Assembly (NCBI GenBank): GCA_009699245.1
Contig: WLOQ01000001.1
Span: 1-64,000, forward strand
Source: Actinomycetota bacterium
GTDB taxonomy: Bacteria; Actinomycetota; Thermoleophilia; Solirubrobacterales; Solirubrobacteraceae
Direction: 5' to 3'
DNA length: 64,000 bases
The translations under genes were made by a program, and so were the position numbers. The number at the start of each line of letters is the position of its first letter. Position 1 is the stretch's first letter. Shown here piece by piece: positions 1-64,000 of this stretch. The notes beneath the pieces are model-generated. The model was not told the origin of the DNA and did not search any database. It saw only the letters and a list, made by a program, of their open reading frames with translations.

Positions 1-1835
1 GCCCTTCGCAAGCTTGACGGTGCAGGAACGCCGCGCAACGCGCCGCGCGCCCTGCTTGACCGTGACGCTCTTGCAGGTCCCCGTCTTCAACTTCGCGCCA
101 CTTGTCCCGGAGAGCTTGAACGTCACGCCCGCCACGGGCGCGATCAGCACCGTCACCGTCCGCCCACGCGCAGAGAACGCCCACGCCACAACCGGCTTTG
201 CCGGCGCCTTGACCGGCTTCACGCTGACCGCGTCAGACGCAGCACCCTTGCCATCCCCCACGCCGTTGATGGCGCGCAGACGTACCGAATACGTCGTGCC
301 GTTCGTGAGCCCGGTGATCGTGACCGGCGAAGCGGCATCGCCCGGGCTGAGCGCCGTCCACAAGCCGCCATCCAGCGAATACTCGTAGTTCGTGATCGCG
401 CTGCCATTATCGGCGCCGGGCGTGAACGCGATCGTCGCGCTCCTATTGCCCGGCGTGGCGACCAGTGCAGTCGGCGCAGCAAGAATGCCGACAGCCGTGA
501 TGCTGCCCGACGCCGCCGACCTGGCCGTCTGCCACAACTCGAGATTCGCGCGCGCCGTGAACGTGTACTGCTGACCGACCGTCAAGCCGTTGACCCTGCA
601 TGACGAGGCCGGGGGCGCGACCACACAGCTCTTCGAACCATCCTCGACCGCCGCCACCGTGTACGACGAGGGAACGCCGAACGCCGCCGAGATTCCGTTC
701 TCGGGAACGGCGACCGAGGCCCACCCACCATTCCCCGAGACGGCCGTAGGCGCAGCAGGCCTGGCAGGCGGTGCGGGGCCTGCGGCATCTGCGGCAAGTC
801 CAACTGCGCGCCCGTTCTCATTTGCCGCGTAGATCGCCCCAGAGGAATCGATCGCGATACCGTTCGGCGCAGAAATGAGCACGCTCGACCACGAGACGGT
901 CGAGGTCCCATCGGGAGTGATCTTCGACACCACGCGGGCGTACGGGATATTGGCACTGATCGTGTAGAGGTTGCGGGCCGCATCGATGGCGATCCCACGC
1001 GGGGAGCCCGCGACCGTGACGAGCGCGAACGAGGGCCCCCAGCTCTCCGTTGACACTCCGTCAGGCGTGATCTTCGAGACGGTCGCTCCGTCGCCGTTGA
1101 GGACGTAGAGGTTGCCATCCGGATCGATGACGATCCCGACGGGGTAGGCGCCGGCCTGGACGTGCGCGGATGCGTCGGGCCCCCAGTTCAAGTTCGCGAC
1201 CCCGTCCGGCGTGATCTTCGTCACATCGTTCGAACCGGAGTTGGCGGTGTACAGGTTGCCATCCGCGTCGATCGCAATCGCAGTGGGGATCAAGCCACCG
1301 TCTAAATACCCCCCACCAGTACTAACCCTCTGGCCTGCAGGGCCCCAGTCGACGGTCGACGTCCCATCCGGCGTGATCTTCGAGATGGTGGCGTTGAACT
1401 TATTCACGACATAGAGGTTGCCGTCCGCATCGATGGCGATCGCGTCTGGTTCATCCCCGACCACGACGTGACTGCTTCCAACGGGGCCCAGTCGACGGTC
1501 GACACGCCTTCCGGCGTGATCTTTGACACATCGCCTGAACCTCTGTTGGTCGTATACAGGTTGCCGGCCGCATCGATCGCGATCGCAGACGGTTGGTCGC
1601 CGGTCGTGGCCCAGCCGACATACGCCGTTCCGCCCAGAGCGAACTTCGAGACGGTGTCCGTGGCCCGATCCGTCGTGTAGACATTGCCGGCCGCATCGAT
1701 CGCAATCCCGGCGATGTTCGCCCAAGCGTTCGCCCCACCGATGAACGCGAAGATCACCATCGCGCTCACGCTGGCAAGCGCGATCGAGCGCCATCGCTGC
1801 ACGACTCCGCTGGTTCGTCCGGTCATCATCTGCAT
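1..1835 (-). pseudogene. Secreted NHL-propeller / fibronectin III protein, frameshifted, cut by window edge
   Basis: Unknown surface or secreted protein. From ATG 1835 (GAAGG 5 bases upstream) there is a Sec signal peptide (basic start, hydrophobic IALASVSAMVIFAFIGG) and then NHL-type propeller repeats of the pattern IAIDAxGNLY...SKITPxGxSTVxW, about 40 residues each. The frame breaks in the G/C run at 1483-1489: the first frame runs into a stop at 1404, while restoring one base joins a frame that is open to base 1. That second frame carries more NHL repeats (to about 830), a linker, one fibronectin type III domain (about 230-480) and a basic C-terminal region whose end is outside the window. 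The break is either a real inactivating mutation or a homopolymer sequencing error. Confidence 0.7.
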
Positions 1836-1950
1836 CCGTGCCTTCGATAGTGGTGATCCGCCACACGCCAGGGGGCGATGGACACCGCCAGCGGGCATGT
1901 GACGCAGAGCGAACCGCGTCGCGGACCGTAACAGACGCCGCGCGGGAGAA

Positions 1951-2024
1951 TGGGCGGTCCCGGGCTCGAACCGGGGACTTCCTGCGTGTAAGGCAGGCGC
2001 TCTGACCAACTGAGCTAACCGCCC
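1951..2024 (-). tRNA. tRNA-Val (UAC)
   Basis: The minus strand folds as a cloverleaf: acceptor arm GGGCGGT (2024-2018) pairs with ACCGCCC (1958-1952), discriminator A at 1951, D-arm TAGCTCAGTTGGTCAGAGC, anticodon loop with TAC, and T-arm with GGTTCGAGC. The 3' CCA is not encoded. Confidence 0.95.
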
Positions 2025-2054
2025 GCGCAGATGATCGCAGGCGCAGGGCGCAGG

Positions 2055-2060
2055 TACCCT
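2055..2060 (+). promoter_or_regulatory. -10 element TACCCT for a leaderless gene
   Basis: TACCCT lies 6 bases before ATG 2067 with no Shine-Dalgarno between. This favours ATG 2067 over the in-frame ATG at 2031 and suggests a leaderless transcript. No clear -35 is seen. Confidence 0.45.
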
Positions 2061-2066
2061 TGCCAG

Positions 2067-2408
2067 ATGGAGATCGACCGCCGACTCGCCCTGCGTGCCG
2101 GAGGGGTGCAGCTCGCCTGCGTCCTCGTCCTCGGCCTGGCGACGGGCCTGGCCTTCAGCCACCAGACCTTCGAGGACTGGGGCTGGCTGATCGGCCCCGG
2201 CGCGTGGCTCGTGAGCGCGCTCGTCACCGCGCGCCTCGTGCGCCTCGACTACGGGCGCACGCTCCTCGGCGCGGTGCTCGCCGGGATCCCCAGCGGGATC
2301 GCGACGCTCATCGGGCTGCACTGGCTCGGCGCTCTCATAGCGCTCATCCTCTTCGCGCTCTGGTGCGGCTGGCCCGGCTCGCGCGTCCTTTCGGCGAGGA
2401 CGGCCTGA
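2067..2408 (+). CDS. Small integral membrane protein
   Basis: A 113-residue protein of unknown function. Three hydrophobic segments are visible: about residues 12-28 (VQLACVLVLGLATGLAF), 39-52 and 64-97, consistent with three or four membrane helices. It ends one base before the SDR gene, so the two are probably cotranscribed. The start at ATG 2067 is chosen because a TACCCT -10 sits 6 bases upstream and the sequence before it (GAGRRYPCQ) looks non-coding. I do not recognise the family. Confidence 0.6.
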   Translation: MEIDRRLALRAGGVQLACVLVLGLATGLAFSHQTFEDWGWLIGPGAWLVSALVTARLVRLDYGRTLLGAVLAGIPSGIATLIGLHWLGALIALILFALWCGWPGSRVLSARTA

Positions 2409-2409
2409 C

Positions 2410-3159
2410 ATGGACCTCGGGCTCCAGGGCCGCGTCGCCCTCGTCACAGGCGCCTCGCGCGGCCTCGGCCACGCGATCGCCGCGGCGCTCGCGGCGGAGG
2501 GCGCGCACGTGGCGATCACCGCGCGCGACCGCGACCGCGCGATCGCAGCCGCCGGCGCCTTCGGCGGGATCGGCTTCGCGCACGACAGCGCCGACCTCGA
2601 GCGGATCCCCGCGCTCGTCGCCGAGGTGGAGGACCGGCTCGGGCCGCTCGACATCCTCGTGACGAACACCGGCGGTCCGCCCGGCGGGGCAGACCCGCTC
2701 GAGTTCACGCGCGAGCAGTGGCAGGCGGCCTACGAGACGCTGGTGCTCGCCCCGGTCACCTTCGTCCGGGCCGCGCTCCCCGGCATGCGCAGCCGCCGCT
2801 GGGGCCGCATCCTGAACATCGGCTCGACCTCGCTGCGTGAGCCGATCGCGAACCTCATGCTCAGCAACGCGCATCGCGCGTCGGCCGTCACCGCCTTCAA
2901 GACGATCGCCGGGCAGGTCGCCGCCGACGGGGTGACGCTCAACACGCTGCTGCCCGGGCGGATCGCGACCGACCGGCTGCACGAGCTCTACGGCTCACCG
3001 CAGGCGGCCGCCGCCGCCGCGCAGGTGGAGGTCCCCGCCCAGCGGCTCGGCAGGCCCGAGGAGTTCGCCGCCGCGGCGGCCTTCCTCTGCTCCGAGCAGG
3101 CCGCCTACGTCACCGGCACCACGCTGACCGTCGACGGCGGCATGACGCACGCGGCCTAG
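2410..3159 (+). CDS. SDR family oxidoreductase with altered catalytic motif
   Basis: 249 residues, the usual length of a classical short-chain dehydrogenase. The NAD(P)-binding motif GASRGLG is at 14-20, the NNAG-like element is TNTGG near 85-89, the catalytic Ser region NIGSTS is at 136-141, and the ending YVTGTTLTVDGG is typical. The position of the YxxxK motif reads SNAHR (152-156), so both catalytic Tyr and Lys are replaced (by Ser and Arg). Homologues with this altered motif are known among 3-oxoacyl-ACP reductase-like SDRs, so the change may be a subfamily trait; substrate is unknown. It follows a small membrane protein by one base and converges tail to tail with the YHYH gene. Confidence 0.85.
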   Translation: MDLGLQGRVALVTGASRGLGHAIAAALAAEGAHVAITARDRDRAIAAAGAFGGIGFAHDSADLERIPALVAEVEDRLGPLDILVTNTGGPPGGADPLEFTREQWQAAYETLVLAPVTFVRAALPGMRSRRWGRILNIGSTSLREPIANLMLSNAHRASAVTAFKTIAGQVAADGVTLNTLLPGRIATDRLHELYGSPQAAAAAAQVEVPAQRLGRPEEFAAAAAFLCSEQAAYVTGTTLTVDGGMTHAA

Positions 3160-3166
3160 CCGCGGG

Positions 3167-4126
3167 TCAGGCCAGCACGCGGCTCAGGTCGCAGAGCATT
3201 GCGGCGGACGCGGTGCGGGTGCCCGCCGCAGCAGCGCCTCCGGGCGGGGGGCCGCCTCCGGGCGGCGGGCCCATGTTCGGCATGCGCTGGATCAGCGATG
3301 CGTCGACCACGCCGCGGAAGCAGCGGATCGAGGAGGTCGCGTCATTCGTCCCCGGCAGGACGTAGTGGTAGATGCCCTTCGGAAACTCGGGGGTCGGGCT
3401 CGTGATCCCGTTGCATTTGTCCAGCCTGCTCACCGGGATCTTCCGACCCCTGATGTCGCGCGAGCCGTAGATCGGGAAGCCGTCGAACGCGACGCCGATG
3501 ATGTGCGACGGGCCGCCGGTCCTGTCCACCTGCCTAGCCACGCACGCGGGCAGCGCGTGGTAGTGGTACTGGCCATCGGTGCCGGCCATTCCCCCGGGGG
3601 TCGGGTGGCCGCTGCAGGCATCGACGAACACGGCCTTCGTGCCGTCCGGCGCGGTGAGCGTGAAGTTGCTGGACATCGCGACCGTCTTGCCGTCGCCCTC
3701 GTACGGGTTGAAGAGCGGCGCCCCCGAGATCATGAATCCGATCGAGCCGAGGGGCGCGGCCGTCGTCTTCGCGGCCTTCCTCGGTCTGGTGGGGATCCGG
3801 AAATCGTAGGACTGCGCACCGGTCGGATCGGAGATGACGTGTGCGGTCGACGCGTCGGGCACGACGACCCCGGCGTTCGGGACGGCGTACCACTTCTGGC
3901 GCGAATGGTTCGGGATGCCGTTTGAGCGCAGCCGCACGGTGCTCGTGCCGAAGGTGACGGTGACGCCGGCCCCCCAGCGGGCCTTCTTCAGAGCCGACTT
4001 CGTGCTGACGGTCGCGGCAGAGCGGGCGCTCACGGCGGTGGTCTCGGCGGTAGCCGAAGAGCCGCCGCACCCGGCGAGGACGAGGATGCCGGCGGTGCAT
4101 GCCGTCGGGAGGGCGATCCGGTTCAT
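3167..4126 (-). CDS. YHYH-domain lipoprotein
   Basis: 319 residues. The N-terminus (MNRIALPTACTAGILVLAGC) is a lipoprotein signal with lipobox LAGC, so the mature protein is probably anchored to the outer face of the membrane. The central part has the YHYH signature (GQYHYH, about residue 214) and the associated GVAFDGFPIYG segment, as in YHYH proteins of unknown function. A Gly/Pro-rich stretch (MGPPPGGGPPPGG) lies near the C-terminus. ATG 4126 is preferred over a longer in-frame GTG at 4222 because it places the lipobox correctly and avoids overlap with the next gene. A GATCGT hexamer 7 bases upstream resembles the leaderless -10 elements seen elsewhere. Confidence 0.8.
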   Translation of the reverse strand: MNRIALPTACTAGILVLAGCGGSSATAETTAVSARSAATVSTKSALKKARWGAGVTVTFGTSTVRLRSNGIPNHSRQKWYAVPNAGVVVPDASTAHVISDPTGAQSYDFRIPTRPRKAAKTTAAPLGSIGFMISGAPLFNPYEGDGKTVAMSSNFTLTAPDGTKAVFVDACSGHPTPGGMAGTDGQYHYHALPACVARQVDRTGGPSHIIGVAFDGFPIYGSRDIRGRKIPVSRLDKCNGITSPTPEFPKGIYHYVLPGTNDATSSIRCFRGVVDASLIQRMPNMGPPPGGGPPPGGAAAAGTRTASAAMLCDLSRVLA

Positions 4127-4190
4127 GCCGCGAACGATCCGGGGACTCCCTGTGAGAACTCTGGCAATGCGCCGCGAGGCGCTGGCCCGG

Positions 4191-6197
4191 TCAGCCGGCT
4201 GCGACGAGCGGCACTTCGACACCGGACGCCTCAGCCGCGGCGCGGTAGGTCGCCCGGTCGATCGCGAGCAGGAGCGATGCCGCCGTGGTGGTGACCGTCG
4301 CCGAGCGCGGCACCTCGTGCAGCAGCGCGATCTCGCCGAAGTGCTCCCCCGGGAAGAGCTCGGCCACGATCGCGCCGTCGCGGTCGACGCGGACGCCTCC
4401 GCTGAGGATCACGAACAGCTCATCGCCCGCATCACCCTGCCGGACGATCGCCTCGTCCGCCTCGACGCTGCGTAGCCTTCCCGCCGCGACGACGCCGTTG
4501 AGCGCCGCCTCGTCGAGCCCCTGCAGCAGCGGCAGCGTGCGCAGCGTCGCGACGAGTGAGCCGAGATCGGCGGCACGCGCATGGTCGATCTGCGCGACGT
4601 GGTCGGTCCCGATGAGCGCTGAGAGGAAGGTCTCGCGGCCGATCTCCTGGACGGTGATGTCGGTCAGCGACCGGACCGTCGCCGAGCGCGGCGTGTCGCG
4701 CAGCAGGGCGCGCTCACCGAAGCCTTCTCCGGGTCCGAGTTCGGCGACCGGCCAGCCGGAAAGCCGGACCTGCGCGGTCCCCTCCTCGATGACGTAGAAG
4801 ACCTTCGCGTCACGATCCCCCTCGACGATCAGATCCACCCCGGCCGGGTAGGTCACCGGCGTCGCTCCGGCGGCGAGACGCTCGAGCGCCTCCACGCGAA
4901 GCGCCCCGAAGAGGGGGACGCGCCGCAGCAGCAGCAGCCGGTCGACGCGGCCCTCCGCAACACCATCGATGCGCCTCAGGGCCGCCTGTTCGAGCAGCAC
5001 CATGACGGCCGGGAAGGCGCCGGCGATCGCGATCGCCGGCCGCAGCCCGAAGAGGGCGACGAGAGCCGGGGCCAGGAGCGCGCCGAGCCCCTCGGCGCCG
5101 ACCTTCATGCTCTCGATCGCCCCGACCGTGCGCGAGAGCAGCGGCGCGTCGACGACGCGGAACTGGAGCGCCGTGAGGATCACGTCCGCGAAGGACATCC
5201 CGAAGCCCCAGACGATCACGCAGGCGAACGCCGGCCCAGGCTGGCCGGCGAGCGCAAGCGCGACGAGCGGGATGCCGCAGAGGGCGAGCCCGGCGGTCAA
5301 CGGGCCGCGCAGGCGCGGGCGGGCGACGAGCAGCGCGCCGACCGGAAGCGAGACGAGGACCCCGATCCCGGAGAGCGCGAGCATCAGCGCGACGCCGCCC
5401 TTGCCCAGCTCGAGGAAGCCGAGCGCCGCGAGGGTAGCGAGCGCGAGCCAGAGGCCGCGCCCCATCGCACGCAGCGCCGAGAGCCCGGCGACGTGGGTGA
5501 TCAGCCGGTCGTGGAACAGTATCCGCGCGCCACCGAGCCAGTCGATCTTCGCGTCCCCGCCGTCGTGGCCGATCGCAGCGTGGGCGTGCAGTCGCCCGGC
5601 GAGCGCGGCATTGCCGATCGCGGCGATCAGGAAGAGGACGGCGGGAGCGGCGAAGACGACCCCGACGCCCGCGGTGGTCAGGAGCATCCCGGCGAGGAGC
5701 GCACCGGCGACCTGGCTGATCGTCTTCGTATTGGAGAGCAGTGCCGCCGCCCCAGCGACGTCGGCGGGCGTCTGCGCGAGTGCGGGGACGAGACGTGCCT
5801 GGGCCGGGCGATACGCCGTTCCGACGACCGCATCGACGATGGCGACGATCAGCAGGGGGACGAACGACGTCCCGGCGAGTACGAGCAGCGTGGCACCCGC
5901 GACCGCCGCGCAGCGGGCGGCGGCCGTCCCGCAGAGAACCCACCCCGGCGGGATGCGGTCTCCGAGCGCCCCGAGTGGCAGACCGCCGAGCGCGGCAGGT
6001 ACGAAGCGGGCGCCGATCAGGCCGACGGCGAGCGGCCCGCCGAGCTCGTACGCCTGGATGGCCAGCGCGGTGTTGAAGGCCCACTCACCGCCGATGACGA
6101 GCCCGAACTCGAGCGCCAAGATGAGGAACGCCGGCTCTCGCATCGCCGAGAGCGCGCTGCCGGTGCCGCTGGCCTCACGTCGTCTGGCGAACCGCAC
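4191..6197 (-). CDS. MFS transporter fused to two cyclic-nucleotide-binding domains
   Basis: 668 residues. Residues about 15-410 form a 12-helix major facilitator domain (family signature near GDRIPPG and the AYRPAQARLVPAL region). Residues about 430-540 and 555-660 are two cNMP-binding domains: each carries a phosphate-binding-cassette pattern, GEGFGERALLRDTPRSATV and GEHFGEIALLHEVPRSATV. The substrate is unknown; the tandem sensors suggest transport gated by a cyclic nucleotide or a related ligand, which is inference. Start is GTG 6197, supported by TAGGGT 6 bases upstream. Related MFS-cNMP fusions occur in other actinobacteria and cyanobacteria. Confidence 0.85.
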   Translation of the reverse strand: MRFARRREASGTGSALSAMREPAFLILALEFGLVIGGEWAFNTALAIQAYELGGPLAVGLIGARFVPAALGGLPLGALGDRIPPGWVLCGTAAARCAAVAGATLLVLAGTSFVPLLIVAIVDAVVGTAYRPAQARLVPALAQTPADVAGAAALLSNTKTISQVAGALLAGMLLTTAGVGVVFAAPAVLFLIAAIGNAALAGRLHAHAAIGHDGGDAKIDWLGGARILFHDRLITHVAGLSALRAMGRGLWLALATLAALGFLELGKGGVALMLALSGIGVLVSLPVGALLVARPRLRGPLTAGLALCGIPLVALALAGQPGPAFACVIVWGFGMSFADVILTALQFRVVDAPLLSRTVGAIESMKVGAEGLGALLAPALVALFGLRPAIAIAGAFPAVMVLLEQAALRRIDGVAEGRVDRLLLLRRVPLFGALRVEALERLAAGATPVTYPAGVDLIVEGDRDAKVFYVIEEGTAQVRLSGWPVAELGPGEGFGERALLRDTPRSATVRSLTDITVQEIGRETFLSALIGTDHVAQIDHARAADLGSLVATLRTLPLLQGLDEAALNGVVAAGRLRSVEADEAIVRQGDAGDELFVILSGGVRVDRDGAIVAELFPGEHFGEIALLHEVPRSATVTTTAASLLLAIDRATYRAAAEASGVEVPLVAAG

Positions 6198-6203
6198 TCC
6201 CGC

Positions 6204-6209
6204 ACCCTA
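6204..6209 (-). promoter_or_regulatory. -10 element TAGGGT for the MFS-cNMP gene
   Basis: TAGGGT on the minus strand (6209-6204) is 6 bases before GTG 6197, with no Shine-Dalgarno. Leaderless pattern. Confidence 0.45.
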
Positions 6210-6292
6210 GGCGCCGCCCCCGGCCGCGACGCTCGGATACACACAATTTTTATAGGAGCCGATTCCGGCCCGCTGCCAGCACCGCGCTCCCC

Positions 6293-6298
6293 TAGGCT
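6293..6298 (+). promoter_or_regulatory. -10 element TAGGCT for the nucleosidase gene
   Basis: TAGGCT is 7 bases before ATG 6306 with no Shine-Dalgarno. A short AT-rich island (6243-6252) lies further upstream. Confidence 0.45.
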
Positions 6299-6305
6299 CC
6301 AGCAG

Positions 6306-6878
6306 ATGAAACTGACCGGTGAAATCCGACCAGATCGGCCGCTGATCGTCGTCGCGCTCGACATTGAAGCCGAGCACCTCAAGACGCTGGAGCTGCCGAT
6401 GCTCATCTGCGGCATCGGAAAGGTGCGCGCCGCAACGGCGGTCGCGACGATAATGACAGCCGGCCGCCCGTCGGAGATCCTCAACCTCGGCACTGCGGGC
6501 GCCCTCACGGAGGGCCTGCAGGGCACGCATACGGTCGGCCTTGTGACGCAGCACGACTTCGATGACGAAGCGATCCACGCCCTCGTCGGCACCCACCACG
6601 GCGCCCCCATCGAGCTCGGCGAAGGCCTGCGCCTGGCGACCGGCGACCGCTTCATCGCTGGCGGGCCGCTGCGCGAGCAGCTCGCCGCCACGCACGACCT
6701 GGTGGACATGGAGGGCTACGCCGTAGCGGCTGCGGCGCAGGCCGCAGACGTCCCCGTGCGGCTGGTGAAGCACGTCAGCGACCCAGCCGACCAGCACGCG
6801 GTGAGCAGTTGGAAGGACTCGGTCGAAGACTCGGCCGAGCACCTCGCCGACTGGATCCGCGCGCACGTGCCGCACTGA
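6306..6878 (+). CDS. 5'-methylthioadenosine/nucleoside phosphorylase-family nucleosidase
   Basis: 190 residues of the PNP/UDP (MTA/SAH nucleosidase) superfamily. Features: GIGKVRAATA (36-45), LNLGTAGAL (59-67), the purine/ribose-site Met-Glu in DMEGYAVAA (M135, E136), and a catalytic-type Asp in KHVSDPAD (D159). It probably cleaves the glycosidic bond of a nucleoside such as 5'-methylthioadenosine or S-adenosylhomocysteine; exact substrate is not readable. It is shorter than E. coli Mtn (232 residues). Its stop is one base from the 3' end of tRNA-Glu on the other strand. Confidence 0.8.
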   Translation: MKLTGEIRPDRPLIVVALDIEAEHLKTLELPMLICGIGKVRAATAVATIMTAGRPSEILNLGTAGALTEGLQGTHTVGLVTQHDFDDEAIHALVGTHHGAPIELGEGLRLATGDRFIAGGPLREQLAATHDLVDMEGYAVAAAAQAADVPVRLVKHVSDPADQHAVSSWKDSVEDSAEHLADWIRAHVPH

Positions 6879-6879
6879 G

Positions 6880-6951
6880 TACCCCCAGGGGGAATCGAAC
6901 CCCCGCTACCAGCGTGAAAGGCTGGCGTGCTAACCGCTACACCATGGGGGC
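6880..6951 (-). tRNA. tRNA-Glu (UUC)
   Basis: Minus-strand cloverleaf: acceptor GCCCCCA (6951-6945) with UGGGGGU, discriminator A at 6880, D-arm TGTAGCGGTTAGCACG, anticodon loop CTTTCAC giving UUC, T-arm GGGGGTTCGATTCCCCC. CCA is not encoded. Confidence 0.95.
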
Positions 6952-6998
6952 GCGGGCCGCGGATTCTAGTCGTGCCCGGCGGGATACAGTTGCCCGAG

Positions 6999-7071
6999 GC
7001 CGCCGTAGCTCAGTTGGTAGAGCAGCGGGCTTTTAACCCGAAGCGCGCAGGTTCGATCCCTGCCGGCGGCA
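6999..7071 (+). tRNA. tRNA-Lys (UUU)
   Basis: Plus-strand cloverleaf: acceptor GCCGCCG (6999-7005) with CGGCGGC (7064-7070), discriminator A at 7071, D-arm TAGCTCAGTTGGTAGAGC, anticodon loop CTTTTAA giving UUU, T-arm GCAGGTTCGATCCCTGC. The outermost anticodon-stem pair (27/43) is G-A. Confidence 0.95.
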
Positions 7072-7128
7072 TCCGGGGGCGCGGCGGCCCCCAAGGGAGA
7101 ACCGGCTCAGCGCCCGCCAAGCTCCCGA

Positions 7129-7134
7129 TACCGT
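7129..7134 (+). promoter_or_regulatory. -10 element TACCGT for the second propeller gene
   Basis: TACCGT is 8 bases before GTG 7143, which is followed directly by an in-frame TTG. It supports GTG 7143 as the start. Confidence 0.4.
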
Positions 7135-7142
7135 TCTCGTCC

Positions 7143-8718
7143 GTGTTGATCCGTCGCCTGCGGCCCGCCCTGCTCGCCGCGTCCCTCATCCTCATGCTGC
7201 CCGTTGCCTCGGCGTACGCCGAAAACCTCGTGGTGTGGGGGTCATCGAGCGCGATCAGCGTTGCGCCCACTGCCGGCGGCACGAGCGGGAAGAACATCTT
7301 CACCTCCGCGACGACGAACGTCGGGTATCCGTTCGGCACCGCGGTCGACCCGTCCACGGGCAAGATCTATTGGATCAATTCCAGCGACGGGACCCTCTAT
7401 ACGGGCAACCTCGGCGGGACCGGAACCCCGACAATGATCACCGATCAGGGGATCTCGAACCCCTACGGCCTTGCGCTCGACCCGCTGACACAGCGGCTCT
7501 ACTGGGCCAATGACGGCACCTACGACATCCGCTGGATCACGACGGACGGCACCACCGGCGGCATCCTCTATGGGGAGAGCGGGACGCCGCAGGCGAGCAC
7601 GCCGCACGCGCCGGTCGTCGACCCGGCGCACAACCGGATCTACTGGGCCAACAAACTACGGGACGGGCCCCAACGCCGGCACGATCGGCTACGCGAAACT
7701 CGACGGGACCGGCGGCGCGGGCCTGATCACGTTGCAGGGTGACTGCACCGTGATCGAGAGTGTCCAGTCGCTGGCGGTGGACACGGAGCTCGGGCACCTC
7801 TACGTCACGGGGACTGGAACGGTCGGCGGCATCAGCGGCAAGCACATCAGCGTCATCGCCGACCTCGACGGGAAGAACTGCACGGACATCTCGACGGTGC
7901 GCGATGAGACGGCGGAGGCCTATGGCCTGGCGGTCGACCCGGACGGCCAGAAGCTGCTCGGCGGGTTCTGGCTCGACCCCACTCCGGGCAACGGCATCAA
8001 GGCGTGGAACCTGCAGAACATCATGGCCGGCTTCACACCCGTGAACGTCGGTGATGCCTACTCCGACTACGCGACCTTCCCGGTGGTCGTCGGTGCTCCG
8101 CGCGGCAAGCCGACCGTCACCCCGGCCGCCGCGGAGCCGGGGGCGACGCTGACGTGCAACGCCAACTGGAGCCTCGGCGTGCCGAGCATGCAGTTCTACG
8201 CCGCGCCCCGTGGCGCGAAGACCTACGTCTGGAAGCGGGACGGTGCGGCCGTCACCGGCGCCGTGGCGAAGACCCTCACCGCCGCCACGGCGGGCGCCTA
8301 CTCGTGCGCCGTCACGGCCTCCAACGCGGCGGGCACCACGACGGTCGCCTCGTCGGCAGCGACGGTGGACGCCGGGTTCGCCGCGCTGCGCCTCAGCGCG
8401 ACCGTCCGCCGTGTCGTCGCGCGCGGCGCACGCACGACGATCGAGGTCCGCGTGCGCAACACGGGCCCCGCGACCGCGCGCTCGGTGCGCACATGCGTGA
8501 AGCTCGGCAAGGGATTCACGGTCAAGCGCAAGACCGGCGTCACGGTCAGGCGCGGCGTCGCCTGCTGGGTCGTCCCCCGCCTTGAGAACGCAGGAACCTC
8601 CGTCATGCGGCTCGTGGTCACCGCGCCCCAGCGCGTGGGGACGTCGACGTTCGCCGTGACGATGAGCGCGCAGAACGGGCGGCGCAAGAGCGCCAACCGC
8701 AACGTCATCGTCCGCTAG
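7143..8718 (+). pseudogene. Secreted YWTD-like propeller / Ig-like protein, frameshifted
   Basis: From GTG 7143 there is a signal peptide (hydrophobic LLAASLILMLPVASAYA, likely cleavage after AYA), then propeller blades with LDL-receptor class B-like motifs (IYWINSSDG, LYWANDG, IYWAN). The frame breaks at the AAA run 7653-7655: removing one A restores ANNYGTGPNAG and joins the frame that runs to the stop at 8716-8718. The rest holds more blades (to about 8100), an Ig-like domain (about 8109-8370, with Cys pair LTCNA and YSCAV) and a C-terminal DUF11-like beta domain. Function unknown, likely cell surface. The break may be real or a homopolymer error, as in the gene at 1-1835. Confidence 0.7.
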
Positions 8719-8725
8719 GGCGGTG

Positions 8726-10279
8726 CTAGTGGCGGAAGTGGCGACGGCCGGTGAAGACCATCGCGCCGCCGCCCGCGTCGACGGCGGCGATGACCTCGTC
8801 GTCGCGCATCGAGCCGCCCGGCTGGATGATCGCGCTGACCCCGGCGGCCATGGCGGCCTCGGGACCGTCGGCGAACGGGAAAAAGGCGTCTGAGGCGAGC
8901 GCCAGGCCGGTCTTGCCCTGCACCCAGTCGCGGCTCGTGGCGATCTTCGCGGAGTCCACGCGGCTCATCTGGCCCGCACCGACACCGAGCGTCGCCTCGG
9001 CCTGGGCGATCACGATCGCGTTGGACTTCACATGGCGGCAGACGCGCCAGGCGAACAGCAGGTCGCGCCACTCGTCCTCGGTGGGCGCGCGCTTGGTCGC
9101 GACCTGGAGACCCTCGCGCTCGGCGATCACGACGTCGCGATCCTGGACGAGCAGGCCGCCCTCGACCTGCCGGATGTCGACCTCGGCCTGTCGCCCACGC
9201 TCGCGGCGCTCCTCGTCGAGCAGCAGCCGCACGTTCGGCTTGACGGTCAGCACCTCAAGCGCGTCGTCGTCGTAGCCGGGGGCGATTAGGACCTCGATGA
9301 ACTGCTCGGAGAGCGCCTGCGCGAGCTCACGGTCGACCTGGCGGTTGAGCGCGATGATGCCGCCGAAGGCGCTCACCGGGTCCCCCGCGAAGGCCTTGCG
9401 GTACGCCTCGAGCGCGGTCGCGCCGAGCGCCGCGCCGCACGGGTTGTTGTGCTTGACGATCACGCAGGCGGGCCGCTCGTCGCCGAGCTCCTGCAGCACT
9501 GCGCGAGCGCCGTCGAGGTCGAGGATGTTGTTGAAGGAGAGCGCCTTGCCGTGAAGCTGGCGCACGCGCGTGAGGACGCCGCGGCGGGCGCCGATCTCGG
9601 TGTAGAAGGCGGCGCGCTGGTGCGGGTTCTCGCCGTACGGGAGGTCCAGCGCCTTCTCGTACGCGCGGATGTGGAGCTCGGGCAGCCCCTCCTCCTGCTC
9701 GGAGAACCAGCGCGTGATCGCCGTGTCGTAGCGCGCGGTGTACGCGAAGGCCTCCGCGGCCAACGCGTTGCGCGTCCCGATGGAGAGCCGGCCCGCGGAC
9801 TCACGCAGCTCCGCGAGCACCGCGTCGTAGGACTCGGGGCTCGTGACGACCGCGGCGAAGGCGGCGTTCTTGGCGGCCGCGCGGATCATCGTCGGGCCAC
9901 CGATGTCGATGTTCTCGATCGCCTCGTGCCGCGGCACCCCAGCGCGCGCGACGGTGCGCTCGAACGGGTAGAGGTTCACGCAGACGAGGTCGACGAACTC
10001 GATGTCGTGCGCGGCGGCCTGGCTGAGGTGCTCGGCGCTGTCGCGCAGCGCGAGCAGACCTGCGTAGAGGCGCGGGTTGAGCGTCTTGACGCGGCCATCC
10101 ATGATCTCCGGGAAGCCGGTGAGATCGTCGATCGCGCGGACCTCGAGCCCCGCCTCGCGCAGCGCGGTGGCGGTGCCGCCGGTCGAGACGAGCTCGACGC
10201 CCATCTCCGCGAGCCCACGGGCGAACTCCACGATCCCCGTCTTGTCCGAGACGGACAACAGCGCACGGGCGACGCGCAC
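8726..10279 (-). CDS. purH: Bifunctional AICAR transformylase / IMP cyclohydrolase
   Basis: 517 residues, the normal length for PurH. The N-terminal half (about 1-195) is the MGS-like IMP cyclohydrolase domain (ALLSVSDKTGIVEFA, VSTGGTATAL, KTLNPRLYAGLLA). The C-terminal half is AICAR formyltransferase, with the catalytic Lys-His in VIVKHNNPCGAA and YGENPHQRAAFY. It catalyses the last two steps to IMP using 10-formyl-THF. Start is GTG 10279; CAGCCT 6 bases upstream is a near match to the local leaderless -10. It lies downstream of purF-recQ-purN after an 82-base gap. Confidence 0.97.
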   Translation of the reverse strand: MRVARALLSVSDKTGIVEFARGLAEMGVELVSTGGTATALREAGLEVRAIDDLTGFPEIMDGRVKTLNPRLYAGLLALRDSAEHLSQAAAHDIEFVDLVCVNLYPFERTVARAGVPRHEAIENIDIGGPTMIRAAAKNAAFAAVVTSPESYDAVLAELRESAGRLSIGTRNALAAEAFAYTARYDTAITRWFSEQEEGLPELHIRAYEKALDLPYGENPHQRAAFYTEIGARRGVLTRVRQLHGKALSFNNILDLDGARAVLQELGDERPACVIVKHNNPCGAALGATALEAYRKAFAGDPVSAFGGIIALNRQVDRELAQALSEQFIEVLIAPGYDDDALEVLTVKPNVRLLLDEERRERGRQAEVDIRQVEGGLLVQDRDVVIAEREGLQVATKRAPTEDEWRDLLFAWRVCRHVKSNAIVIAQAEATLGVGAGQMSRVDSAKIATSRDWVQGKTGLALASDAFFPFADGPEAAMAAGVSAIIQPGGSMRDDEVIAAVDAGGGAMVFTGRRHFRH

Positions 10280-10361
10280 GTCGCCAGGCTGGGTGAGCTC
10301 GGGTGTGGCGTCGGCGGCGATCCGGGCAGGCTATCGGGCGCAGCGGGCGCCACGCCGCGCG

Positions 10362-10967
10362 CTAGGCGTCGACGATCAGGGCGCGCGGATTGGCGGGGTC
10401 GCGGCGCACGGCACCCCGCGCGAGGAGCCGCACAGCATCGGGCAACAGCTCATGTTCGACCGGCTGGATCACCGCGTAGAGGCCCTCCGCGTCGACACCC
10501 GGCGGCACCGCGACTGCGCGCTGGAGCAGCACGGGGCCGGTGTCGAGCCCGGCATCGACGAGGTGCACCGTGACGCCGGTCACGCGTACGCCGTAGTCGA
10601 GCGCCTGCTCGATCGCCCGCACCCCGGGGAACGCAGGAAGCAGCGACGGATGAACATTGACGATGCGATCGGGAAAGTGGCCGATGAAGCTGCTGTCGAG
10701 GAGCGCCATGTACCCCGCGAGCACGACGAGCTCTGCGCCGCGCTCGTCGAGCCAGGCGGCGATCGCCGCGTCGCGCGCGGCGCGGTCCGGGTGATCGGCG
10801 AGCGGGAAGACCATGGTCGCCACACCGGCGGCCTGCGCGGCCTCGAGCGCCGGCGCATCCGCCCGGTCCGATGCGACGGCGACGATCTCGACCTCGCGGC
10901 CGTGGACCATGTCGAGCAGCGCGCGCAGGTTCGACCCGCGCCCCGAGGCGAGCACCGCGACCTTCAT
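10362..10967 (-). CDS. purN: Phosphoribosylglycinamide formyltransferase
   Basis: 201 residues. Converts GAR to FGAR with 10-formyl-THF (third purine step). The N-terminus VAVLASGRGSNLRALL is the phosphate-binding region. The catalytic Asn-His are in RIVNVHPSLLPAFPG and the catalytic Asp in DAGLDTGPVL. Its start overlaps the end of recQ by 4 bases (ATGA type), so translation is probably coupled. Confidence 0.96.
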   Translation of the reverse strand: MKVAVLASGRGSNLRALLDMVHGREVEIVAVASDRADAPALEAAQAAGVATMVFPLADHPDRAARDAAIAAWLDERGAELVVLAGYMALLDSSFIGHFPDRIVNVHPSLLPAFPGVRAIEQALDYGVRVTGVTVHLVDAGLDTGPVLLQRAVAVPPGVDAEGLYAVIQPVEHELLPDAVRLLARGAVRRDPANPRALIVDA

Positions 10968-12781
10968 GCCGCACCCCCGAGGGCGAGCTTTGGAAAGCGT
11001 CCGCCCGTCGAGACCAGCCGACCCGCGTCGAGGAGCTCATCGACGCGCGCGAGGACGTCGTCGGCGTGCAGCCCGGCGAAGGCGCCGTAGACCGCGAGGC
11101 CGTCGTAGCCGTTGCGCGCGACGACCTGGGAGCGCCCGCCGCGCAGGATCTCCACCGCGCGGGTACGGCCCACACCGGGCCGCGCGCTTGCGACGACCTC
11201 GAGGATCGCCTCGTCGAGGCGCCCCGCCTCGAGCGGCGCGACGGCGGGCCGGTGGGCTGCCTGGGCGCCGCGGCGCGCCTTGCCCTTCGCGCGTCCGGCG
11301 GCGGCCTGTACCCCGGCCACGTCGCCGACTGCGGCCTCGGGCGCGCAGATGTCGCAGCAGGGGACGTCGGCCGCGGGCGCGGACGGGTCGCCGAAGTGGC
11401 GCAGGACGACCGCGCGGCGGCACTCGGTCCCCTCGACGAACGCCCACATCGAGCGGTACTGGTGCCAGCGGGCCTTGATCGCATCGGCGGCCGACGAGCG
11501 GCACGTCGCGCGCGCCCGTGCGTCATAGGGGGCGGCGATCTTCCCGCGAATGCGGTCGATGGGCGCCGGGGCGGGGACGAGGACACCGGCGCGCACGAGG
11601 TGGCCGACGATCGCGCGGACCTGGTCCTGATCGGCGCCCAGCGCACGCGCCTCGACGTCGACACGACCGTCCTGCGCGGCGCCGACGAGACGCTCGGCGG
11701 CGCGGTCGAGCGCGGCGTCGGAGAGCTCGGAGCGCTCGATGAAGTGCACGTGCAGCCCCTTGTCCTTCGCCTGCGCGAGCAGCAGCGCACGCGAAGGGCG
11801 GCCGTCGCGGCCGGCGCGGCCGGCCTCCTGGTACCACGCCTCGACCGACGGCGGGACGCTGATGTGGACGACCGAGCGCACATCCGCCTTGTCGACGCCC
11901 ATCCCGAAGGCGTTGGTCGCGACGACGACCGGCACGTCGCCGTCCATGAAGCGCCGCTGCACTGCCGAGCGCCGGTCGCGCGGCAGGCCGGCGTGATAGG
12001 CGAGCGCCTCGACCCCGAGCGTCGCGCTCAGCTCACGCGCCGTCTGCTCGCACTGGGCGCGCGTCCCGCCGTAGACGATCGCCGGGCGCGAGCGCGGATC
12101 CTCGAGCGCCGCGGCAAGGCGCGCGGAGACCTCAGCCCCTGAGCGGCAGGCGAGCACCGCGAAGGTGAGGTTCGGCCGGTCGAAGCCGGTGGCGACGTGG
12201 ACCGGGTCGCGCAGCCCGAGGCGCAGCTCGATGTCGGCTGCGACCTGCGGCGTCGCCGTGGCCGTCGAGGCCACGATCGCGCGCGCGCCGAGCCATCGCG
12301 CGGCGTCCGCGAGGCGGAAGTAGTCCGGGCGGAAGTCGTGCCCCCACTGTGAGACGCAGTGCGCCTCGTCGACGACGAAGAGACCGATCGACACCTCGCG
12401 CAGGGCCTCGAGGAACCCCGGCGAGGCGAAGCGCTCAGGCGCGACGTAGAGCAGGCGCAGGTCTCCACCGCGGGCGCGCGAGAGCACCTCGCGGTTGACC
12501 TCTGCGTCCTGCTGCGCATTGACGAGCGCCACCTTGCCCGGCGCACGGCGCTCGAGGGTCTCAACCTGATCCTGCATGAGCGAGACGAGCGGTGAGACGA
12601 CGATCGACAGGTCCTCGCGCAGCAGCGCGGGGAGCTGGTAGCAGAGCGACTTCCCCGAGCCGGTCGGCATGACGACGAGCACATCGCGTCCGGCGAGTGC
12701 GCCGGCGACCGCCTCCTCCTGTCCCGGCCGGAACGCGCCGAACCCGAAGATGTCGTGCAGGGCGCGTGCGGTATCGGGCAC
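10964..12781 (-). CDS. recQ: RecQ family ATP-dependent DNA helicase
   Basis: 605 residues. Superfamily 2 helicase motifs: FRPGQEEAV (0), Walker A MPTGSGKSLCYQ (about 38-49), DEAHCVSQWGHDFRP (motif II and aromatic-rich loop), STATATP (III), and motif VI QEAGRAGRDG. A zinc-binding region with C-x(n)-CCDIC follows at about 440-470, then a winged-helix-like C-terminus. There is no clear HRDC domain. It unwinds 3'-5' in repair or fork restart. It sits between purF (7-base gap) and purN (4-base overlap) in a purine operon, an unusual place for a repair helicase. Confidence 0.92.
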   Translation of the reverse strand: MPDTARALHDIFGFGAFRPGQEEAVAGALAGRDVLVVMPTGSGKSLCYQLPALLREDLSIVVSPLVSLMQDQVETLERRAPGKVALVNAQQDAEVNREVLSRARGGDLRLLYVAPERFASPGFLEALREVSIGLFVVDEAHCVSQWGHDFRPDYFRLADAARWLGARAIVASTATATPQVAADIELRLGLRDPVHVATGFDRPNLTFAVLACRSGAEVSARLAAALEDPRSRPAIVYGGTRAQCEQTARELSATLGVEALAYHAGLPRDRRSAVQRRFMDGDVPVVVATNAFGMGVDKADVRSVVHISVPPSVEAWYQEAGRAGRDGRPSRALLLAQAKDKGLHVHFIERSELSDAALDRAAERLVGAAQDGRVDVEARALGADQDQVRAIVGHLVRAGVLVPAPAPIDRIRGKIAAPYDARARATCRSSAADAIKARWHQYRSMWAFVEGTECRRAVVLRHFGDPSAPAADVPCCDICAPEAAVGDVAGVQAAAGRAKGKARRGAQAAHRPAVAPLEAGRLDEAILEVVASARPGVGRTRAVEILRGGRSQVVARNGYDGLAVYGAFAGLHADDVLARVDELLDAGRLVSTGGRFPKLALGGAA

Positions 12782-12788
12782 GGCGTGC

Positions 12789-14258
12789 TCAGCTGCCCGG
12801 GGCGGCCATCGGCAGCACGGCCTCGAAGGCGAACTTGCCCTGGGCCTCCTCGGTGCCTTCGAGCGGGTACTCGCCGGAGAAGCACGCGTCGCAGTGCTGC
12901 TCGCGGGGCGCGCCGATCGCCTCGTAGACCCCGGCGAGCGAGAGGTAGGCGACCGAGTCGGCGCCGAGCTCCTGCGCGATCTCGTCGACGGTGCGTCCGT
13001 GCGCGATCATCTCCTCGCGCGTGTGCATGTCGATCCCGTAGTGACACGGATGGCGCACCGGCGGAGCGGAGATGCGCAGGTGGACCTCGAGCGCCCCGGC
13101 GGAGCGGAGCATCTCGACGATCTGGCGCGTCGTGTTGCCGCGCACGATCGAGTCGTCGACGACGACGAGGCGCCGCCCGGCGACGATCTCCGGGAGCGGG
13201 TTGAACTTCAGGCGCAGGCCGTGCTTGCGCAGCTCCTGGCCCGGCTGGATGAAGGTGCGCGCGACGTAGCGGTTCTTCACGAACCCGTCGTCCTGCAGGA
13301 GCCCGCTCGCGCGGGCGAAGCCGCGGGCCGCGGTGCTGCCGGAGTCCGGGACGGCGATCACGAGGTCCGCCGACGGGACCGGCGCCTCGCGCGCGAGGAT
13401 CTCGCCCATCCGCCCGCGGATCACCTGGAGCACCGTGTCGCGCACGCGCGAGTCCGGGCGCGCGAAGTAGATGTGCTCGAAGACGCAGAACGCAGGGCGG
13501 GCTCCCTCGACGATCATCTCCGAGGTGAAGCCCTCGGCGCCGAACGAGACGCACTCGCCGGGCCGCACTTCCCGCAGGTACTCCGCGCCGATGATGTCGA
13601 GTGCGCACGACTCGCTCGCGACGCACCAGCGGTCCTCGAGCTTGCCGAGGACGAGCGGCCGCACGCCCGCAGGGTCGCGGAAGGCGTAGACGCGGTCCTT
13701 CGTCATCACGACGGTGGAGTAGGCACCCTGCAGGCGCGGCACGACGTCCGCGATCGCCTCATCCATCGTCTCCGCCGGGTGCGTCGCGAGCAACGCGGCG
13801 ATGATCTCCGAGTCCGAGGTCGAGCTGAAGCCGATGCCCTGCTCGCGCAGGCTCGCGTGGAGCTCGACGGCGTTGATGAGGTTGCCGTTGTGCGCGAGCG
13901 CGAGCTCGCGGCGGTTGCCGCCCATGCCGGCCGAGCGATGGATCGGCTGCGAGTTCTCCCACTCATTCGAGCCGGTCGTCGAGTAGCGGACGTGGCCGAT
14001 CGCGAGGTCGCCGCCGAGCGCGCGCAGGTCGTGCTCCTTGAAGACCTGCGAGACGAGGCCGAGCGCGCGCTGCGTGATGATGTAGCCGTCGCCGCCGGCC
14101 GAAGCGATGCCCGCCGACTCCTGGCCGCGGTGCTGGAGCGCATAGAGGCCGAAATACGCGAGGCGCGCAACCTCGTGGCCGGGCGCGTAGATCCCGAAGA
14201 CACCGCACTCGTCGCGCGGGCCCTCGCGCTCATCGAAGATGGGAAGAGGAGTCGCCAT
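12789..14258 (-). CDS. purF: Amidophosphoribosyltransferase
   Basis: 489 residues. Catalyses the committed purine step, PRPP plus glutamine to phosphoribosylamine. A short 17-residue propeptide precedes the nucleophile Cys18 (DECGVFGIYA), so N-terminal processing is expected. The glutaminase domain has HRGQESAGIA and RYSTTGSNEWENSQP; the PRTase domain has the PRPP loop VVVDDSIVRGNTTRQ. Four-Cys iron-sulfur ligands of the Bacillus type appear as C in FCVFEH and CDACFSG. SD GAGGG lies 7 bases before ATG 14258. First gene of a purF-recQ-purN-purH operon. Confidence 0.97.
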   Translation of the reverse strand: MATPLPIFDEREGPRDECGVFGIYAPGHEVARLAYFGLYALQHRGQESAGIASAGGDGYIITQRALGLVSQVFKEHDLRALGGDLAIGHVRYSTTGSNEWENSQPIHRSAGMGGNRRELALAHNGNLINAVELHASLREQGIGFSSTSDSEIIAALLATHPAETMDEAIADVVPRLQGAYSTVVMTKDRVYAFRDPAGVRPLVLGKLEDRWCVASESCALDIIGAEYLREVRPGECVSFGAEGFTSEMIVEGARPAFCVFEHIYFARPDSRVRDTVLQVIRGRMGEILAREAPVPSADLVIAVPDSGSTAARGFARASGLLQDDGFVKNRYVARTFIQPGQELRKHGLRLKFNPLPEIVAGRRLVVVDDSIVRGNTTRQIVEMLRSAGALEVHLRISAPPVRHPCHYGIDMHTREEMIAHGRTVDEIAQELGADSVAYLSLAGVYEAIGAPREQHCDACFSGEYPLEGTEEAQGKFAFEAVLPMAAPGS

Positions 14259-14269
14259 GAAGGGCCCTC

Positions 14270-14284
14270 GGAGGTGTGTCCTCC
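14270..14284. repeat. Small inverted repeat GGAGG-N5-CCTCC upstream of purF
   Basis: Perfect 5-base arms around TGTGT, 11 bases before the purF start. In the purF leader RNA it could pair two SD-like purine tracts, but the element is short and may be chance. Confidence 0.3.
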
Positions 14285-14361
14285 GTGGAATTTGAGACTA
14301 GCAGCGGGAGCGGCGCAGCCCGGCGTGTACAACCGCCGCGCAAAGCGGCACACTGCCGGGC

Positions 14362-14802
14362 ATGTATTCGACCATTGCCGTCGGCAGCGACGGAAGCGAC
14401 ACCGCCGCCATCGCCGTCCGCGCCGCCATCGACATCGCCTCGCGCTACGGCGCGAAGCTGCTCATCCTCGGAGCGCATGAGAGCGCTGCCGGCGCCAGCG
14501 TCATGGCCGCCAGCGCGGGCGTCGCGATCCCCGCCGACCCGGACTGGGAGCAGAGCCTCGACCGGGAGGTCGCAGGCGACCTGCAGCCGCTGATCGACGA
14601 GGCCGCCGCAGCGGGCGTCCAGGCCGAGCTCGTCGTCGGCTCCGGCCCGCCCGCCGAGGTCCTCTGCGAGGTCGCGGAGTCACGCAACGTCGATCTGCTC
14701 GTCGTCGGCAGCAAGGGCATGAAGCGCAAGGTCCTGGGCAGCGTCCCGAACACGGTCACGCATAAGGCGCCGTGCTCCGTGCTGCTGGTGAAGACCGCCT
14801 AG
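14362..14802 (+). CDS. Universal stress protein (UspA family)
   Basis: 146 residues, single Usp domain. Begins MYSTIAVGSDGS (phosphate-site Asp/Gly) and ends with the ATP-binding signature GSKGMKRKVLGSVPNTV (G-x2-G-x9-G-S), so it is probably an ATP-binding member. Role in stress survival is known for the family but the specific function is not predictable. It is divergent from purF and overlaps the end of purL by 4 bases tail to tail. CACACT 7 bases before ATG is a near match to the local leaderless -10. Confidence 0.9.
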   Translation: MYSTIAVGSDGSDTAAIAVRAAIDIASRYGAKLLILGAHESAAGASVMAASAGVAIPADPDWEQSLDREVAGDLQPLIDEAAAAGVQAELVVGSGPPAEVLCEVAESRNVDLLVVGSKGMKRKVLGSVPNTVTHKAPCSVLLVKTA

Positions 14803-16994
14803 GCGAAGAGCTGCGCGAGCGCGCCGTGGGCCTCGCGCAGGTCCGCGAGCGCGACATCCACCGCGGCGCCCGCCGCCTGCGCGTGCAGGCGCTCGCCGCC
14901 GACCGCACCGATGATGTCGAGCTCGACGCGCTCGGCGAGCTGGGCGATGGCGGCCGGGTGGCCGGAGACGACGAAGCCGCCGGGAGCCTCGCCGAAGAGC
15001 GCCGTCCAGGCGTCGTCCGCGTCGCCGAGTTCGACGGTCGCACCGATGGAACCGGCGAGCGCGCTCTCGGCGACGGCGACAAGCAGGCCGCCCTCGGCGA
15101 TGTCGTGGGCGCTGGAGAGGAGGCCCTCGCGGACCGCGTCGCGGACGGCCTCCTGCGCGGAACGCACGGCGAGGATGTCGAGCTCGGGCAGGCCGTCGGG
15201 GAGCGCCTCGCCGCGCAGGCGCGCGAGCTCGCTCGCGGGGAGCGCCGGGCGGAAGGGGCCGACGAGCGCGATCGCGTCGCCCTCCTGCGCGAAGCCGAGC
15301 CGGCCGGCGCGCTCGACGTCAGGCAGGCGCCCGACCATGCCGATCACCGGGGTCGGGTAGATCGGCCCGGACGCGCCCTCGTTGTAGAGCGACACGTTGC
15401 CGCCGACGATCGGCGCGTCGAGTGCGCGACAGGCGGCGCCGAGGCCGCGGACCGCCTCGGTGAGCTGCCAGGCGATGTGCGGCTTCTCGGGGTTGCCGAA
15501 GTTCAGGTTGTTCGTCGTGCCGAGCGGCTCTGCTCCGACGCACGCGAGGTTCGAGGCGCACTCGAGGACGACCGCGATGGTCCCCCAGTAGGGGTCGGCC
15601 GCGACCTTGCGGCCGTTGCCGTCGATCGAGACGCCGAGCCCGCCGCCGCCCGGGAGCTGGAGGACGGCAGCGTCGGCCTCCTCGGGGCGCCGCACGGTGC
15701 GCGACTGGACGATCGAGTCGTACTGCTCAAAGAGCGGCCGGCGCGAGGCGATGTTCGGTGAGGCGAGCAGCGTGAGCAGCGCCTCCTGGGCGTCCGCGTC
15801 CTCACCGAGGACCGCGGCGGGCGCCGGATAGAGCTGCTGCGTCGGGGCTGCCGGCGACAGATCATAGAGCGGGCAGTCGTCGACGAGCGCTGCGACCGAC
15901 ATGTCGCCGACGAGCTCCTCGCCGCGGAAGATCCGCATGTGGCCGGTGTCGGTGACTGACCCGATCGCCGTCCCGTGGACCTCCCACTTGTCGGTCAGCG
16001 CGATGACCTCGGCGAGCTTGCCCGGCTCGACGACGCAGAGCATCCGCTCCTGCGACTCGCTGACCATGATCTCGAACGGCTCCATATCGGCCTCGCGCAG
16101 GGGGACCGTCGCGACGTCGATGTCGATGCCGACCTCGCCCTTGCTCGCCATCTCGCTCGCGCTGGACGTGAGGCCCGCGGCGCCGAGGTCCTGGAGCGCG
16201 ACGATGAGGCCGCGCTCAAGCAGCTCGAGCGAGCACTCGAGCAGCTTGCTCTCCTCGAAGGGATCGCCGACCTGGACGGTCGGGCGCTTGTCCTCGCTGA
16301 GCTCACCGAGCTCGGCGGAGGCGAGGACCGATGCGCCGCCGATGCCGTCGCGGCCGGTCGACGCGCCGTAGAGGACGAGGACGTTGCCGACGCCCGCGGC
16401 GGCGGAGCGCACGAGCTTCTCGGTCTCGCCGAGGCCGAGCGCCATCGCGTTGACGAGGCAGTTCTGCTCGTACGGCTCCTCGAAGTAGACCTCGCCACCC
16501 ACCGTGGGGACACCCATCGAGTTGCCGTAGTGGCCGATCCCACTGACCGCGCCGTCGAGCAGGAAGCGCGAGCGCTCGCTCGTGAGCGGGTTGCCGAAGC
16601 GCAGCGAGTCGAGCACCGCGATCGGGCGCGCGCCGATCGCGAAGATGTCGCGCAGGATGCCGCCGACGCCGGTGGCGGCGCCCTGGAACGGCTCGACCGC
16701 GCTCGGGTGGTTGTGCGACTCGACCTTGAAGGCGCAGGCGAGGCCGTTTCCGACATCGACGGCGCCGGCGTTCTCGCCCGGGCCCATGACGACGAAGGGA
16801 CCCTCGGTCGGCAGCGTCATGAGGAGCTTCTTCGAGTGCTTGTAGGCGCAGTGCTCGCTCCACAGCAGCGAGAACATCGCGAGCTCGACCTGGTTGGGCG
16901 GGCGGTCGAGCTTCGTGCAGACGAGTGCGTACTCATCGCGGGTGAGACCGAGCGCGACGGCCTCCTCGACGGTCGGCAGGGCGGCGTCAGACAT
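14799..16994 (-). CDS. purL: Phosphoribosylformylglycinamidine synthase, large subunit
   Basis: 731 residues, the small-type PurL that works with PurQ and PurS. Converts FGAR to FGAM with ATP and ammonia from PurQ. Visible motifs: SEHCAYKHSK (about 46-55), KVESHNHPSAVEPFQGAATG (catalytic His region), the Gly-rich DLGAAGLTSS, and VGGNVSLYNE. The start overlaps purQ by 8 bases. Last gene of the purC-purS-purQ-purL run. Confidence 0.97.
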   Translation of the reverse strand: MSDAALPTVEEAVALGLTRDEYALVCTKLDRPPNQVELAMFSLLWSEHCAYKHSKKLLMTLPTEGPFVVMGPGENAGAVDVGNGLACAFKVESHNHPSAVEPFQGAATGVGGILRDIFAIGARPIAVLDSLRFGNPLTSERSRFLLDGAVSGIGHYGNSMGVPTVGGEVYFEEPYEQNCLVNAMALGLGETEKLVRSAAAGVGNVLVLYGASTGRDGIGGASVLASAELGELSEDKRPTVQVGDPFEESKLLECSLELLERGLIVALQDLGAAGLTSSASEMASKGEVGIDIDVATVPLREADMEPFEIMVSESQERMLCVVEPGKLAEVIALTDKWEVHGTAIGSVTDTGHMRIFRGEELVGDMSVAALVDDCPLYDLSPAAPTQQLYPAPAAVLGEDADAQEALLTLLASPNIASRRPLFEQYDSIVQSRTVRRPEEADAAVLQLPGGGGLGVSIDGNGRKVAADPYWGTIAVVLECASNLACVGAEPLGTTNNLNFGNPEKPHIAWQLTEAVRGLGAACRALDAPIVGGNVSLYNEGASGPIYPTPVIGMVGRLPDVERAGRLGFAQEGDAIALVGPFRPALPASELARLRGEALPDGLPELDILAVRSAQEAVRDAVREGLLSSAHDIAEGGLLVAVAESALAGSIGATVELGDADDAWTALFGEAPGGFVVSGHPAAIAQLAERVELDIIGAVGGERLHAQAAGAAVDVALADLREAHGALAQLFA

Positions 16995-17661
16995 GCGCGC
17001 CTCCGGCGGCGAGCGCCATCGACTCGAAGATCCGCAGGCCGTCGGTCGAGCCGGTGAGGGCGTCGACGGCGTGCTCCGGGTGCGGCATCAGGCCGAAGAC
17101 GTTGCCCGCCTCGTTGCAGACCCCGGCGATGTCGCGCGCGGAGCCGTTGAAGCACTCGCCCGGCGCGTAGCGCACGACGATCTGGCCCGCCGCCTCCATC
17201 GCGTCGAGCTGGTCGTCCGGCGCGTAGTAGCGCCCGGAGCCGTGCTTGGCCGGGACGCTCAGCAGCTCTCCCGGCGCGCACGCGCGTGTGAACGGCGTGT
17301 CCGGGCTCACGACCTCGAGGTGGACCTGGCGCGAGGTGAAGCGGCGGTTCGTGTTCTGCAGCAGCGCGCCGGGGAGCAGCCCGGCCTCGCAGAGCACCTG
17401 AAAGCCGTTGCAGATCCCGAGGACGAGGCCGCCGTCGCGGGCGAAGGCGATGACCTCCTCCATCATCGGGGAGAAGCGGGCGATCGCCCCGGCGCGCAGG
17501 TAGTCGCCGTAGGAGAAGCCGCCCGGGACGATGATCGCGTCGCAGCCCGCAAGGTCGCGGTCGCGATGCCAGAGCAGCACGGCCTCACCGACGCGGCCTG
17601 CGGCGAGCTGCGCGTCCGCCTCGTCGCAGGAGCCGGGGAACTGCAGGACGCCGAACTTCAC
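16987..17661 (-). CDS. purQ: Phosphoribosylformylglycinamidine synthase, glutaminase subunit
   Basis: 224 residues from GTG 17661. Class I glutamine amidotransferase: nucleophile Cys in LGICNGFQVL, His and Glu in GLMPHPEHA. It supplies ammonia to PurL. The N-terminus VKFGVLQFPGSCDEAD matches the family start. The GTG overlaps the end of purS by 4 bases, and its own end overlaps purL by 8, so the three subunits are translationally coupled. Confidence 0.96.
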   Translation of the reverse strand: MKFGVLQFPGSCDEADAQLAAGRVGEAVLLWHRDRDLAGCDAIIVPGGFSYGDYLRAGAIARFSPMMEEVIAFARDGGLVLGICNGFQVLCEAGLLPGALLQNTNRRFTSRQVHLEVVSPDTPFTRACAPGELLSVPAKHGSGRYYAPDDQLDAMEAAGQIVVRYAPGECFNGSARDIAGVCNEAGNVFGLMPHPEHAVDALTGSTDGLRIFESMALAAGGAHV

Positions 17662-17903
17662 GCGGCGGTCCCGGAGGCCTCGCCGAGCAGCTGCACCTCG
17701 TAGTCCTCGACGAGCGGGTTGGCGAGCAGCTTGCGGCACATCTCCTCGACCTGCGACGCATCGTCGACCTCGAGCTCGATGAGCCGACCGATGCGCACAT
17801 CGGTGACCCCGCTGAACCCGAGCGCCGGCAGCGCCTGCTCGACCGCGACCCCCTGGGGATCGAGAATGCCGGCCTTCGGCCGGACCAGCACACGCACCCG
17901 CAT
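17658..17903 (-). CDS. purS: Phosphoribosylformylglycinamidine synthase subunit PurS
   Basis: 81 residues, the normal size for PurS, the small structural subunit that bridges PurL and PurQ. Typical segments: RVLVRPKAGILDPQG, VRIGRLIELEVD, CRKLLANPLVEDYEV. ATG 17903 is chosen because its A is the last base of the purC stop (TGATG); a longer in-frame start would add 10 atypical residues inside purC. Confidence 0.95.
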   Translation of the reverse strand: MRVRVLVRPKAGILDPQGVAVEQALPALGFSGVTDVRIGRLIELEVDDASQVEEMCRKLLANPLVEDYEVQLLGEASGTAA

Positions 17904-18787
17904 CAGGACCCCGCTCCCGAGCGTTCCAGCCATGCCTGGAACGGCTCTCCAGTGATTCGCTCGTACGCCTCGACGTAGCGCGCACGCGTTCCGGCGACGA
18001 CGTCATCCGGCACCGCGGGAGCCGGGGGGAGCTTGTCCCACCCGCTCGCGGTCGCCCAGTCGCGCACGTACTGCTTGTCGAAGCTCGGCTGGCCGCGGCC
18101 GATCGCGTAGTCCCCGGCGGGCCAGTAGCGCGAGGAGTCGGGCGTGAGGACCTCGTCGCCGAGCACGAGCGTCCCGTCCGGGTCAAGGCCGAACTCGAAC
18201 TTCGTGTCAGCGAGGATCACGCCGCAGGAGCGGGCGTGCTCGGCGGCCGCCTCGTACAGGGCGATCGAGGTGTCGCGCACACGCTCCATCAGCGCGCGGT
18301 CGCCGACGAGCTCGGCGGCGCGCTCGAAGTCGATCGCCTCGTCGTGCCCCTCGTCCGCCTTGGTGCTCGGCGTGAAGATCGGCTCGGGGAGCCGCTCGGA
18401 CTCCTGGAGCCCGGCGGGGAGCTCGATGCCGGAGACCGAGCCGGTCGCCTGGTAGTCGCTCCAGCCCGAGCCGGTGATGTACCCGCGCACGACGCACTCG
18501 ACGGGCAGCATCTCGAGCCGGCGCACGGCGAGCGCACGCCCGCGGGCCTCCTCGGGCACCCCGTCGGTGAAGGAGATGAGGTGGTTCGGGACGATCGCGC
18601 CGAGGCGATCGAACCAGAAGACCGACAGGCCGGTGAGGACCTTGCCCTTGTCGGTGATCGGCGTCGGATGGACCGCGTCGTAGGTCGAGATCCGGTCGCT
18701 GGCGACCATCAGGAGACGGTCCCCGAGGTCGTACATCTCACGGACCTTCCCGCTGGCGATGAGAGGAAGATCGTCGAGTCGCGGCAC
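17903..18787 (-). CDS. purC: Phosphoribosylaminoimidazole-succinocarboxamide synthase
   Basis: 294 residues. Condenses CAIR with aspartate to SAICAR. Motifs: [23 protein letters not shown] (N-terminal ATP site), [14 protein letters not shown], and LADTKFEFG. Starts at GTG 18787, with TAGCCT 7 bases upstream, so this starts a separate leaderless transcript purC-purS-purQ-purL. Its stop shares a base with the purS start. Confidence 0.97.
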
Positions 18788-18794
18788 CTTTCGC

Positions 18795-18800
18795 AGGCTA
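18795..18800 (-). promoter_or_regulatory. -10 element TAGCCT for purC
   Basis: TAGCCT (18800-18795 on the minus strand) is 7 bases before GTG 18787 with no Shine-Dalgarno. Leaderless pattern; it would drive purCSQL independently of the genes upstream. Confidence 0.5.
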
Positions 18801-18823
18801 CCAACGGGGCAGGCGGCGACCGC

Positions 18824-19351
18824 CTACTGCCGCCGCTGCGTCCCGATCTCCTTGATCGCCGCAGGCGGGTCGGTCGCGTACAGCCTGCGCAGTCCCGCGA
18901 TCAGGTCGCGCTTCTCGGCGTCCGAGAGCCGCGCGTCGGCGTGGTTCGGGAGGATCTTGTACTTCAGCGGGGGCATCTCCCCGTCGGCGATCACCTCCGC
19001 GAGCTCGTCGACGCTCGGCTGCGGCGTGTCCCAGCGCGAGAAGTTCAGGATGGAACGCCCCCCGTCCACGTCCGACTGGGCGAACCATGATGCAGGGGCG
19101 ACGTTCGTGTACCACGGCCAGCGCGTGAGGTTCGAGTGGCAGTCGGCGCAGGCGCTGGTGACGATCTGCTGGGTGCGCGCGTCGAGCTTCGCGGCGCGGG
19201 TGACCGGCGGGTTCGTGTGGTCGCGCCCGTAAGGGACGAGCTGGATGACGAGCAGGAGCGCGATGAGGCCAAGACCCCCGACGAGCGCGATTCGCTTCAG
19301 CGGCAGGCGCCGGCGGGCGGGGCGATCCCCGGGTGTGGGCGTTGTGGCCAC
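18824..19351 (-). CDS. Haem-binding-domain protein, membrane anchored (copy 1)
   Basis: 175 residues. One N-terminal membrane helix (about 20-40, IALVGGLGLIALLLVIQLV), then a haem-binding domain with CxxCH (C68, C71, H72) followed by SNLTRWPWY and the conserved GEMPPLKYKILPNHADARLSDAEKRDL segment. The CxxCH implies covalent c-type haem on the outer face. Specific function unknown. Tandem paralogue of the next gene (35-base gap) with its own TACCGT element 7 bases before GTG 19351. It interrupts the purine cluster between purB and purC. Confidence 0.85.
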   Translation of the reverse strand: MATTPTPGDRPARRRLPLKRIALVGGLGLIALLLVIQLVPYGRDHTNPPVTRAAKLDARTQQIVTSACADCHSNLTRWPWYTNVAPASWFAQSDVDGGRSILNFSRWDTPQPSVDELAEVIADGEMPPLKYKILPNHADARLSDAEKRDLIAGLRRLYATDPPAAIKEIGTQRRQ

Positions 19352-19358
19352 GGCGAGA

Positions 19359-19364
19359 ACGGTA
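19359..19364 (-). promoter_or_regulatory. -10 element TACCGT for haem-binding copy 1
   Basis: TACCGT is 7 bases before GTG 19351 on the minus strand, no Shine-Dalgarno. Confidence 0.45.
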
Positions 19365-19385
19365 CGGCCCGGCGGGCCGCGCCGT

Positions 19386-19886
19386 TCAGCCGCCGTCGCC
19401 CCCGCGCCAGACGCGCGCCGGCGGCTGCGCCGCGTAGGCCTTGCGGAGCCCGTCGATCAGCGTGCGCTTCTCGGCGTCAGAGAGCCGAGCGTCGGCGTGG
19501 TTCGGCATCACCTTGTACTTCAGCGGCGGCATCGCGCCGCGCGAGATGACGTCGACGATCTCGTCGATCTGCGGTTGAGCGTGCTTGTCCCACTCGGAGA
19601 CGTTGAGGTTCGAGCGGCCGCCCTCGACGTCGTTCTGCGCGAGCCACGACGACGGCGCGACGTACGTGTACCAGGGCCAGCGCGTGAGGTTCGAGTGGCA
19701 GTCGCCGCAGGCCGAGGTGAAGACCTTCTTCGTCGGCGCGTCCATGACGAGCGCCTTCGTCACCGGCGGGTTTGAATGGGCGTGGCCGTAGGGCACGGCC
19801 TGGATGAGGGCGAACAGGCCGACGAGGCCGAGGACCCCGAACGTGATGGTGCGGCGGGTGAAGTGGCGGCGGATTGCGTCCTTCAT
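19386..19886 (-). CDS. Haem-binding-domain protein, membrane anchored (copy 2)
   Basis: 166 residues, same layout as copy 1: one N-terminal helix (about 14-32), then CxxCH (C60, C63, H64) followed by SNLTRWPWYTYVAPSSWLAQ, and GAMPPLKYKVMPNHADARLSDAEKR. The two copies are clearly homologous throughout, so they are a tandem duplication. Starts at ATG 19886 with TAGGTT 7 bases upstream. Function unknown; family members are predicted periplasmic or surface cytochromes. Confidence 0.85.
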   Translation of the reverse strand: MKDAIRRHFTRRTITFGVLGLVGLFALIQAVPYGHAHSNPPVTKALVMDAPTKKVFTSACGDCHSNLTRWPWYTYVAPSSWLAQNDVEGGRSNLNVSEWDKHAQPQIDEIVDVISRGAMPPLKYKVMPNHADARLSDAEKRTLIDGLRKAYAAQPPARVWRGGDGG

Positions 19887-19893
19887 GGCCGGG

Positions 19894-19899
19894 AACCTA
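19894..19899 (-). promoter_or_regulatory. -10 element TAGGTT for haem-binding copy 2
   Basis: TAGGTT is 7 bases before ATG 19886 on the minus strand, no Shine-Dalgarno. Confidence 0.45.
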
Positions 19900-19947
19900 T
19901 GGCTGCCCGGGTAAAGCGCAGGGAAAACCTGCGCCGAGCGCTGACGC

Positions 19948-21222
19948 TCAGGCGACCGCGTCGAGCCGCGCGACGATCTCGGCGGCGTGCCGGCTGTAGT
20001 GCCCGATGTCGAAGATCGCGTCGAGGTCGAGATCGAGGTCGCCGCGCGCCGCGAGCAGCTCGCGCAGGTCGGTGCGCGTGTCCCAGGCCTTCTGGGCCTC
20101 CTCCTGGACGATCCGGTAGGCGTCGTCGCGCGACATGCCGGAGGCGACGAGCGCGAGCAGCACCCGCTGGGAGAAGAGCGCGCCGTACGTGAGGCCGAGG
20201 TTCTCGCGCATGCGCTCCGCGTCGATCACGAGCCCGCGCACGACGCGGATCGCGAGGTGGTGCATGTAGTCGATGAGGATCAGGGAGTCCGGGAGGATGA
20301 CCCGCTCGGCGCCGGAGTGGCTGATGTCGCGCTCGTGCCAGAGCGCGACGTTCTCCGTCGCGGCCTGCGCGTTGCCGCGCAGCACGCGGGCGAGGCCGGT
20401 GATGCGCTCCGTCGTGATCGGGTTGCGCTTGTGCGGCATCGCCGACGAGCCCTTCTGCTGCCCGGAGCGGAACGGCTCGCGCGCCTCGAGCACCTCGGTG
20501 CGCTGGAGGTGGCGGATCTCGGTCGCGAGGCGCTCAAGGCCCGCCCCGGCGAGGGCGATGGTCTGCAGCAGGCGCGCGTGACGGTCGCGCGGGACGACCT
20601 GGGTGGAGACCGCCTCGGCCTGCAGGCCGACATGGGCGAGGACGCGCGCCTCGTAATCGGGCGACGTCGCGGCGTAGGTCCCGACCGCGCCGCTGAGCGC
20701 GCCGAAGGCGACCTCGGCGAACGCCTCGCGCAGGCGGTCGCGGTTGCGCGCCGCCTCCATCGCGAAGCCCGCGAGCTTGATGCCGAAAGTCGTCGGCTCG
20801 GCGTGGATGCCGTGCGTGCGCCCGACGCAGACGGTGTCCACGTGCGCCCGCGCCTGCTCGGCGAGCACCGCGACGAGCTCGTCGGCGCCGGCGAGGACGA
20901 TCTCCCCGGCGAGGCCGAGCTGGACGCCGAGCGCCGTGTCGAGCACGTCGCTGGAGGTGAGGCCGAAGTGGATCCAGCGACCCGCAGGGCCGGCCGACTC
21001 CGCGAGCACGTCGACGAACGCGGCGACGTCGTGGTCGGTGATGGCCTCGCGCTCCTGCACCGCCTCGACGGTGAAGGTGGCTGCGCGGATCGCAACGAGG
21101 TCGTCCTGCGACGGGCCCTCCATCTCCTCGCAGGCGGCCACCTCAACGCGGCGCCATGCCTCCATGCGCGCCTGGTCGGTCCAGAGCGCGCCCATCTCCG
21201 GGCGGGTGTAACGGTCGATCAC
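19948..21222 (-). CDS. purB: Adenylosuccinate lyase
   Basis: 424 residues. Cleaves SAICAR and adenylosuccinate, releasing fumarate, so it acts twice in purine synthesis. Fumarase-superfamily signature GSSAMPHKRNPI contains the flexible catalytic loop; also TSSDVLDTA and GRTHGIHAEPTTFG. Start is GTG 21222 (IDRYTRPEMGALW follows, typical of PurB), with GAGAAT 7 bases upstream, a near match to the local -10. It is 30 bases downstream of purE. Confidence 0.97.
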   Translation of the reverse strand: MIDRYTRPEMGALWTDQARMEAWRRVEVAACEEMEGPSQDDLVAIRAATFTVEAVQEREAITDHDVAAFVDVLAESAGPAGRWIHFGLTSSDVLDTALGVQLGLAGEIVLAGADELVAVLAEQARAHVDTVCVGRTHGIHAEPTTFGIKLAGFAMEAARNRDRLREAFAEVAFGALSGAVGTYAATSPDYEARVLAHVGLQAEAVSTQVVPRDRHARLLQTIALAGAGLERLATEIRHLQRTEVLEAREPFRSGQQKGSSAMPHKRNPITTERITGLARVLRGNAQAATENVALWHERDISHSGAERVILPDSLILIDYMHHLAIRVVRGLVIDAERMRENLGLTYGALFSQRVLLALVASGMSRDDAYRIVQEEAQKAWDTRTDLRELLAARGDLDLDLDAIFDIGHYSRHAAEIVARLDAVA

Positions 21223-21252
21223 GGCGGTGATTCTCGCAGGGACCGCAGCGCC

Positions 21253-21723
21253 CTAGGCGCCGATGATCCGCAGCGCGAGGTGCCCGGCGTTCTTCGGGTT
21301 GTCGAGCCCGACCGCGGCGACCGGCACGCCGGGCGGCATCTGGACGACGGAGAGCAGCGCGTCGAGGCCGCCCGCGGCGGACAGGCTGCTCGTCAGCGGC
21401 ACGCCGATGACCGGCAGATCGGTGTGCGCGGCGGCGACCCCGGGGAGCGCGGCGGAGAGCCCTGCGCCGGCGATGATCACGCGCAGGCCGCGCATCCGCG
21501 CGTTGCGGCAGTACTCGGCGACCGTCTCCGGGTCGCGGTGCGCCGACATGACGCGGATCTCGAAGGCGACGCCGGCCTGCGCGAGCACCTCGCCCGCCTG
21601 CTCCATCGTCGCCATGTCGGACTTCGACCCCATGATGATCCCGACGAGCGGCGCGCCGACCTCGAGGTCGGCGAACGCCTCCTCGGGCTCCTCCTGGATG
21701 TCGGTGATGGGCTGGTCGCTCAT
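21253..21723 (-). CDS. purE: 5-(carboxyamino)imidazole ribonucleotide mutase
   Basis: 156 residues. Interconverts N5-CAIR and CAIR. Motifs: [13 protein letters not shown] (about 28-40), SAHRDPETV (catalytic His), [12 protein letters not shown], and PVIGVPL. An acidic extension of about 25 residues precedes the usual start. ATG 21723 overlaps purD by 4 bases. purK, its usual partner for N5-CAIR, is not in the window. Confidence 0.96.
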
Positions 21724-22982
21724 GTGGTGCGCTCCTCTGCCCGCAGGGCGATGTCGCGGCGGATCTGACGGCCGTCGAACGTGACGGCGCCGGCCGCAGC
21801 GTACGCGACCGCGCGGGCGTCGCGCGGGGTCTCGCCGAGCGCGGTGACGTTGAGGACGCGCCCACCCGCCGTGACGAGCGCGCCGTCCACGAGCGCCGTG
21901 CCCGCATGCGTCACCTCGACCGTGTCCGGCAGCGCGGCAAGGCCGCTGATGGCGTCGCCGGTGCGCGGCGCGTCCGGGTAGCCGGCGCTCGCCAGCACGA
22001 CGCTTACCGCGGTGCGCGGATCCCAGTCGAGCGCGACGCCGTCGAGGCCGCCGCGCGCGCAGGCGGCGAGCAGGACGTCGACGAGGTCGGTGCGCAGCCG
22101 CGGAAGGACGGCCTGCGTCTCGGGGTCGCCGAAGCGCGTGTTGAACTCGAGCACCTTGGGGCCGGCGGCGGTGAGCATCAGCCCGGCGTAGAGGATCCCG
22201 TGGAAGGGCGTGCCGCGCCGCGCGAGCTCGTCGACGACCGGCTGGTGCACAGCGGTGACGATCTCCTGCGCGAGCGCCGCATCGACACCGGGGACCGGCG
22301 AATACGACCCCATGCCACCGGTGTTCGGGCCCTGATCGCCGTCGAAGATGCGCTTGTAGTCCTGCGCGGGCGCCATGGCGATCGCGCGCACCCCGTCGCA
22401 GACGGCTAGCAGCGAGAGCTCCTCCCCATCGAGGAACTCCTCGACGACGACGCTGCCGGGGCCGAAGCGCCGCTCGACGAGGAACGACTCGAGCGCGGCG
22501 CGCGCCTCCTGCTCGTCGGCGGCGATGACGACGCCCTTGCCCGCGGCGAGTCCGTCGAACTTCAGGACGACCGGGTAGCCGGTGACGGCGACCATGCCCG
22601 CCTCGACGTCGTCGACCGTGGCCCACGCGGCGGTCGGGACGCCCGCCGCCTCCATGATCTCCTTGGCGTACGCCTTGGAGCCCTCCAGGCGGGCGGCGGC
22701 GCCGACAGGGCCGAAGGCTGTGATCCCCGCCGCGGTCAGCGCGTCGACGAGCCCCGCGACGAGCGGCACCTCGGGGCCGACGACGACGAGGTCGACGGCC
22801 TCATCCCGCGCGAGCGCGACGAGGCCCGGGATGTCATCGACGGGGACGGCGACGCAGCGCGCATCGGCGGCGATGCCCGGGTTGCCCGGCGCGCACACGA
22901 GCTGCGGCGCGTGCGCCGAGCGGGCGAGCGCGCGGACGATCGCGTGCTCGCGCCCGCCCGATCCGACGACGAGGACCTGCAC
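21720..22982 (-). CDS. purD: Phosphoribosylamine-glycine ligase
   Basis: 420 residues. ATP-dependent ligation of glycine to phosphoribosylamine (second purine step). GARS N-terminal domain begins [17 protein letters not shown]-grasp features include [39 protein letters not shown] and [16 protein letters not shown] 22982 lies one base after the GYD-gene stop; the end overlaps purE by 4 bases. Confidence 0.97.
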
Positions 22983-22983
22983 G

Positions 22984-23265
22984 TCAGATCGCGGCGATGA
23001 AATCGTCGACCGGGATGACGGTCAGCGTCTCGTACTGGGCAGTGCCGCGGGACCCGAGCTCGAGCGAGACGCGCGCCATCGTCGTCTCGTCGGGAGCCTC
23101 CACGACGTTGATGAAGTCGAAACGCCCGAGCGTCGCCCACTGCGCCGTCACCGTGGCGCCGAGCTGCTCGATCTCCCGGTTGACCTCACGGATGCGCTGC
23201 GGGTTGTTCTTGATCGTGGACACGCCCTCGGGCGTGAGCTTGGACAGCATGATGAAGGTGGGCAT
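22984..23265 (-). CDS. GYD domain protein
   Basis: 93 residues of the GYD family ([22 protein letters not shown]..., [18 protein letters not shown]), small alpha-beta proteins of unknown function with a ferredoxin-like fold expected. A strong SD GAGGAGG sits about 5 bases before ATG 23265. It is one base from purD and probably first in the purD-purE-purB transcript, so a role linked to purine synthesis is possible but unproven. Confidence 0.85.
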
Positions 23266-23310
23266 CGAGCCTCCTCGGTCGCGTGCGACCTGTTGTACCC
23301 GAAAGTGGAA

Positions 23311-25854
<2,544 letters not shown>

Positions 25855-25856
25855 AA

Positions 25857-25879
25857 ATCTAAGCCTAGCAGACTTAGAT
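25857..25879 (-). promoter_or_regulatory. clpB extended -10 within an inverted repeat (candidate HspR operator)
   Basis: Perfect inverted repeat ATCTAAG (25857-25863), 9-base spacer, CTTAGAT (25873-25879). Read on the minus strand it contains TCTGCTAGGCT, an extended -10 (TGC-TAGGCT, hexamer 25867-25862) 7 bases before ATG 25854. The repeat covers the -10 and likely start site, ideal for repression. The dnaK promoter shares TCTGCTAnGnT. It does not match the known HAIR consensus CTTGAGT-N7-ACTCAAG. Confidence 0.5.
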
Positions 25880-25903
25880 ATTTACGACGAGGGGCGCGGG
25901 CGG

Positions 25904-26371
25904 TCAGTCGCGTTCGATGGGGATCCGGCGCACCGGCGGGCGCACGTCGGCGGCGCGCACGATCGCGGTCGAGTGGCGGATCGGCACGAGCTCGGCGCGC
26001 ATCGACTGGCGCACGCGCTCCATCTCGGCCTCGAGCTCCTCGCGCATCCGCCGGCTGCGCTCCTCAAGCTGCTCGAGGCGCCGCCGCGACCGCTCAAGCT
26101 CCGCCTCGAGCTCGAGCACGCGCTCGACGCCCGCGAGGTTGAGCCCCAGCTCGGTCGTCATCTCCTGGATGCGGCGCAGGCGATCGACATCCGACTGCGA
26201 GTACAGGCGCGTGCCCTTGGGCGAGCGCTGCGGCTCGATCAGGCCGCGCGCCTCGTACATGCGCAGCGTCTGCGGGTGCATCTCGGCGAGCTCCGCGGCG
26301 ACGGAGATCATGAAGACGCCGCGCGACTCGTCGACCGTGATGCGCGTCGTCGTCCGGCGGCGCACGCTCAT
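25904..26371 (-). CDS. hspR: Heat-shock repressor HspR (MerR family)
   Basis: 155 residues. MerR-type helix-turn-helix at about 18-90 (MISVAAELAEMHPQTLRMYEARGLI, then RLYSQSDVDRLRRIQ), followed by a charged coiled coil (about 82-130) and a basic tail. HspR represses dnaK and clpB operons with DnaK as co-repressor in other actinobacteria; here it closes the dnaK-grpE-dnaJ-hspR operon, overlapping dnaJ by 4 bases, giving autoregulation. The N-terminal RRRTTTR stretch is a short extension. A cis target is proposed at clpB and dnaK. Confidence 0.93.
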   Translation of the reverse strand: MSVRRRTTTRITVDESRGVFMISVAAELAEMHPQTLRMYEARGLIEPQRSPKGTRLYSQSDVDRLRRIQEMTTELGLNLAGVERVLELEAELERSRRRLEQLEERSRRMREELEAEMERVRQSMRAELVPIRHSTAIVRAADVRPPVRRIPIERD

Positions 26372-27498
26372 GCGGTCTCCCCGGCCGGGGCGCGCCCGGC
26401 AAAGAGGGCAGCCCGCGGATCGTCGCCGTCCATCGTGGACGCGAGCTTGTCGAGGAGCTCGGACTGCTCGTCCGTGAGGGCCGCGGGGACGTCGATGAGG
26501 AAGCGGTAGTGGATGTCGCCGCGCCGCTTGCCGGAGCCGAGGACCGGCGGGCCCTCCCCGCGCAGGCGCTGGACGGTGCCGTGGCGCGTGCCGGCCGCGA
26601 CGCGCAGCGTCTTGCGCCCGTCCAGGGTGGGGACCTCGACCTCGGCGCCGCGCACGGCCTCGGGAATGGTCAGCGGCACCTCGACCTCGACGTGGTCGCC
26701 CTTGCGCCGGAAGACCGGTGACGGGGCGATCCGCGTGAGGACGTAGAGATCGCCGCTCGGCCCGCCGTTGCGGCCCGGCTCGCCCTTGCCGGCGATCCGC
26801 ACGCGCGAACCGTCGCGCACGCCCGCGGGGATGTTGACGCGCAGCTTCTTCGCCTGCTGGGTGCGGCCCGCCCCGCGGCAGGTCGGGCACGGCTCCTCGA
26901 TGATCGTGCCGGACCCCTGGCAGCGCGCGCACGGCTGGGACATCGAGAAGAGCCCCTGGCTCTGCGCCTCGATGCCGCGCCCGTTGCAGACCGGGCAGAC
27001 CTTCGGCGCCGTCCCCGGGCGCGCGCCGGTGCCGGAGCAGGTGGTACAGGGCGCGGCGAGGGTGAGCGTGATCGGCACCTGGACGCCGCTGAGCGACTGG
27101 TCGAAGCCCAGCGACACCTCGGACTCGAGGTCGCGGCCGCGCTCGGGGCGCGGGCGCCCACGCCCGCGGGCGCCGCCGGGGGCCCCGCCACCACCGCCGA
27201 AGAGGTTCGAGAGGATGTCGCCGAACCCGCTCGGGTCGAAGCCGCCACCGCCGAATCCCTGGCCGCCACCGCCGGCGCCGCCGAACATCCGGCCCTGGTC
27301 GTAGCCCTTGCGCTTCTCCTCGTCGCCGACGATGTCGTACGCGGCCGAGATCTCCTTGAAGCGCTCCTCGGCCGCGGTGTCGCCTGGGTTGCGGTCGGGA
27401 TGGAACTCGCGCGCAAGCCGGCGATAGGCCTTCTTGATCTCGTCGTGCGAGGCCTTCTTGTCGACCCCGAGGACCTTGTAGAGGTCGGTCTGCGCCAT
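26368..27498 (-). CDS. dnaJ: Chaperone DnaJ
   Basis: 376 residues. J domain with HPD at 33-35, then a Gly/Phe-rich linker (GGAGGGGQGFGGGGFDPSGFG), four zinc-binding repeats (CTTCSGTG, CPVCNGRG, CARCQGSG, CPTCRGAG) and the C-terminal substrate-binding domains. It stimulates the DnaK ATPase and delivers clients. AGGAG is 6 bases before ATG 27498; a 9-base gap follows grpE and the end overlaps hspR by 4 bases. Confidence 0.97.
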   Translation of the reverse strand: MAQTDLYKVLGVDKKASHDEIKKAYRRLAREFHPDRNPGDTAAEERFKEISAAYDIVGDEEKRKGYDQGRMFGGAGGGGQGFGGGGFDPSGFGDILSNLFGGGGGAPGGARGRGRPRPERGRDLESEVSLGFDQSLSGVQVPITLTLAAPCTTCSGTGARPGTAPKVCPVCNGRGIEAQSQGLFSMSQPCARCQGSGTIIEEPCPTCRGAGRTQQAKKLRVNIPAGVRDGSRVRIAGKGEPGRNGGPSGDLYVLTRIAPSPVFRRKGDHVEVEVPLTIPEAVRGAEVEVPTLDGRKTLRVAAGTRHGTVQRLRGEGPPVLGSGKRRGDIHYRFLIDVPAALTDEQSELLDKLASTMDGDDPRAALFAGRAPAGETA

Positions 27499-27507
27499 CG
27501 TCGGCTC

Positions 27508-28064
27508 CTACGCGGCCACGACGACCTTCGCCGCGCGCAGGACCTCGTCGCCGAGGCGGTAGCCGGCGGAGTAGACCTCGATGATCGTGCCGGCCGCGAC
27601 GCCCTCGGCGGGCGCCTGCGCGACCGCCTCGTGGACGTGCGGATCGAACTGCTGGCCCGACGGATCGTCGGGCACGATGCCGACGCGCTCGAGCGCGGCG
27701 AGCAGCTCGCGCTGGACGAGCCGGATGCCGTCGGTCAGGTGACTCTCCGCGTTCTCCGGCTGCGCCTCGACGGCCGCCAGTGCGCGCTCGAGGTTGTCGA
27801 TCGCGGGCAGCAGCTCACGCGCCAGGCGCGCGGTGCCGCGGCCCTCGGCGAGCGCCGCATCGCGCCGCGCGCGCTTGCGCACGTTGTCGAGGTCGGCGAC
27901 CGCGCGGACCCACAGGTCCTGGTAGTCCGGTGCCTCTTCGGCGGCGGGCTCCTCCTGCTCGGTGTCGGCGCCGATGTCGATGGCCTCGGCCAGGGCCGGG
28001 TCGACGACGTCGGCATCCGGCACCGCGTCGGGCTCGACCTCCGGCGTCTCAGGGGATTCGCCGC

Positions 28065-28068
<4 letters not shown>
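27508..28068 (-). CDS. grpE: Nucleotide exchange factor GrpE
   Basis: 186 residues. Acidic, low-complexity N-terminus (about 1-45), a helical region with [20 protein letters not shown], and the beta domain with [14 protein letters not shown] and [15 protein letters not shown]. It releases ADP from DnaK. The start overlaps the dnaK end by 4 bases. Confidence 0.96.
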
Positions 28069-29948
<1,880 letters not shown>

Positions 29949-30035
29949 GTGGGGATTGCTCCTTGGTGCGTCCGGGAATGATGCGAGGATCGGGGCGCGC
30001 CGCCCTTGACGAGGAGGCACGAAAAAATCTTAGTC

Positions 30036-30052
30036 AGATCGTAGCAGATCTA
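30036..30052 (-). promoter_or_regulatory. dnaK extended -10 with inverted repeat
   Basis: On the minus strand this region reads TAGATCTGCTACGATCT: an AGATC/GATCT inverted repeat (arms 30051-30047 and 30040-30036) around TGC-TACGAT, an extended -10 (hexamer 30043-30038). The TCTGCTAnGnT core is shared with clpB, and CTAAGATTT follows a few bases downstream in both (CTTAGATTT at clpB). Predicted leader before dnaK is about 80 bases with an SD. It directly abuts the nth stop codon. Confidence 0.45.
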
Positions 30053-30748
30053 TGATGCCCGATCGAGGCGCCCCGGACACATTCGGCGCAGGGCGCAGGT
30101 GCCGCACTCCGGCGACCGCGCGTGGCACGTGCGGCGGCCGTGGCGCAGGAGGTTGGCGTGGAGCTCGAGCTCCGCGCCGCGCGGCGTGAGCAGCAGCATC
30201 TCGTCATGGAGCTCCTCGAACCCAGCCCCGGGGCGCAGCAGACCGAGCCGCGTCCCGACGCGCGAGACGTGCGTGTCGACCGGGACGTCGCGCAGGCCGT
30301 AGGCGAACAGCAGCACGCAGGCGGCGGTCTTGCGGCCGACACCGGGCAGGGTGCACAGGAAGGCCTGCGATTCCGGCACCGGCGCTGTGCGCATCCACGA
30401 CAGATCGAGATCGGACGGGAGCGCCTCGAGGATCGCCTTGATGCGCCGCGACTTCTGAATGTGGAGTCCGCCCGGCTGGATCGCCTCCTCGATCGCCGCG
30501 ACCGGCGCGTCGCGCACGTCGGCCCACGTGGCGAAGCGCTCGCGCAGGCGCAGGAAGGCGACATCGCGGTTGCGGTCGTTCGTCGACTGCGAGAGGACCG
30601 TCAGGATCAGCTCGGCGAGCGGGTCACCGTGCGGCTCAAGGACGGGGATCCCGTAGACCTCTGCGAGCCGCAGACGCAGGGCCGCGATCCGGCGTGCGGA
30701 CGGCCGGCGCCAGTCGGCGCGGGAGATCCTCTCGGCGGCAAAGGCCAC
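30050..30748 (-). CDS. nth: Endonuclease III-like DNA glycosylase/lyase
   Basis: 232 residues. Removes oxidised pyrimidines and cuts the abasic site. Helix-hairpin-helix LPGVGRKTAACVLL carries the catalytic Lys, and VDTHVSRVGTRLGL the catalytic Asp. The C-terminal cluster motif C-x6-C-x2-C-x5-C (CHARSPECGTCALRRMC) ligates a 4Fe-4S cluster. GTG 30748 is chosen because TACCGT lies 8 bases upstream and longer starts run into the divergent gene. The stop abuts the dnaK promoter. Confidence 0.92.
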   Translation of the reverse strand: MAFAAERISRADWRRPSARRIAALRLRLAEVYGIPVLEPHGDPLAELILTVLSQSTNDRNRDVAFLRLRERFATWADVRDAPVAAIEEAIQPGGLHIQKSRRIKAILEALPSDLDLSWMRTAPVPESQAFLCTLPGVGRKTAACVLLFAYGLRDVPVDTHVSRVGTRLGLLRPGAGFEELHDEMLLLTPRGAELELHANLLRHGRRTCHARSPECGTCALRRMCPGRLDRAS

Positions 30749-30756
30749 GGTGGCTG

Positions 30757-30766
30757 ACGGTATCGT
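30757..30766. promoter_or_regulatory. Overlapping divergent -10 elements (nth / membrane protein)
   Basis: The 10-base sequence ACGGTATCGT holds TACCGT on the minus strand (30762-30757, 8 bases before nth GTG 30748) and TATCGT on the plus strand (30761-30766, 10 bases before ATG 30777). The two hexamers share the central TA, so one element may fire in both directions. Confidence 0.4.
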
Positions 30767-30776
30767 GCGGCCGCGG

Positions 30777-32384
30777 ATGGCCCAGATGCTCGAGCCCGTC
30801 GGCGCACGCCCAGGCGCCTCGCTCCCGGCCCTCCTGCGGCGGTGTCCGGCATGGGTCCTGACGGCGCTCCTCGCCGTCGTCTGGCTGATCGTCGACCCAC
30901 CCACGCCCGACCTCGCAGCGCATCAGTACCGGGCTGACGTGTTCCGCACCGCCCATGCCCTGATCTGGGAGCAGGGCTGGTACGCCGGCCACCACCTGCC
31001 GGGCTACAGCGTCCTCGTTCCGCCGATCGCCTCGGTGATCACGCCGCAGGCGCTCGCGGCGCTCTGCGTCGCCATCGCCGCCTGGTGCTTCGAGCGCCTC
31101 GCGCAGGGTCACTGGACCGGGAACGCCGCGCGCGCCGCGACGCTCTGGTTCGCGATCGGCGTGACGTCGACGCTTCTCGGCGGGCAGCTCGCGTTCGCCG
31201 CCGGCCTCGCGCCGGGCCTCGCCGCGCTGCTCGTCGCGCGCTCCGGACCGCGCTGGGCGGCCCTCGCGCTCGGGGCCCTCACGACGCTCACGAGTCCGAT
31301 CGCCGCCGCCTTCCTCGTCTACGGCTGCGCGGCATGGTGGCTCGGCACGCGCGACACGCGGGCCGCCTGGCCCGCGGTGGGCGCCGTCGTCCCGGGCGTC
31401 CTGATCGCGGTCGCCTTCCCGCAGGGTGGGGTCCAGCCGTTCGGGACTGTCGCGGCGCTGATCTCGCTCGCGGTGGCGCTCCTCGTCCTCCCGATCCTGC
31501 CGCGTGGCGAGCGCCTCGTGCGCTGGGGCGCCGGGCTCTATGGAGCGCTGATCGTCGGCGCGATGCTGATCGACACACCGGTCGGCGGGAACCTCGTGCG
31601 CCTCGCCGCCGTCTTCGGGGGGCCGGTCGTCGCCGGCGCGCTGTGGGGACGGCGTGCGCTGGCGCTCGCGCTGCTCGCTCCGGTCCTCTTCGCGTGGCAG
31701 TGGTCCGCGCCGGTGCGCTCGATCGCCCGTGACGCACACGACCCAGCGCGCCACGAGGCCTACCACGCTCCCCTGATCGCCGAGCTCGACCGCCGCGCAG
31801 CGGTCGAGGGGCCGTTCCGCCTCGAGATCCCCTTCACCCGCACCCACTGGGAGACGCGCTGGGTCGCACTGCGCCATCCGCTCGCGCGCGGCTGGGAGCG
31901 CCAGCTCGACGTCAAGGAGAACGACCTCTTCTACGAGGGCGTCCTCACCCCGCAGCGCTATCGCGACTGGCTCGACACGCTCGCCGTGCACTACGTCGCG
32001 GTGCCCGACACGGTGCCGGACCCGGCCGGTCGCGCCGAGACGCGGCTCGTGACCGCGGGAGCAGTACCCGGCCTGCGTGAGGTCTGGCACGACCGCCACT
32101 GGCGGCTCTACGCCGTCGCGGGCGCGCGACCGCTCGTGGCACCCCCGCTGCGCGTCAGCGCACTCGGTGCGGACACGGTGACGCTCACCACGCCGCGACC
32201 GGCGCGTGGTCTGCTGCGCGTGCGCTTCTCGCCGTACCTGAAGCTCACGCGGGGCCGCGGCTGCCTCAGTCGCGGACCGGGCGGCTGGACGCTCGTGCGG
32301 CTCGACCGGCCCGGGAGCGCGACGATCGAACCCGGCTTCGCCCTCGGCCGCATCCATGCGACCGCGCCGCGCTGCGCGGGCTGA
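30777..32384 (+). CDS. Polytopic membrane protein, possibly GT-C glycosyltransferase-like
   Basis: 535 residues. About ten hydrophobic segments fill residues 20-310, followed by a soluble C-terminal domain (about 320-535). After the first helix come acidic loop residues (IVDPPTPDLAAHQYRADVF), and a luminal-type YAGHHLPGYSVLVPP segment; this layout resembles membrane glycosyltransferases that use lipid-linked sugars, but no diagnostic motif is clear. ATG 30777 is preferred; GTG 30750 and ATG 30786 are alternatives. Divergent from nth and 56 bases upstream of the inositol-lipid genes, so it could belong to their pathway (inference). Confidence 0.65.
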   Translation: MAQMLEPVGARPGASLPALLRRCPAWVLTALLAVVWLIVDPPTPDLAAHQYRADVFRTAHALIWEQGWYAGHHLPGYSVLVPPIASVITPQALAALCVAIAAWCFERLAQGHWTGNAARAATLWFAIGVTSTLLGGQLAFAAGLAPGLAALLVARSGPRWAALALGALTTLTSPIAAAFLVYGCAAWWLGTRDTRAAWPAVGAVVPGVLIAVAFPQGGVQPFGTVAALISLAVALLVLPILPRGERLVRWGAGLYGALIVGAMLIDTPVGGNLVRLAAVFGGPVVAGALWGRRALALALLAPVLFAWQWSAPVRSIARDAHDPARHEAYHAPLIAELDRRAAVEGPFRLEIPFTRTHWETRWVALRHPLARGWERQLDVKENDLFYEGVLTPQRYRDWLDTLAVHYVAVPDTVPDPAGRAETRLVTAGAVPGLREVWHDRHWRLYAVAGARPLVAPPLRVSALGADTVTLTTPRPARGLLRVRFSPYLKLTRGRGCLSRGPGGWTLVRLDRPGSATIEPGFALGRIHATAPRCAG

Positions 32385-32440
32385 CGGGCCTGCAGGACCT
32401 TTCCCACCGCGCGGCGCCGCGTTACGATTCTGTTACTTCG

Positions 32441-33217
32441 ATGCGCGCCCGGGTGGAGAGATTCTCGGAGCGTCATCTGCCCAACGGCGTCGCTGACGTG
32501 TTGGTGCAGGTGGGGCTCATGTTCGTTCTGTACTTCGCATACCGGCTCATCCGCGGCCTGATCGACGACCCGCAGGGCACGGCGATGGCGTTCCAGCACG
32601 GGCGCTCGATCATCGACCTGGAGCGGTCGCTCGGGCTCTTCATCGAGCCCGACGTCCAGAACCTCTTCGGCGCCACCGGCCTCGTCGGGGACTTCGCCTC
32701 GTGGACCTACATCAATGCGCAGATGACGGTCACACTCGCGGCGCTCGTCTATCTCTACGTCGCGCACAACCGCAGCTTCTACTTCGTGCGCAACATGTTC
32801 ATCGTGTCGTGGTGCATTGCGCTCGCCGGGTACACGATCTACCCGGCCGCGCCGCCGCGGTTCTTCCCCGAGTGGGGCTTCGTGGACAGCGTCGCCTCGT
32901 TCACCGGCGTCCAGCCGACCGATGCCACCGCCGACGCGCTCTTCAACCCGTACGCGGCGGTCCCGTCGATGCACGTCGCCTTCGCGCTGATGATCGGCGT
33001 GCCGCTCGCGATGCTCGCCAAGCGGCGAGTCGTCCGCGCCTTCTGGATGATGTATCCGGTCCTCGTGACCTTTGTGATCGTCGTGACTGCCAACCATTTC
33101 CTCACCGACGCGGTGCTCGGCGCCCTGACCGCCACCATGGCGGCCGGCGCCGCCGTGTCGCTGGCACGGACGCGCTCCGTCTGGCGCTTCCAGCCCATGC
33201 CGGCCACCACCGCATGA
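32441..33217 (+). CDS. PAP2-superfamily membrane protein (inositol-phosphoryl-transfer type)
   Basis: 258 residues, about six membrane helices. Phosphatase/transferase motifs YPAAPPR (134-140), YAAVPSMHVAFA (S176, H178) and HFLTDAVLG (H219, D223) match the PAP2_3/Aur1-like branch, whose eukaryotic members include inositol phosphorylceramide synthases. It overlaps by 4 bases the next gene, a CDP-alcohol phosphatidyltransferase, and is followed by Ino1. A role in making or dephosphorylating an inositol lipid is a reasonable inference. TACGAT lies 12 bases upstream. Confidence 0.85.
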   Translation: MRARVERFSERHLPNGVADVLVQVGLMFVLYFAYRLIRGLIDDPQGTAMAFQHGRSIIDLERSLGLFIEPDVQNLFGATGLVGDFASWTYINAQMTVTLAALVYLYVAHNRSFYFVRNMFIVSWCIALAGYTIYPAAPPRFFPEWGFVDSVASFTGVQPTDATADALFNPYAAVPSMHVAFALMIGVPLAMLAKRRVVRAFWMMYPVLVTFVIVVTANHFLTDAVLGALTATMAAGAAVSLARTRSVWRFQPMPATTA

Positions 33218-33837
33218 CCGACACACCTGGCGCCCGAGCTCCGGGCGAACGGCGCGAGCGGGCACGCAACGCGCTGATCGAGTCGCGCCTCACGCCCAAC
33301 GCCATCTCGCTCACGGGCATCGCGCTCGTCGTGATCGGCGCGGTCTTCGTCTGGTTCGACCACCTCATCGTCGGCGGCATCGCCTTCGCCGTCGGCTCGA
33401 TCTTCGACACGCTCGACGGCCGCTACTCGCGCATGTCGGGCAAGGGCAGCCAGTTCGGCGCCTTCCTCGACTCGACCCTCGACCGCCTCGGCGAGGGCCT
33501 CACCCTCTTCGCCGCCGCGTACGTCTTCGCCGACCAGAACCAGTCGGTCAACGCGGCGCTCTGCGCCTTCGCGGTCCTCGCCTCGGTGATGGTGAGCTAC
33601 ACCCGCGCACGCGCCGAGGCGCTGAACGCCGACGCCAAGGTCGGCTTCGGCAGCCGCCCCACGCGCGTCGTCATCCTCTCGGCCGGACTGATCCTCGCGG
33701 GGCTCCTGGGCCACGACGATTCCGTGAATCCGCTGTCCATCTCCGTGTGGATTCTCGGCGCAATCGGTACCGTGACGACCATCCAGCGGATCTTGCATGT
33801 GCGTCGGGTGCTCGAAGAGCCCCCCAGCGCGGTGTAA
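33214..33837 (+). CDS. CDP-alcohol phosphatidyltransferase, likely phosphatidylinositol-phosphate synthase
   Basis: 207 residues with the family motif D65-x2-D68-G69-x2-S-R73-x8-G82-x3-D86-x3-D90; the usual A before R is S. Several membrane helices follow. These enzymes swap CMP of a CDP-lipid for an alcohol; with inositol-3-phosphate synthase directly downstream, the acceptor is most likely inositol 1-phosphate, as in actinobacterial PIP synthases. It starts inside the stop of the PAP2 gene (ATGA), so the two are coupled. Confidence 0.88.
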   Translation: MTDTPGARAPGERRERARNALIESRLTPNAISLTGIALVVIGAVFVWFDHLIVGGIAFAVGSIFDTLDGRYSRMSGKGSQFGAFLDSTLDRLGEGLTLFAAAYVFADQNQSVNAALCAFAVLASVMVSYTRARAEALNADAKVGFGSRPTRVVILSAGLILAGLLGHDDSVNPLSISVWILGAIGTVTTIQRILHVRRVLEEPPSAV

Positions 33838-33855
33838 CCGGCCATCACGGCCGGT
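33837..33855 (+). terminator. GC hairpin between the phosphatidyltransferase and ino1
   Basis: ACCGGCC (33837-33843), loop ATCAC, GGCCGGT (33849-33855), a perfect 7-bp stem beginning at the last base of the stop codon. No T-run follows, so it may attenuate rather than fully terminate. Confidence 0.4.
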
Positions 33856-33897
33856 GTCCGTCCACGGAGAGATCTTCCAGAAGGGAACCCTGTTTCA

Positions 33898-35172
33898 GTG
33901 AGCACCAACGTCAAGGCGACGGCTAACGGCCGCGCGAGCAGCAACGGCACGGCCCGCTACCAGCGCGACAAGGTGCGCGTGGCGATCATCGGCGTCGGCA
34001 ACTGCGCGAACTCGTTCGTGCAGGGCGTCGAGCACTACAAGAACGCGGACAGCAAGACGCCCGTCCCCGGCCTCATGCACACCGATCTCGGCGGCTACCA
34101 CGTGAAGGACATCGAGTTCACGTGCGCCTTCGACATCAACGCGACGAAGGTCGGCAAGGACCTCGCGCAGGCGATCTGGGCGAAGCCGAACAACACGATC
34201 CGCTTCACCAAGACCCCGAAGTCGATCGACGCCCCGGTCCACCGCGGCATGACCCTCGACGGCATCGGCAAGTACGCCAAGGAGGTCATTAAGAAGGCCC
34301 CCGGCGAAACCGCCGACATCGTCTCGATCCTGCGCGAGACGCGCACCGACGTGGTGGTCTCCTACCTCCCGGTGGGCTCGGAGGATGCGACCCGCTGGTA
34401 CGTCGAGCAGGTGCTCGAGGCCGGCTGCGCGTTCGTGAACTGCATCCCGGTCTTCATCGCCAGTGAGGACTACTGGGACAGCAAGTTCAAGAAGGCGGGA
34501 CTCCCGATCATCGGTGACGACATCAAGTCGCAGGTCGGCGCGACGATCGTCCACCGCACGCTCGCCCGCCTCTTCCACGAGCGCGGCGTGAAGATGCTGC
34601 GGACCTCGCAGCTGAACGTCGGCGGCAACATGGACTTCTTCAACATGCTCGAGCGCGAGCGCCTGGAGTCGAAGAAGATCTCCAAGACGCAGGCCGTGAC
34701 CTCGATCATGGGCCACACGCTGCCCGCGGAGGACGTCTACATCGGCCCCTCGGACTACGTGCCGTGGCTCACCGACCGCAAGTGGGCGCACATCCGCGTC
34801 GAGGGCCAAGCCTTCGGCGATGTCCCGCTCAACCTCGAGATGAAGCTCGAGGTCTGGGACTCCCCGAACTCGGCCGGCATCGTGATCGACGCCGTGCGGC
34901 TGCTGAAGCTGGCGCTCAACAACGGCATCTCGGGACAGCTCGATGGTCCGAGCTCGTACCTCATGAAGTCCCCGAAGAACCAGCGCCCGGACGACCAGGC
35001 GCGTGCGGACACGGAGGCGTTCATCGCGAAGTACGCAGGCAAGGGTGTGGCCAAGGCGCGCCCTGCAGCGAAGGCGGCCACCAAGGCCCGCCCCGCTGCG
35101 AAGGCGGCCACCAAGGCCCGCCCCGCAGCAAAGCCCGCGGCCAAGCCCGCGGCGCGCGCCAAGCGCTCCTAG
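33898..35172 (+). CDS. ino1: Inositol-3-phosphate synthase with histone-H1-like tail
   Basis: 424 residues. Makes inositol 3-phosphate from glucose 6-phosphate with bound NAD. NAD motif [13 protein letters not shown] (28-40), plus [12 protein letters not shown] and [11 protein letters not shown] typical of actinobacterial Ino1. The enzyme body ends near residue 380; residues 382-424 form a basic Lys/Ala/Pro tail with a repeated [10 protein letters not shown] unit (DNA repeats at 35053-35142). Such tails bind nucleic acid in histone-like proteins and are not part of Ino1 elsewhere to my knowledge. GTG 33898 is the best start; AGAAGG lies about 12 bases upstream. A strong hairpin follows the stop. 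Confidence 0.95.
35053..35142 (+). repeat. Three 30-bp tandem repeats in the ino1 tail
   Basis: Units at 35053-35082, 35083-35112 and 35113-35142, each coding a version of [10 protein letters not shown] (the last diverges to KPAA). The high DNA identity suggests recent unit duplication. Confidence 0.85.
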
Positions 35173-35184
35173 CCCGTCGGCACG

Positions 35185-35215
35185 CTGGGCCGTCCCGCAT
35201 CGCGGGGCGGCCCAG
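35185..35215 (+). terminator. Strong hairpin after ino1
   Basis: A 14-bp stem (35185-35198 with 35202-35215, one G-U pair) and a 3-base loop ATC, 13 bases after the ino1 stop. No U-tract; a likely terminator or RNA-stabilising structure. Confidence 0.6.
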
Positions 35216-35243
35216 ACCCGTCGCCCGGCCATCCGAGCGGGCG

Positions 35244-35249
35244 TATCCT
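35244..35249 (+). promoter_or_regulatory. -10 element TATCCT for the GT-PHP gene
   Basis: TATCCT is 8 bases before GTG 35258, no Shine-Dalgarno, and sits after the ino1 hairpin, so the fusion gene may have its own leaderless transcript. Confidence 0.45.
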
Positions 35250-35257
35250 CCCCAGTC

Positions 35258-37144
35258 GTGCCTGTGAGCCACGCGATCGCGCAGGTGACGCCGTACCCGT
35301 GGGAGCAGCCCCACGAGGTCAACGTCGCCATCGGCCATCTCGCTCGCGAGCTCGCCGCCCGCGGGCACCGCGTCGTCATCGTCGCGCCATCGGAATCGTC
35401 GGAGCTCGTGCGCGACGGGCGCCAGCGCGCGCGCAGCGCCGGCCCCGAGCTGCTCGACGCGGCCGTCGGCGAGCCGCTCGTCGTCGCCGTCGGCGAGGCA
35501 CCGCCGGCGCTCCCCGGACGGCGGCGCACCGCGCTGCCGCTCGACGTCACGCGCACGCTGAGCGACCTCTTCAGCAACACACCCTTCGACCTCTGCCACG
35601 TCCACGAGCCCTTTGCCCCGAGTGTGGCGGGCGCCGCACTGCGCGTTTCGCGCGCGCTGAACATCGGGTCGTTCCACGTCCCGACCGAGCGGCTCATCGC
35701 CACCCAGGTGACGCGCAAGGTCGTCGAGACGGTCCTCGGCCGCCTCGACGCGCGCACGGCGAGCTACCCCGCGACCGCGGACGTCATGCAGCGGCATTTC
35801 CCGGCGAGCTACCGCCTGCTGACGCCGGGAGCACCGGCGCTCGAGCGCGTGCCGCGCGCCGCGGACGCTCCGCTGCGGATCGCCTTCGTCGACGAGGAGG
35901 AACGCCAGGCGCTGCGGCTCGTGCTGCGCTCGCTGCGGCTCGTGCGCACCGACGTGCCGTGGGAGCTCGTCATCCTCAGCGAGAGCGGACCCTCCTCGAC
36001 GCCGCTGCGCTCCGACCTGCGCGACCGCGTGCGCTACGTCGCGCCATCCGAGCTCGGTGAGGACGCGCTGCTCGCCAGCGCGGACATTCTCATCGCAGCG
36101 TCGGCGGGCACCGCGCCGCAGCCGGCCCTCATCGCCCGCGCGAGCGCCGCGGGCGCCGTCCCCCTCGCCGCGGCGCTGCCCGTCTACCTCGACGTGACCG
36201 ACGAGGGCGCGCGCGGGCTGCTCTTCCAGCCGCGCAGCCCCGAGGCGCTCGCCGAGCAGCTCGATCGCCTGCTCGGCGACGCCGACCTGCGTGGGCGGCT
36301 GCGCGATGCCGCCACTCCGCGCTCGTGGGCGGCCGTCACCGACGACGTCGAGGCGATCTACGCGCAGGTCACCGGGCGGCGCAAGGATCCCGCCGGCCGC
36401 CCGGCGGTGTGGAAGCGCGTCGAGCGCCGTCCGATCATCGACGTCGACCTGCACATGCACACCGACCACAGCCACGACTGCGCGACGCCGGTCGAGGTGC
36501 TGATGGCGACCGCCCGCGAACGCGGCCTCGGTGCGATCGCGGTGACGGAGCACAATGAGATCTCCGGCGCCGTCGCCGCCGCCGCGCTGAGCGAGGAGTA
36601 CGGCGTCAAGGTCATCCTCGCCGAAGAGGTGAAGACCGCCGATCAGGGGGAGGTCATCGGCCTCTTCATCACCGAGCGCATCCCGCGCGGCATGAGCCTC
36701 GAGGAGACCGTCGCCGAGATCCGCCGGCAGGGCGGGCTGGTCTACGTCCCGCACCCGTTCGACCGCATGCACGCGGTGCCGGACTACGAGCATCTCCTGA
36801 AGATTGTCGAGGACATCGACATCATCGAGGTCTTCAACCCGCGCGTCGCGATCGGCGCGTTCAACGAGGAGGCCGCGCGCTTCGCCGCCAAGTACCGGAT
36901 CCCCGCCGGCGCGGGATCCGACGCGCACGTCGCCCAGGGCCTGGGCACGGCGCGCGTGCGCATGCACGACTTCGACGGGCCCGAGGAGTTCCTCGAATCA
37001 ATCCGCCAGGCGGAGATCGTCACCCTGCCGACGAACTACGTCTACGTGCAGGCGCTGAAATTCCTCCAGACGAAGGCGACGCCGACGGCCGCCCGCCGCG
37101 GGGTCAAGGAGCGCCGCGTGCGGCGCGCGTCGCGCAAGAGCTGA
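35258..37144 (+). CDS. GT4-type glycosyltransferase fused to a PHP domain
   Basis: 628 residues. Residues 1-375 look like a GT-B glycosyltransferase of the PimA kind (YPWEQPHEVNVAIGHLAREL, FDLCHVHEPFAPSVAGAA, GSFHVPTERL). The C-terminal catalytic EX7E position (about 285-300, APQPALIARASAAG) lacks both glutamates by eye alignment with PimA, so transferase activity is doubtful. Residues about 393-610 are a PHP phosphoesterase domain: DVDLHMHTDHSH (H399, H401, D403), TEHNEISG, and GSDAH, giving the metal-site histidines. In context it may act on an inositol lipid or sugar phosphate (inference). GTG 35258 is supported by TATCCT upstream; GTG 35264 is possible. Confidence 0.85.
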   Translation: MPVSHAIAQVTPYPWEQPHEVNVAIGHLARELAARGHRVVIVAPSESSELVRDGRQRARSAGPELLDAAVGEPLVVAVGEAPPALPGRRRTALPLDVTRTLSDLFSNTPFDLCHVHEPFAPSVAGAALRVSRALNIGSFHVPTERLIATQVTRKVVETVLGRLDARTASYPATADVMQRHFPASYRLLTPGAPALERVPRAADAPLRIAFVDEEERQALRLVLRSLRLVRTDVPWELVILSESGPSSTPLRSDLRDRVRYVAPSELGEDALLASADILIAASAGTAPQPALIARASAAGAVPLAAALPVYLDVTDEGARGLLFQPRSPEALAEQLDRLLGDADLRGRLRDAATPRSWAAVTDDVEAIYAQVTGRRKDPAGRPAVWKRVERRPIIDVDLHMHTDHSHDCATPVEVLMATARERGLGAIAVTEHNEISGAVAAAALSEEYGVKVILAEEVKTADQGEVIGLFITERIPRGMSLEETVAEIRRQGGLVYVPHPFDRMHAVPDYEHLLKIVEDIDIIEVFNPRVAIGAFNEEAARFAAKYRIPAGAGSDAHVAQGLGTARVRMHDFDGPEEFLESIRQAEIVTLPTNYVYVQALKFLQTKATPTAARRGVKERRVRRASRKS

Positions 37145-37797
37145 TGCACGGCGAGGGAGAGGCGCGCGATCTGCCGAAACCCGGAGAACCCGTGCCTGCC
37201 ACCGAAGACGAGATCCGCGAGAAGTACCTCGAGCGTGCCATCCGCGAGATGAACTCGCTCACCCGGGACATCCAGGAGTGCCGCCATTGTCCGCGCGGCA
37301 ATCTGGTTCCCGTGCTGGGCTCCGGCCACCCGCAGGCCGACGTGATGCTCATCAAGCATCGCCCGGTCACCGCGGAGATCGAGGAGGGCGTCGCCTTCTA
37401 CGGCCGCTCCGGCTCCGCGCTCCAGAAGTCGCTCGGACGGCTCGGTGTCGACCCGCTCGCGGTCTACGGGACGCTGTGCGTCAAGTGCCCCGTCGGTGAC
37501 GCGGCGCTCGCCGACCCGGCATGCCTCTCGCGCCTCGCGGAGGAGATCGCGATCGTCCAGCCGCGCCTCATCGTCGTGATGGGCGAGGAGACGCTGGCGA
37601 CGGTCAACGACCTTGAGCTGCCGCTCGCGCAGGAGCTCACCTGGCAGCCCGGCGTCATCCAGCAGCTCACGCCGAGCATCGACGCACTCGTCACGCCGGA
37701 CATCGACGACTCCCTCGACGAGGAGGACGCCAAGCGCGCCTTCTGGGCCGCGTTCCGCGCGCTCGGCGAGTGGTGGTCGGATCTCCCGCCGTACTAG
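37144..37797 (+). CDS. Uracil-DNA-glycosylase-fold protein with degenerate active site
   Basis: 217 residues. Looks like the family-4 UDG fold: C46-x2-C49, then C112, C115 and C127 that could hold a 4Fe-4S cluster, and the middle block GRSGSALQKSLGRLGV (88-103) matching the usual GPAGxLLDxLL. But the GEAPG motif position reads IKHRP (70-74) and the HPS motif reads TPS (LTPSID), so uracil-excision residues are missing. Start ATG shares a base with the previous stop (TGATG), so it is coupled to the GT-PHP gene. Function unknown. Confidence 0.7.
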   Translation: MHGEGEARDLPKPGEPVPATEDEIREKYLERAIREMNSLTRDIQECRHCPRGNLVPVLGSGHPQADVMLIKHRPVTAEIEEGVAFYGRSGSALQKSLGRLGVDPLAVYGTLCVKCPVGDAALADPACLSRLAEEIAIVQPRLIVVMGEETLATVNDLELPLAQELTWQPGVIQQLTPSIDALVTPDIDDSLDEEDAKRAFWAAFRALGEWWSDLPPY

Positions 37798-37844
37798 CGG
37801 CGAATTCTCGTCTTGAAACGGATTCACTGCCCGGCCATCGGGGG

Positions 37845-37850
37845 TACGTT
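37845..37850 (+). promoter_or_regulatory. -10 element TACGTT for the small zinc-ribbon gene
   Basis: TACGTT is 6 bases before ATG 37857, no Shine-Dalgarno. Confidence 0.4.
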
Positions 37851-37856
37851 CCCGCC

Positions 37857-38033
37857 ATGGGCCTGGAAGAGCAGACGATCGAGTCCCTCGACAACCGCTG
37901 CGAAGTCTGCGGCGCTGAGCTCACGCCGGAGGAGCTCGAGGACATCCTCGAGCGCGGCGGGCCGGTGCTCTGCGCCGTCCACGCCGACGACCTCGTGGAA
38001 CTCGACGACGACCTCACCGAAGATGACGTCTAG
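37857..38033 (+). CDS. Small acidic protein with a Cys4/Cys3His-type zinc site
   Basis: 58 residues, very acidic. C15-x2-C18 and C39-x2-H42 could bind zinc (CEVCGAEL and VLCAVHAD). The ending LDDDLTEDDV is strongly acidic. No family recognised. Its stop overlaps the end of the convergent quinone oxidoreductase gene by 4 bases. Confidence 0.65.
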   Translation: MGLEEQTIESLDNRCEVCGAELTPEELEDILERGGPVLCAVHADDLVELDDDLTEDDV

Positions 38034-38977
38034 GCGCCCGGCGTGATCACGATCTTGCCGAGCTTCGCCCCCGCCGCGAAGCGCGCGTAGGCGGCTGCCG
38101 CGTCGGCGAGCGGGTAGCTGGCGGCGACCGGCACACGCAGGACCCCGCGCTCGACCAGGGGGAGCACCTCGCGCTCAAGCGCGCGAGCGATCGCCGCCTT
38201 CTCCTCCAGCGGCCGGGCGCGCAGCGTCGACCCGCGCAGCGTGAGCATGCCGCCCATCACCGCGAGCAGGTTGAGCTCGGTCTTGAAGCCCGCGCCGACG
38301 CCGATCACGACGACACGGCCGCCGCGCCGCATCGCGCGCAGGTGCTCCTCGAGATTGGGCGCTCCGACGAGCTCGAGCAGTACGTCGAACGGGCCGGCCT
38401 CCGGCGTGTCGCGCGGGTCGAGCACCACGGCGGCACCCAGCCCTGTGACCGCGTCGTGCAGCTCCGGGTGGCGCACCGACGCCGTCACGTGGGCGCCCGC
38501 CGCGGCGGCGAGCTGGACGGCGGCCGTGCCGACCCCGCCCGCGGCGCCGCTGATCAGGACGCGCTCGCCCATGCTCAGGGCGCCCTGCGTCATCAGCGCG
38601 TCATGCGCCGTCGCGAAGGCCTCGGGGAAGCCCCCGGCGGCCACCGCGTCGAGCGCCGCGGGGACGGGCATCGCCTGGCGCTCGTGGACGACGCAGAGCT
38701 CCGCCTGGCCACCGCCGCCGACGACTGCCATGACGCGGTCACCGAGCGCGAAGCGCAAAGCCTCGGGCCCCACTGCGACGACCTCACCCGCGATCTCGAG
38801 GCCCGGAATGTCGGGCGGTGAACCGGCGGGGGCGGGGTAGCCGCCGCGCACCTGCAGCAGGTCGGCGCCGTTGACCCCCGCCGCGGCGACGCGGACGAGC
38901 ACCTCGCCATGCCCGGGCACCGGATCCGGGTGCTCGGCGATGACGATCTCGCCGTCGCGGATGGTCACCGCGCGCAT
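38030..38977 (-). CDS. Zinc-free quinone oxidoreductase-like MDR protein
   Basis: 315 residues. Medium-chain dehydrogenase with GroES-like N-terminus (VPGHGEVLVRVAAAGVNGADLLQVRGGYP) and NADPH-binding ISGAAGGVGTAAVQLA near residue 140. It lacks the structural and catalytic zinc cysteines, as in quinone reductases/enoyl reductases. Substrate unknown. It is 9 bases downstream of the RlmD-like gene and probably in the argF operon. Confidence 0.88.
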   Translation of the reverse strand: MRAVTIRDGEIVIAEHPDPVPGHGEVLVRVAAAGVNGADLLQVRGGYPAPAGSPPDIPGLEIAGEVVAVGPEALRFALGDRVMAVVGGGGQAELCVVHERQAMPVPAALDAVAAGGFPEAFATAHDALMTQGALSMGERVLISGAAGGVGTAAVQLAAAAGAHVTASVRHPELHDAVTGLGAAVVLDPRDTPEAGPFDVLLELVGAPNLEEHLRAMRRGGRVVVIGVGAGFKTELNLLAVMGGMLTLRGSTLRARPLEEKAAIARALEREVLPLVERGVLRVPVAASYPLADAAAAYARFAAGAKLGKIVITPGA

Positions 38978-38986
38978 GGCTGGGCC

Positions 38987-40366
38987 CTAGGCGCGCTCGA
39001 GCAGCGCGACGCACTCGATGTGCGGCGTCTGCGGGAATTGGTCGACGGCGCGGACCTTGACGACGCGGTAGCCAGCCTCCCCGAGCTGCGCGGCGTTCGG
39101 CGCGAAGGTCGTCGGGTTGCACGAGACGTAGACGATGCGCTTCGGGGACGCCTCGGCGATCCGTCCGACGACCTTGCGCGAAAGCCCGGCGCGCGGCGGG
39201 TCGACCACGACGACGTCGGGGCGCTCGCCGCGCTCGGCGAGCTCCTTGAGGACCACGCGCACGTCGCCGTCGATGAAGCGGGCGTTCGCCAGCTCGTTCG
39301 ACCGGGCGTTGCGGCGCGCGTCCTCGACCGCCTCCGGAACGATCTCGACGCCGGTCACCTCGGCGGCACGCGGCGCGAGCGAGAGCCCGATCGTGCCGAT
39401 CCCGCAGCACAGGTCGTAGATGCGCTCCCAGCCCTGGAGGGCCGCGTACTCGCCGACGACGCCGTAGAGCGCCTCGGCCATCACGGTGTTCGTCTGGAAG
39501 AACGCCTCGGAGCTCAGCGAGAAGCGCATCCCGCAGACCTCCTCCTCGATGGTCGGCCTCCCATAGAGCAGCTCGTCTCGGCCGCCGCTGGTCGTCTCGG
39601 CGACGCCGGGCGCCTGGGTCCAGATGATGCTGTCGACGTCCTCGAGCGCGGCGATGAAGGCATCGGTGTCGAACGGCCCGGGCGAGGTGACGAGGCGGAT
39701 CTGCGACTGACCGGTGCGGGTGCCCTCGCGCACGACGAGGTTGCGCAGGAAGCCGGTCTGCTCACGACGGTCGTACGGACGCAGGCGCTGGGCGCGGAGC
39801 GCGTCGAGCGCGCGGGTGCGCAGCTCGTTCCCGCGCTCGGAGGCGAGGAGGCAGTCGTCGAGCGACTCGATGCGCGACCACGAGCCCGGCGCATGGAAGC
39901 CGCAGATGAGCTCGCCCTCGGAGCCCTGCCCGAAGGAGTACTCGAGCTTGTTGCGGTAGCGCCACTGCGCCGCGGCGGGGATGATCGGCTCGAGCTCGAA
40001 GCCGTCGAGGTGGCCGAGCCGGCGCAGCGCGTCCTCGACCTGCGCGTGCTTGATCTCGAGCTGACGCTCGTAGGGGAGGATCTGCCACGGGGCGCCGGGG
40101 TGCGGCGCGACGGGAGCGATGCGGTCGGGCCCGGCCTCGAGCACCTCGACGGTGCGGGCCTCCGCGTAGTCGCGCTTGCGCTTGGTCACACGCGCACGGA
40201 CGAGGTCACCCGGCACGGCGTCGCGGACGAAGACGACGTATGAGCGCTCGCCGGCGGGGACGCGGGCGACGCCGTTCCCGCCGAAGGCGAGGGATTCGAT
40301 GCGCAGGTCGAGGTCGTCGCCGACCTGCGGGCGAGCGGCGGGCGGAACGGATTCGGAGGTCGTCAC
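38987..40366 (-). CDS. RNA (uracil-5-)-methyltransferase of the RlmD/TrmA family
   Basis: 459 residues. TRAM-like N-terminus (about 15-70, IESLAFGGNGVARV...GDLVRARV), then the SAM-dependent core with DLCCGIGTIGL, DPPRAGL and the nucleophile Cys in YVSCNPTTFAPN. The iron-sulfur cysteines that E. coli RlmD has near residue 80-90 are replaced (APHPGAPWQILPYERQ), so this is the cluster-free form. It methylates C5 of a uridine, probably in 23S rRNA. GTG 40366; CATGCT 6 bases upstream is a near match to the local -10. Confidence 0.88.
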   Translation of the reverse strand: MTTSESVPPAARPQVGDDLDLRIESLAFGGNGVARVPAGERSYVVFVRDAVPGDLVRARVTKRKRDYAEARTVEVLEAGPDRIAPVAPHPGAPWQILPYERQLEIKHAQVEDALRRLGHLDGFELEPIIPAAAQWRYRNKLEYSFGQGSEGELICGFHAPGSWSRIESLDDCLLASERGNELRTRALDALRAQRLRPYDRREQTGFLRNLVVREGTRTGQSQIRLVTSPGPFDTDAFIAALEDVDSIIWTQAPGVAETTSGGRDELLYGRPTIEEEVCGMRFSLSSEAFFQTNTVMAEALYGVVGEYAALQGWERIYDLCCGIGTIGLSLAPRAAEVTGVEIVPEAVEDARRNARSNELANARFIDGDVRVVLKELAERGERPDVVVVDPPRAGLSRKVVGRIAEASPKRIVYVSCNPTTFAPNAAQLGEAGYRVVKVRAVDQFPQTPHIECVALLERA

Positions 40367-40396
40367 CGCTCCAGCATGGCAGGAGCAGCGCGGCGG

Positions 40397-41278
40397 TCAG
40401 TCTGCGAGCAGGTACTCAAGCAGCGCCTTCTGGGCGTGGCGGCGGTTCTCCGCCTGATCCCAGATCCGCTGGCGGGCACCGTAGAGGACCTCGGCGGTGA
40501 TCTCCTCGCCGGGGTGCGCAGGCAGGCAGTGGAGCGCGATCGCCCCGGGCGCCGCCGCGTCGAGCAGCGCGTCGTCGATCCTGTACGGCGCGAGCGCCGC
40601 GCGGCGCGCGTCGGCTGTTGCCTCGTCGCCCATCGACACCCAGACGTCGCCGTAGACGGCATCTGCACCGTGGACCGCCTCAACGGGATCGCTGGTGCGC
40701 GAGCCGCCGGCCTCGGGCTCGAGCTCATAGCCGGACGGCGAGGCGACCGCGACGTCGGCCCCGGCGATCCCACCGAGCACACAGAGCGAGCGCGCGACGT
40801 TGTTGCCGTCCCCGACGTACGCGAGCTTCAGCGCGGAGAGCGGCCGGTCCGGGAACGCCTCGCGCAGCGTCATGAGATCCGCCAGCGCCTGCGACGGATG
40901 GTGCAGCGCGGTGAGCATGTTGAAGACGGGGATCGAGCCCTCGGCCGCGAGCTCGGCGAGCAGCGCGTCCGGGCCGGTGCGCACGCCGATCGCATGGACG
41001 TGGCGCGAGAGGACGAGGGCCGTGTCGCGCACCGACTCGCCGCGCGAGAGCTGCATCTCGTCGGGGCGCAGGAGCACCGGGTAGCCGCCGAGCTCGGTGA
41101 TGCCGACCTCGTACGAGAGCCGGGTGCGGGTGCTCGGCTTCTCGAAGATCAGCGCGACCGAGCGTCCGGCGAGTGCGCGCGAGGACAGCGGCGCGGCCTT
41201 GAGCTCGAGCGCACGCGTGAGCAGCGCGTCGAGGGCGGCGCTGGAGAGCTCGGTCCCGGTGAGGAGGTGCCGCGTCAA
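40397..41278 (-). CDS. argF: Ornithine carbamoyltransferase
   Basis: 293 residues. Makes citrulline from ornithine and carbamoyl phosphate. Carbamoyl-phosphate motif FEKPSTRTRLSYEVG, HHPSQALADLMT, and the ornithine-site HCLPAHPGEEI. Start is TTG 41278, supported by TATCTT exactly 7 bases upstream and by the normal N-terminus TRHLLTGTELS. No other arg genes are near; rlmD-like and quinone oxidoreductase genes follow at 30- and 9-base gaps. Confidence 0.95.
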   Translation of the reverse strand: MTRHLLTGTELSSAALDALLTRALELKAAPLSSRALAGRSVALIFEKPSTRTRLSYEVGITELGGYPVLLRPDEMQLSRGESVRDTALVLSRHVHAIGVRTGPDALLAELAAEGSIPVFNMLTALHHPSQALADLMTLREAFPDRPLSALKLAYVGDGNNVARSLCVLGGIAGADVAVASPSGYELEPEAGGSRTSDPVEAVHGADAVYGDVWVSMGDEATADARRAALAPYRIDDALLDAAAPGAIALHCLPAHPGEEITAEVLYGARQRIWDQAENRRHAQKALLEYLLAD

Positions 41279-41285
41279 GCGCGGG

Positions 41286-41291
41286 AAGATA
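41286..41291 (-). promoter_or_regulatory. -10 element TATCTT for argF
   Basis: TATCTT (minus strand, 41291-41286) is 7 bases before the TTG start 41278, no Shine-Dalgarno. It decides the rare TTG start. Confidence 0.5.
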
Positions 41292-41359
41292 GCTCAGCGC
41301 CCGCGCTCATTCACCGTCTGCACGGGGAATGGCGCGCAGACGGTTCGCAGCGAGCGCCG

Positions 41360-42937
41360 TCAGCTCGCCTCGCGCACGACGTGGATGCGCCCGACCGCGG
41401 CGGCATCGGAGAGCGCGCGGTGGTCGTCCTCCGTCTGATCGGCGTAGGCGCGCGCAAACCGGGCGAGCGCGCGATCGAAGGTGTCGTCGTCGCCGAGATA
41501 GCCGGCGATCTGCGCGGGATGGCCGCTGCGCGCGTGCGCCCGGGCGAGCGTGCCGCCGCAGATGCGCGCGTAGCCCTCGAACCCCTCGGGGATCATCACC
41601 GACACGTCGAAGGAGCCCTTCATATCGCGCAGCTGGCGCAGGTAGAAGTGCCGTGCCGCCTCGCCGCGGCCCTGCACCCAGCCGAGGAACGGGTCGCTCG
41701 CCGCCTGCATGATGCGCTGGCCGACGACGACCCGCTGCCCGTGGTTGTCGTACGCGGAGGCGCCGGCGTACGGCTCGAGCACCGACGGCAGCGCCTGCTT
41801 GACCTGGAGGAAGAGCGGGTCGTCATCGCGATCACCCATCAGCAGGAACATGAACGCCTCGGTGCCGACCGACCCGACGCCGACGACCTTGCGGGCCATG
41901 TCCTCGAGGCGGTAGCGGCTCACGAGCGCGCGGCGATCCGGATCCATCGACGCGAGGTAGTCCTCGAACGCCCCCAGGACGATCTCCTCCATGCCCGGGT
42001 GGTCCTCGAAGCGCATGCGCACGATCGTCGGCGGCTCGGCCTTGATGCGCCAGGCGCCGTCGACCTGCTCGGCGAAGCGCCCCAGCGCACCGACGTTCGT
42101 GCGCTTGCGCGCTTTGGCGACCTGCTTGGCGGAGCGCTTGGCGAGCTCCTTCGGCGCGACCCGCTCGATGATCTCGAGCACGAACTGCATGTCGAGACGC
42201 GTGAACCACGTATCGAGGAAGCCGGTGGCGGCGAAGTGCCGCATCCACGTGCGGTACGACTCGGCGGCGGCCTTGACCGCGCGGCGCGTGTCACGCGGTG
42301 CGAAGCCGTTGTCGCGCCCGGCGACCTCGAACGATGCGACGAGTCGCTTGACATCCCACTCGAACGGCGCCGGAAGCGTCTCGTCGAAGTCGTTGAGATC
42401 GAAGACCAGGCGGCGGTCCGGGGCGGCGAAGCTCCCGAAGTTCAGCAGGTGCGCGTCGCCGCAGCACTGAACCCGCAGGTCCGGCGTGGGCGCCTGCGCG
42501 AGGTCCCAGGCCATGACGGCCGCGGAGCCGCGCAGAAACGTGAACGGCGAGACGAGCATGCGGCCGTAACGGATCGGCACGAGATCGGCGACGCGATCAG
42601 CGGCCTGCACCTCGAGGATCGCGACGGGATCGGGCCGACCCTCGGGCGCCCGCCACGTGCCGAGCGCCTCGAGCGGCACCTGCTCACGCAGCGCTGCCCC
42701 ACGGTCATATTCGGTCTGCGAGCGCTCGGAGAGCGGCTTCGCGGCGTTGCGCGGAGAGAGTGCGCGGCGCAGTTCGGCGCGCGCGGACGTGAGGCCGGGC
42801 TCGCGCTCGCCGTCCTTCTTCATGTCGCTGTTGATGGCTTGAACGGCGGCCATGAACCCTGGCGGCGCGAGCGGCTGCGACTTGCCTGTGCCCTTGCCCC
42901 GCGCCTTGTCCTTCGCCTGCTTCTCGCCCTTCGCCAT
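41360..42937 (-). CDS. DUF2252 protein
   Basis: 525 residues, typical of DUF2252. A basic, Lys-rich N-terminus (1-20) precedes the domain. QCCGDAHLLNFGSF and DLNDFDETLPAP resemble the catalytic HGDxxxxN and DxD motifs of aminoglycoside-phosphotransferase-like kinases, so an ATP-dependent kinase is a fair inference; substrate unknown. SD AAGGGGG lies before ATG 42937. It is 27 bases downstream of the SnoaL-like gene and may be in the thi operon. Confidence 0.85.
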   Translation of the reverse strand: MAKGEKQAKDKARGKGTGKSQPLAPPGFMAAVQAINSDMKKDGEREPGLTSARAELRRALSPRNAAKPLSERSQTEYDRGAALREQVPLEALGTWRAPEGRPDPVAILEVQAADRVADLVPIRYGRMLVSPFTFLRGSAAVMAWDLAQAPTPDLRVQCCGDAHLLNFGSFAAPDRRLVFDLNDFDETLPAPFEWDVKRLVASFEVAGRDNGFAPRDTRRAVKAAAESYRTWMRHFAATGFLDTWFTRLDMQFVLEIIERVAPKELAKRSAKQVAKARKRTNVGALGRFAEQVDGAWRIKAEPPTIVRMRFEDHPGMEEIVLGAFEDYLASMDPDRRALVSRYRLEDMARKVVGVGSVGTEAFMFLLMGDRDDDPLFLQVKQALPSVLEPYAGASAYDNHGQRVVVGQRIMQAASDPFLGWVQGRGEAARHFYLRQLRDMKGSFDVSVMIPEGFEGYARICGGTLARAHARSGHPAQIAGYLGDDDTFDRALARFARAYADQTEDDHRALSDAAAVGRIHVVREAS

Positions 42938-42964
42938 CGCTGCCCCCTTGCTGAGCTGCCGACG

Positions 42965-45637
<2,673 letters not shown>

Positions 45638-45643
45638 GGCAGG

Positions 45644-45736
45644 CTCCTCGCTTCGCCGGCATGACCCGGATCAGCTCATGACGGTCGGCGCCGGCGCGGC
45701 CCCCTCTCAGCCCCCGATTCCCGAGGCTCCCGTTCT
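45644..45736 (-). ncRNA. TPP riboswitch (THI element)
   Basis: Minus-strand elements: ACGGGAGCC at the 5' side, GGGCTGAGAG (around 45711-45704), and the long conserved 3' block at 45680-45651 (CATGAGCTGATCCGG... GCCGGCGAAG). It senses thiamine pyrophosphate. The GAGGAG ribosome site for thiO is at its 3' edge, so ligand binding probably blocks translation. Confidence 0.9.
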
Positions 45737-45741
45737 TTTGG

Positions 45742-45747
45742 ATCCTA
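45742..45747 (-). promoter_or_regulatory. -10 element TAGGAT for the riboswitch-thiO transcript
   Basis: TAGGAT (45747-45742, minus strand) ends 6 bases before the first riboswitch element, placing the transcript start at about 45735. Confidence 0.45.
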
Positions 45748-45767
45748 CCCCTGCCAGACTGACGGCG

Positions 45768-46424
45768 ATGCCGTCGCTCGCCGACCGCCGCGCCCGCCTC
45801 GCCGGTGCGCGCCTCTACCTCATCAGCGACAGCGCCCCGGGCGGGCGTCCGCTCGCCGACGTCCTGGGCCCGGCGCTCGCCGGCGGCGTCGATGTCTTCC
45901 AGCTCCGCGCGAAGGACGCACCCGACGAGGAGCTCCTCGAGGCGGCCCGCGTCGCGCGTGCGCTCTGCGACACGCACGGGGCGCTCTTCTTCCTCAACGA
46001 CCGCCCGGAGCTCGTCGGATCGGCCGCGGCCGACGGCGCACATGTCGGCCAGGACGACGTCTCGATCGCCCGCGCGCGCGAGCTCGCAGGCGCCGAGGCG
46101 CTCATCGGGCGCAGCACCCACTCCCCCGAGCAGGTCGATGGCGCTCACGTCGACGGGGCGGACTACCTGGGCGTCGGACCGGTGCACGCAACCCCCACGA
46201 AGCCCGGGCGCACCCCGGTGGGCCTTGACCTCGTCGCGTACGCGGCCGGGGCGGCGACCCTGCCCTGGTTCGCGATCGGCGGGCTCGACGCGGGCGGCGT
46301 CGACGCGGTGCTCGCGGCCGGCGCGACCCGGATCGCCGTCGTGCGCGCGATCACGCAGGCGCCCGACCCGGGCGCCGCCGCCGCCGCGCTGTGCGGCGCG
46401 CTGAGCGAGGCCGCCCGTGGCTAG
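45768..46424 (+). CDS. thiE: Thiamine-phosphate synthase
   Basis: 218 residues. Joins HMP-PP and thiazole phosphate. TIM barrel with [45 protein letters not shown] and FAIGGLDA, all typical. Divergent from thiO; CAGACT 7 bases before ATG 45768 is a near match to the leaderless -10 and would overlap the riboswitch promoter region. No separate riboswitch is seen for thiE. Confidence 0.95.
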
Positions 46425-46911
46425 GCGGCGCAAGACGCCGATCGGCGAGGACCCGGCGCCGAAGCTGCGCGGGGAGGCGCGCGACGCCCTGCTGCGCGCG
46501 CAGCTCGAGCCGCTCGAGCATGGCGAGCAGCCGCTGGCGCTCAAGGTGTCAGCCGCGGTGGCCGCCGTGCTGGCCGTGACCAACATCCTGCTCTGGGCGC
46601 TCGGCGTCGAGGTGAAGGGCGAGGAGCCCTCTGCCGGGGGCGTCCTGCTCTTCGCGCTCATCCTCATGATCGCGGCCTGGGGCATCTGGACCCACCGCTA
46701 TTGGGCGGTGCTCGGGTTTCAGGCGCTGCTCGCCGTGACGATCGTCGTGGCCGCCCTGTCGCTGATGGTCGCCTCGAATCTCCTCGCCGTGCTCCTGTGC
46801 AGCGTGATCATGCTCGCGGGCGGCTGGCTCTTCTGGAAGCTCGTCCGCGTGCTCGCGCGGATGAAGGCGCCCGTCCCCGGAACGTTCCGGGACGAGGGTC
46901 CGAGCGCCTAG
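46417..46911 (+). CDS. Integral membrane protein
   Basis: 164 residues with about four hydrophobic helices (residues about 43-62, 74-90, 96-117, 121-140) after a charged N-terminal tail. Unknown function. GTG 46417 overlaps thiE by 8 bases, so it is cotranslated with it. Confidence 0.7.
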
Positions 46912-46914
46912 ACT
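46909..46914 (+). promoter_or_regulatory. -10 element TAGACT for lpd
   Basis: TAGACT, whose first three bases are the stop codon of the previous gene, is 7 bases before ATG 46922. No Shine-Dalgarno. Confidence 0.45.
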
Positions 46915-46921
46915 CGCTGCC

Positions 46922-48295
46922 ATGAGCACCGAGACCTTCGATGTCATTGTCATCGGCTCCGGCCCCGGCGGCTACGTGGCCGCGATCCGCGCCGCCCAGC
47001 TCGGCCTGCGCACGGCCGTCGTGGAGAAGGACCGCATCGGCGGCCGCTGCCTGAATTACGCCTGCATTCCGGCGAAGGCCGTCCTGCGCTCGGCGGATGT
47101 CATCCACGAGATCCGCGAGGCCGCCGAGTTCGGCATCGAGGTCGGCGCGCCCACCGTCGACTTCCCGAAGGTCATGGCCCGCCGCGACGAGGTCGTCGGC
47201 ACGCTCACCGGCGGCGTCGGCATGCTCCTGAAGAAGCACGGCATCGAGGTCGTCGAGGGGCTCGGGGCGCTCACCGAGTCCGGCACGGTCTCCGTCGGCG
47301 GCCGTGAGCTCGCCGCGACGCGCGGCATCATCCTCGCCTGCGGGTCGGTGCGCCGCTCGATCCCCGGGGTCGAGTTCGGCGGCCGCGTGATCGGCACCGA
47401 GGAGGCGTGGGCGTTCACGGAGCTGCCCAAGCGCCTCGCGGTGGTCGGCGCCGGCGCGTCCGGCAGCGAGATCGCCTCCGCCTACGTGCGGCTCGGCTCC
47501 GAGGTCCAGCTCTTCGAGGGCCTCGACCGCGTCCTGCCGAGCGAGGACGCCGACATCAGCAAGGCCGCCGCGCGCGTCTTCAAGAAGACCGGGCTCGACG
47601 TCCACACCGCGACCTTCGTCACCGACGTCGTCTCCGGTGACGACGCCGTGACCTTCCGCTACGGCGACGCCGACGGGTCCGCTGACTGGCTCGTCATCGC
47701 GACCGGCCGTGGACCCGACGTCGAGGGCCTCGGGCTCGACGTCGCCGGCGTGGAGCTCGACGAGACCGGCCTGATCAAGGTCGACGAGCTCGGCCGCACC
47801 ACCCGCCCGAACGTCTTCGCTATCGGCGACCTCGTGCGCGGGCCCGCGCTCGCGCATAAGGCGAGCGAGGAGGGCGTGATTGCCGCCGAGGTGATCGCCG
47901 GTCACAGCCCCCACCCGCTCGAGTACGTCGACATCCCGCGCGCGACCTTCTGCATGCCGAACGTCGCGAGCTTCGGGCTCACCGAGGAGCAGGCGAAGGA
48001 GGCCGGGCACGACGTCGTCGTCGGCAAGGTGCCCTACGGCGTTGCCGGCGCGACGACCGTCTACGGCGACCGCACCGGCGTCGTGAAGATCATCGGCGAC
48101 CGCACGTACGGCGAGATCCTCGGCGCGCACATCGTGGGCGCCAAGGCCGCCGACATGATCCAGGAGGTCGTGAACGCGAAGCTCCTGGAGGGCGGCTACC
48201 CCGAGCTCGCCACGATGATCCACGGGCACCCGACGTTCAGCGAGGCGATCCTCGAGGCCGCCCGCGCTGCCGACGGCTGGCTCATCCACGGCTAG
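46922..48295 (+). CDS. lpdA: Dihydrolipoyl dehydrogenase
   Basis: 457 residues. FAD/NAD-dependent E3 of 2-oxoacid dehydrogenase complexes. FAD motif IGSGPGGYVAA (11-21), redox-active Cys pair in RCLNYACIPAK (C43, C48; usual form is TCLNVGCIPSK), NAD motif VVGAGASGSE, and the active-site His-Glu in HPTFSE. It starts a block with E2-like, lipB and lipA genes. Confidence 0.94.
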   Translation: MSTETFDVIVIGSGPGGYVAAIRAAQLGLRTAVVEKDRIGGRCLNYACIPAKAVLRSADVIHEIREAAEFGIEVGAPTVDFPKVMARRDEVVGTLTGGVGMLLKKHGIEVVEGLGALTESGTVSVGGRELAATRGIILACGSVRRSIPGVEFGGRVIGTEEAWAFTELPKRLAVVGAGASGSEIASAYVRLGSEVQLFEGLDRVLPSEDADISKAAARVFKKTGLDVHTATFVTDVVSGDDAVTFRYGDADGSADWLVIATGRGPDVEGLGLDVAGVELDETGLIKVDELGRTTRPNVFAIGDLVRGPALAHKASEEGVIAAEVIAGHSPHPLEYVDIPRATFCMPNVASFGLTEEQAKEAGHDVVVGKVPYGVAGATTVYGDRTGVVKIIGDRTYGEILGAHIVGAKAADMIQEVVNAKLLEGGYPELATMIHGHPTFSEAILEAARAADGWLIHG

Positions 48296-48301
48296 ATCGC
48301 A

Positions 48302-48946
48302 GTGAGCGACCTCGACGTGACCCGCCACGGTGAGGATCCCGGGGCCGGCGCGCCTGCGGACCCGCTCTTCTTCTTCGACCTCGCGAGCCCCGAGGCGTAT
48401 CTCGTCGCCGAGCGCATCCTCCAGGTGATGCCGGTGGCGACCGCGTGGGTGCCGGTACTCGCGCGCGAGCTGCCCGCCCCGCAGGACTGGTCGACGCTCA
48501 CCGGCGACGAGCAGGCGACATATGCGCAGCGCGTCGACGAGCGTGGCCTCCAGCCGCTGCGCTGGCCCGCGCAGTTCCCGGCCGACACGGCGCTCGCCAT
48601 ACACGCCGCGACCTTCGCCCGGTCGATCGGGCGCGTCGTCCCGTTTGCGCTGGCGGCGTTCCGTCAGGCCTTCGCCGGCGGCCACGATCTCGGCGACGAA
48701 AACACGATCCTGATCGCGGGGTCGGCCTGCGAGATGCACCCGAAGGCCGTGCTCACGGGCTGCGGGACCCGCGCGACGCGCGAGGCGCTGATGCAGGCGA
48801 CGGCACTCGCGGCGGCGTGCGGCGCGCGCGACGTGCCGGCCGTGTGGGTCCCCGGCGCTGAGCCAGGCGCCCCCGGGCGGATCTTCCACGGCGATCAGGA
48901 CCTCGATCGCGCGGCCGCCGCGGCACTGGAGCTCGTGCCATCGTGA
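48302..48946 (+). CDS. DsbA/HCCA-isomerase-like thioredoxin-fold protein
   Basis: 214 residues. Starts the thioredoxin fold with FFFDLASPEAYLVAERI and has no CxxC, so it is closer to 2-hydroxychromene-2-carboxylate isomerase and other glutathione-type DsbA relatives than to a disulfide oxidase. Substrate unknown. GTG 48302 is 6 bases after lpdA. Confidence 0.75.
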   Translation: MSDLDVTRHGEDPGAGAPADPLFFFDLASPEAYLVAERILQVMPVATAWVPVLARELPAPQDWSTLTGDEQATYAQRVDERGLQPLRWPAQFPADTALAIHAATFARSIGRVVPFALAAFRQAFAGGHDLGDENTILIAGSACEMHPKAVLTGCGTRATREALMQATALAAACGARDVPAVWVPGAEPGAPGRIFHGDQDLDRAAAAALELVPS

Positions 48947-49197
48947 GGGCGAAGTCCGCCTACCGGCTGATCGTCACGCGCACCGGCAGTGGGTCGCGGC
49001 TCTTCGGCGGTGGCGACGCCGTCGCCCACGTCGAGATCCAGAGCCTTGATGACCTCGAGGTCGTCCTCTACTGGGACGTTCCCGGACGCTCGCGCCGACG
49101 CCTTGAGGAGGCGATCCGCGCGGATCTCGAGACGCTCACTCCGGACGAGTTCCTCGCCCGCTGGACGACCTTCACGCTCGATCCGCAGCAGGACTGA
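48943..49197 (+). CDS. Small hypothetical protein
   Basis: 84 residues; mixed alpha/beta character, no membrane helix or known motif. GTG 48943 overlaps the DsbA-like stop by 4 bases, so it is cotranslated and probably real. Confidence 0.6.
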   Translation: MRAKSAYRLIVTRTGSGSRLFGGGDAVAHVEIQSLDDLEVVLYWDVPGRSRRRLEEAIRADLETLTPDEFLARWTTFTLDPQQD

Positions 49198-49207
49198 CCT
49201 GCCACGC

Positions 49208-49213
49208 TAGGGT
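49208..49213 (+). promoter_or_regulatory. -10 element TAGGGT for the E2-like gene
   Basis: TAGGGT is 8 bases before ATG 49222, no Shine-Dalgarno. Confidence 0.45.
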
Positions 49214-49221
49214 CAGCGCCG

Positions 49222-50163
49222 ATGCCCGAGATCGTCATGCCGCGCCTTGCCGACGCGATGGAGGTCGGCACCCTCGTGCGCTGGATCGCCCGCGCTGGAG
49301 CGGCCGTACGCCGCGGCGATCCGCTCGCCGAGATCGAGGCGGACAAGACGACCCACACCCTCGACGCCGAGGCCGACGGCATCCTGAGCATCGTCGCGCA
49401 GGAGGGCGAGACGCTCCCGGTCGGCGCCGTGCTCGGCACCCTGGAGACGCCCGCCGCCGAGGCCGCAGCGCCGTCCGCTGGTGCCCCGCGCGGCACGGTC
49501 ACGACCATCGAGCCGGACCGCGGTGAGCAGCAGTTCGCGCGCCGCGTCGCTGAGGCCCGCGCCACGATCCCGACGATCACCCTGCGCACGACGGTCGACC
49601 TCGAGCTCGCCGAGGAGCTGCTTGAGACCTCCGGCGCCGCCGCACCTGGAATCACCGACATCATCGTCAAGGCCGCCGCGCTCGCGCTCGCCGATCACCC
49701 CCGCCTCAACGGCGCCTATCGGGACGCGCGCTTCGAGCAGTTCGAGCGCGTCAACGTCGCGGTCCTCATGCCGGGCCCGGGCGCGCCGCTCGCCCCCACG
49801 ATCCTCGATGCGGACCGCAAGGGCCTTGCGGAGATCGCCGCTGAGGCGCGGGCGCTCGCCGGGCGCGTCGCAGCCGGGACGCTCGCCTCCCCAGAGCTCG
49901 CCGGCGGCACCTTCACCGTCTGGCCCTCGCCGGGCGCCGGGGTGCGCTCGCTCGAGCCGTTCGTCACTCCGGGCCAGGCAGCGGCGCTCGCGGCGGGCGA
50001 GCCCGAGGCGCGACCGGTGGCGCGCGACGGCCAGGTCGTCGTCCGGCGCATGCTCGACCTCGACCTCGCGGTGGATCACCGGGTGATCACGGCACCCGAT
50101 GCAGCGGCCTTCCTCGCCCGGGTGCGCGCCATCCTCGAGGCGCCGCTCACGCTCACGATCTGA
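49222..50163 (+). CDS. E2-like 2-oxoacid dehydrogenase acyltransferase, short and degenerate
   Basis: 313 residues, much shorter than a normal E2. Lipoyl domain (1-75) with lipoylation Lys42 in EADKTTHTL; then only a short linker (about 78-100) and a catalytic-domain-like region (105-313). No peripheral-subunit-binding domain is seen. The HxxxDG active-site motif reads H286-RVI-TA, so His is kept but the Asp-Gly is Thr-Ala. It may be a lipoyl carrier or an odd acyltransferase. It lies between lpdA and lipB-lipA; no E1 gene is nearby. Confidence 0.8.
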   Translation: MPEIVMPRLADAMEVGTLVRWIARAGAAVRRGDPLAEIEADKTTHTLDAEADGILSIVAQEGETLPVGAVLGTLETPAAEAAAPSAGAPRGTVTTIEPDRGEQQFARRVAEARATIPTITLRTTVDLELAEELLETSGAAAPGITDIIVKAAALALADHPRLNGAYRDARFEQFERVNVAVLMPGPGAPLAPTILDADRKGLAEIAAEARALAGRVAAGTLASPELAGGTFTVWPSPGAGVRSLEPFVTPGQAAALAAGEPEARPVARDGQVVVRRMLDLDLAVDHRVITAPDAAAFLARVRAILEAPLTLTI

Positions 50164-50190
50164 GCGCGGCCGGGATGCCCGGGCCCGGCC

Positions 50191-50196
50191 TATCCT
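50191..50196 (+). promoter_or_regulatory. -10 element TATCCT for lipB
   Basis: TATCCT is 7 bases before ATG 50204, no Shine-Dalgarno. Confidence 0.45.
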
Positions 50197-50203
50197 CTGC
50201 GTG

Positions 50204-50923
50204 ATGGCCTCAACGCCCGAGCTCTGGGCGGTCCAGCTCGGCCGCCTTCCCTACTCCGAGGGCCTCGCGCTCCAGGAGCGCGTGCGCAGTGCTCGCGGCA
50301 CCGGTGCCATCCCGGACACGCTGCTGCTGCTCGAGCACGACCCGGTCTACACCCGCGGGCGCCGCACCGACCCGAGTGAACTCCCGTTCCCGGAGGCCTG
50401 GTACGCCGAGCGGGGCATCGCGATCGTGGATGTGCGCCGCGGCGGGCGGGCCACCTACCACGGCCCCGGCCAGCTCACCGGCTATCCGATTGTCCACACG
50501 ACCGACGTCCTCGAGCATGTCCGCGGGATGGAGCGCGCGATCTCGAGCGCGCTCGCGCAGGAGGGCGTGACGGCGGCCGGCCGGCCGCAGGATGGGCCGG
50601 ACTTCACCGGCGTGTGGGTCGACGGCGAGCGCAAGATCGCCTCGATCGGCGTCCACGTGCGTCAGGGGATCACGACCCACGGGTTCGCGATCAACGTCGA
50701 GAACGACCTGACGCCCTTCGAGTGGATCGTCCCGTGCGGCCTGCAGGTCCGGATGACCTCGCTTGAGGTCGAGCGCGGAAGGCCCGGCGGCATGGCGTGC
50801 ATGCGCCGGCGCATGGCGCACGCCTACGCGGTCGAGCGCGGCCTGCGCCTGCGGCTCGTGACCCCGGAGGCGCTCGAGCGGTCGCTCGCCGCCGCAGACG
50901 TGGCGCACACGGTCGGCGCATGA
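50204..50923 (+). CDS. lipB: Octanoyl-(acyl carrier protein):protein N-octanoyltransferase
   Basis: 239 residues. Moves octanoate from ACP to lipoyl-domain Lys. Motifs RRGGRATYHGPGQLTGYP, catalytic Lys in ERKIASIGVHV and catalytic Cys in WIVPCGL. The stop overlaps lipA. It serves the E2-like lipoyl domain and others. Confidence 0.95.
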   Translation: MASTPELWAVQLGRLPYSEGLALQERVRSARGTGAIPDTLLLLEHDPVYTRGRRTDPSELPFPEAWYAERGIAIVDVRRGGRATYHGPGQLTGYPIVHTTDVLEHVRGMERAISSALAQEGVTAAGRPQDGPDFTGVWVDGERKIASIGVHVRQGITTHGFAINVENDLTPFEWIVPCGLQVRMTSLEVERGRPGGMACMRRRMAHAYAVERGLRLRLVTPEALERSLAAADVAHTVGA

Positions 50924-51945
50924 GCGCTGCGCGCCCCGGGGACGCCGCTATCGTCGGCGGCGTGGACGAGCAGGCTCAGCGCGAGCACAAGACGCGCTCG
51001 CGCGCGAACCCCGGCGGGATGGACGTGCTCGAGATCCTCGGGCCCGAGGTGCAGCCGATCCGCGCGCGCAAGCCGCCGTGGTTCAAGGTCCCCGCTCCAG
51101 GCGGCGCGCGCTACCGCGAGCTCGTCGGCCTGATCCGCGAGGAGAACCTCCACACCGTCTGCCAGGAGGCCGCCTGCCCGAACGTCGGCGAGTGCTGGGA
51201 GCGCGGCACCGCGACCTTCATGATCCTCGGCGACACGTGCACGCGCCGCTGCGGCTTCTGCAACGTGAAGACGGGCAAGCCGACCTGGCACGACCCGCTC
51301 GAGCCGGCGCGCGTCGCGCGCTCCGTTGCGCGGATGGGGCTGCGCCACGCCGTCATCACGAGCGTCGACCGCGACGACCTGCCGGACTACGGCGCGGGCA
51401 TCTGGGCCGCGACGATCCGTCAGTGCCGCGCCCAGGCGCCCGACTGCCAGATCGAAGTGCTCACGCCCGACTTCCGCGGCGAGGAGATGCCGCTCGCGCG
51501 CGTCATCGCCGAGCGCCCCGACGTCTTCAACCACAACGTCGAGGTCGTCCCGCGGCTCTACCCGCTCGCGCGGCGCGGCTCGACGTGGCGCCGCTCGCTG
51601 CGCGTCCTGCGCAACGGGCTCGCGTACGGCGAGGGCGAGGTCGTCACGAAGTCCGGCCTGATGGTGGGCCTCGGGGAGACGCACGACGAGATGGTCGCCG
51701 CCTTTGGGGACCTGCGCGAGGCCGGTGTGCGCGTGCTGACCGTCGGGCAGTACCTGCGGCCGACCGAGCAGCACCTGCCGATCGTGCGCTACTGGCATCC
51801 CGACGAGTTCAAGGCGCTCGAGGATGCGGCGTACGCGCTCGGCTTCGATCACATCGCCGCGGGCCCGCTCGTGCGGTCGAGCTACCACGCCGACCAGCAC
51901 GTCCCGCAGCCGCGTCCCGGCGTCGGCCCGCTCGCCGCGGCGTGA
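50920..51945 (+). CDS. lipA: Lipoyl synthase
   Basis: 341 residues from ATG 50920 (which overlaps lipB by 4); an internal start near 50962 (VDEQAQREHKTR) is possible. Radical SAM sulfur insertion at C6/C8 of the octanoyl group. Auxiliary cluster Cys C81, C86, C92 (CQEAACPNVGEC), SAM cluster C107, C111, C114 (CTRRCGFC), and C-terminal Ser in VRSSYHA. Confidence 0.96.
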   Translation: MSAARPGDAAIVGGVDEQAQREHKTRSRANPGGMDVLEILGPEVQPIRARKPPWFKVPAPGGARYRELVGLIREENLHTVCQEAACPNVGECWERGTATFMILGDTCTRRCGFCNVKTGKPTWHDPLEPARVARSVARMGLRHAVITSVDRDDLPDYGAGIWAATIRQCRAQAPDCQIEVLTPDFRGEEMPLARVIAERPDVFNHNVEVVPRLYPLARRGSTWRRSLRVLRNGLAYGEGEVVTKSGLMVGLGETHDEMVAAFGDLREAGVRVLTVGQYLRPTEQHLPIVRYWHPDEFKALEDAAYALGFDHIAAGPLVRSSYHADQHVPQPRPGVGPLAAA

Positions 51946-52412
51946 TCCCCTTCTCCGCAGAGCGCCCGCGTGAGCGCCCGTCCGTGATCGCCAAGGCCGC
52001 GGCACCGCTCTGCGTCCTCGTGGCCTTCGCCGCGCTCATCACCGGCGAGCCGGCCGCCTGGGGCCTGCTGCTCGTCGACGCCGCCGCGCTCTGGATCTTC
52101 GGAGCGGGTGCTGAGGCGTTCGCGGGCCGCGGCTGGGCTGCGCTCGCGGTCCTCTCCGGCGCAGCCGGCGGCTGCGCGCTGGCGCTCGCGTCGGGCGCCG
52201 AGGACTTCGTCATCATCGCGGCTGCCGCGGCCACGGTCGCGGCGGCGGAGGTCGTGATCGTGCACCTGACGCGCAGCGGCGGCCGGCCGATCATGAGCGT
52301 CGTCCTCGTCCCGTGGCTCGCCGGCATCGCGGAGGTCCCGGCCGCGCTCTGGGCGCTGATCTGGGCGGCGCTCGTCGTCGGCTTCACCCTCCTCGGCGCC
52401 TTCGGGAGCTGA
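51942..52412 (+). CDS. Integral membrane protein
   Basis: 156 residues, about five hydrophobic helices packed between residues 15 and 150 and very Ala-rich. Unknown function. GTG 51942 overlaps the lipA stop (4 bases), so it is likely cotranslated. Confidence 0.65.
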   Translation: MIPFSAERPRERPSVIAKAAAPLCVLVAFAALITGEPAAWGLLLVDAAALWIFGAGAEAFAGRGWAALAVLSGAAGGCALALASGAEDFVIIAAAAATVAAAEVVIVHLTRSGGRPIMSVVLVPWLAGIAEVPAALWALIWAALVVGFTLLGAFGS

Positions 52413-52413
52413 G

Positions 52414-52593
52414 GTGCGCACCGCCGTGCTCACCTGCGGCCTCGTCTTCGTCGTGGGCTTCCTCGTGCTCACGATCCACGCGGCGATCGACCGCGGCTTC
52501 ACCGTCCTCTCCGTCATTTCGCTGGGAGTCGTCGCGGTGATCGCGATCGCCTTGGTCGGCGTGATCCGCGAGGGCCTGCGCGACGACGACTGA
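52414..52593 (+). CDS. Small two-helix membrane protein
   Basis: 59 residues from GTG 52414, one base after the previous stop. Two hydrophobic helices (about 2-20 and 29-50) and an acidic tail (REGLRDDD). Unknown function; small size and tight spacing suggest it belongs with the gene before it. Confidence 0.55.
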   Translation: MRTAVLTCGLVFVVGFLVLTIHAAIDRGFTVLSVISLGVVAVIAIALVGVIREGLRDDD

Positions 52594-52631
52594 CGGCCTT
52601 TCGCAAGTCGTCCACAGGCCGCGGTCGCACG

Positions 52632-52663
52632 TATAGTCGGCGAGGCCCGTCGTCCGGCGGGCC
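52632..52663 (+). promoter_or_regulatory. -10 TATAGT and 5' hairpin before the acyl-CoA dehydrogenases
   Basis: TATAGT (52632-52637) places a start near 52644, where a GGCCCG/CGGGCC hairpin (52644-52663) begins; AAAGGAG (52674-52680) then serves GTG 52686. A leadered promoter in contrast to the leaderless ones. Confidence 0.5.
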
Positions 52664-52685
52664 GGTCAGGCACAAAGGAGCACGG

Positions 52686-53909
52686 GTGGACCTCAACGAC
52701 ACCCCGGAGCAGGCCCAGTACCGCGCGCAGATCCGCAGCTGGCTCGAGGAGCATCGAGCCGAGGCGCCGATCCTGCACGGCGAGGGTGCGCTCACCGATC
52801 CCGACGAGATCCTCGCCGCCCGCCGCGCCTGGCAACGGCGCCTGGCCGAGGGCGGGCTCGCCGGTGCCGTGTGGCCGAAGGAGTACGGCGGCCAGGGTGT
52901 CGGCCCGATCGAGACGGTGATCATCAGCCAGGAGATGCGGCGCGCCCGCGTCCCCGGGATCCTCGACGTCATCGGCGTCGGCATGCTCGGCCCGACGATC
53001 ATCGCCCACGGGACCGAGGACCAGAAGCTGCGCCACCTCGGACCGATGCTCCACGCCGACGAGGTGTGGTGCCAGCTCTTCTCCGAGCCGGGCGCCGGCT
53101 CCGACCTCGCCGCCGTCGCCACGCGCGCCGAGCAGCAGGACGACGGCTCGTGGAAGCTCAACGGCCAGAAGGTCTGGACGACCAACGCGCAGTTCGCCGC
53201 GTTCGGGCTGCTGCTCGCACGCACGAATCCCGCGGTCCCGAAGCACAAGGGCATGACGATGTTCATCGTCCCGATGGACGCGCCGGGCATCACGGTGCGC
53301 GGGCTGCGCCAGATCTCCGGCGAGGCCGAGTTCAACGAGGTCTTCTTCGACGACGTCTCGATCCCGGCGGACAGCGTCGTCGGCGGGGTCGACAACGGCT
53401 GGGGTGTCGGCCTCACGACGCTCATGTTCGAGCGCCTGACCATCGGTCTGGGGAGCGAGGCCTTCGGCTATGACGGCGCGCGATTCGCGCGCGCCCTCGC
53501 CGCCGATCCCGCTGCCTGCGCCGACCCGCATGTGCGGCGCGAACTCGGTGAGATCGCCGCGGAGCTCGAGTCGATCAGGTGGACCGGATACCGCTCGATC
53601 AGCGATCTGCAGGGCGGCCAGATCCCCGGGCCGGAGTTCGGTCTCGCAAAGGTCACGACCGTCAACAATGCGGTGCGCGCGGGCGACCTCATCGCCGACG
53701 TACTCGGGCCCGATGCGCTCGACGAAGACTCCGAGTGGGCCTACATGATCTCGTTCCTCCCGGGGCTGAAGTCCGCCGGCGGAACCGAGGAGATCCTGCG
53801 CAACACGATCGGCGAGCGGGTCCTCGGGCTGCCCACCGAGCCGCGCCTGGACAAGGGCGTCGCCTTCAGTGAACTGCGCGCCCTCGAGAAGGAGGCGTCC
53901 GCGTCATGA
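52686..53909 (+). CDS. Acyl-CoA dehydrogenase family protein
   Basis: 407 residues. FAD-dependent alpha,beta-dehydrogenation of an acyl-CoA. FAD-site segments SEPGAGSDLAAVATRAE and VWTTNAQFAA, and C-terminal GGTEEILRNTIGERVLGLP. Strong SD AAAGGAG 5 bases before GTG 52686. It overlaps the next gene by 4 bases; adjacent pairs like this form alpha2beta2 dehydrogenases acting on bulky (for example sterol side-chain) CoA esters in actinobacteria, so a heteromer is likely (inference). Confidence 0.93.
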   Translation: MDLNDTPEQAQYRAQIRSWLEEHRAEAPILHGEGALTDPDEILAARRAWQRRLAEGGLAGAVWPKEYGGQGVGPIETVIISQEMRRARVPGILDVIGVGMLGPTIIAHGTEDQKLRHLGPMLHADEVWCQLFSEPGAGSDLAAVATRAEQQDDGSWKLNGQKVWTTNAQFAAFGLLLARTNPAVPKHKGMTMFIVPMDAPGITVRGLRQISGEAEFNEVFFDDVSIPADSVVGGVDNGWGVGLTTLMFERLTIGLGSEAFGYDGARFARALAADPAACADPHVRRELGEIAAELESIRWTGYRSISDLQGGQIPGPEFGLAKVTTVNNAVRAGDLIADVLGPDALDEDSEWAYMISFLPGLKSAGGTEEILRNTIGERVLGLPTEPRLDKGVAFSELRALEKEASAS

Positions 53910-55045
53910 ATCTCAACCTCTCCGACGAGCAGGAGTTCCTGCGCGACGCCGCCCGCGACGCGCTCTCGCGGCAGGCGACCGTCGTCGCCGCGCGCGAGGG
54001 CCTTGAGGACCCCGCCGCCGTCCTCGACCTGTGGCCACTGGCCATCGAGGCCGGCTGGACCGGCCTGCTCGTATCCGAGGAGCACGGCGGGGCCGGCCTC
54101 GGCGCCTATGAGGCGATCCTCGTCGCCATCGAGGCGGGCAAGGTGCTCGCCGGCGCGCCGCTGCTCGGTCCGCTCCCCGCCTCGCTGCTGCTCGATCGCG
54201 GCGGCGCCGCGGTGACCGCGGACGTCGCAGCGGGCGAGCGCCGCGCCGCCTGGCTGCCGGCGCGTCCGCCGAGCAGCCTCGAGCCGGCCTGGACCGTCGA
54301 TCCGCGCGCCGGGCGTGCCCGCGCGGCCGCGCCGACCGCCGCGGTCGACGGCGACACGGTGACCTTCACCGGCACCGTCAGCTGGGTGCCCGATGCGGGC
54401 GAAGCCGACCTGCTCGTCGTGGTCGGCGTCACCGCCGAGGGTGCGCCGGTGGCCGGCGTCGTCGCGACGGACGCGGCCGGCGTGCATGTCGAGCCCACGT
54501 GGCGCTACGACGCCACACGCCGCCTCGCGCACGTGACGCTCGACGGCGCCGTGGGCGAGCGCCTCGCGCTGGGCGACCAAGACATCGCCGCCGCGTGGTA
54601 CCTCACGCATGCGCTGATCGCCGCCGAGTCGCTCGGCGCCGTCGAGACGGCGCTCGCGGCGTCGGTGGCCTACGCGAAGGACCGCTTCACGTTCGGCCGC
54701 GCGATCGGCTCCTACCAGGCGGTGAAGCACGGCATCGTCGAGATCCTGCGTCGCCAGGAGAACACGCGCTCGCTGCTCATCTACACCGGGTTCGCATTCA
54801 GCGACGTCCCGGAGGAGTTCCCCTACGCGGCGAGTGCGGCGCGGTCCGTCGGCGGCGCGGCGCTCGACTACGCGGCCCGCGAGCAGATCGCGGTCCACGG
54901 CGGCATCGGCGCGACGTGGGAGCACGACGCGCCGCTGACGTTCCGGCGCGCCCAGCTCAGCCGCCGCCTCGTGGGTGGCACCGACGACGCGACCGACCGC
55001 GTCGCCGAGGAGCTGCTCGCGGGCCGCGGCCCGCGCCGCGACTGA
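53906..55045 (+). CDS. Acyl-CoA dehydrogenase family protein, divergent partner
   Basis: 379 residues, more divergent than its neighbour. N-terminal NLNLSDEQEFLRDAARDAL and C-terminal IAVHGGIGATWEHDAPLTFRRA are typical, but the SEPGAGSD flavin-loop is missing (region AWTVDPRAGRAR instead). It probably pairs with the preceding protein as a heteromer. Tail-to-tail with osmC (3-base gap). Confidence 0.9.
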   Translation: MNLNLSDEQEFLRDAARDALSRQATVVAAREGLEDPAAVLDLWPLAIEAGWTGLLVSEEHGGAGLGAYEAILVAIEAGKVLAGAPLLGPLPASLLLDRGGAAVTADVAAGERRAAWLPARPPSSLEPAWTVDPRAGRARAAAPTAAVDGDTVTFTGTVSWVPDAGEADLLVVVGVTAEGAPVAGVVATDAAGVHVEPTWRYDATRRLAHVTLDGAVGERLALGDQDIAAAWYLTHALIAAESLGAVETALAASVAYAKDRFTFGRAIGSYQAVKHGIVEILRRQENTRSLLIYTGFAFSDVPEEFPYAASAARSVGGAALDYAAREQIAVHGGIGATWEHDAPLTFRRAQLSRRLVGGTDDATDRVAEELLAGRGPRRD

Positions 55046-55048
55046 CGC

Positions 55049-55450
55049 TCAGGCCGCCTGGACGATCCGCTCGTCGAATGTGAACCCCGCCTCGAGCGCC
55101 CGGCGCACGGGGCAGGTGTTCGCGACCTTCGTCAGGCGCGCGACCTGGTCGTCGCTGAGGCCCGGCGGGAGCTGGATGTCGACCGTGAAGGCGCGCGGCT
55201 CGACGTCGTAGTCGTAGTGGACGCCGACGCGCACCTCGCCCATGCCCCAGTCGCGCTTGAGCGCATAGAGGGCGACCATCGTCGAGATGCAGGACGCGAG
55301 CGCCGCGGGCAGCAGCTCGTGCGGTGCCGGTCCGGTGTCCGTCCCGCCGAGGCTCTCCGGCTCGTCGGTGACGACCGTGTGGCGGCCGTTGACGTCGATC
55401 TCATGCCGCAGCGACCCGGCGGGCCCATAGGCGGTGGCGGTGTAGCTCAT
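55049..55450 (-). CDS. OsmC family peroxiredoxin-like protein
   Basis: 133 residues. Conserved Cys54 (ALASCISTM) and Cys113 (NTCPVRRAL) form the peroxidatic pair of OsmC/Ohr proteins, which reduce organic or fatty-acid hydroperoxides. SD GGAG before ATG 55450. It is 19 bases downstream of mmpL and likely last in the arsR-DUF2892-mmpL operon. Confidence 0.92.
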   Translation of the reverse strand: MSYTATAYGPAGSLRHEIDVNGRHTVVTDEPESLGGTDTGPAPHELLPAALASCISTMVALYALKRDWGMGEVRVGVHYDYDVEPRAFTVDIQLPPGLSDDQVARLTKVANTCPVRRALEAGFTFDERIVQAA

Positions 55451-55469
55451 GATCGTTCTCCGTTTGGGG

Positions 55470-57578
55470 TCAGGAGTGGCCGAAGCGCACGTCGGGCAGG
55501 ATGCGGCGCAGCGGAGCCGGCAGCCACCAGGCCCGGGCACCGAGGAGGCGCAGCAGGACCGGCATCAGCAGGAGCCGCACGAGGAACGCGTCGAGGAGGA
55601 CCGCGACCCCGAGGATGACGCCCATCTCCTTGGGCGGCAGCGGGCCGGAGAGCGCGAAGGTGAAGAAGACGGCGACCATCACCGCGGCTGCAGCGAAGAT
55701 CACACGGCCGCTGTGCGCCACCGAGCCCACCATCGCGTCGCGTGCATCGTGCGAGCGATCCCAGTGCTCCTTGGCGCTCGAGAGCAGGAACACCGTGTAG
55801 TCCATCGAGATCGCGAAGATCATCGCGAAGAAGAACACCGGCCCCCAGGCGTCGAGGGATCCCTGCGACTCGAACCCGAGGAAGCCGCTTCCGTGACCCT
55901 CCTGGAAGATCAGCCGGGCGACGCCGAACGCCGCCCCCGTCGCCAGGAGGCTCGTGAGGACGCCGAGCGCCGCGATGATCGGCGCCTGCAGCGCGATCAG
56001 CAGCAGGAGGAAGCCGAGGAGCAGCACCACGCCGATGACCAGCGGCGTCTTGGACGACAGCAGCTGCTCGAGGTCGTGGTTCTCCGCCGCCGCGCCGCCG
56101 ACGAGCGTCCCTGCGGGAAGCGCCGCGCGCAGCCGGTCGATCGTCGCCCCGGTCGCCTTGTCCGAGGGGTCGGTCTTCGGGATCACCTGGACGAGCGCGG
56201 CACCCCCGGCCCCGGGCATCGCCGGCATGACGCGTGCGACCCCGCGGTCCGCGGTGGCGACGGCGGTGACCTTCGCCGCGTCGCCCTGCGTCGTGACCAC
56301 CTGGAGCGCGCCGGGAGCACCCGGCCCGAACGCCTGCTGAACCTGGACGTACCCGATGCGTGAGCTGTCCTTCGCCGGGACGACCTTGATCGACGGCATG
56401 CCGGTCTTCAGCCCGAAGACGGGGATGATGAGCGCCACGAGGACGATGAGCGCGAGCCCGCCGAAGACGTACGGGTGACGCCACAGCCGCTCGCCCCACG
56501 CCGCAAAGCGCGGCGAGCGGTGCTCACCCTGGTGGACCCAGGGCAGCGCCAGCCGGTCAATCCGCGGGCCGAGCTTGCCGAGCACCGCGGGCAGGAGCGT
56601 GAGCGTCGCAGCGAGGATGAAGACGACCGCGACCATGATGCCGAGCGCCATCGAGCGGAAGGCCGGGGACGGCACGAGCATCACCGCGGTGAGCGAGACG
56701 AGGACGGTGATCCCGCTGAAGAGCACCGCCTTGCCGGCCGTGTCCATCGTCTCGCCGACGGCGTCGGCGACGGACTCGTGCTGTCCGAAGAGGGCACCGC
56801 GGAACCGGTGAACGATGAAGAGCGCGTAATCGATGCCGAGCGCGAGCGCGAACATCAGCGCGAAGTTCATCGCCCAGATCGAGATGTCGAGGACCTGCGT
56901 GCCGAGGTAGAGCGACCCGGCGGACGCGACGAGGCCCGCGATCGTCAGCAGCAGCGGCAGGCCGGCGGCGACGAGCGAGCCGAAGGCGAGCACGAGGATG
57001 ATGAGCGTCACCGGCCAGGAGATGAGCTCGCTCTTCATCATCGCCGAGCGGTTCGCCTCATTGAAGTCGGACCACATGCCGCTCGCACCGGTGAGCGACA
57101 CCTGGACGCCATCACCCTGGAGCTTGTGCAGCTCGGTCTTCAGGTCGTCGGCGGCCCGGACCATCGTGTTGGAGTCGGCGCCTGCAGCGCCCTGGATGAT
57201 CGCCGTGTGGCCATCGCGCGAGATCGACGCGCCGGGCTGCGGCGCCACGACGGCGCGCACGCGCGGGTCGGCCTTGAGGGCGGTGGACGCCGCGGTCACG
57301 CGCTGCTGGAAGGCGGGGTCGGAGACGGTCGCCGTGCTCGAGTGGACGACCACCCAGAGGGCGCTCGAGGAGAGGCCCTGGAAGTCACGCTCGATCGCCT
57401 GGCGCGCCGCGACGGACTGCGAGCCCGTCGCCTCCCACCCGGCGCCGGAGAGGGCCTTCTCGACCTTGGGGGCGAGCACGCCGAGGCCCACCACGAGGAC
57501 GAGCCAGACGATGCTGACGAGCCGGACGTGGTTCGCCGACCAGCGGCCGAGGCGGCCGATCGGACCGAAGCCGGGCAT
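55470..57578 (-). CDS. MMPL family RND-type transporter
   Basis: 702 residues with the two repeated MMPL halves: each has a large loop domain and five to six helices (GIDYALFIVHRFR in half one; SMDYTVFLLSSAKEHW in half two, the proton-relay Asp-Tyr pairs). Such proteins export lipids or small molecules with proton motive force. ATG 57578 shares a base with the preceding stop (TGATG). Substrate unknown; the ArsR regulator and OsmC suggest a stress or thiol link. Confidence 0.92.
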   Translation of the reverse strand: MPGFGPIGRLGRWSANHVRLVSIVWLVLVVGLGVLAPKVEKALSGAGWEATGSQSVAARQAIERDFQGLSSSALWVVVHSSTATVSDPAFQQRVTAASTALKADPRVRAVVAPQPGASISRDGHTAIIQGAAGADSNTMVRAADDLKTELHKLQGDGVQVSLTGASGMWSDFNEANRSAMMKSELISWPVTLIILVLAFGSLVAAGLPLLLTIAGLVASAGSLYLGTQVLDISIWAMNFALMFALALGIDYALFIVHRFRGALFGQHESVADAVGETMDTAGKAVLFSGITVLVSLTAVMLVPSPAFRSMALGIMVAVVFILAATLTLLPAVLGKLGPRIDRLALPWVHQGEHRSPRFAAWGERLWRHPYVFGGLALIVLVALIIPVFGLKTGMPSIKVVPAKDSSRIGYVQVQQAFGPGAPGALQVVTTQGDAAKVTAVATADRGVARVMPAMPGAGGAALVQVIPKTDPSDKATGATIDRLRAALPAGTLVGGAAAENHDLEQLLSSKTPLVIGVVLLLGFLLLLIALQAPIIAALGVLTSLLATGAAFGVARLIFQEGHGSGFLGFESQGSLDAWGPVFFFAMIFAISMDYTVFLLSSAKEHWDRSHDARDAMVGSVAHSGRVIFAAAAVMVAVFFTFALSGPLPPKEMGVILGVAVLLDAFLVRLLLMPVLLRLLGARAWWLPAPLRRILPDVRFGHS

Positions 57579-57835
57579 CAGGCGTTCTTTGCGGGGTAGA
57601 GGACGGAGCGCAGGTGCAGGACGCGCCGCAGGACGATGGACGCCGGGCAGGCGCCGACGGTGACGTAGAGCCACTGATTGATGCCGACGAACGCCGTCAG
57701 CAGGAGGAACCACGGGGAGACGACAGCGGCGAGCAGCGCGCTGAGCAGGGTCATGGTGCCGGCCATCGCGAAGAGGACGCGCTCAAGGGGCCAGCCGCGG
57801 GTGACAGTCGAGCAGGACGTCGTGGTGGTGCTCAT
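57578..57835 (-). CDS. DUF2892 (YgaP-type) small membrane protein
   Basis: 85 residues. Two helices (about 20-42 and 44-58); the region MAGTMTLLSALLA...GINQWLYVTVGACPASIVLRR matches the membrane part of YgaP-like sulfurtransferases. No rhodanese domain here. Cys in GACP is conserved in the family. It overlaps arsR by 4 bases and mmpL by 1. Confidence 0.85.
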   Translation of the reverse strand: MSTTTTSCSTVTRGWPLERVLFAMAGTMTLLSALLAAVVSPWFLLLTAFVGINQWLYVTVGACPASIVLRRVLHLRSVLYPAKNA

Positions 57836-58173
57836 GCGATACCTCCGGTGAGAATCTGGTCAAGGTCGTGAAGCTGCCGCTGGATGCCGCCGCAGACGTT
57901 CTCGCAGAGCGCGAAGACGCTCGGGTCGGCGATCGCGTACCGCACAGAGGTGCCGACCTTCGTGCGCGTGACGAGACCGGCCTGGTGCAACACGCCGAGG
58001 TGCTTGGAGGCGTTCTGCTGTGAGGTGCCGAGCACCATGGTGAGGTCGCCGACCGAGCGCTCGCCATCGCGCAGCAGGTCGAGCAGGCGGATGCGCATCG
58101 GATCGCCGAGCGCGCGAAAGCGCGCGGCGATCAGCTCGCTGAGGGGCTCGGGGATGGGGTGCGGGACGTCCAT
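57832..58173 (-). CDS. ArsR/SmtB family transcriptional regulator
   Basis: 113 residues. Winged helix-turn-helix with ALGDPMRIRLLDLLRDGERSVGDLTMVLGTSQQNASKHLGVLHQAGL. C90-x3-C94 near the C-terminus (FALCENVCGG) could sense thiol, sulfide or metal. ATG 58173 is chosen because TATAGT lies 6 bases upstream; GTG 58179 is an alternative. It likely autorepresses the arsR-DUF2892-mmpL(-osmC) operon. Confidence 0.92.
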   Translation of the reverse strand: MDVPHPIPEPLSELIAARFRALGDPMRIRLLDLLRDGERSVGDLTMVLGTSQQNASKHLGVLHQAGLVTRTKVGTSVRYAIADPSVFALCENVCGGIQRQLHDLDQILTGGIA

Positions 58174-58179
58174 GCCCAC

Positions 58180-58185
58180 ACTATA
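58180..58185 (-). promoter_or_regulatory. -10 element TATAGT for the arsR operon
   Basis: TATAGT (58185-58180, minus strand) is 6 bases before ATG 58173, no Shine-Dalgarno. The flanking ACT...AGT symmetry (plus strand, from 58180) may be part of the ArsR site. Confidence 0.5.
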
Positions 58186-58192
58186 CCACTCA

Positions 58193-59305
58193 TCAGTTGT
58201 TCTCGGGTGGCATGTAGGTACCGACCTCGCCCATGCGCAGCGCGATGATGCACATGTCGTCGCTGAGGTGGCCGCGCGTGAAGTCGAGGGCGATCTCTTC
58301 GAGGGCCCCCACGATCTCGCCGGGGGTCTGGCTGCGGCGTAGCCGCACGAGCTCGAGGACGCGCGGGACGCCGAGCATCATGCCGTCGCGCTTGGCCTCG
58401 ATGAGACCGTCCGTGTAGACGACTACCCCATCGCCGGGCCTCAGCGTGGTCTCCCGAGTCTTGTAGGTCGCGCCGGGCGAGATGCCGAGGGGCGGCCCGC
58501 CATGGTCGCCGTTGAGCTCGCGACCATCCACGAGGCTCACCGGCGCCGGATGCCCCGCGCAGGCCCAGAAGAGCGTGCCTGCAGCGGGGTCGTGGACCAG
58601 GCAGACGGCGGTGAGGAAGTCCTCCGTCTCCCAGGCCTCACAGAGGACGCCGTTGGCGAGCCCGAGGATCGCGCCCGGGTCGCCGGTGCCGCTGGCCATG
58701 CTGCCCAGCAGTGCGCGCGCGAACGTCGCCTCGCGCGCGGCCCGGATCCCATGCCCGACCACATCGCCGAGGATGATGACGTTGCGGCCCTGAGCCGCCT
58801 GCACGAGATAGAAGTCGCCCGCGACCTCGTGCTCCGCAGGACGGAAGGTCACGGCGATCTCCAGCCCCGGAAGCCGCGGGATCCGCGCGGGGCTCAGCGC
58901 GTCGTGCAGCGCGCCGAGCTCGGCCTGCGCGTAGACGAGCCGCGAGAGGCTCTCGCGCAGCGAGCCGACGACGAACACCGTCACCACGAGCGCGGCCGCC
59001 CGCATGGCCATCGCCGCCTCCCACCCGCCGGCGACGAGCCCGGCTCCGGCCGCCCAGGCGCCGAGCCACAGCGCGATCGCCGCGGCGGCGAGGATGAAGC
59101 CGACGCGGCGCCCGAACCACCAGGTCGCAAGGCCGACGGGCACGACGAGGAGGAAGCCGACGCCGATCCCGGTGGCGCCCGTGAGCGCGAATCGCGCGGC
59201 GAGCACCGCGACCGTCGTCATGGCGACCGCTGCGACCTTGACAGCGAACACGCCGCGCAGACGCGTCCTCACCGACATGCCCGGAACCGTTTCTCGCCTC
59301 GCCAT
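58193..59305 (-). CDS. Membrane SpoIIE-type protein serine phosphatase
   Basis: 370 residues. Four N-terminal helices (about 18-120), then a PP2C-type SpoIIE domain: EVAGDFYLVQ (first metal Asp kept), GDVVGHGIRAA, YTDGLIEA and SDDMCIIAL. It probably dephosphorylates an anti-sigma antagonist; the sensor is the membrane region. ATG 59305 is favoured; ATG 59278 is possible. No anti-sigma or antagonist gene is adjacent. Confidence 0.85.
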   Translation of the reverse strand: MARRETVPGMSVRTRLRGVFAVKVAAVAMTTVAVLAARFALTGATGIGVGFLLVVPVGLATWWFGRRVGFILAAAAIALWLGAWAAGAGLVAGGWEAAMAMRAAALVVTVFVVGSLRESLSRLVYAQAELGALHDALSPARIPRLPGLEIAVTFRPAEHEVAGDFYLVQAAQGRNVIILGDVVGHGIRAAREATFARALLGSMASGTGDPGAILGLANGVLCEAWETEDFLTAVCLVHDPAAGTLFWACAGHPAPVSLVDGRELNGDHGGPPLGISPGATYKTRETTLRPGDGVVVYTDGLIEAKRDGMMLGVPRVLELVRLRRSQTPGEIVGALEEIALDFTRGHLSDDMCIIALRMGEVGTYMPPENN

Positions 59306-59348
59306 GTGCGCATGACCTACCCGTTCTGCCGCGCCGATCCGCGGATTA

Positions 59349-59418
59349 CCAGGTTTCCATACCAAAACATCCCAATCTCGATCGGGATTTGCTACTTTCA
59401 TTGATCTTCCAGGTTTCC
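59349..59418. promoter_or_regulatory. Regulatory region of the sulfate operon: direct repeats and palindrome
   Basis: CCAGGTTTCC occurs at 59349-59358 and again at 59409-59418. Between them, at 59369-59388, is a 20-base palindrome with ATCCC/GGGAT arms matching at 16 of 20 positions. The area is AT-rich for this genome and lies directly before sir. Candidate operator for a cysteine/sulfur regulator. Confidence 0.45.
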
Positions 59419-59455
59419 GGCCGGTCCACGGCCCCGAGCAAGAGAGTCAGCACCC

Positions 59456-61060
59456 GTGAACAAGTTCGAGCGCACCAAGGCGGACAAGGACGGCCTCGAC
59501 GTCTGGCCCGCCCTCCTGAAGGCAGCCGAGGAGGGGTGGGACACCCTCGACGACGCCGACATCATGCGCCTGAAGTGGTACGGCCTCTACGCGCACAACA
59601 CGAAGGACGGCCACTTCATGCTGCGCGTGAAGGTGACCAACGGGATCCTCACCAATGACCAGGCGCGCGCGCTCGCCGCGATGGCCCAGGAGCTCGGCCG
59701 GGACTTCATCGACTGCACGACGCGCCAGTGCGTCCAGGTCCATTGGGTCAAGCTTGCCGACGTTCCCGAGCTGTTCGAGCGCCTCGCCGCGGTCGGCCTG
59801 ACGACCTCGGGCGCCTGCGGGGACATCACGCGCAACATCGTCGGCTCGACGCTCGCGGGCCTCGACGCCGACGAGCTCGTCGACGGAGCTGCGACCGCCG
59901 AGGCGATCCACGAGTACTTCCTCGACAACCACCTGTACTCGAACCTTCCGCGCAAGTTCAAGATCTCGATCGCCGGGTCCCCCCGGGGCGCGGCGCGCGG
60001 GTACATCAACTGCCTCTCGCTCTTCGGGGCGATCCACGAGGACGGCACCCGCGGGTACAACATCCATGTCGGCGGGGGACTCTCCTCCGCGCCGCGCTTT
60101 GCTCGCGACATCGATCTCTTCGTCTCCCCCGAGGAGACCGCCGAGGTCGTGGCCGCGATCACCGGGATCTACCGCGACAGCGAGGAGAACCGCAAGCAGC
60201 GCGGCAAGGCCCGCATCAAATTCCTCGTCGACCGCCTCGGCACCGACGGGCTGCGCGCGCAGGTCGTCGAGCAGCTCGGCTGGGACCCGCGCCGTGCGGC
60301 GCAGAACATGCCGACGCCCGACCAGGGCGACCACGTCGGCATCACCGAGCAGCGGGACGGGAACGTCGCCGTCGGGCTCTGTGTCCCGGTGGGCCGCATG
60401 AGCGGCGCGCAGTTCGGCGAGCTCGCCGAGCTCGCGGCGCGCTACGGCAACGGCGAGGTGCGCCTGACCCACCAGCAGAACGCGCTGATTCCGCACGTCC
60501 TCAAGGCGAACCTCGATGCGCTCCTCGCCGAGCCCCTCGTCCAGCAGTTCACCCCTGAGCCGCAGCTGTTCGCGCGTGCCATGCAGTCGTGCACGGGCAA
60601 GGAGTTCTGCGGCCTTGCGAAGGTGCACACGAAGGAGCGCGCGCGTGAGATCGCGCAGTTCCTCGACAGCGAGGTCTCACCGAACGGGCACGGCGCCGAT
60701 CTGCGGATCCACTTCGCCGGGTGCTCGTCCTCGTGCGCACAGCAGCAGATCGCCGACATCGGCATCGAGGGCGTGCTCAAGAAGGTCGACGGCGAGTTCA
60801 TCGAAGCGATGGACATCCGCATCGGTGGACGCCTGCACCCCGAGCCGCACTTCGGCGACGTCGTCGTGCGCAAGATCCCGCACTGGGACCTCAACGCGAC
60901 GCTCGTGCGGATCTTCGATCTCTATGAGGAGCGCCACACGGCCGGCGAGACCTTCCGCGACTTCACGCTGCGCACCGAGCCCGCGTGGTGGACCGAGCAG
61001 CTCGCCCCCGTGGGCGCCGCCGAGGGCATCGATGATGACGCCGAGAGCGACGAGGACTGA
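59456..61060 (+). CDS. sir: Ferredoxin-type sulfite (or nitrite) reductase
   Basis: 534 residues. Siroheme/4Fe-4S reductase: cluster cysteines C379-x5-C385 (SCTGKEFCGLAK) and C423-x3-C427 (GCSSSCAQQQ), plus two ferrodoxin-like half repeats (TRQCVQVHW and RLTHQQNALIPH). With cysH, cysD and cysN downstream it is best read as assimilatory sulfite reductase. Its acidic tail ends DDDAESDED. GTG 59456. Confidence 0.93.
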   Translation: MNKFERTKADKDGLDVWPALLKAAEEGWDTLDDADIMRLKWYGLYAHNTKDGHFMLRVKVTNGILTNDQARALAAMAQELGRDFIDCTTRQCVQVHWVKLADVPELFERLAAVGLTTSGACGDITRNIVGSTLAGLDADELVDGAATAEAIHEYFLDNHLYSNLPRKFKISIAGSPRGAARGYINCLSLFGAIHEDGTRGYNIHVGGGLSSAPRFARDIDLFVSPEETAEVVAAITGIYRDSEENRKQRGKARIKFLVDRLGTDGLRAQVVEQLGWDPRRAAQNMPTPDQGDHVGITEQRDGNVAVGLCVPVGRMSGAQFGELAELAARYGNGEVRLTHQQNALIPHVLKANLDALLAEPLVQQFTPEPQLFARAMQSCTGKEFCGLAKVHTKERAREIAQFLDSEVSPNGHGADLRIHFAGCSSSCAQQQIADIGIEGVLKKVDGEFIEAMDIRIGGRLHPEPHFGDVVVRKIPHWDLNATLVRIFDLYEERHTAGETFRDFTLRTEPAWWTEQLAPVGAAEGIDDDAESDED

Positions 61061-61064
61061 TCGC

Positions 61065-61736
61065 GTGACCGCGGCCGCCCTCGACCCGCAGAACCCGCCG
61101 GACCTCGAGGCACTCAGCGCTGAGGAGGTCATCGCCTGGGCGCATGAGCACTTCGGCGATCAGGTCGCCCTCGCCTGCTCGTTCCAGCAGGAGGAGAGCG
61201 TGCTCGTCGACATCCTCGTGCGCGACCGCCCGGACGCACGCGCCTTCGCGCTCGACACGGGGCTCCTCTTCGCGGAGACCTACGCGACGTGGAAGACCTT
61301 CGAGGATCGCTTCGGCATCGCCGTCGAGACGGCCGTCGGACCGACTCTCGAGGAGCAGGCTGCGGCGCATGGCGACGAATTGTGGAAGCGCGACCCGGGC
61401 GCCTGCTGCGGCCTGCGCAAGGTCGAGCCGCTCCAGCGCACCCTCTCCGGTCTGGACGCCTGGATCACCGGCGTGCGCCGCGACCAGGCGCCGACCCGTG
61501 CCGGCGCGCGCAAGTTCGAGTGGGACGAGCGCAACGGCCTCTGGAAGTTCAACCCGCTGGCGGACTGGTCGGAGCAGGACGTCTGGGCGCGCATCAACGA
61601 GCGCGACCTGCCCTATCACCCGCTCCATGATCAGGGCTACTCCTCGATCGGCTGCATCCCCTGCACCCAGCCGGGCGCGGGCCGCGAGGGCCGCTGGCAG
61701 GGCAACGACAAGACCGAGTGCGGGCTCCACGGCTGA
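61065..61736 (+). CDS. cysH: Adenylyl-sulfate (APS) reductase
   Basis: 223 residues. Reduces APS to sulfite. The Cys pairs C114-C115 (GACCGLRK) and C197-C200 (GCIPC) bind a 4Fe-4S cluster, marking the APS-specific type, and Cys219 in ECGLH is the catalytic thiol. GTG 61065 lies 4 bases after the sir stop. Confidence 0.95.
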   Translation: MTAAALDPQNPPDLEALSAEEVIAWAHEHFGDQVALACSFQQEESVLVDILVRDRPDARAFALDTGLLFAETYATWKTFEDRFGIAVETAVGPTLEEQAAAHGDELWKRDPGACCGLRKVEPLQRTLSGLDAWITGVRRDQAPTRAGARKFEWDERNGLWKFNPLADWSEQDVWARINERDLPYHPLHDQGYSSIGCIPCTQPGAGREGRWQGNDKTECGLHG

Positions 61737-61737
61737 T

Positions 61738-62643
61738 ATGGACATCGACCTCCTCATCGTCGCCTTCGGCCTCGGCGTCGGGATCCTCGTCGGGACGACC
61801 GGCATGGGCGGCGGCTCGATCATGACGCCGCTGCTGATCCTCGTGGTCGGCACTGCCCCGGCGGCTGCGATCGGCACCGACCTCGCCTACGCCGCCGTCA
61901 CCAAGACGGTCGGTGGATGGCGCCATCTGCGCGCCAAGACGGTCGACATCCGGCTCTGCATCTGGCTCGGCTTCGGCTCCGTCCCGGGCGCGGTCGTCGG
62001 CGTCTGGCTCCTGCACGTCCTCCAGCGCCGCCTCGGCGCGAACTTCGATGACGTCATCATCTACGCGCTCGCGGGCGCACTGCTCCTCACCGCCGCCGCG
62101 GTGCTGGCGCGCGCGCTCTTCATCCCCGAGCATCTGCGCGTCGAGCGCGAGTCGTCGGACCTCCACCTGACCAGCACGCGGGCGGGCACCGTCGCCTTCG
62201 GCTTCGTCGTCGGCGTGGTGCTCGGCACGACGTCCGCGGGCAGCGGCGCGCTGATCGCGCTGGGGCTGATCCTCTTCTACAAGCTCAGCCCGCGCCGCGT
62301 CGTCGGGACGGACGTCGCCCACGCGGCCATCCTTCTCTGGGTGGCGAGCATCGGGCACATGATCACCGGCAACGTCGACTACGGCCTCGCCGGCAACATC
62401 CTCATCGGGTCGATTCCCGGTGTGTGGATCGGCGCGCATCTTGCCACGCGGCTCCCCACCCAGGGGCTGCGCCCGCTGCTCGGCGTCGTGCTCCTCGCCG
62501 CCGGCCTCGGGCTGCTGACGAAGGCCGGCGTCGCCATCCCGCCGGTAGCGATCGTCGGCGCACCGGCAGCCGCCGGCCTCGCCGCATTCATCGTCCATCG
62601 CCTGCGCCCCGTCCCGGTGATCCAACCGGAGCCCGTGGCATGA
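61738..62643 (+). CDS. TauE/SafE family sulfite/sulfate transporter
   Basis: 301 residues, about eight helices. The two halves share the motif around GTTGMGGGSIMTPLL and GTTSAGSGALIAL. TauE/SafE proteins carry sulfonates, sulfite or sulfate; in this operon it likely imports sulfate or exports sulfite. ATG 61738 directly follows the cysH stop; its end overlaps cysD by 4. Confidence 0.9.
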   Translation: MDIDLLIVAFGLGVGILVGTTGMGGGSIMTPLLILVVGTAPAAAIGTDLAYAAVTKTVGGWRHLRAKTVDIRLCIWLGFGSVPGAVVGVWLLHVLQRRLGANFDDVIIYALAGALLLTAAAVLARALFIPEHLRVERESSDLHLTSTRAGTVAFGFVVGVVLGTTSAGSGALIALGLILFYKLSPRRVVGTDVAHAAILLWVASIGHMITGNVDYGLAGNILIGSIPGVWIGAHLATRLPTQGLRPLLGVVLLAAGLGLLTKAGVAIPPVAIVGAPAAAGLAAFIVHRLRPVPVIQPEPVA

Positions 62644-63560
62644 GCGGCGCAGCACTGACCCCCCAGCTCTCGTCGCTCGACGCGCTCGAGAGCGAGGCGA
62701 TCCACATCATGCGCGAGCTCGCGGCCGAGCGCGAGCGGCCCGTGCTGCTCTTCTCCGGCGGCAAGGACTCGATCGTCCTCCTGCGCCTCGCCGAGAAGGC
62801 GTTCCGCCCCGGGCGCTTCCCCTTCCCCGTCATGCACGTCGACACGGGGCACAACTTTCCCGAGGTGACCGCCTACCGCGATCGCCGCGCGGCCGAGCTT
62901 GGTGAGCGGCTGATCGTCGCCTCGGTCCAGGACTCGATCGACGCCGGGCGGATCGCCGACGTGCACGGCCCGCGCTCCTCGCGCAACCAGCTCCAGACGG
63001 TGACGCTGCTCGATGCGATCGCCGAGCACCGCTTCGACGCCTGCATCGGCGGCGCACGTCGCGACGAGGAGCGCTCGCGCGCGAAGGAGCGCATCTTCAG
63101 CCTGCGCGACGACTTCGGCGGCTGGGATCCGCGCTCACAGCGCCCGGAGCTGTGGGACCTCTACAACGCGCGTGTGCGTCCCGGCGAGCATCTGCGCGTC
63201 TTCCCGATCTCGAACTGGACGGAGCTCGACGTCTGGCAGTACGTCGAGCGCGAGGGCCTCGAGCTCCCGTCGATCTACTTCGCCCACGAGCGCTCGGTGT
63301 TCGAGCGCGACGGGATGCTCTACGCCGACGACCCGATCATCGAGCGGCTGCCCGGCGAGGAGCCGTTCACGACGAGCGTGCGCTACCGCACCGTCGGCGA
63401 CATGACCTGCACCGGCGCCGTCCGCTCGACGGCTGCCACCATCACCGACGTCGTCGCCGAGATCGCCTCGTCGCGGATCACCGAGCGCGGCGAGACCCGC
63501 GCCGATGACCGCGCGAGCGAGGCCGCGATGGAAGACCGCAAGCGCGAGGGGTACTTCTAA
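62640..63560 (+). CDS. cysD: Sulfate adenylyltransferase subunit CysD
   Basis: 306 residues. Forms APS from ATP and sulfate with CysN. PP-loop SGGKDS (39-44), [28 protein letters not shown] and the C-terminal RKREGYF. ATG 62640 overlaps TauE/SafE; the stop shares a base with cysN. Confidence 0.96.
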
Positions 63561-64000
63561 TGTCCGACCTGCTGCGACTGGCGACGTGCGGGTCGGTGGA
63601 TGACGGCAAGTCCACGCTGCTCGGTCGCCTGCTCCACGACACCCGCCAGATCGCCGACGACCAGCTCGAGCATGTCCGCGACGTCTCCGCACGCCGCGGC
63701 GGCGAGCTCGATCTCGCGCTGCTCACCGACGGCCTGCGCGCCGAGCGCGAACAGGGCATCACGATCGATGTCGCCTACCGCTCATTCGTGACCGAGCGCC
63801 GTCGCTTCATCCTCGCCGACTGCCCGGGCCACGAGCAGTACACGCGGAACATGGTCACCGGCGCCTCCACCGCCGACGCCGCCGTCCTGCTCATCGACGC
63901 CCGCTACGGCGTCGTCAGCCAGACTCGGCGCCACCTCGCGATCGCCGCGCTGCTGCGCGTTCCGCACGTCGTCGTCGCGGTCAACAAGATGGACCTCGTC
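63560..64000 (+). CDS. cysN: Sulfate adenylyltransferase GTPase subunit CysN (partial)
   Basis: First 147 residues, cut by the window end. GTPase motifs: GSVDDGKST (11-19), ADCPGHEQY and NKMD at the edge. It couples GTP hydrolysis to APS formation with CysD. Whether a CysC kinase domain is fused is not visible; an APS-type CysH makes it unnecessary for assimilation. Confidence 0.95.

What the first reader, a model, noticed from the sequence alone, without database searches (positions are those of the whole stretch)
25857..25879. Candidate non-HAIR HspR operator at clpB overlapping an extended -10
A perfect ATCTAAG-N9-CTTAGAT repeat spans the TGC-TAGGCT element and the predicted leaderless start. 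HspR is encoded next door, yet no HAIR (CTTGAGT-N7-ACTCAAG) is present.
Basis: partly seen in the sequence, partly recalled or inferred. Interest (0 to 1): 0.55.

Follow-up and report, generated by a model that had tools for sequence, protein, structure and literature searches.

The report
Variant HspR heat-shock operator at clpB
A short mirrored DNA sequence sitting on the promoter of the chaperone gene clpB is almost certainly the landing site of the neighbouring heat-shock repressor HspR, in a spelling that differs from the textbook HspR site and is shared by a whole bacterial order.

Summary
The dyad is real (25857-25879) and is almost certainly an HspR operator, but it is not unrelated to HAIR. 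Read one base further in, it is ATCTNAGT-N7-ACTNAGAT, which keeps the AGT-N7-ACT core and 7-bp spacing of HAIR (CTTGAGT-N7-ACTCAAG) and differs mainly in its outer bases. An unbiased palindrome search upstream of dnaK and clpB in Solirubrobacterales and relatives returns its outer frame, ATCT-N15-AGAT, as the top pattern: 49 of 51 dnaK and 36 of 47 clpB upstreams, against at most 9-10 for any pattern in shuffles. In relatives the motif also precedes lon, a Clp ATPase gene and hsp20, the usual HspR targets. It disappears from clpB where clpB is packed within 24 bp behind hspR, and it is absent from the 3 dnaK upstreams checked in a family without HspR. The window's dnaK promoter carries a second, half-degenerate copy (30027-30049). 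Likely mechanism: HspR blocks RNA polymerase at the -10/start site. Across Actinomycetota the outer bases (AGAT or AAGT/AACT) track two HspR residues (56 and 21 here), but too few independent switches exist to prove a recognition rule. No binding or expression was measured. New variant of a known kind, moderate interest.

The parts
25857..25879 (.). HspR operator (HAIR variant) of clpB; on the - strand ATCTAAGT-CTGCTAG-GCTTAGAT
25862..25870 (-). extended -10 TGCTAGGCT of the predicted clpB promoter, inside the right half of the operator
   Evidence: sequence; the position is kept in the short-leader clpB group; the simple sigma-70 scan finds no promoter with a -35
25852..25854 (-). clpB start codon, 2 nt from the dyad; predicted leaderless start
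   Evidence: inference
23311..25854 (-). clpB, 847 aa
   Evidence: TIGR03346, 1275.6 bits, cut-off 1232.1
25904..26371 (-). hspR, 155 aa, MerR-type repressor
   Evidence: NF047375, 115.7 bits, cut-off 105; PF13411
26204..26206 (-). codon of HspR L56 (wing, TRLYS), candidate specificity residue
26309..26311 (-). codon of HspR M21, second candidate specificity residue
30027..30049 (-). HspR operator of the dnaK operon, ATCTGCTA-CGATCTG-ACTAAGAT; left half degenerate
   Evidence: the same form in 49 of 51 dnaK upstreams
30038..30046 (-). extended -10 TGCTACGAT of the predicted dnaK promoter, inside the left half and spacer of the operator
   Evidence: sequence
28065..29948 (-). dnaK (start inferred from the domain start; an in-frame upstream GTG lies at 30020)
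27508..28068 (-). grpE
   Evidence: PF01025
26368..27498 (-). dnaJ

Best explanation
The dyad is an operator of HspR, encoded 25 bp away in the same dnaK-grpE-dnaJ-hspR cluster. A dimer of HspR, presumably with DnaK as co-repressor as in known systems, binds the 23-bp site ATCTNAGT-N7-ACTNAGAT. Because the site covers the -10 element and the start of clpB transcription, bound HspR shuts RNA polymerase out; on heat stress HspR lets go and clpB is transcribed, probably as a leaderless mRNA. A second site on the dnaK promoter makes the operon self-regulating. The site is a variant of HAIR with changed outer bases. Shown here: sequence, conservation, target genes, the tie to a clpB promoter of its own, and absence in a family without HspR. 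Inferred: binding, repression, DnaK's role, leaderless start.
For: HspR next door passes its curated cut-off. ATCT-N15-AGAT is the top palindrome in 49 of 51 dnaK and 36 of 47 clpB upstreams; the best of any pattern in 10 shuffles is 9 and 10. Of 61 family genomes 56 have a match at up to 2 mismatches, 12 of 61 with the reversed control pattern. The dyad follows clpB when clpB lies kilobases from hspR: 18 of 22 clpB with a gap over 200 bp or elsewhere have it and 3 of the other 4 have a near form; all 7 without any form at gap up to 24 bp, where clpB can ride on the dnaK operon. Of 45 distinct sites in relatives 43 precede clpB, lon, a Clp ATPase gene or hsp20 (six spot-checked with Pfam). In family f11, where 0 of 11 genomes have HspR, 3 of 3 dnaK upstreams checked lack the dyad. 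The -10 sits in different registers of the dyad at clpB and dnaK, so the dyad is not itself a promoter element. Core and spacing equal HAIR.
Against: No binding or expression data. The dyad is absent from one clpB with room for a promoter (L138, outside the order). 5 of 61 family genomes have no match. In the window's own genome only clpB and dnaK carry the site; lon does not. The left half of the dnaK site matches only in ATCT. Most relatives are metagenome-assembled genomes.
Confidence: 0.9

Rival explanations
1. Another repressor, not HspR, owns the dyad at clpB, dnaK, lon and hsp20 (for example a MerR paralogue or an HrcA-like protein).
For: The outer half-site differs from the published HAIR, and weaker HspR-profile matches (other MerR-type proteins) exist in the genome.
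Against: The core and spacing are those of HAIR; the target set is the HspR regulon; HspR-bearing families have a dyad of this geometry at dnaK while the 3 dnaK upstreams checked of HspR-less f11 do not; no CIRCE in the window at up to 3 mismatches.
Confidence: 0.06
2. RNA element: in read-through mRNA from hspR the arms form a hairpin that hides the clpB start codon (thermometer) or ends transcription.
For: The - strand RNA can form a 10-bp stem next to the AUG; z-score -1.65, 15 of 200 shuffles fold as well. At clpB positions 5 and 19 are complementary in 25 of 36 sites, 16.3 expected.
Against: At dnaK the inner arms are not complementary beyond chance while the outer bases are invariant; the dyad also occurs where clpB is far from hspR; no terminator-like site.
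Confidence: 0.03
3. Chance inverted repeat.
For: 24 repeats of this geometry lie in the window.
Against: Conservation across the order.
Confidence: 0.01

Closest known systems
HAIR, the HspR operator of Streptomyces (CTTGAGT-N7-ACTCAAG; consensus as quoted in PMC6102357 and PMC7464140, passages read)
   Same: 7-bp spacing, AGT/ACT inner core, T at half-site position 4 of the 8-mer, placement on dnaK and clpB promoters, hspR in the dnaK cluster
   Different: outer half-site ATCTN instead of ACTTG, that is AGAT instead of AAGT on the right; fourth base free; 7 of the 14 HAIR positions match at the window site (counted by hand from the sequence)
Extended HAIR of Bifidobacterium (AAAsTTGAGysw-N6-CTCAAsTTTT; PMC9004370, passages read)
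   Same: A/T-rich flanks; ours also ends AGATTT at dnaK
   Different: half-site spelling
HAIR-like operators of Helicobacter and Campylobacter HspR (PMC6102357, PMC7464140, passages read)
   Same: degenerate second arm beside a conserved arm, as at dnaK here
   Different: extended 70-80-bp footprints and several sites; only one dyad per promoter scored here
GlnR/TnrA box TGTNA-N7-TNACA (MerR-like; PMC9249791, passages read)
   Same: N7 dyad read by a MerR-type winged helix dimer
   Different: other bases, other regulator; no contact by the residue equivalent to HspR 56 appears in the passages read

Membership tests
HspR repressor family (NF047375) | profile score above the curated cut-off | tested here: met
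   115.7 bits against 105
HspR repressor family (NF047375) | hspR in the dnaK-grpE-dnaJ cluster | tested here: met
HspR operator | bound by HspR | not testable with these tools
   needs a binding assay
HspR operator | lies on promoters of HspR target genes (dnaK, clpB, lon, hsp20) | tested here: met
HAIR (canonical) | half-site CTTGAGT | tested here: not met
   7 of 14 positions at the window site; no exact HAIR in 27 of 27 genomes of the class
HAIR (canonical) | inverted repeat with 7-bp spacing and AGT/ACT inner ends | tested here: met
   consensus; the window copy has one inner mismatch
CIRCE (HrcA operator) | TTAGCACTC-N9-GAGTGCTAA | tested here: not met
Classical MerR activator operator | dyad between -35 and -10 with a long spacer | tested here: not met
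   the dyad covers the -10 at clpB and dnaK; placement rule recalled, not read here

The most novel reading that the evidence does not exclude
HspR of Actinomycetota reads two operator codes, AGAT-type (window, Thermoleophilia and other clades) and AAGT/AACT-type (HAIR), and the switch is set by the wing residue 56 (L or R) together with residue 21 (M or V/I) of HspR.
Probability: 0.35. Interest if true: 0.6.

Novelty: new variant of a known kind. Interest (0 to 1): 0.4.

Why it matters
It explains why a HAIR search finds nothing in this class (0 of 27 genomes) although HspR is there, gives a motif with which the heat-shock regulon of poorly studied Actinomycetota can be read from sequence, and names two HspR residues that make the recognition code of this repressor testable by mutation.

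Tried and rejected
Non-HAIR reading: rejected once the arms were extended by one base. CIRCE: none. RNA hairpin or terminator: weak. Co-loss test inside the class: genomes that seemed to lack HspR (G361, G378) also lack dnaK, and G380's dnaK lies at a contig end, so these are probably assembly gaps and useless as controls; f11 was used instead.

Residue-to-base rule: at one representative per family (39 families) L56 ranked first of 95 HspR columns for half-site position 7: hydrophobic 56 had A in 15 of 15 families, R56 had G or C in 22 of 24. With more genomes it held in 76 of 87 scorable loci. Results against it: inside family f3 five L56 HspRs go with G (four ATGT, one AAGT), f26 has one exception, f71 (R56 with M21) has both kinds of site, and L163 (f10; L56 with V21), left out for a low score, has C. 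On a DnaK tree residue 56 and residue 21 each change 5 times, only 3 independent pairs rest on supported branches, the site follows in about 2 and never goes the other way; a sign test cannot reach significance (the smaller set gave the same). Most changes of the site come without a change of residue 56. So the rule stays a hypothesis. GlnR-DNA structures as described in PMC9249791 name another wing residue, not this one.

Dropped rows: L091, L098, L115 as near-duplicates; loci whose dnaK or clpB 5' end or at least 60 bases of upstream DNA was missing; 11 of 98 loci without a clear site. Seven ties between candidate sites were settled by eye (five), which may favour the rule. Structure prediction was not run because coordinates could not be inspected and no DNA can be added.

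Full report
Observation. The repeat is present exactly as described, in the 49-bp gap between hspR and clpB, in a - strand cluster dnaK-grpE-dnaJ-hspR-clpB. The window lies in a 1.95-Mb genome whose nearest named relatives are Solirubrobacteraceae/Solirubrobacterales. As a mere inverted repeat it would be unremarkable: 24 perfect 7-bp repeats with a 9-nt spacer occur in the window and 10-22 in ten simulated ones. Its A/T content is unusual, and its conservation is decisive.

Conservation. In 61 genomes of the family, 56 hold ATCTAAG-N9-CTTAGAT at up to 2 mismatches and 12 hold the reversed control. In 80 named loci I asked without a preset motif which inverted 4-mers and 5-mers recur in 200 bp upstream of dnaK and clpB. 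ATCT-N15-AGAT came first: 49 of 51 dnaK and 36 of 47 clpB upstreams, while the best of any pattern in ten shuffles was 9 and 10. Alignment gives ATCT(A/C)AGTC-N5-(G/C)ACT(T/G)AGAT at clpB; at dnaK the right half is the same and the left half is ATCT followed by the -10 element. The window's dnaK copy is at 30027-30049.

Relation to HAIR. Written as ATCTNAGT-N7-ACTNAGAT the site has the inner core and spacing of HAIR (consensus seen in passages of PMC6102357 and PMC7464140). Exact HAIR occurs in 17 of 296 Actinomycetota genomes and in 0 of the 27 genomes of the window's class; the exact variant occurs in 9 of 296, of which 3 are in the window's family, 5 in an unnamed family f40 of another class and 1 in f45 (reversed controls 1 and 2 of 296). 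The exact pattern is strict: the window itself misses it by one base.

Targets. I read the genes beside 46 dyads in relatives (45 distinct sites; 3 further loci, L044, L047 and L060, matched only the looser first pattern and were not counted). 26 precede clpB, 7 lon (one of them fetched twice), 4 a Clp ATPase gene, 6 hsp20; 2 (L210, L213) have no heat-shock gene. Pfam confirmed two Lon, two Clp ATPases and two Hsp20 among these; the other lon, Clp and hsp20 were assigned by their like N-terminal sequences, clpB by alignment to the window's ClpB. The target set matches the HspR regulon as I recall it.

Natural experiments. clpB is often far from hspR. Of 47 clpB upstreams, the 7 with a gap of at most 24 bp have no dyad, and of the 40 others 36 have it exactly, 3 (L072, L094, L121) in a near form and 1 (L138) not at all. 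Two loci left out because the ClpB alignment began at residue 4 (L113, L122) have near forms at gaps of about 86 and 128 bp. So the dyad belongs to a clpB promoter of its own, not to the end of hspR. In family f11, where 0 of 11 genomes have HspR, the three dnaK upstreams examined have no dyad (best neutral score 6 of 8), while five comparison genomes score 8 of 8.

Mechanism. TGCTAGGCT lies in the right half at clpB, TGCTACGAT in the left half at dnaK, and in the Conexibacter clpB group a TATGAT lies at the left edge. The dyad keeps its sequence while its register to the -10 moves, which fits a repressor that blocks polymerase rather than a promoter element or a classical MerR activator. In several other families the left half coincides with a TTGACA -35. 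Release on heat and DnaK as co-repressor are taken from published HspR work (PMC10415612, passages) and were not tested.

Recognition code. Across the phylum the right half ends AGAT or AAGT/AACT, and HspR has TRLYS with M21 or RRYS with V/I21. The association is strong in counts (76 of 87 loci) but rests on few independent switches, with clear exceptions in f3, f26 and f71. I keep it as the most novel reading, not as a result. A study of protein-DNA correlations in MerR regulators (PMC5045206, passages) does not mention HspR.

Prior work. Searches of the open-access library listed no paper that, from its title and abstract, describes HspR operators in Thermoleophilia or this variant; subscription papers and regulon databases were not searchable.

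Noticed in passing
30050-30904: An HhH-GPD (endonuclease III-like) gene on the - strand ends directly at the dnaK operator, so the dnaK promoter starts at its stop codon.
   Followed up: partly
L066, L068, L082, L124: Records titled Bifidobacterium breve carry hspR loci close to Solirubrobacterales; the titles look mislabelled.
   Followed up: no
L238 (G000:C16:25000-26300): In the window's genome lon starts right after the end of a reading frame that looks like the C-terminus of an Hsp20 protein (my reading, no profile run), and no dyad was found there.
   Followed up: partly
L201-L205: In five genomes of unnamed family f40 an exact variant dyad lies upstream of hsp20 (Pfam checked on L201).
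   Followed up: partly
L154, L176, L279-L282 and others: The left half of the dnaK operator coincides with a TTGACA -35 hexamer in several Actinomycetota families.
   Followed up: partly
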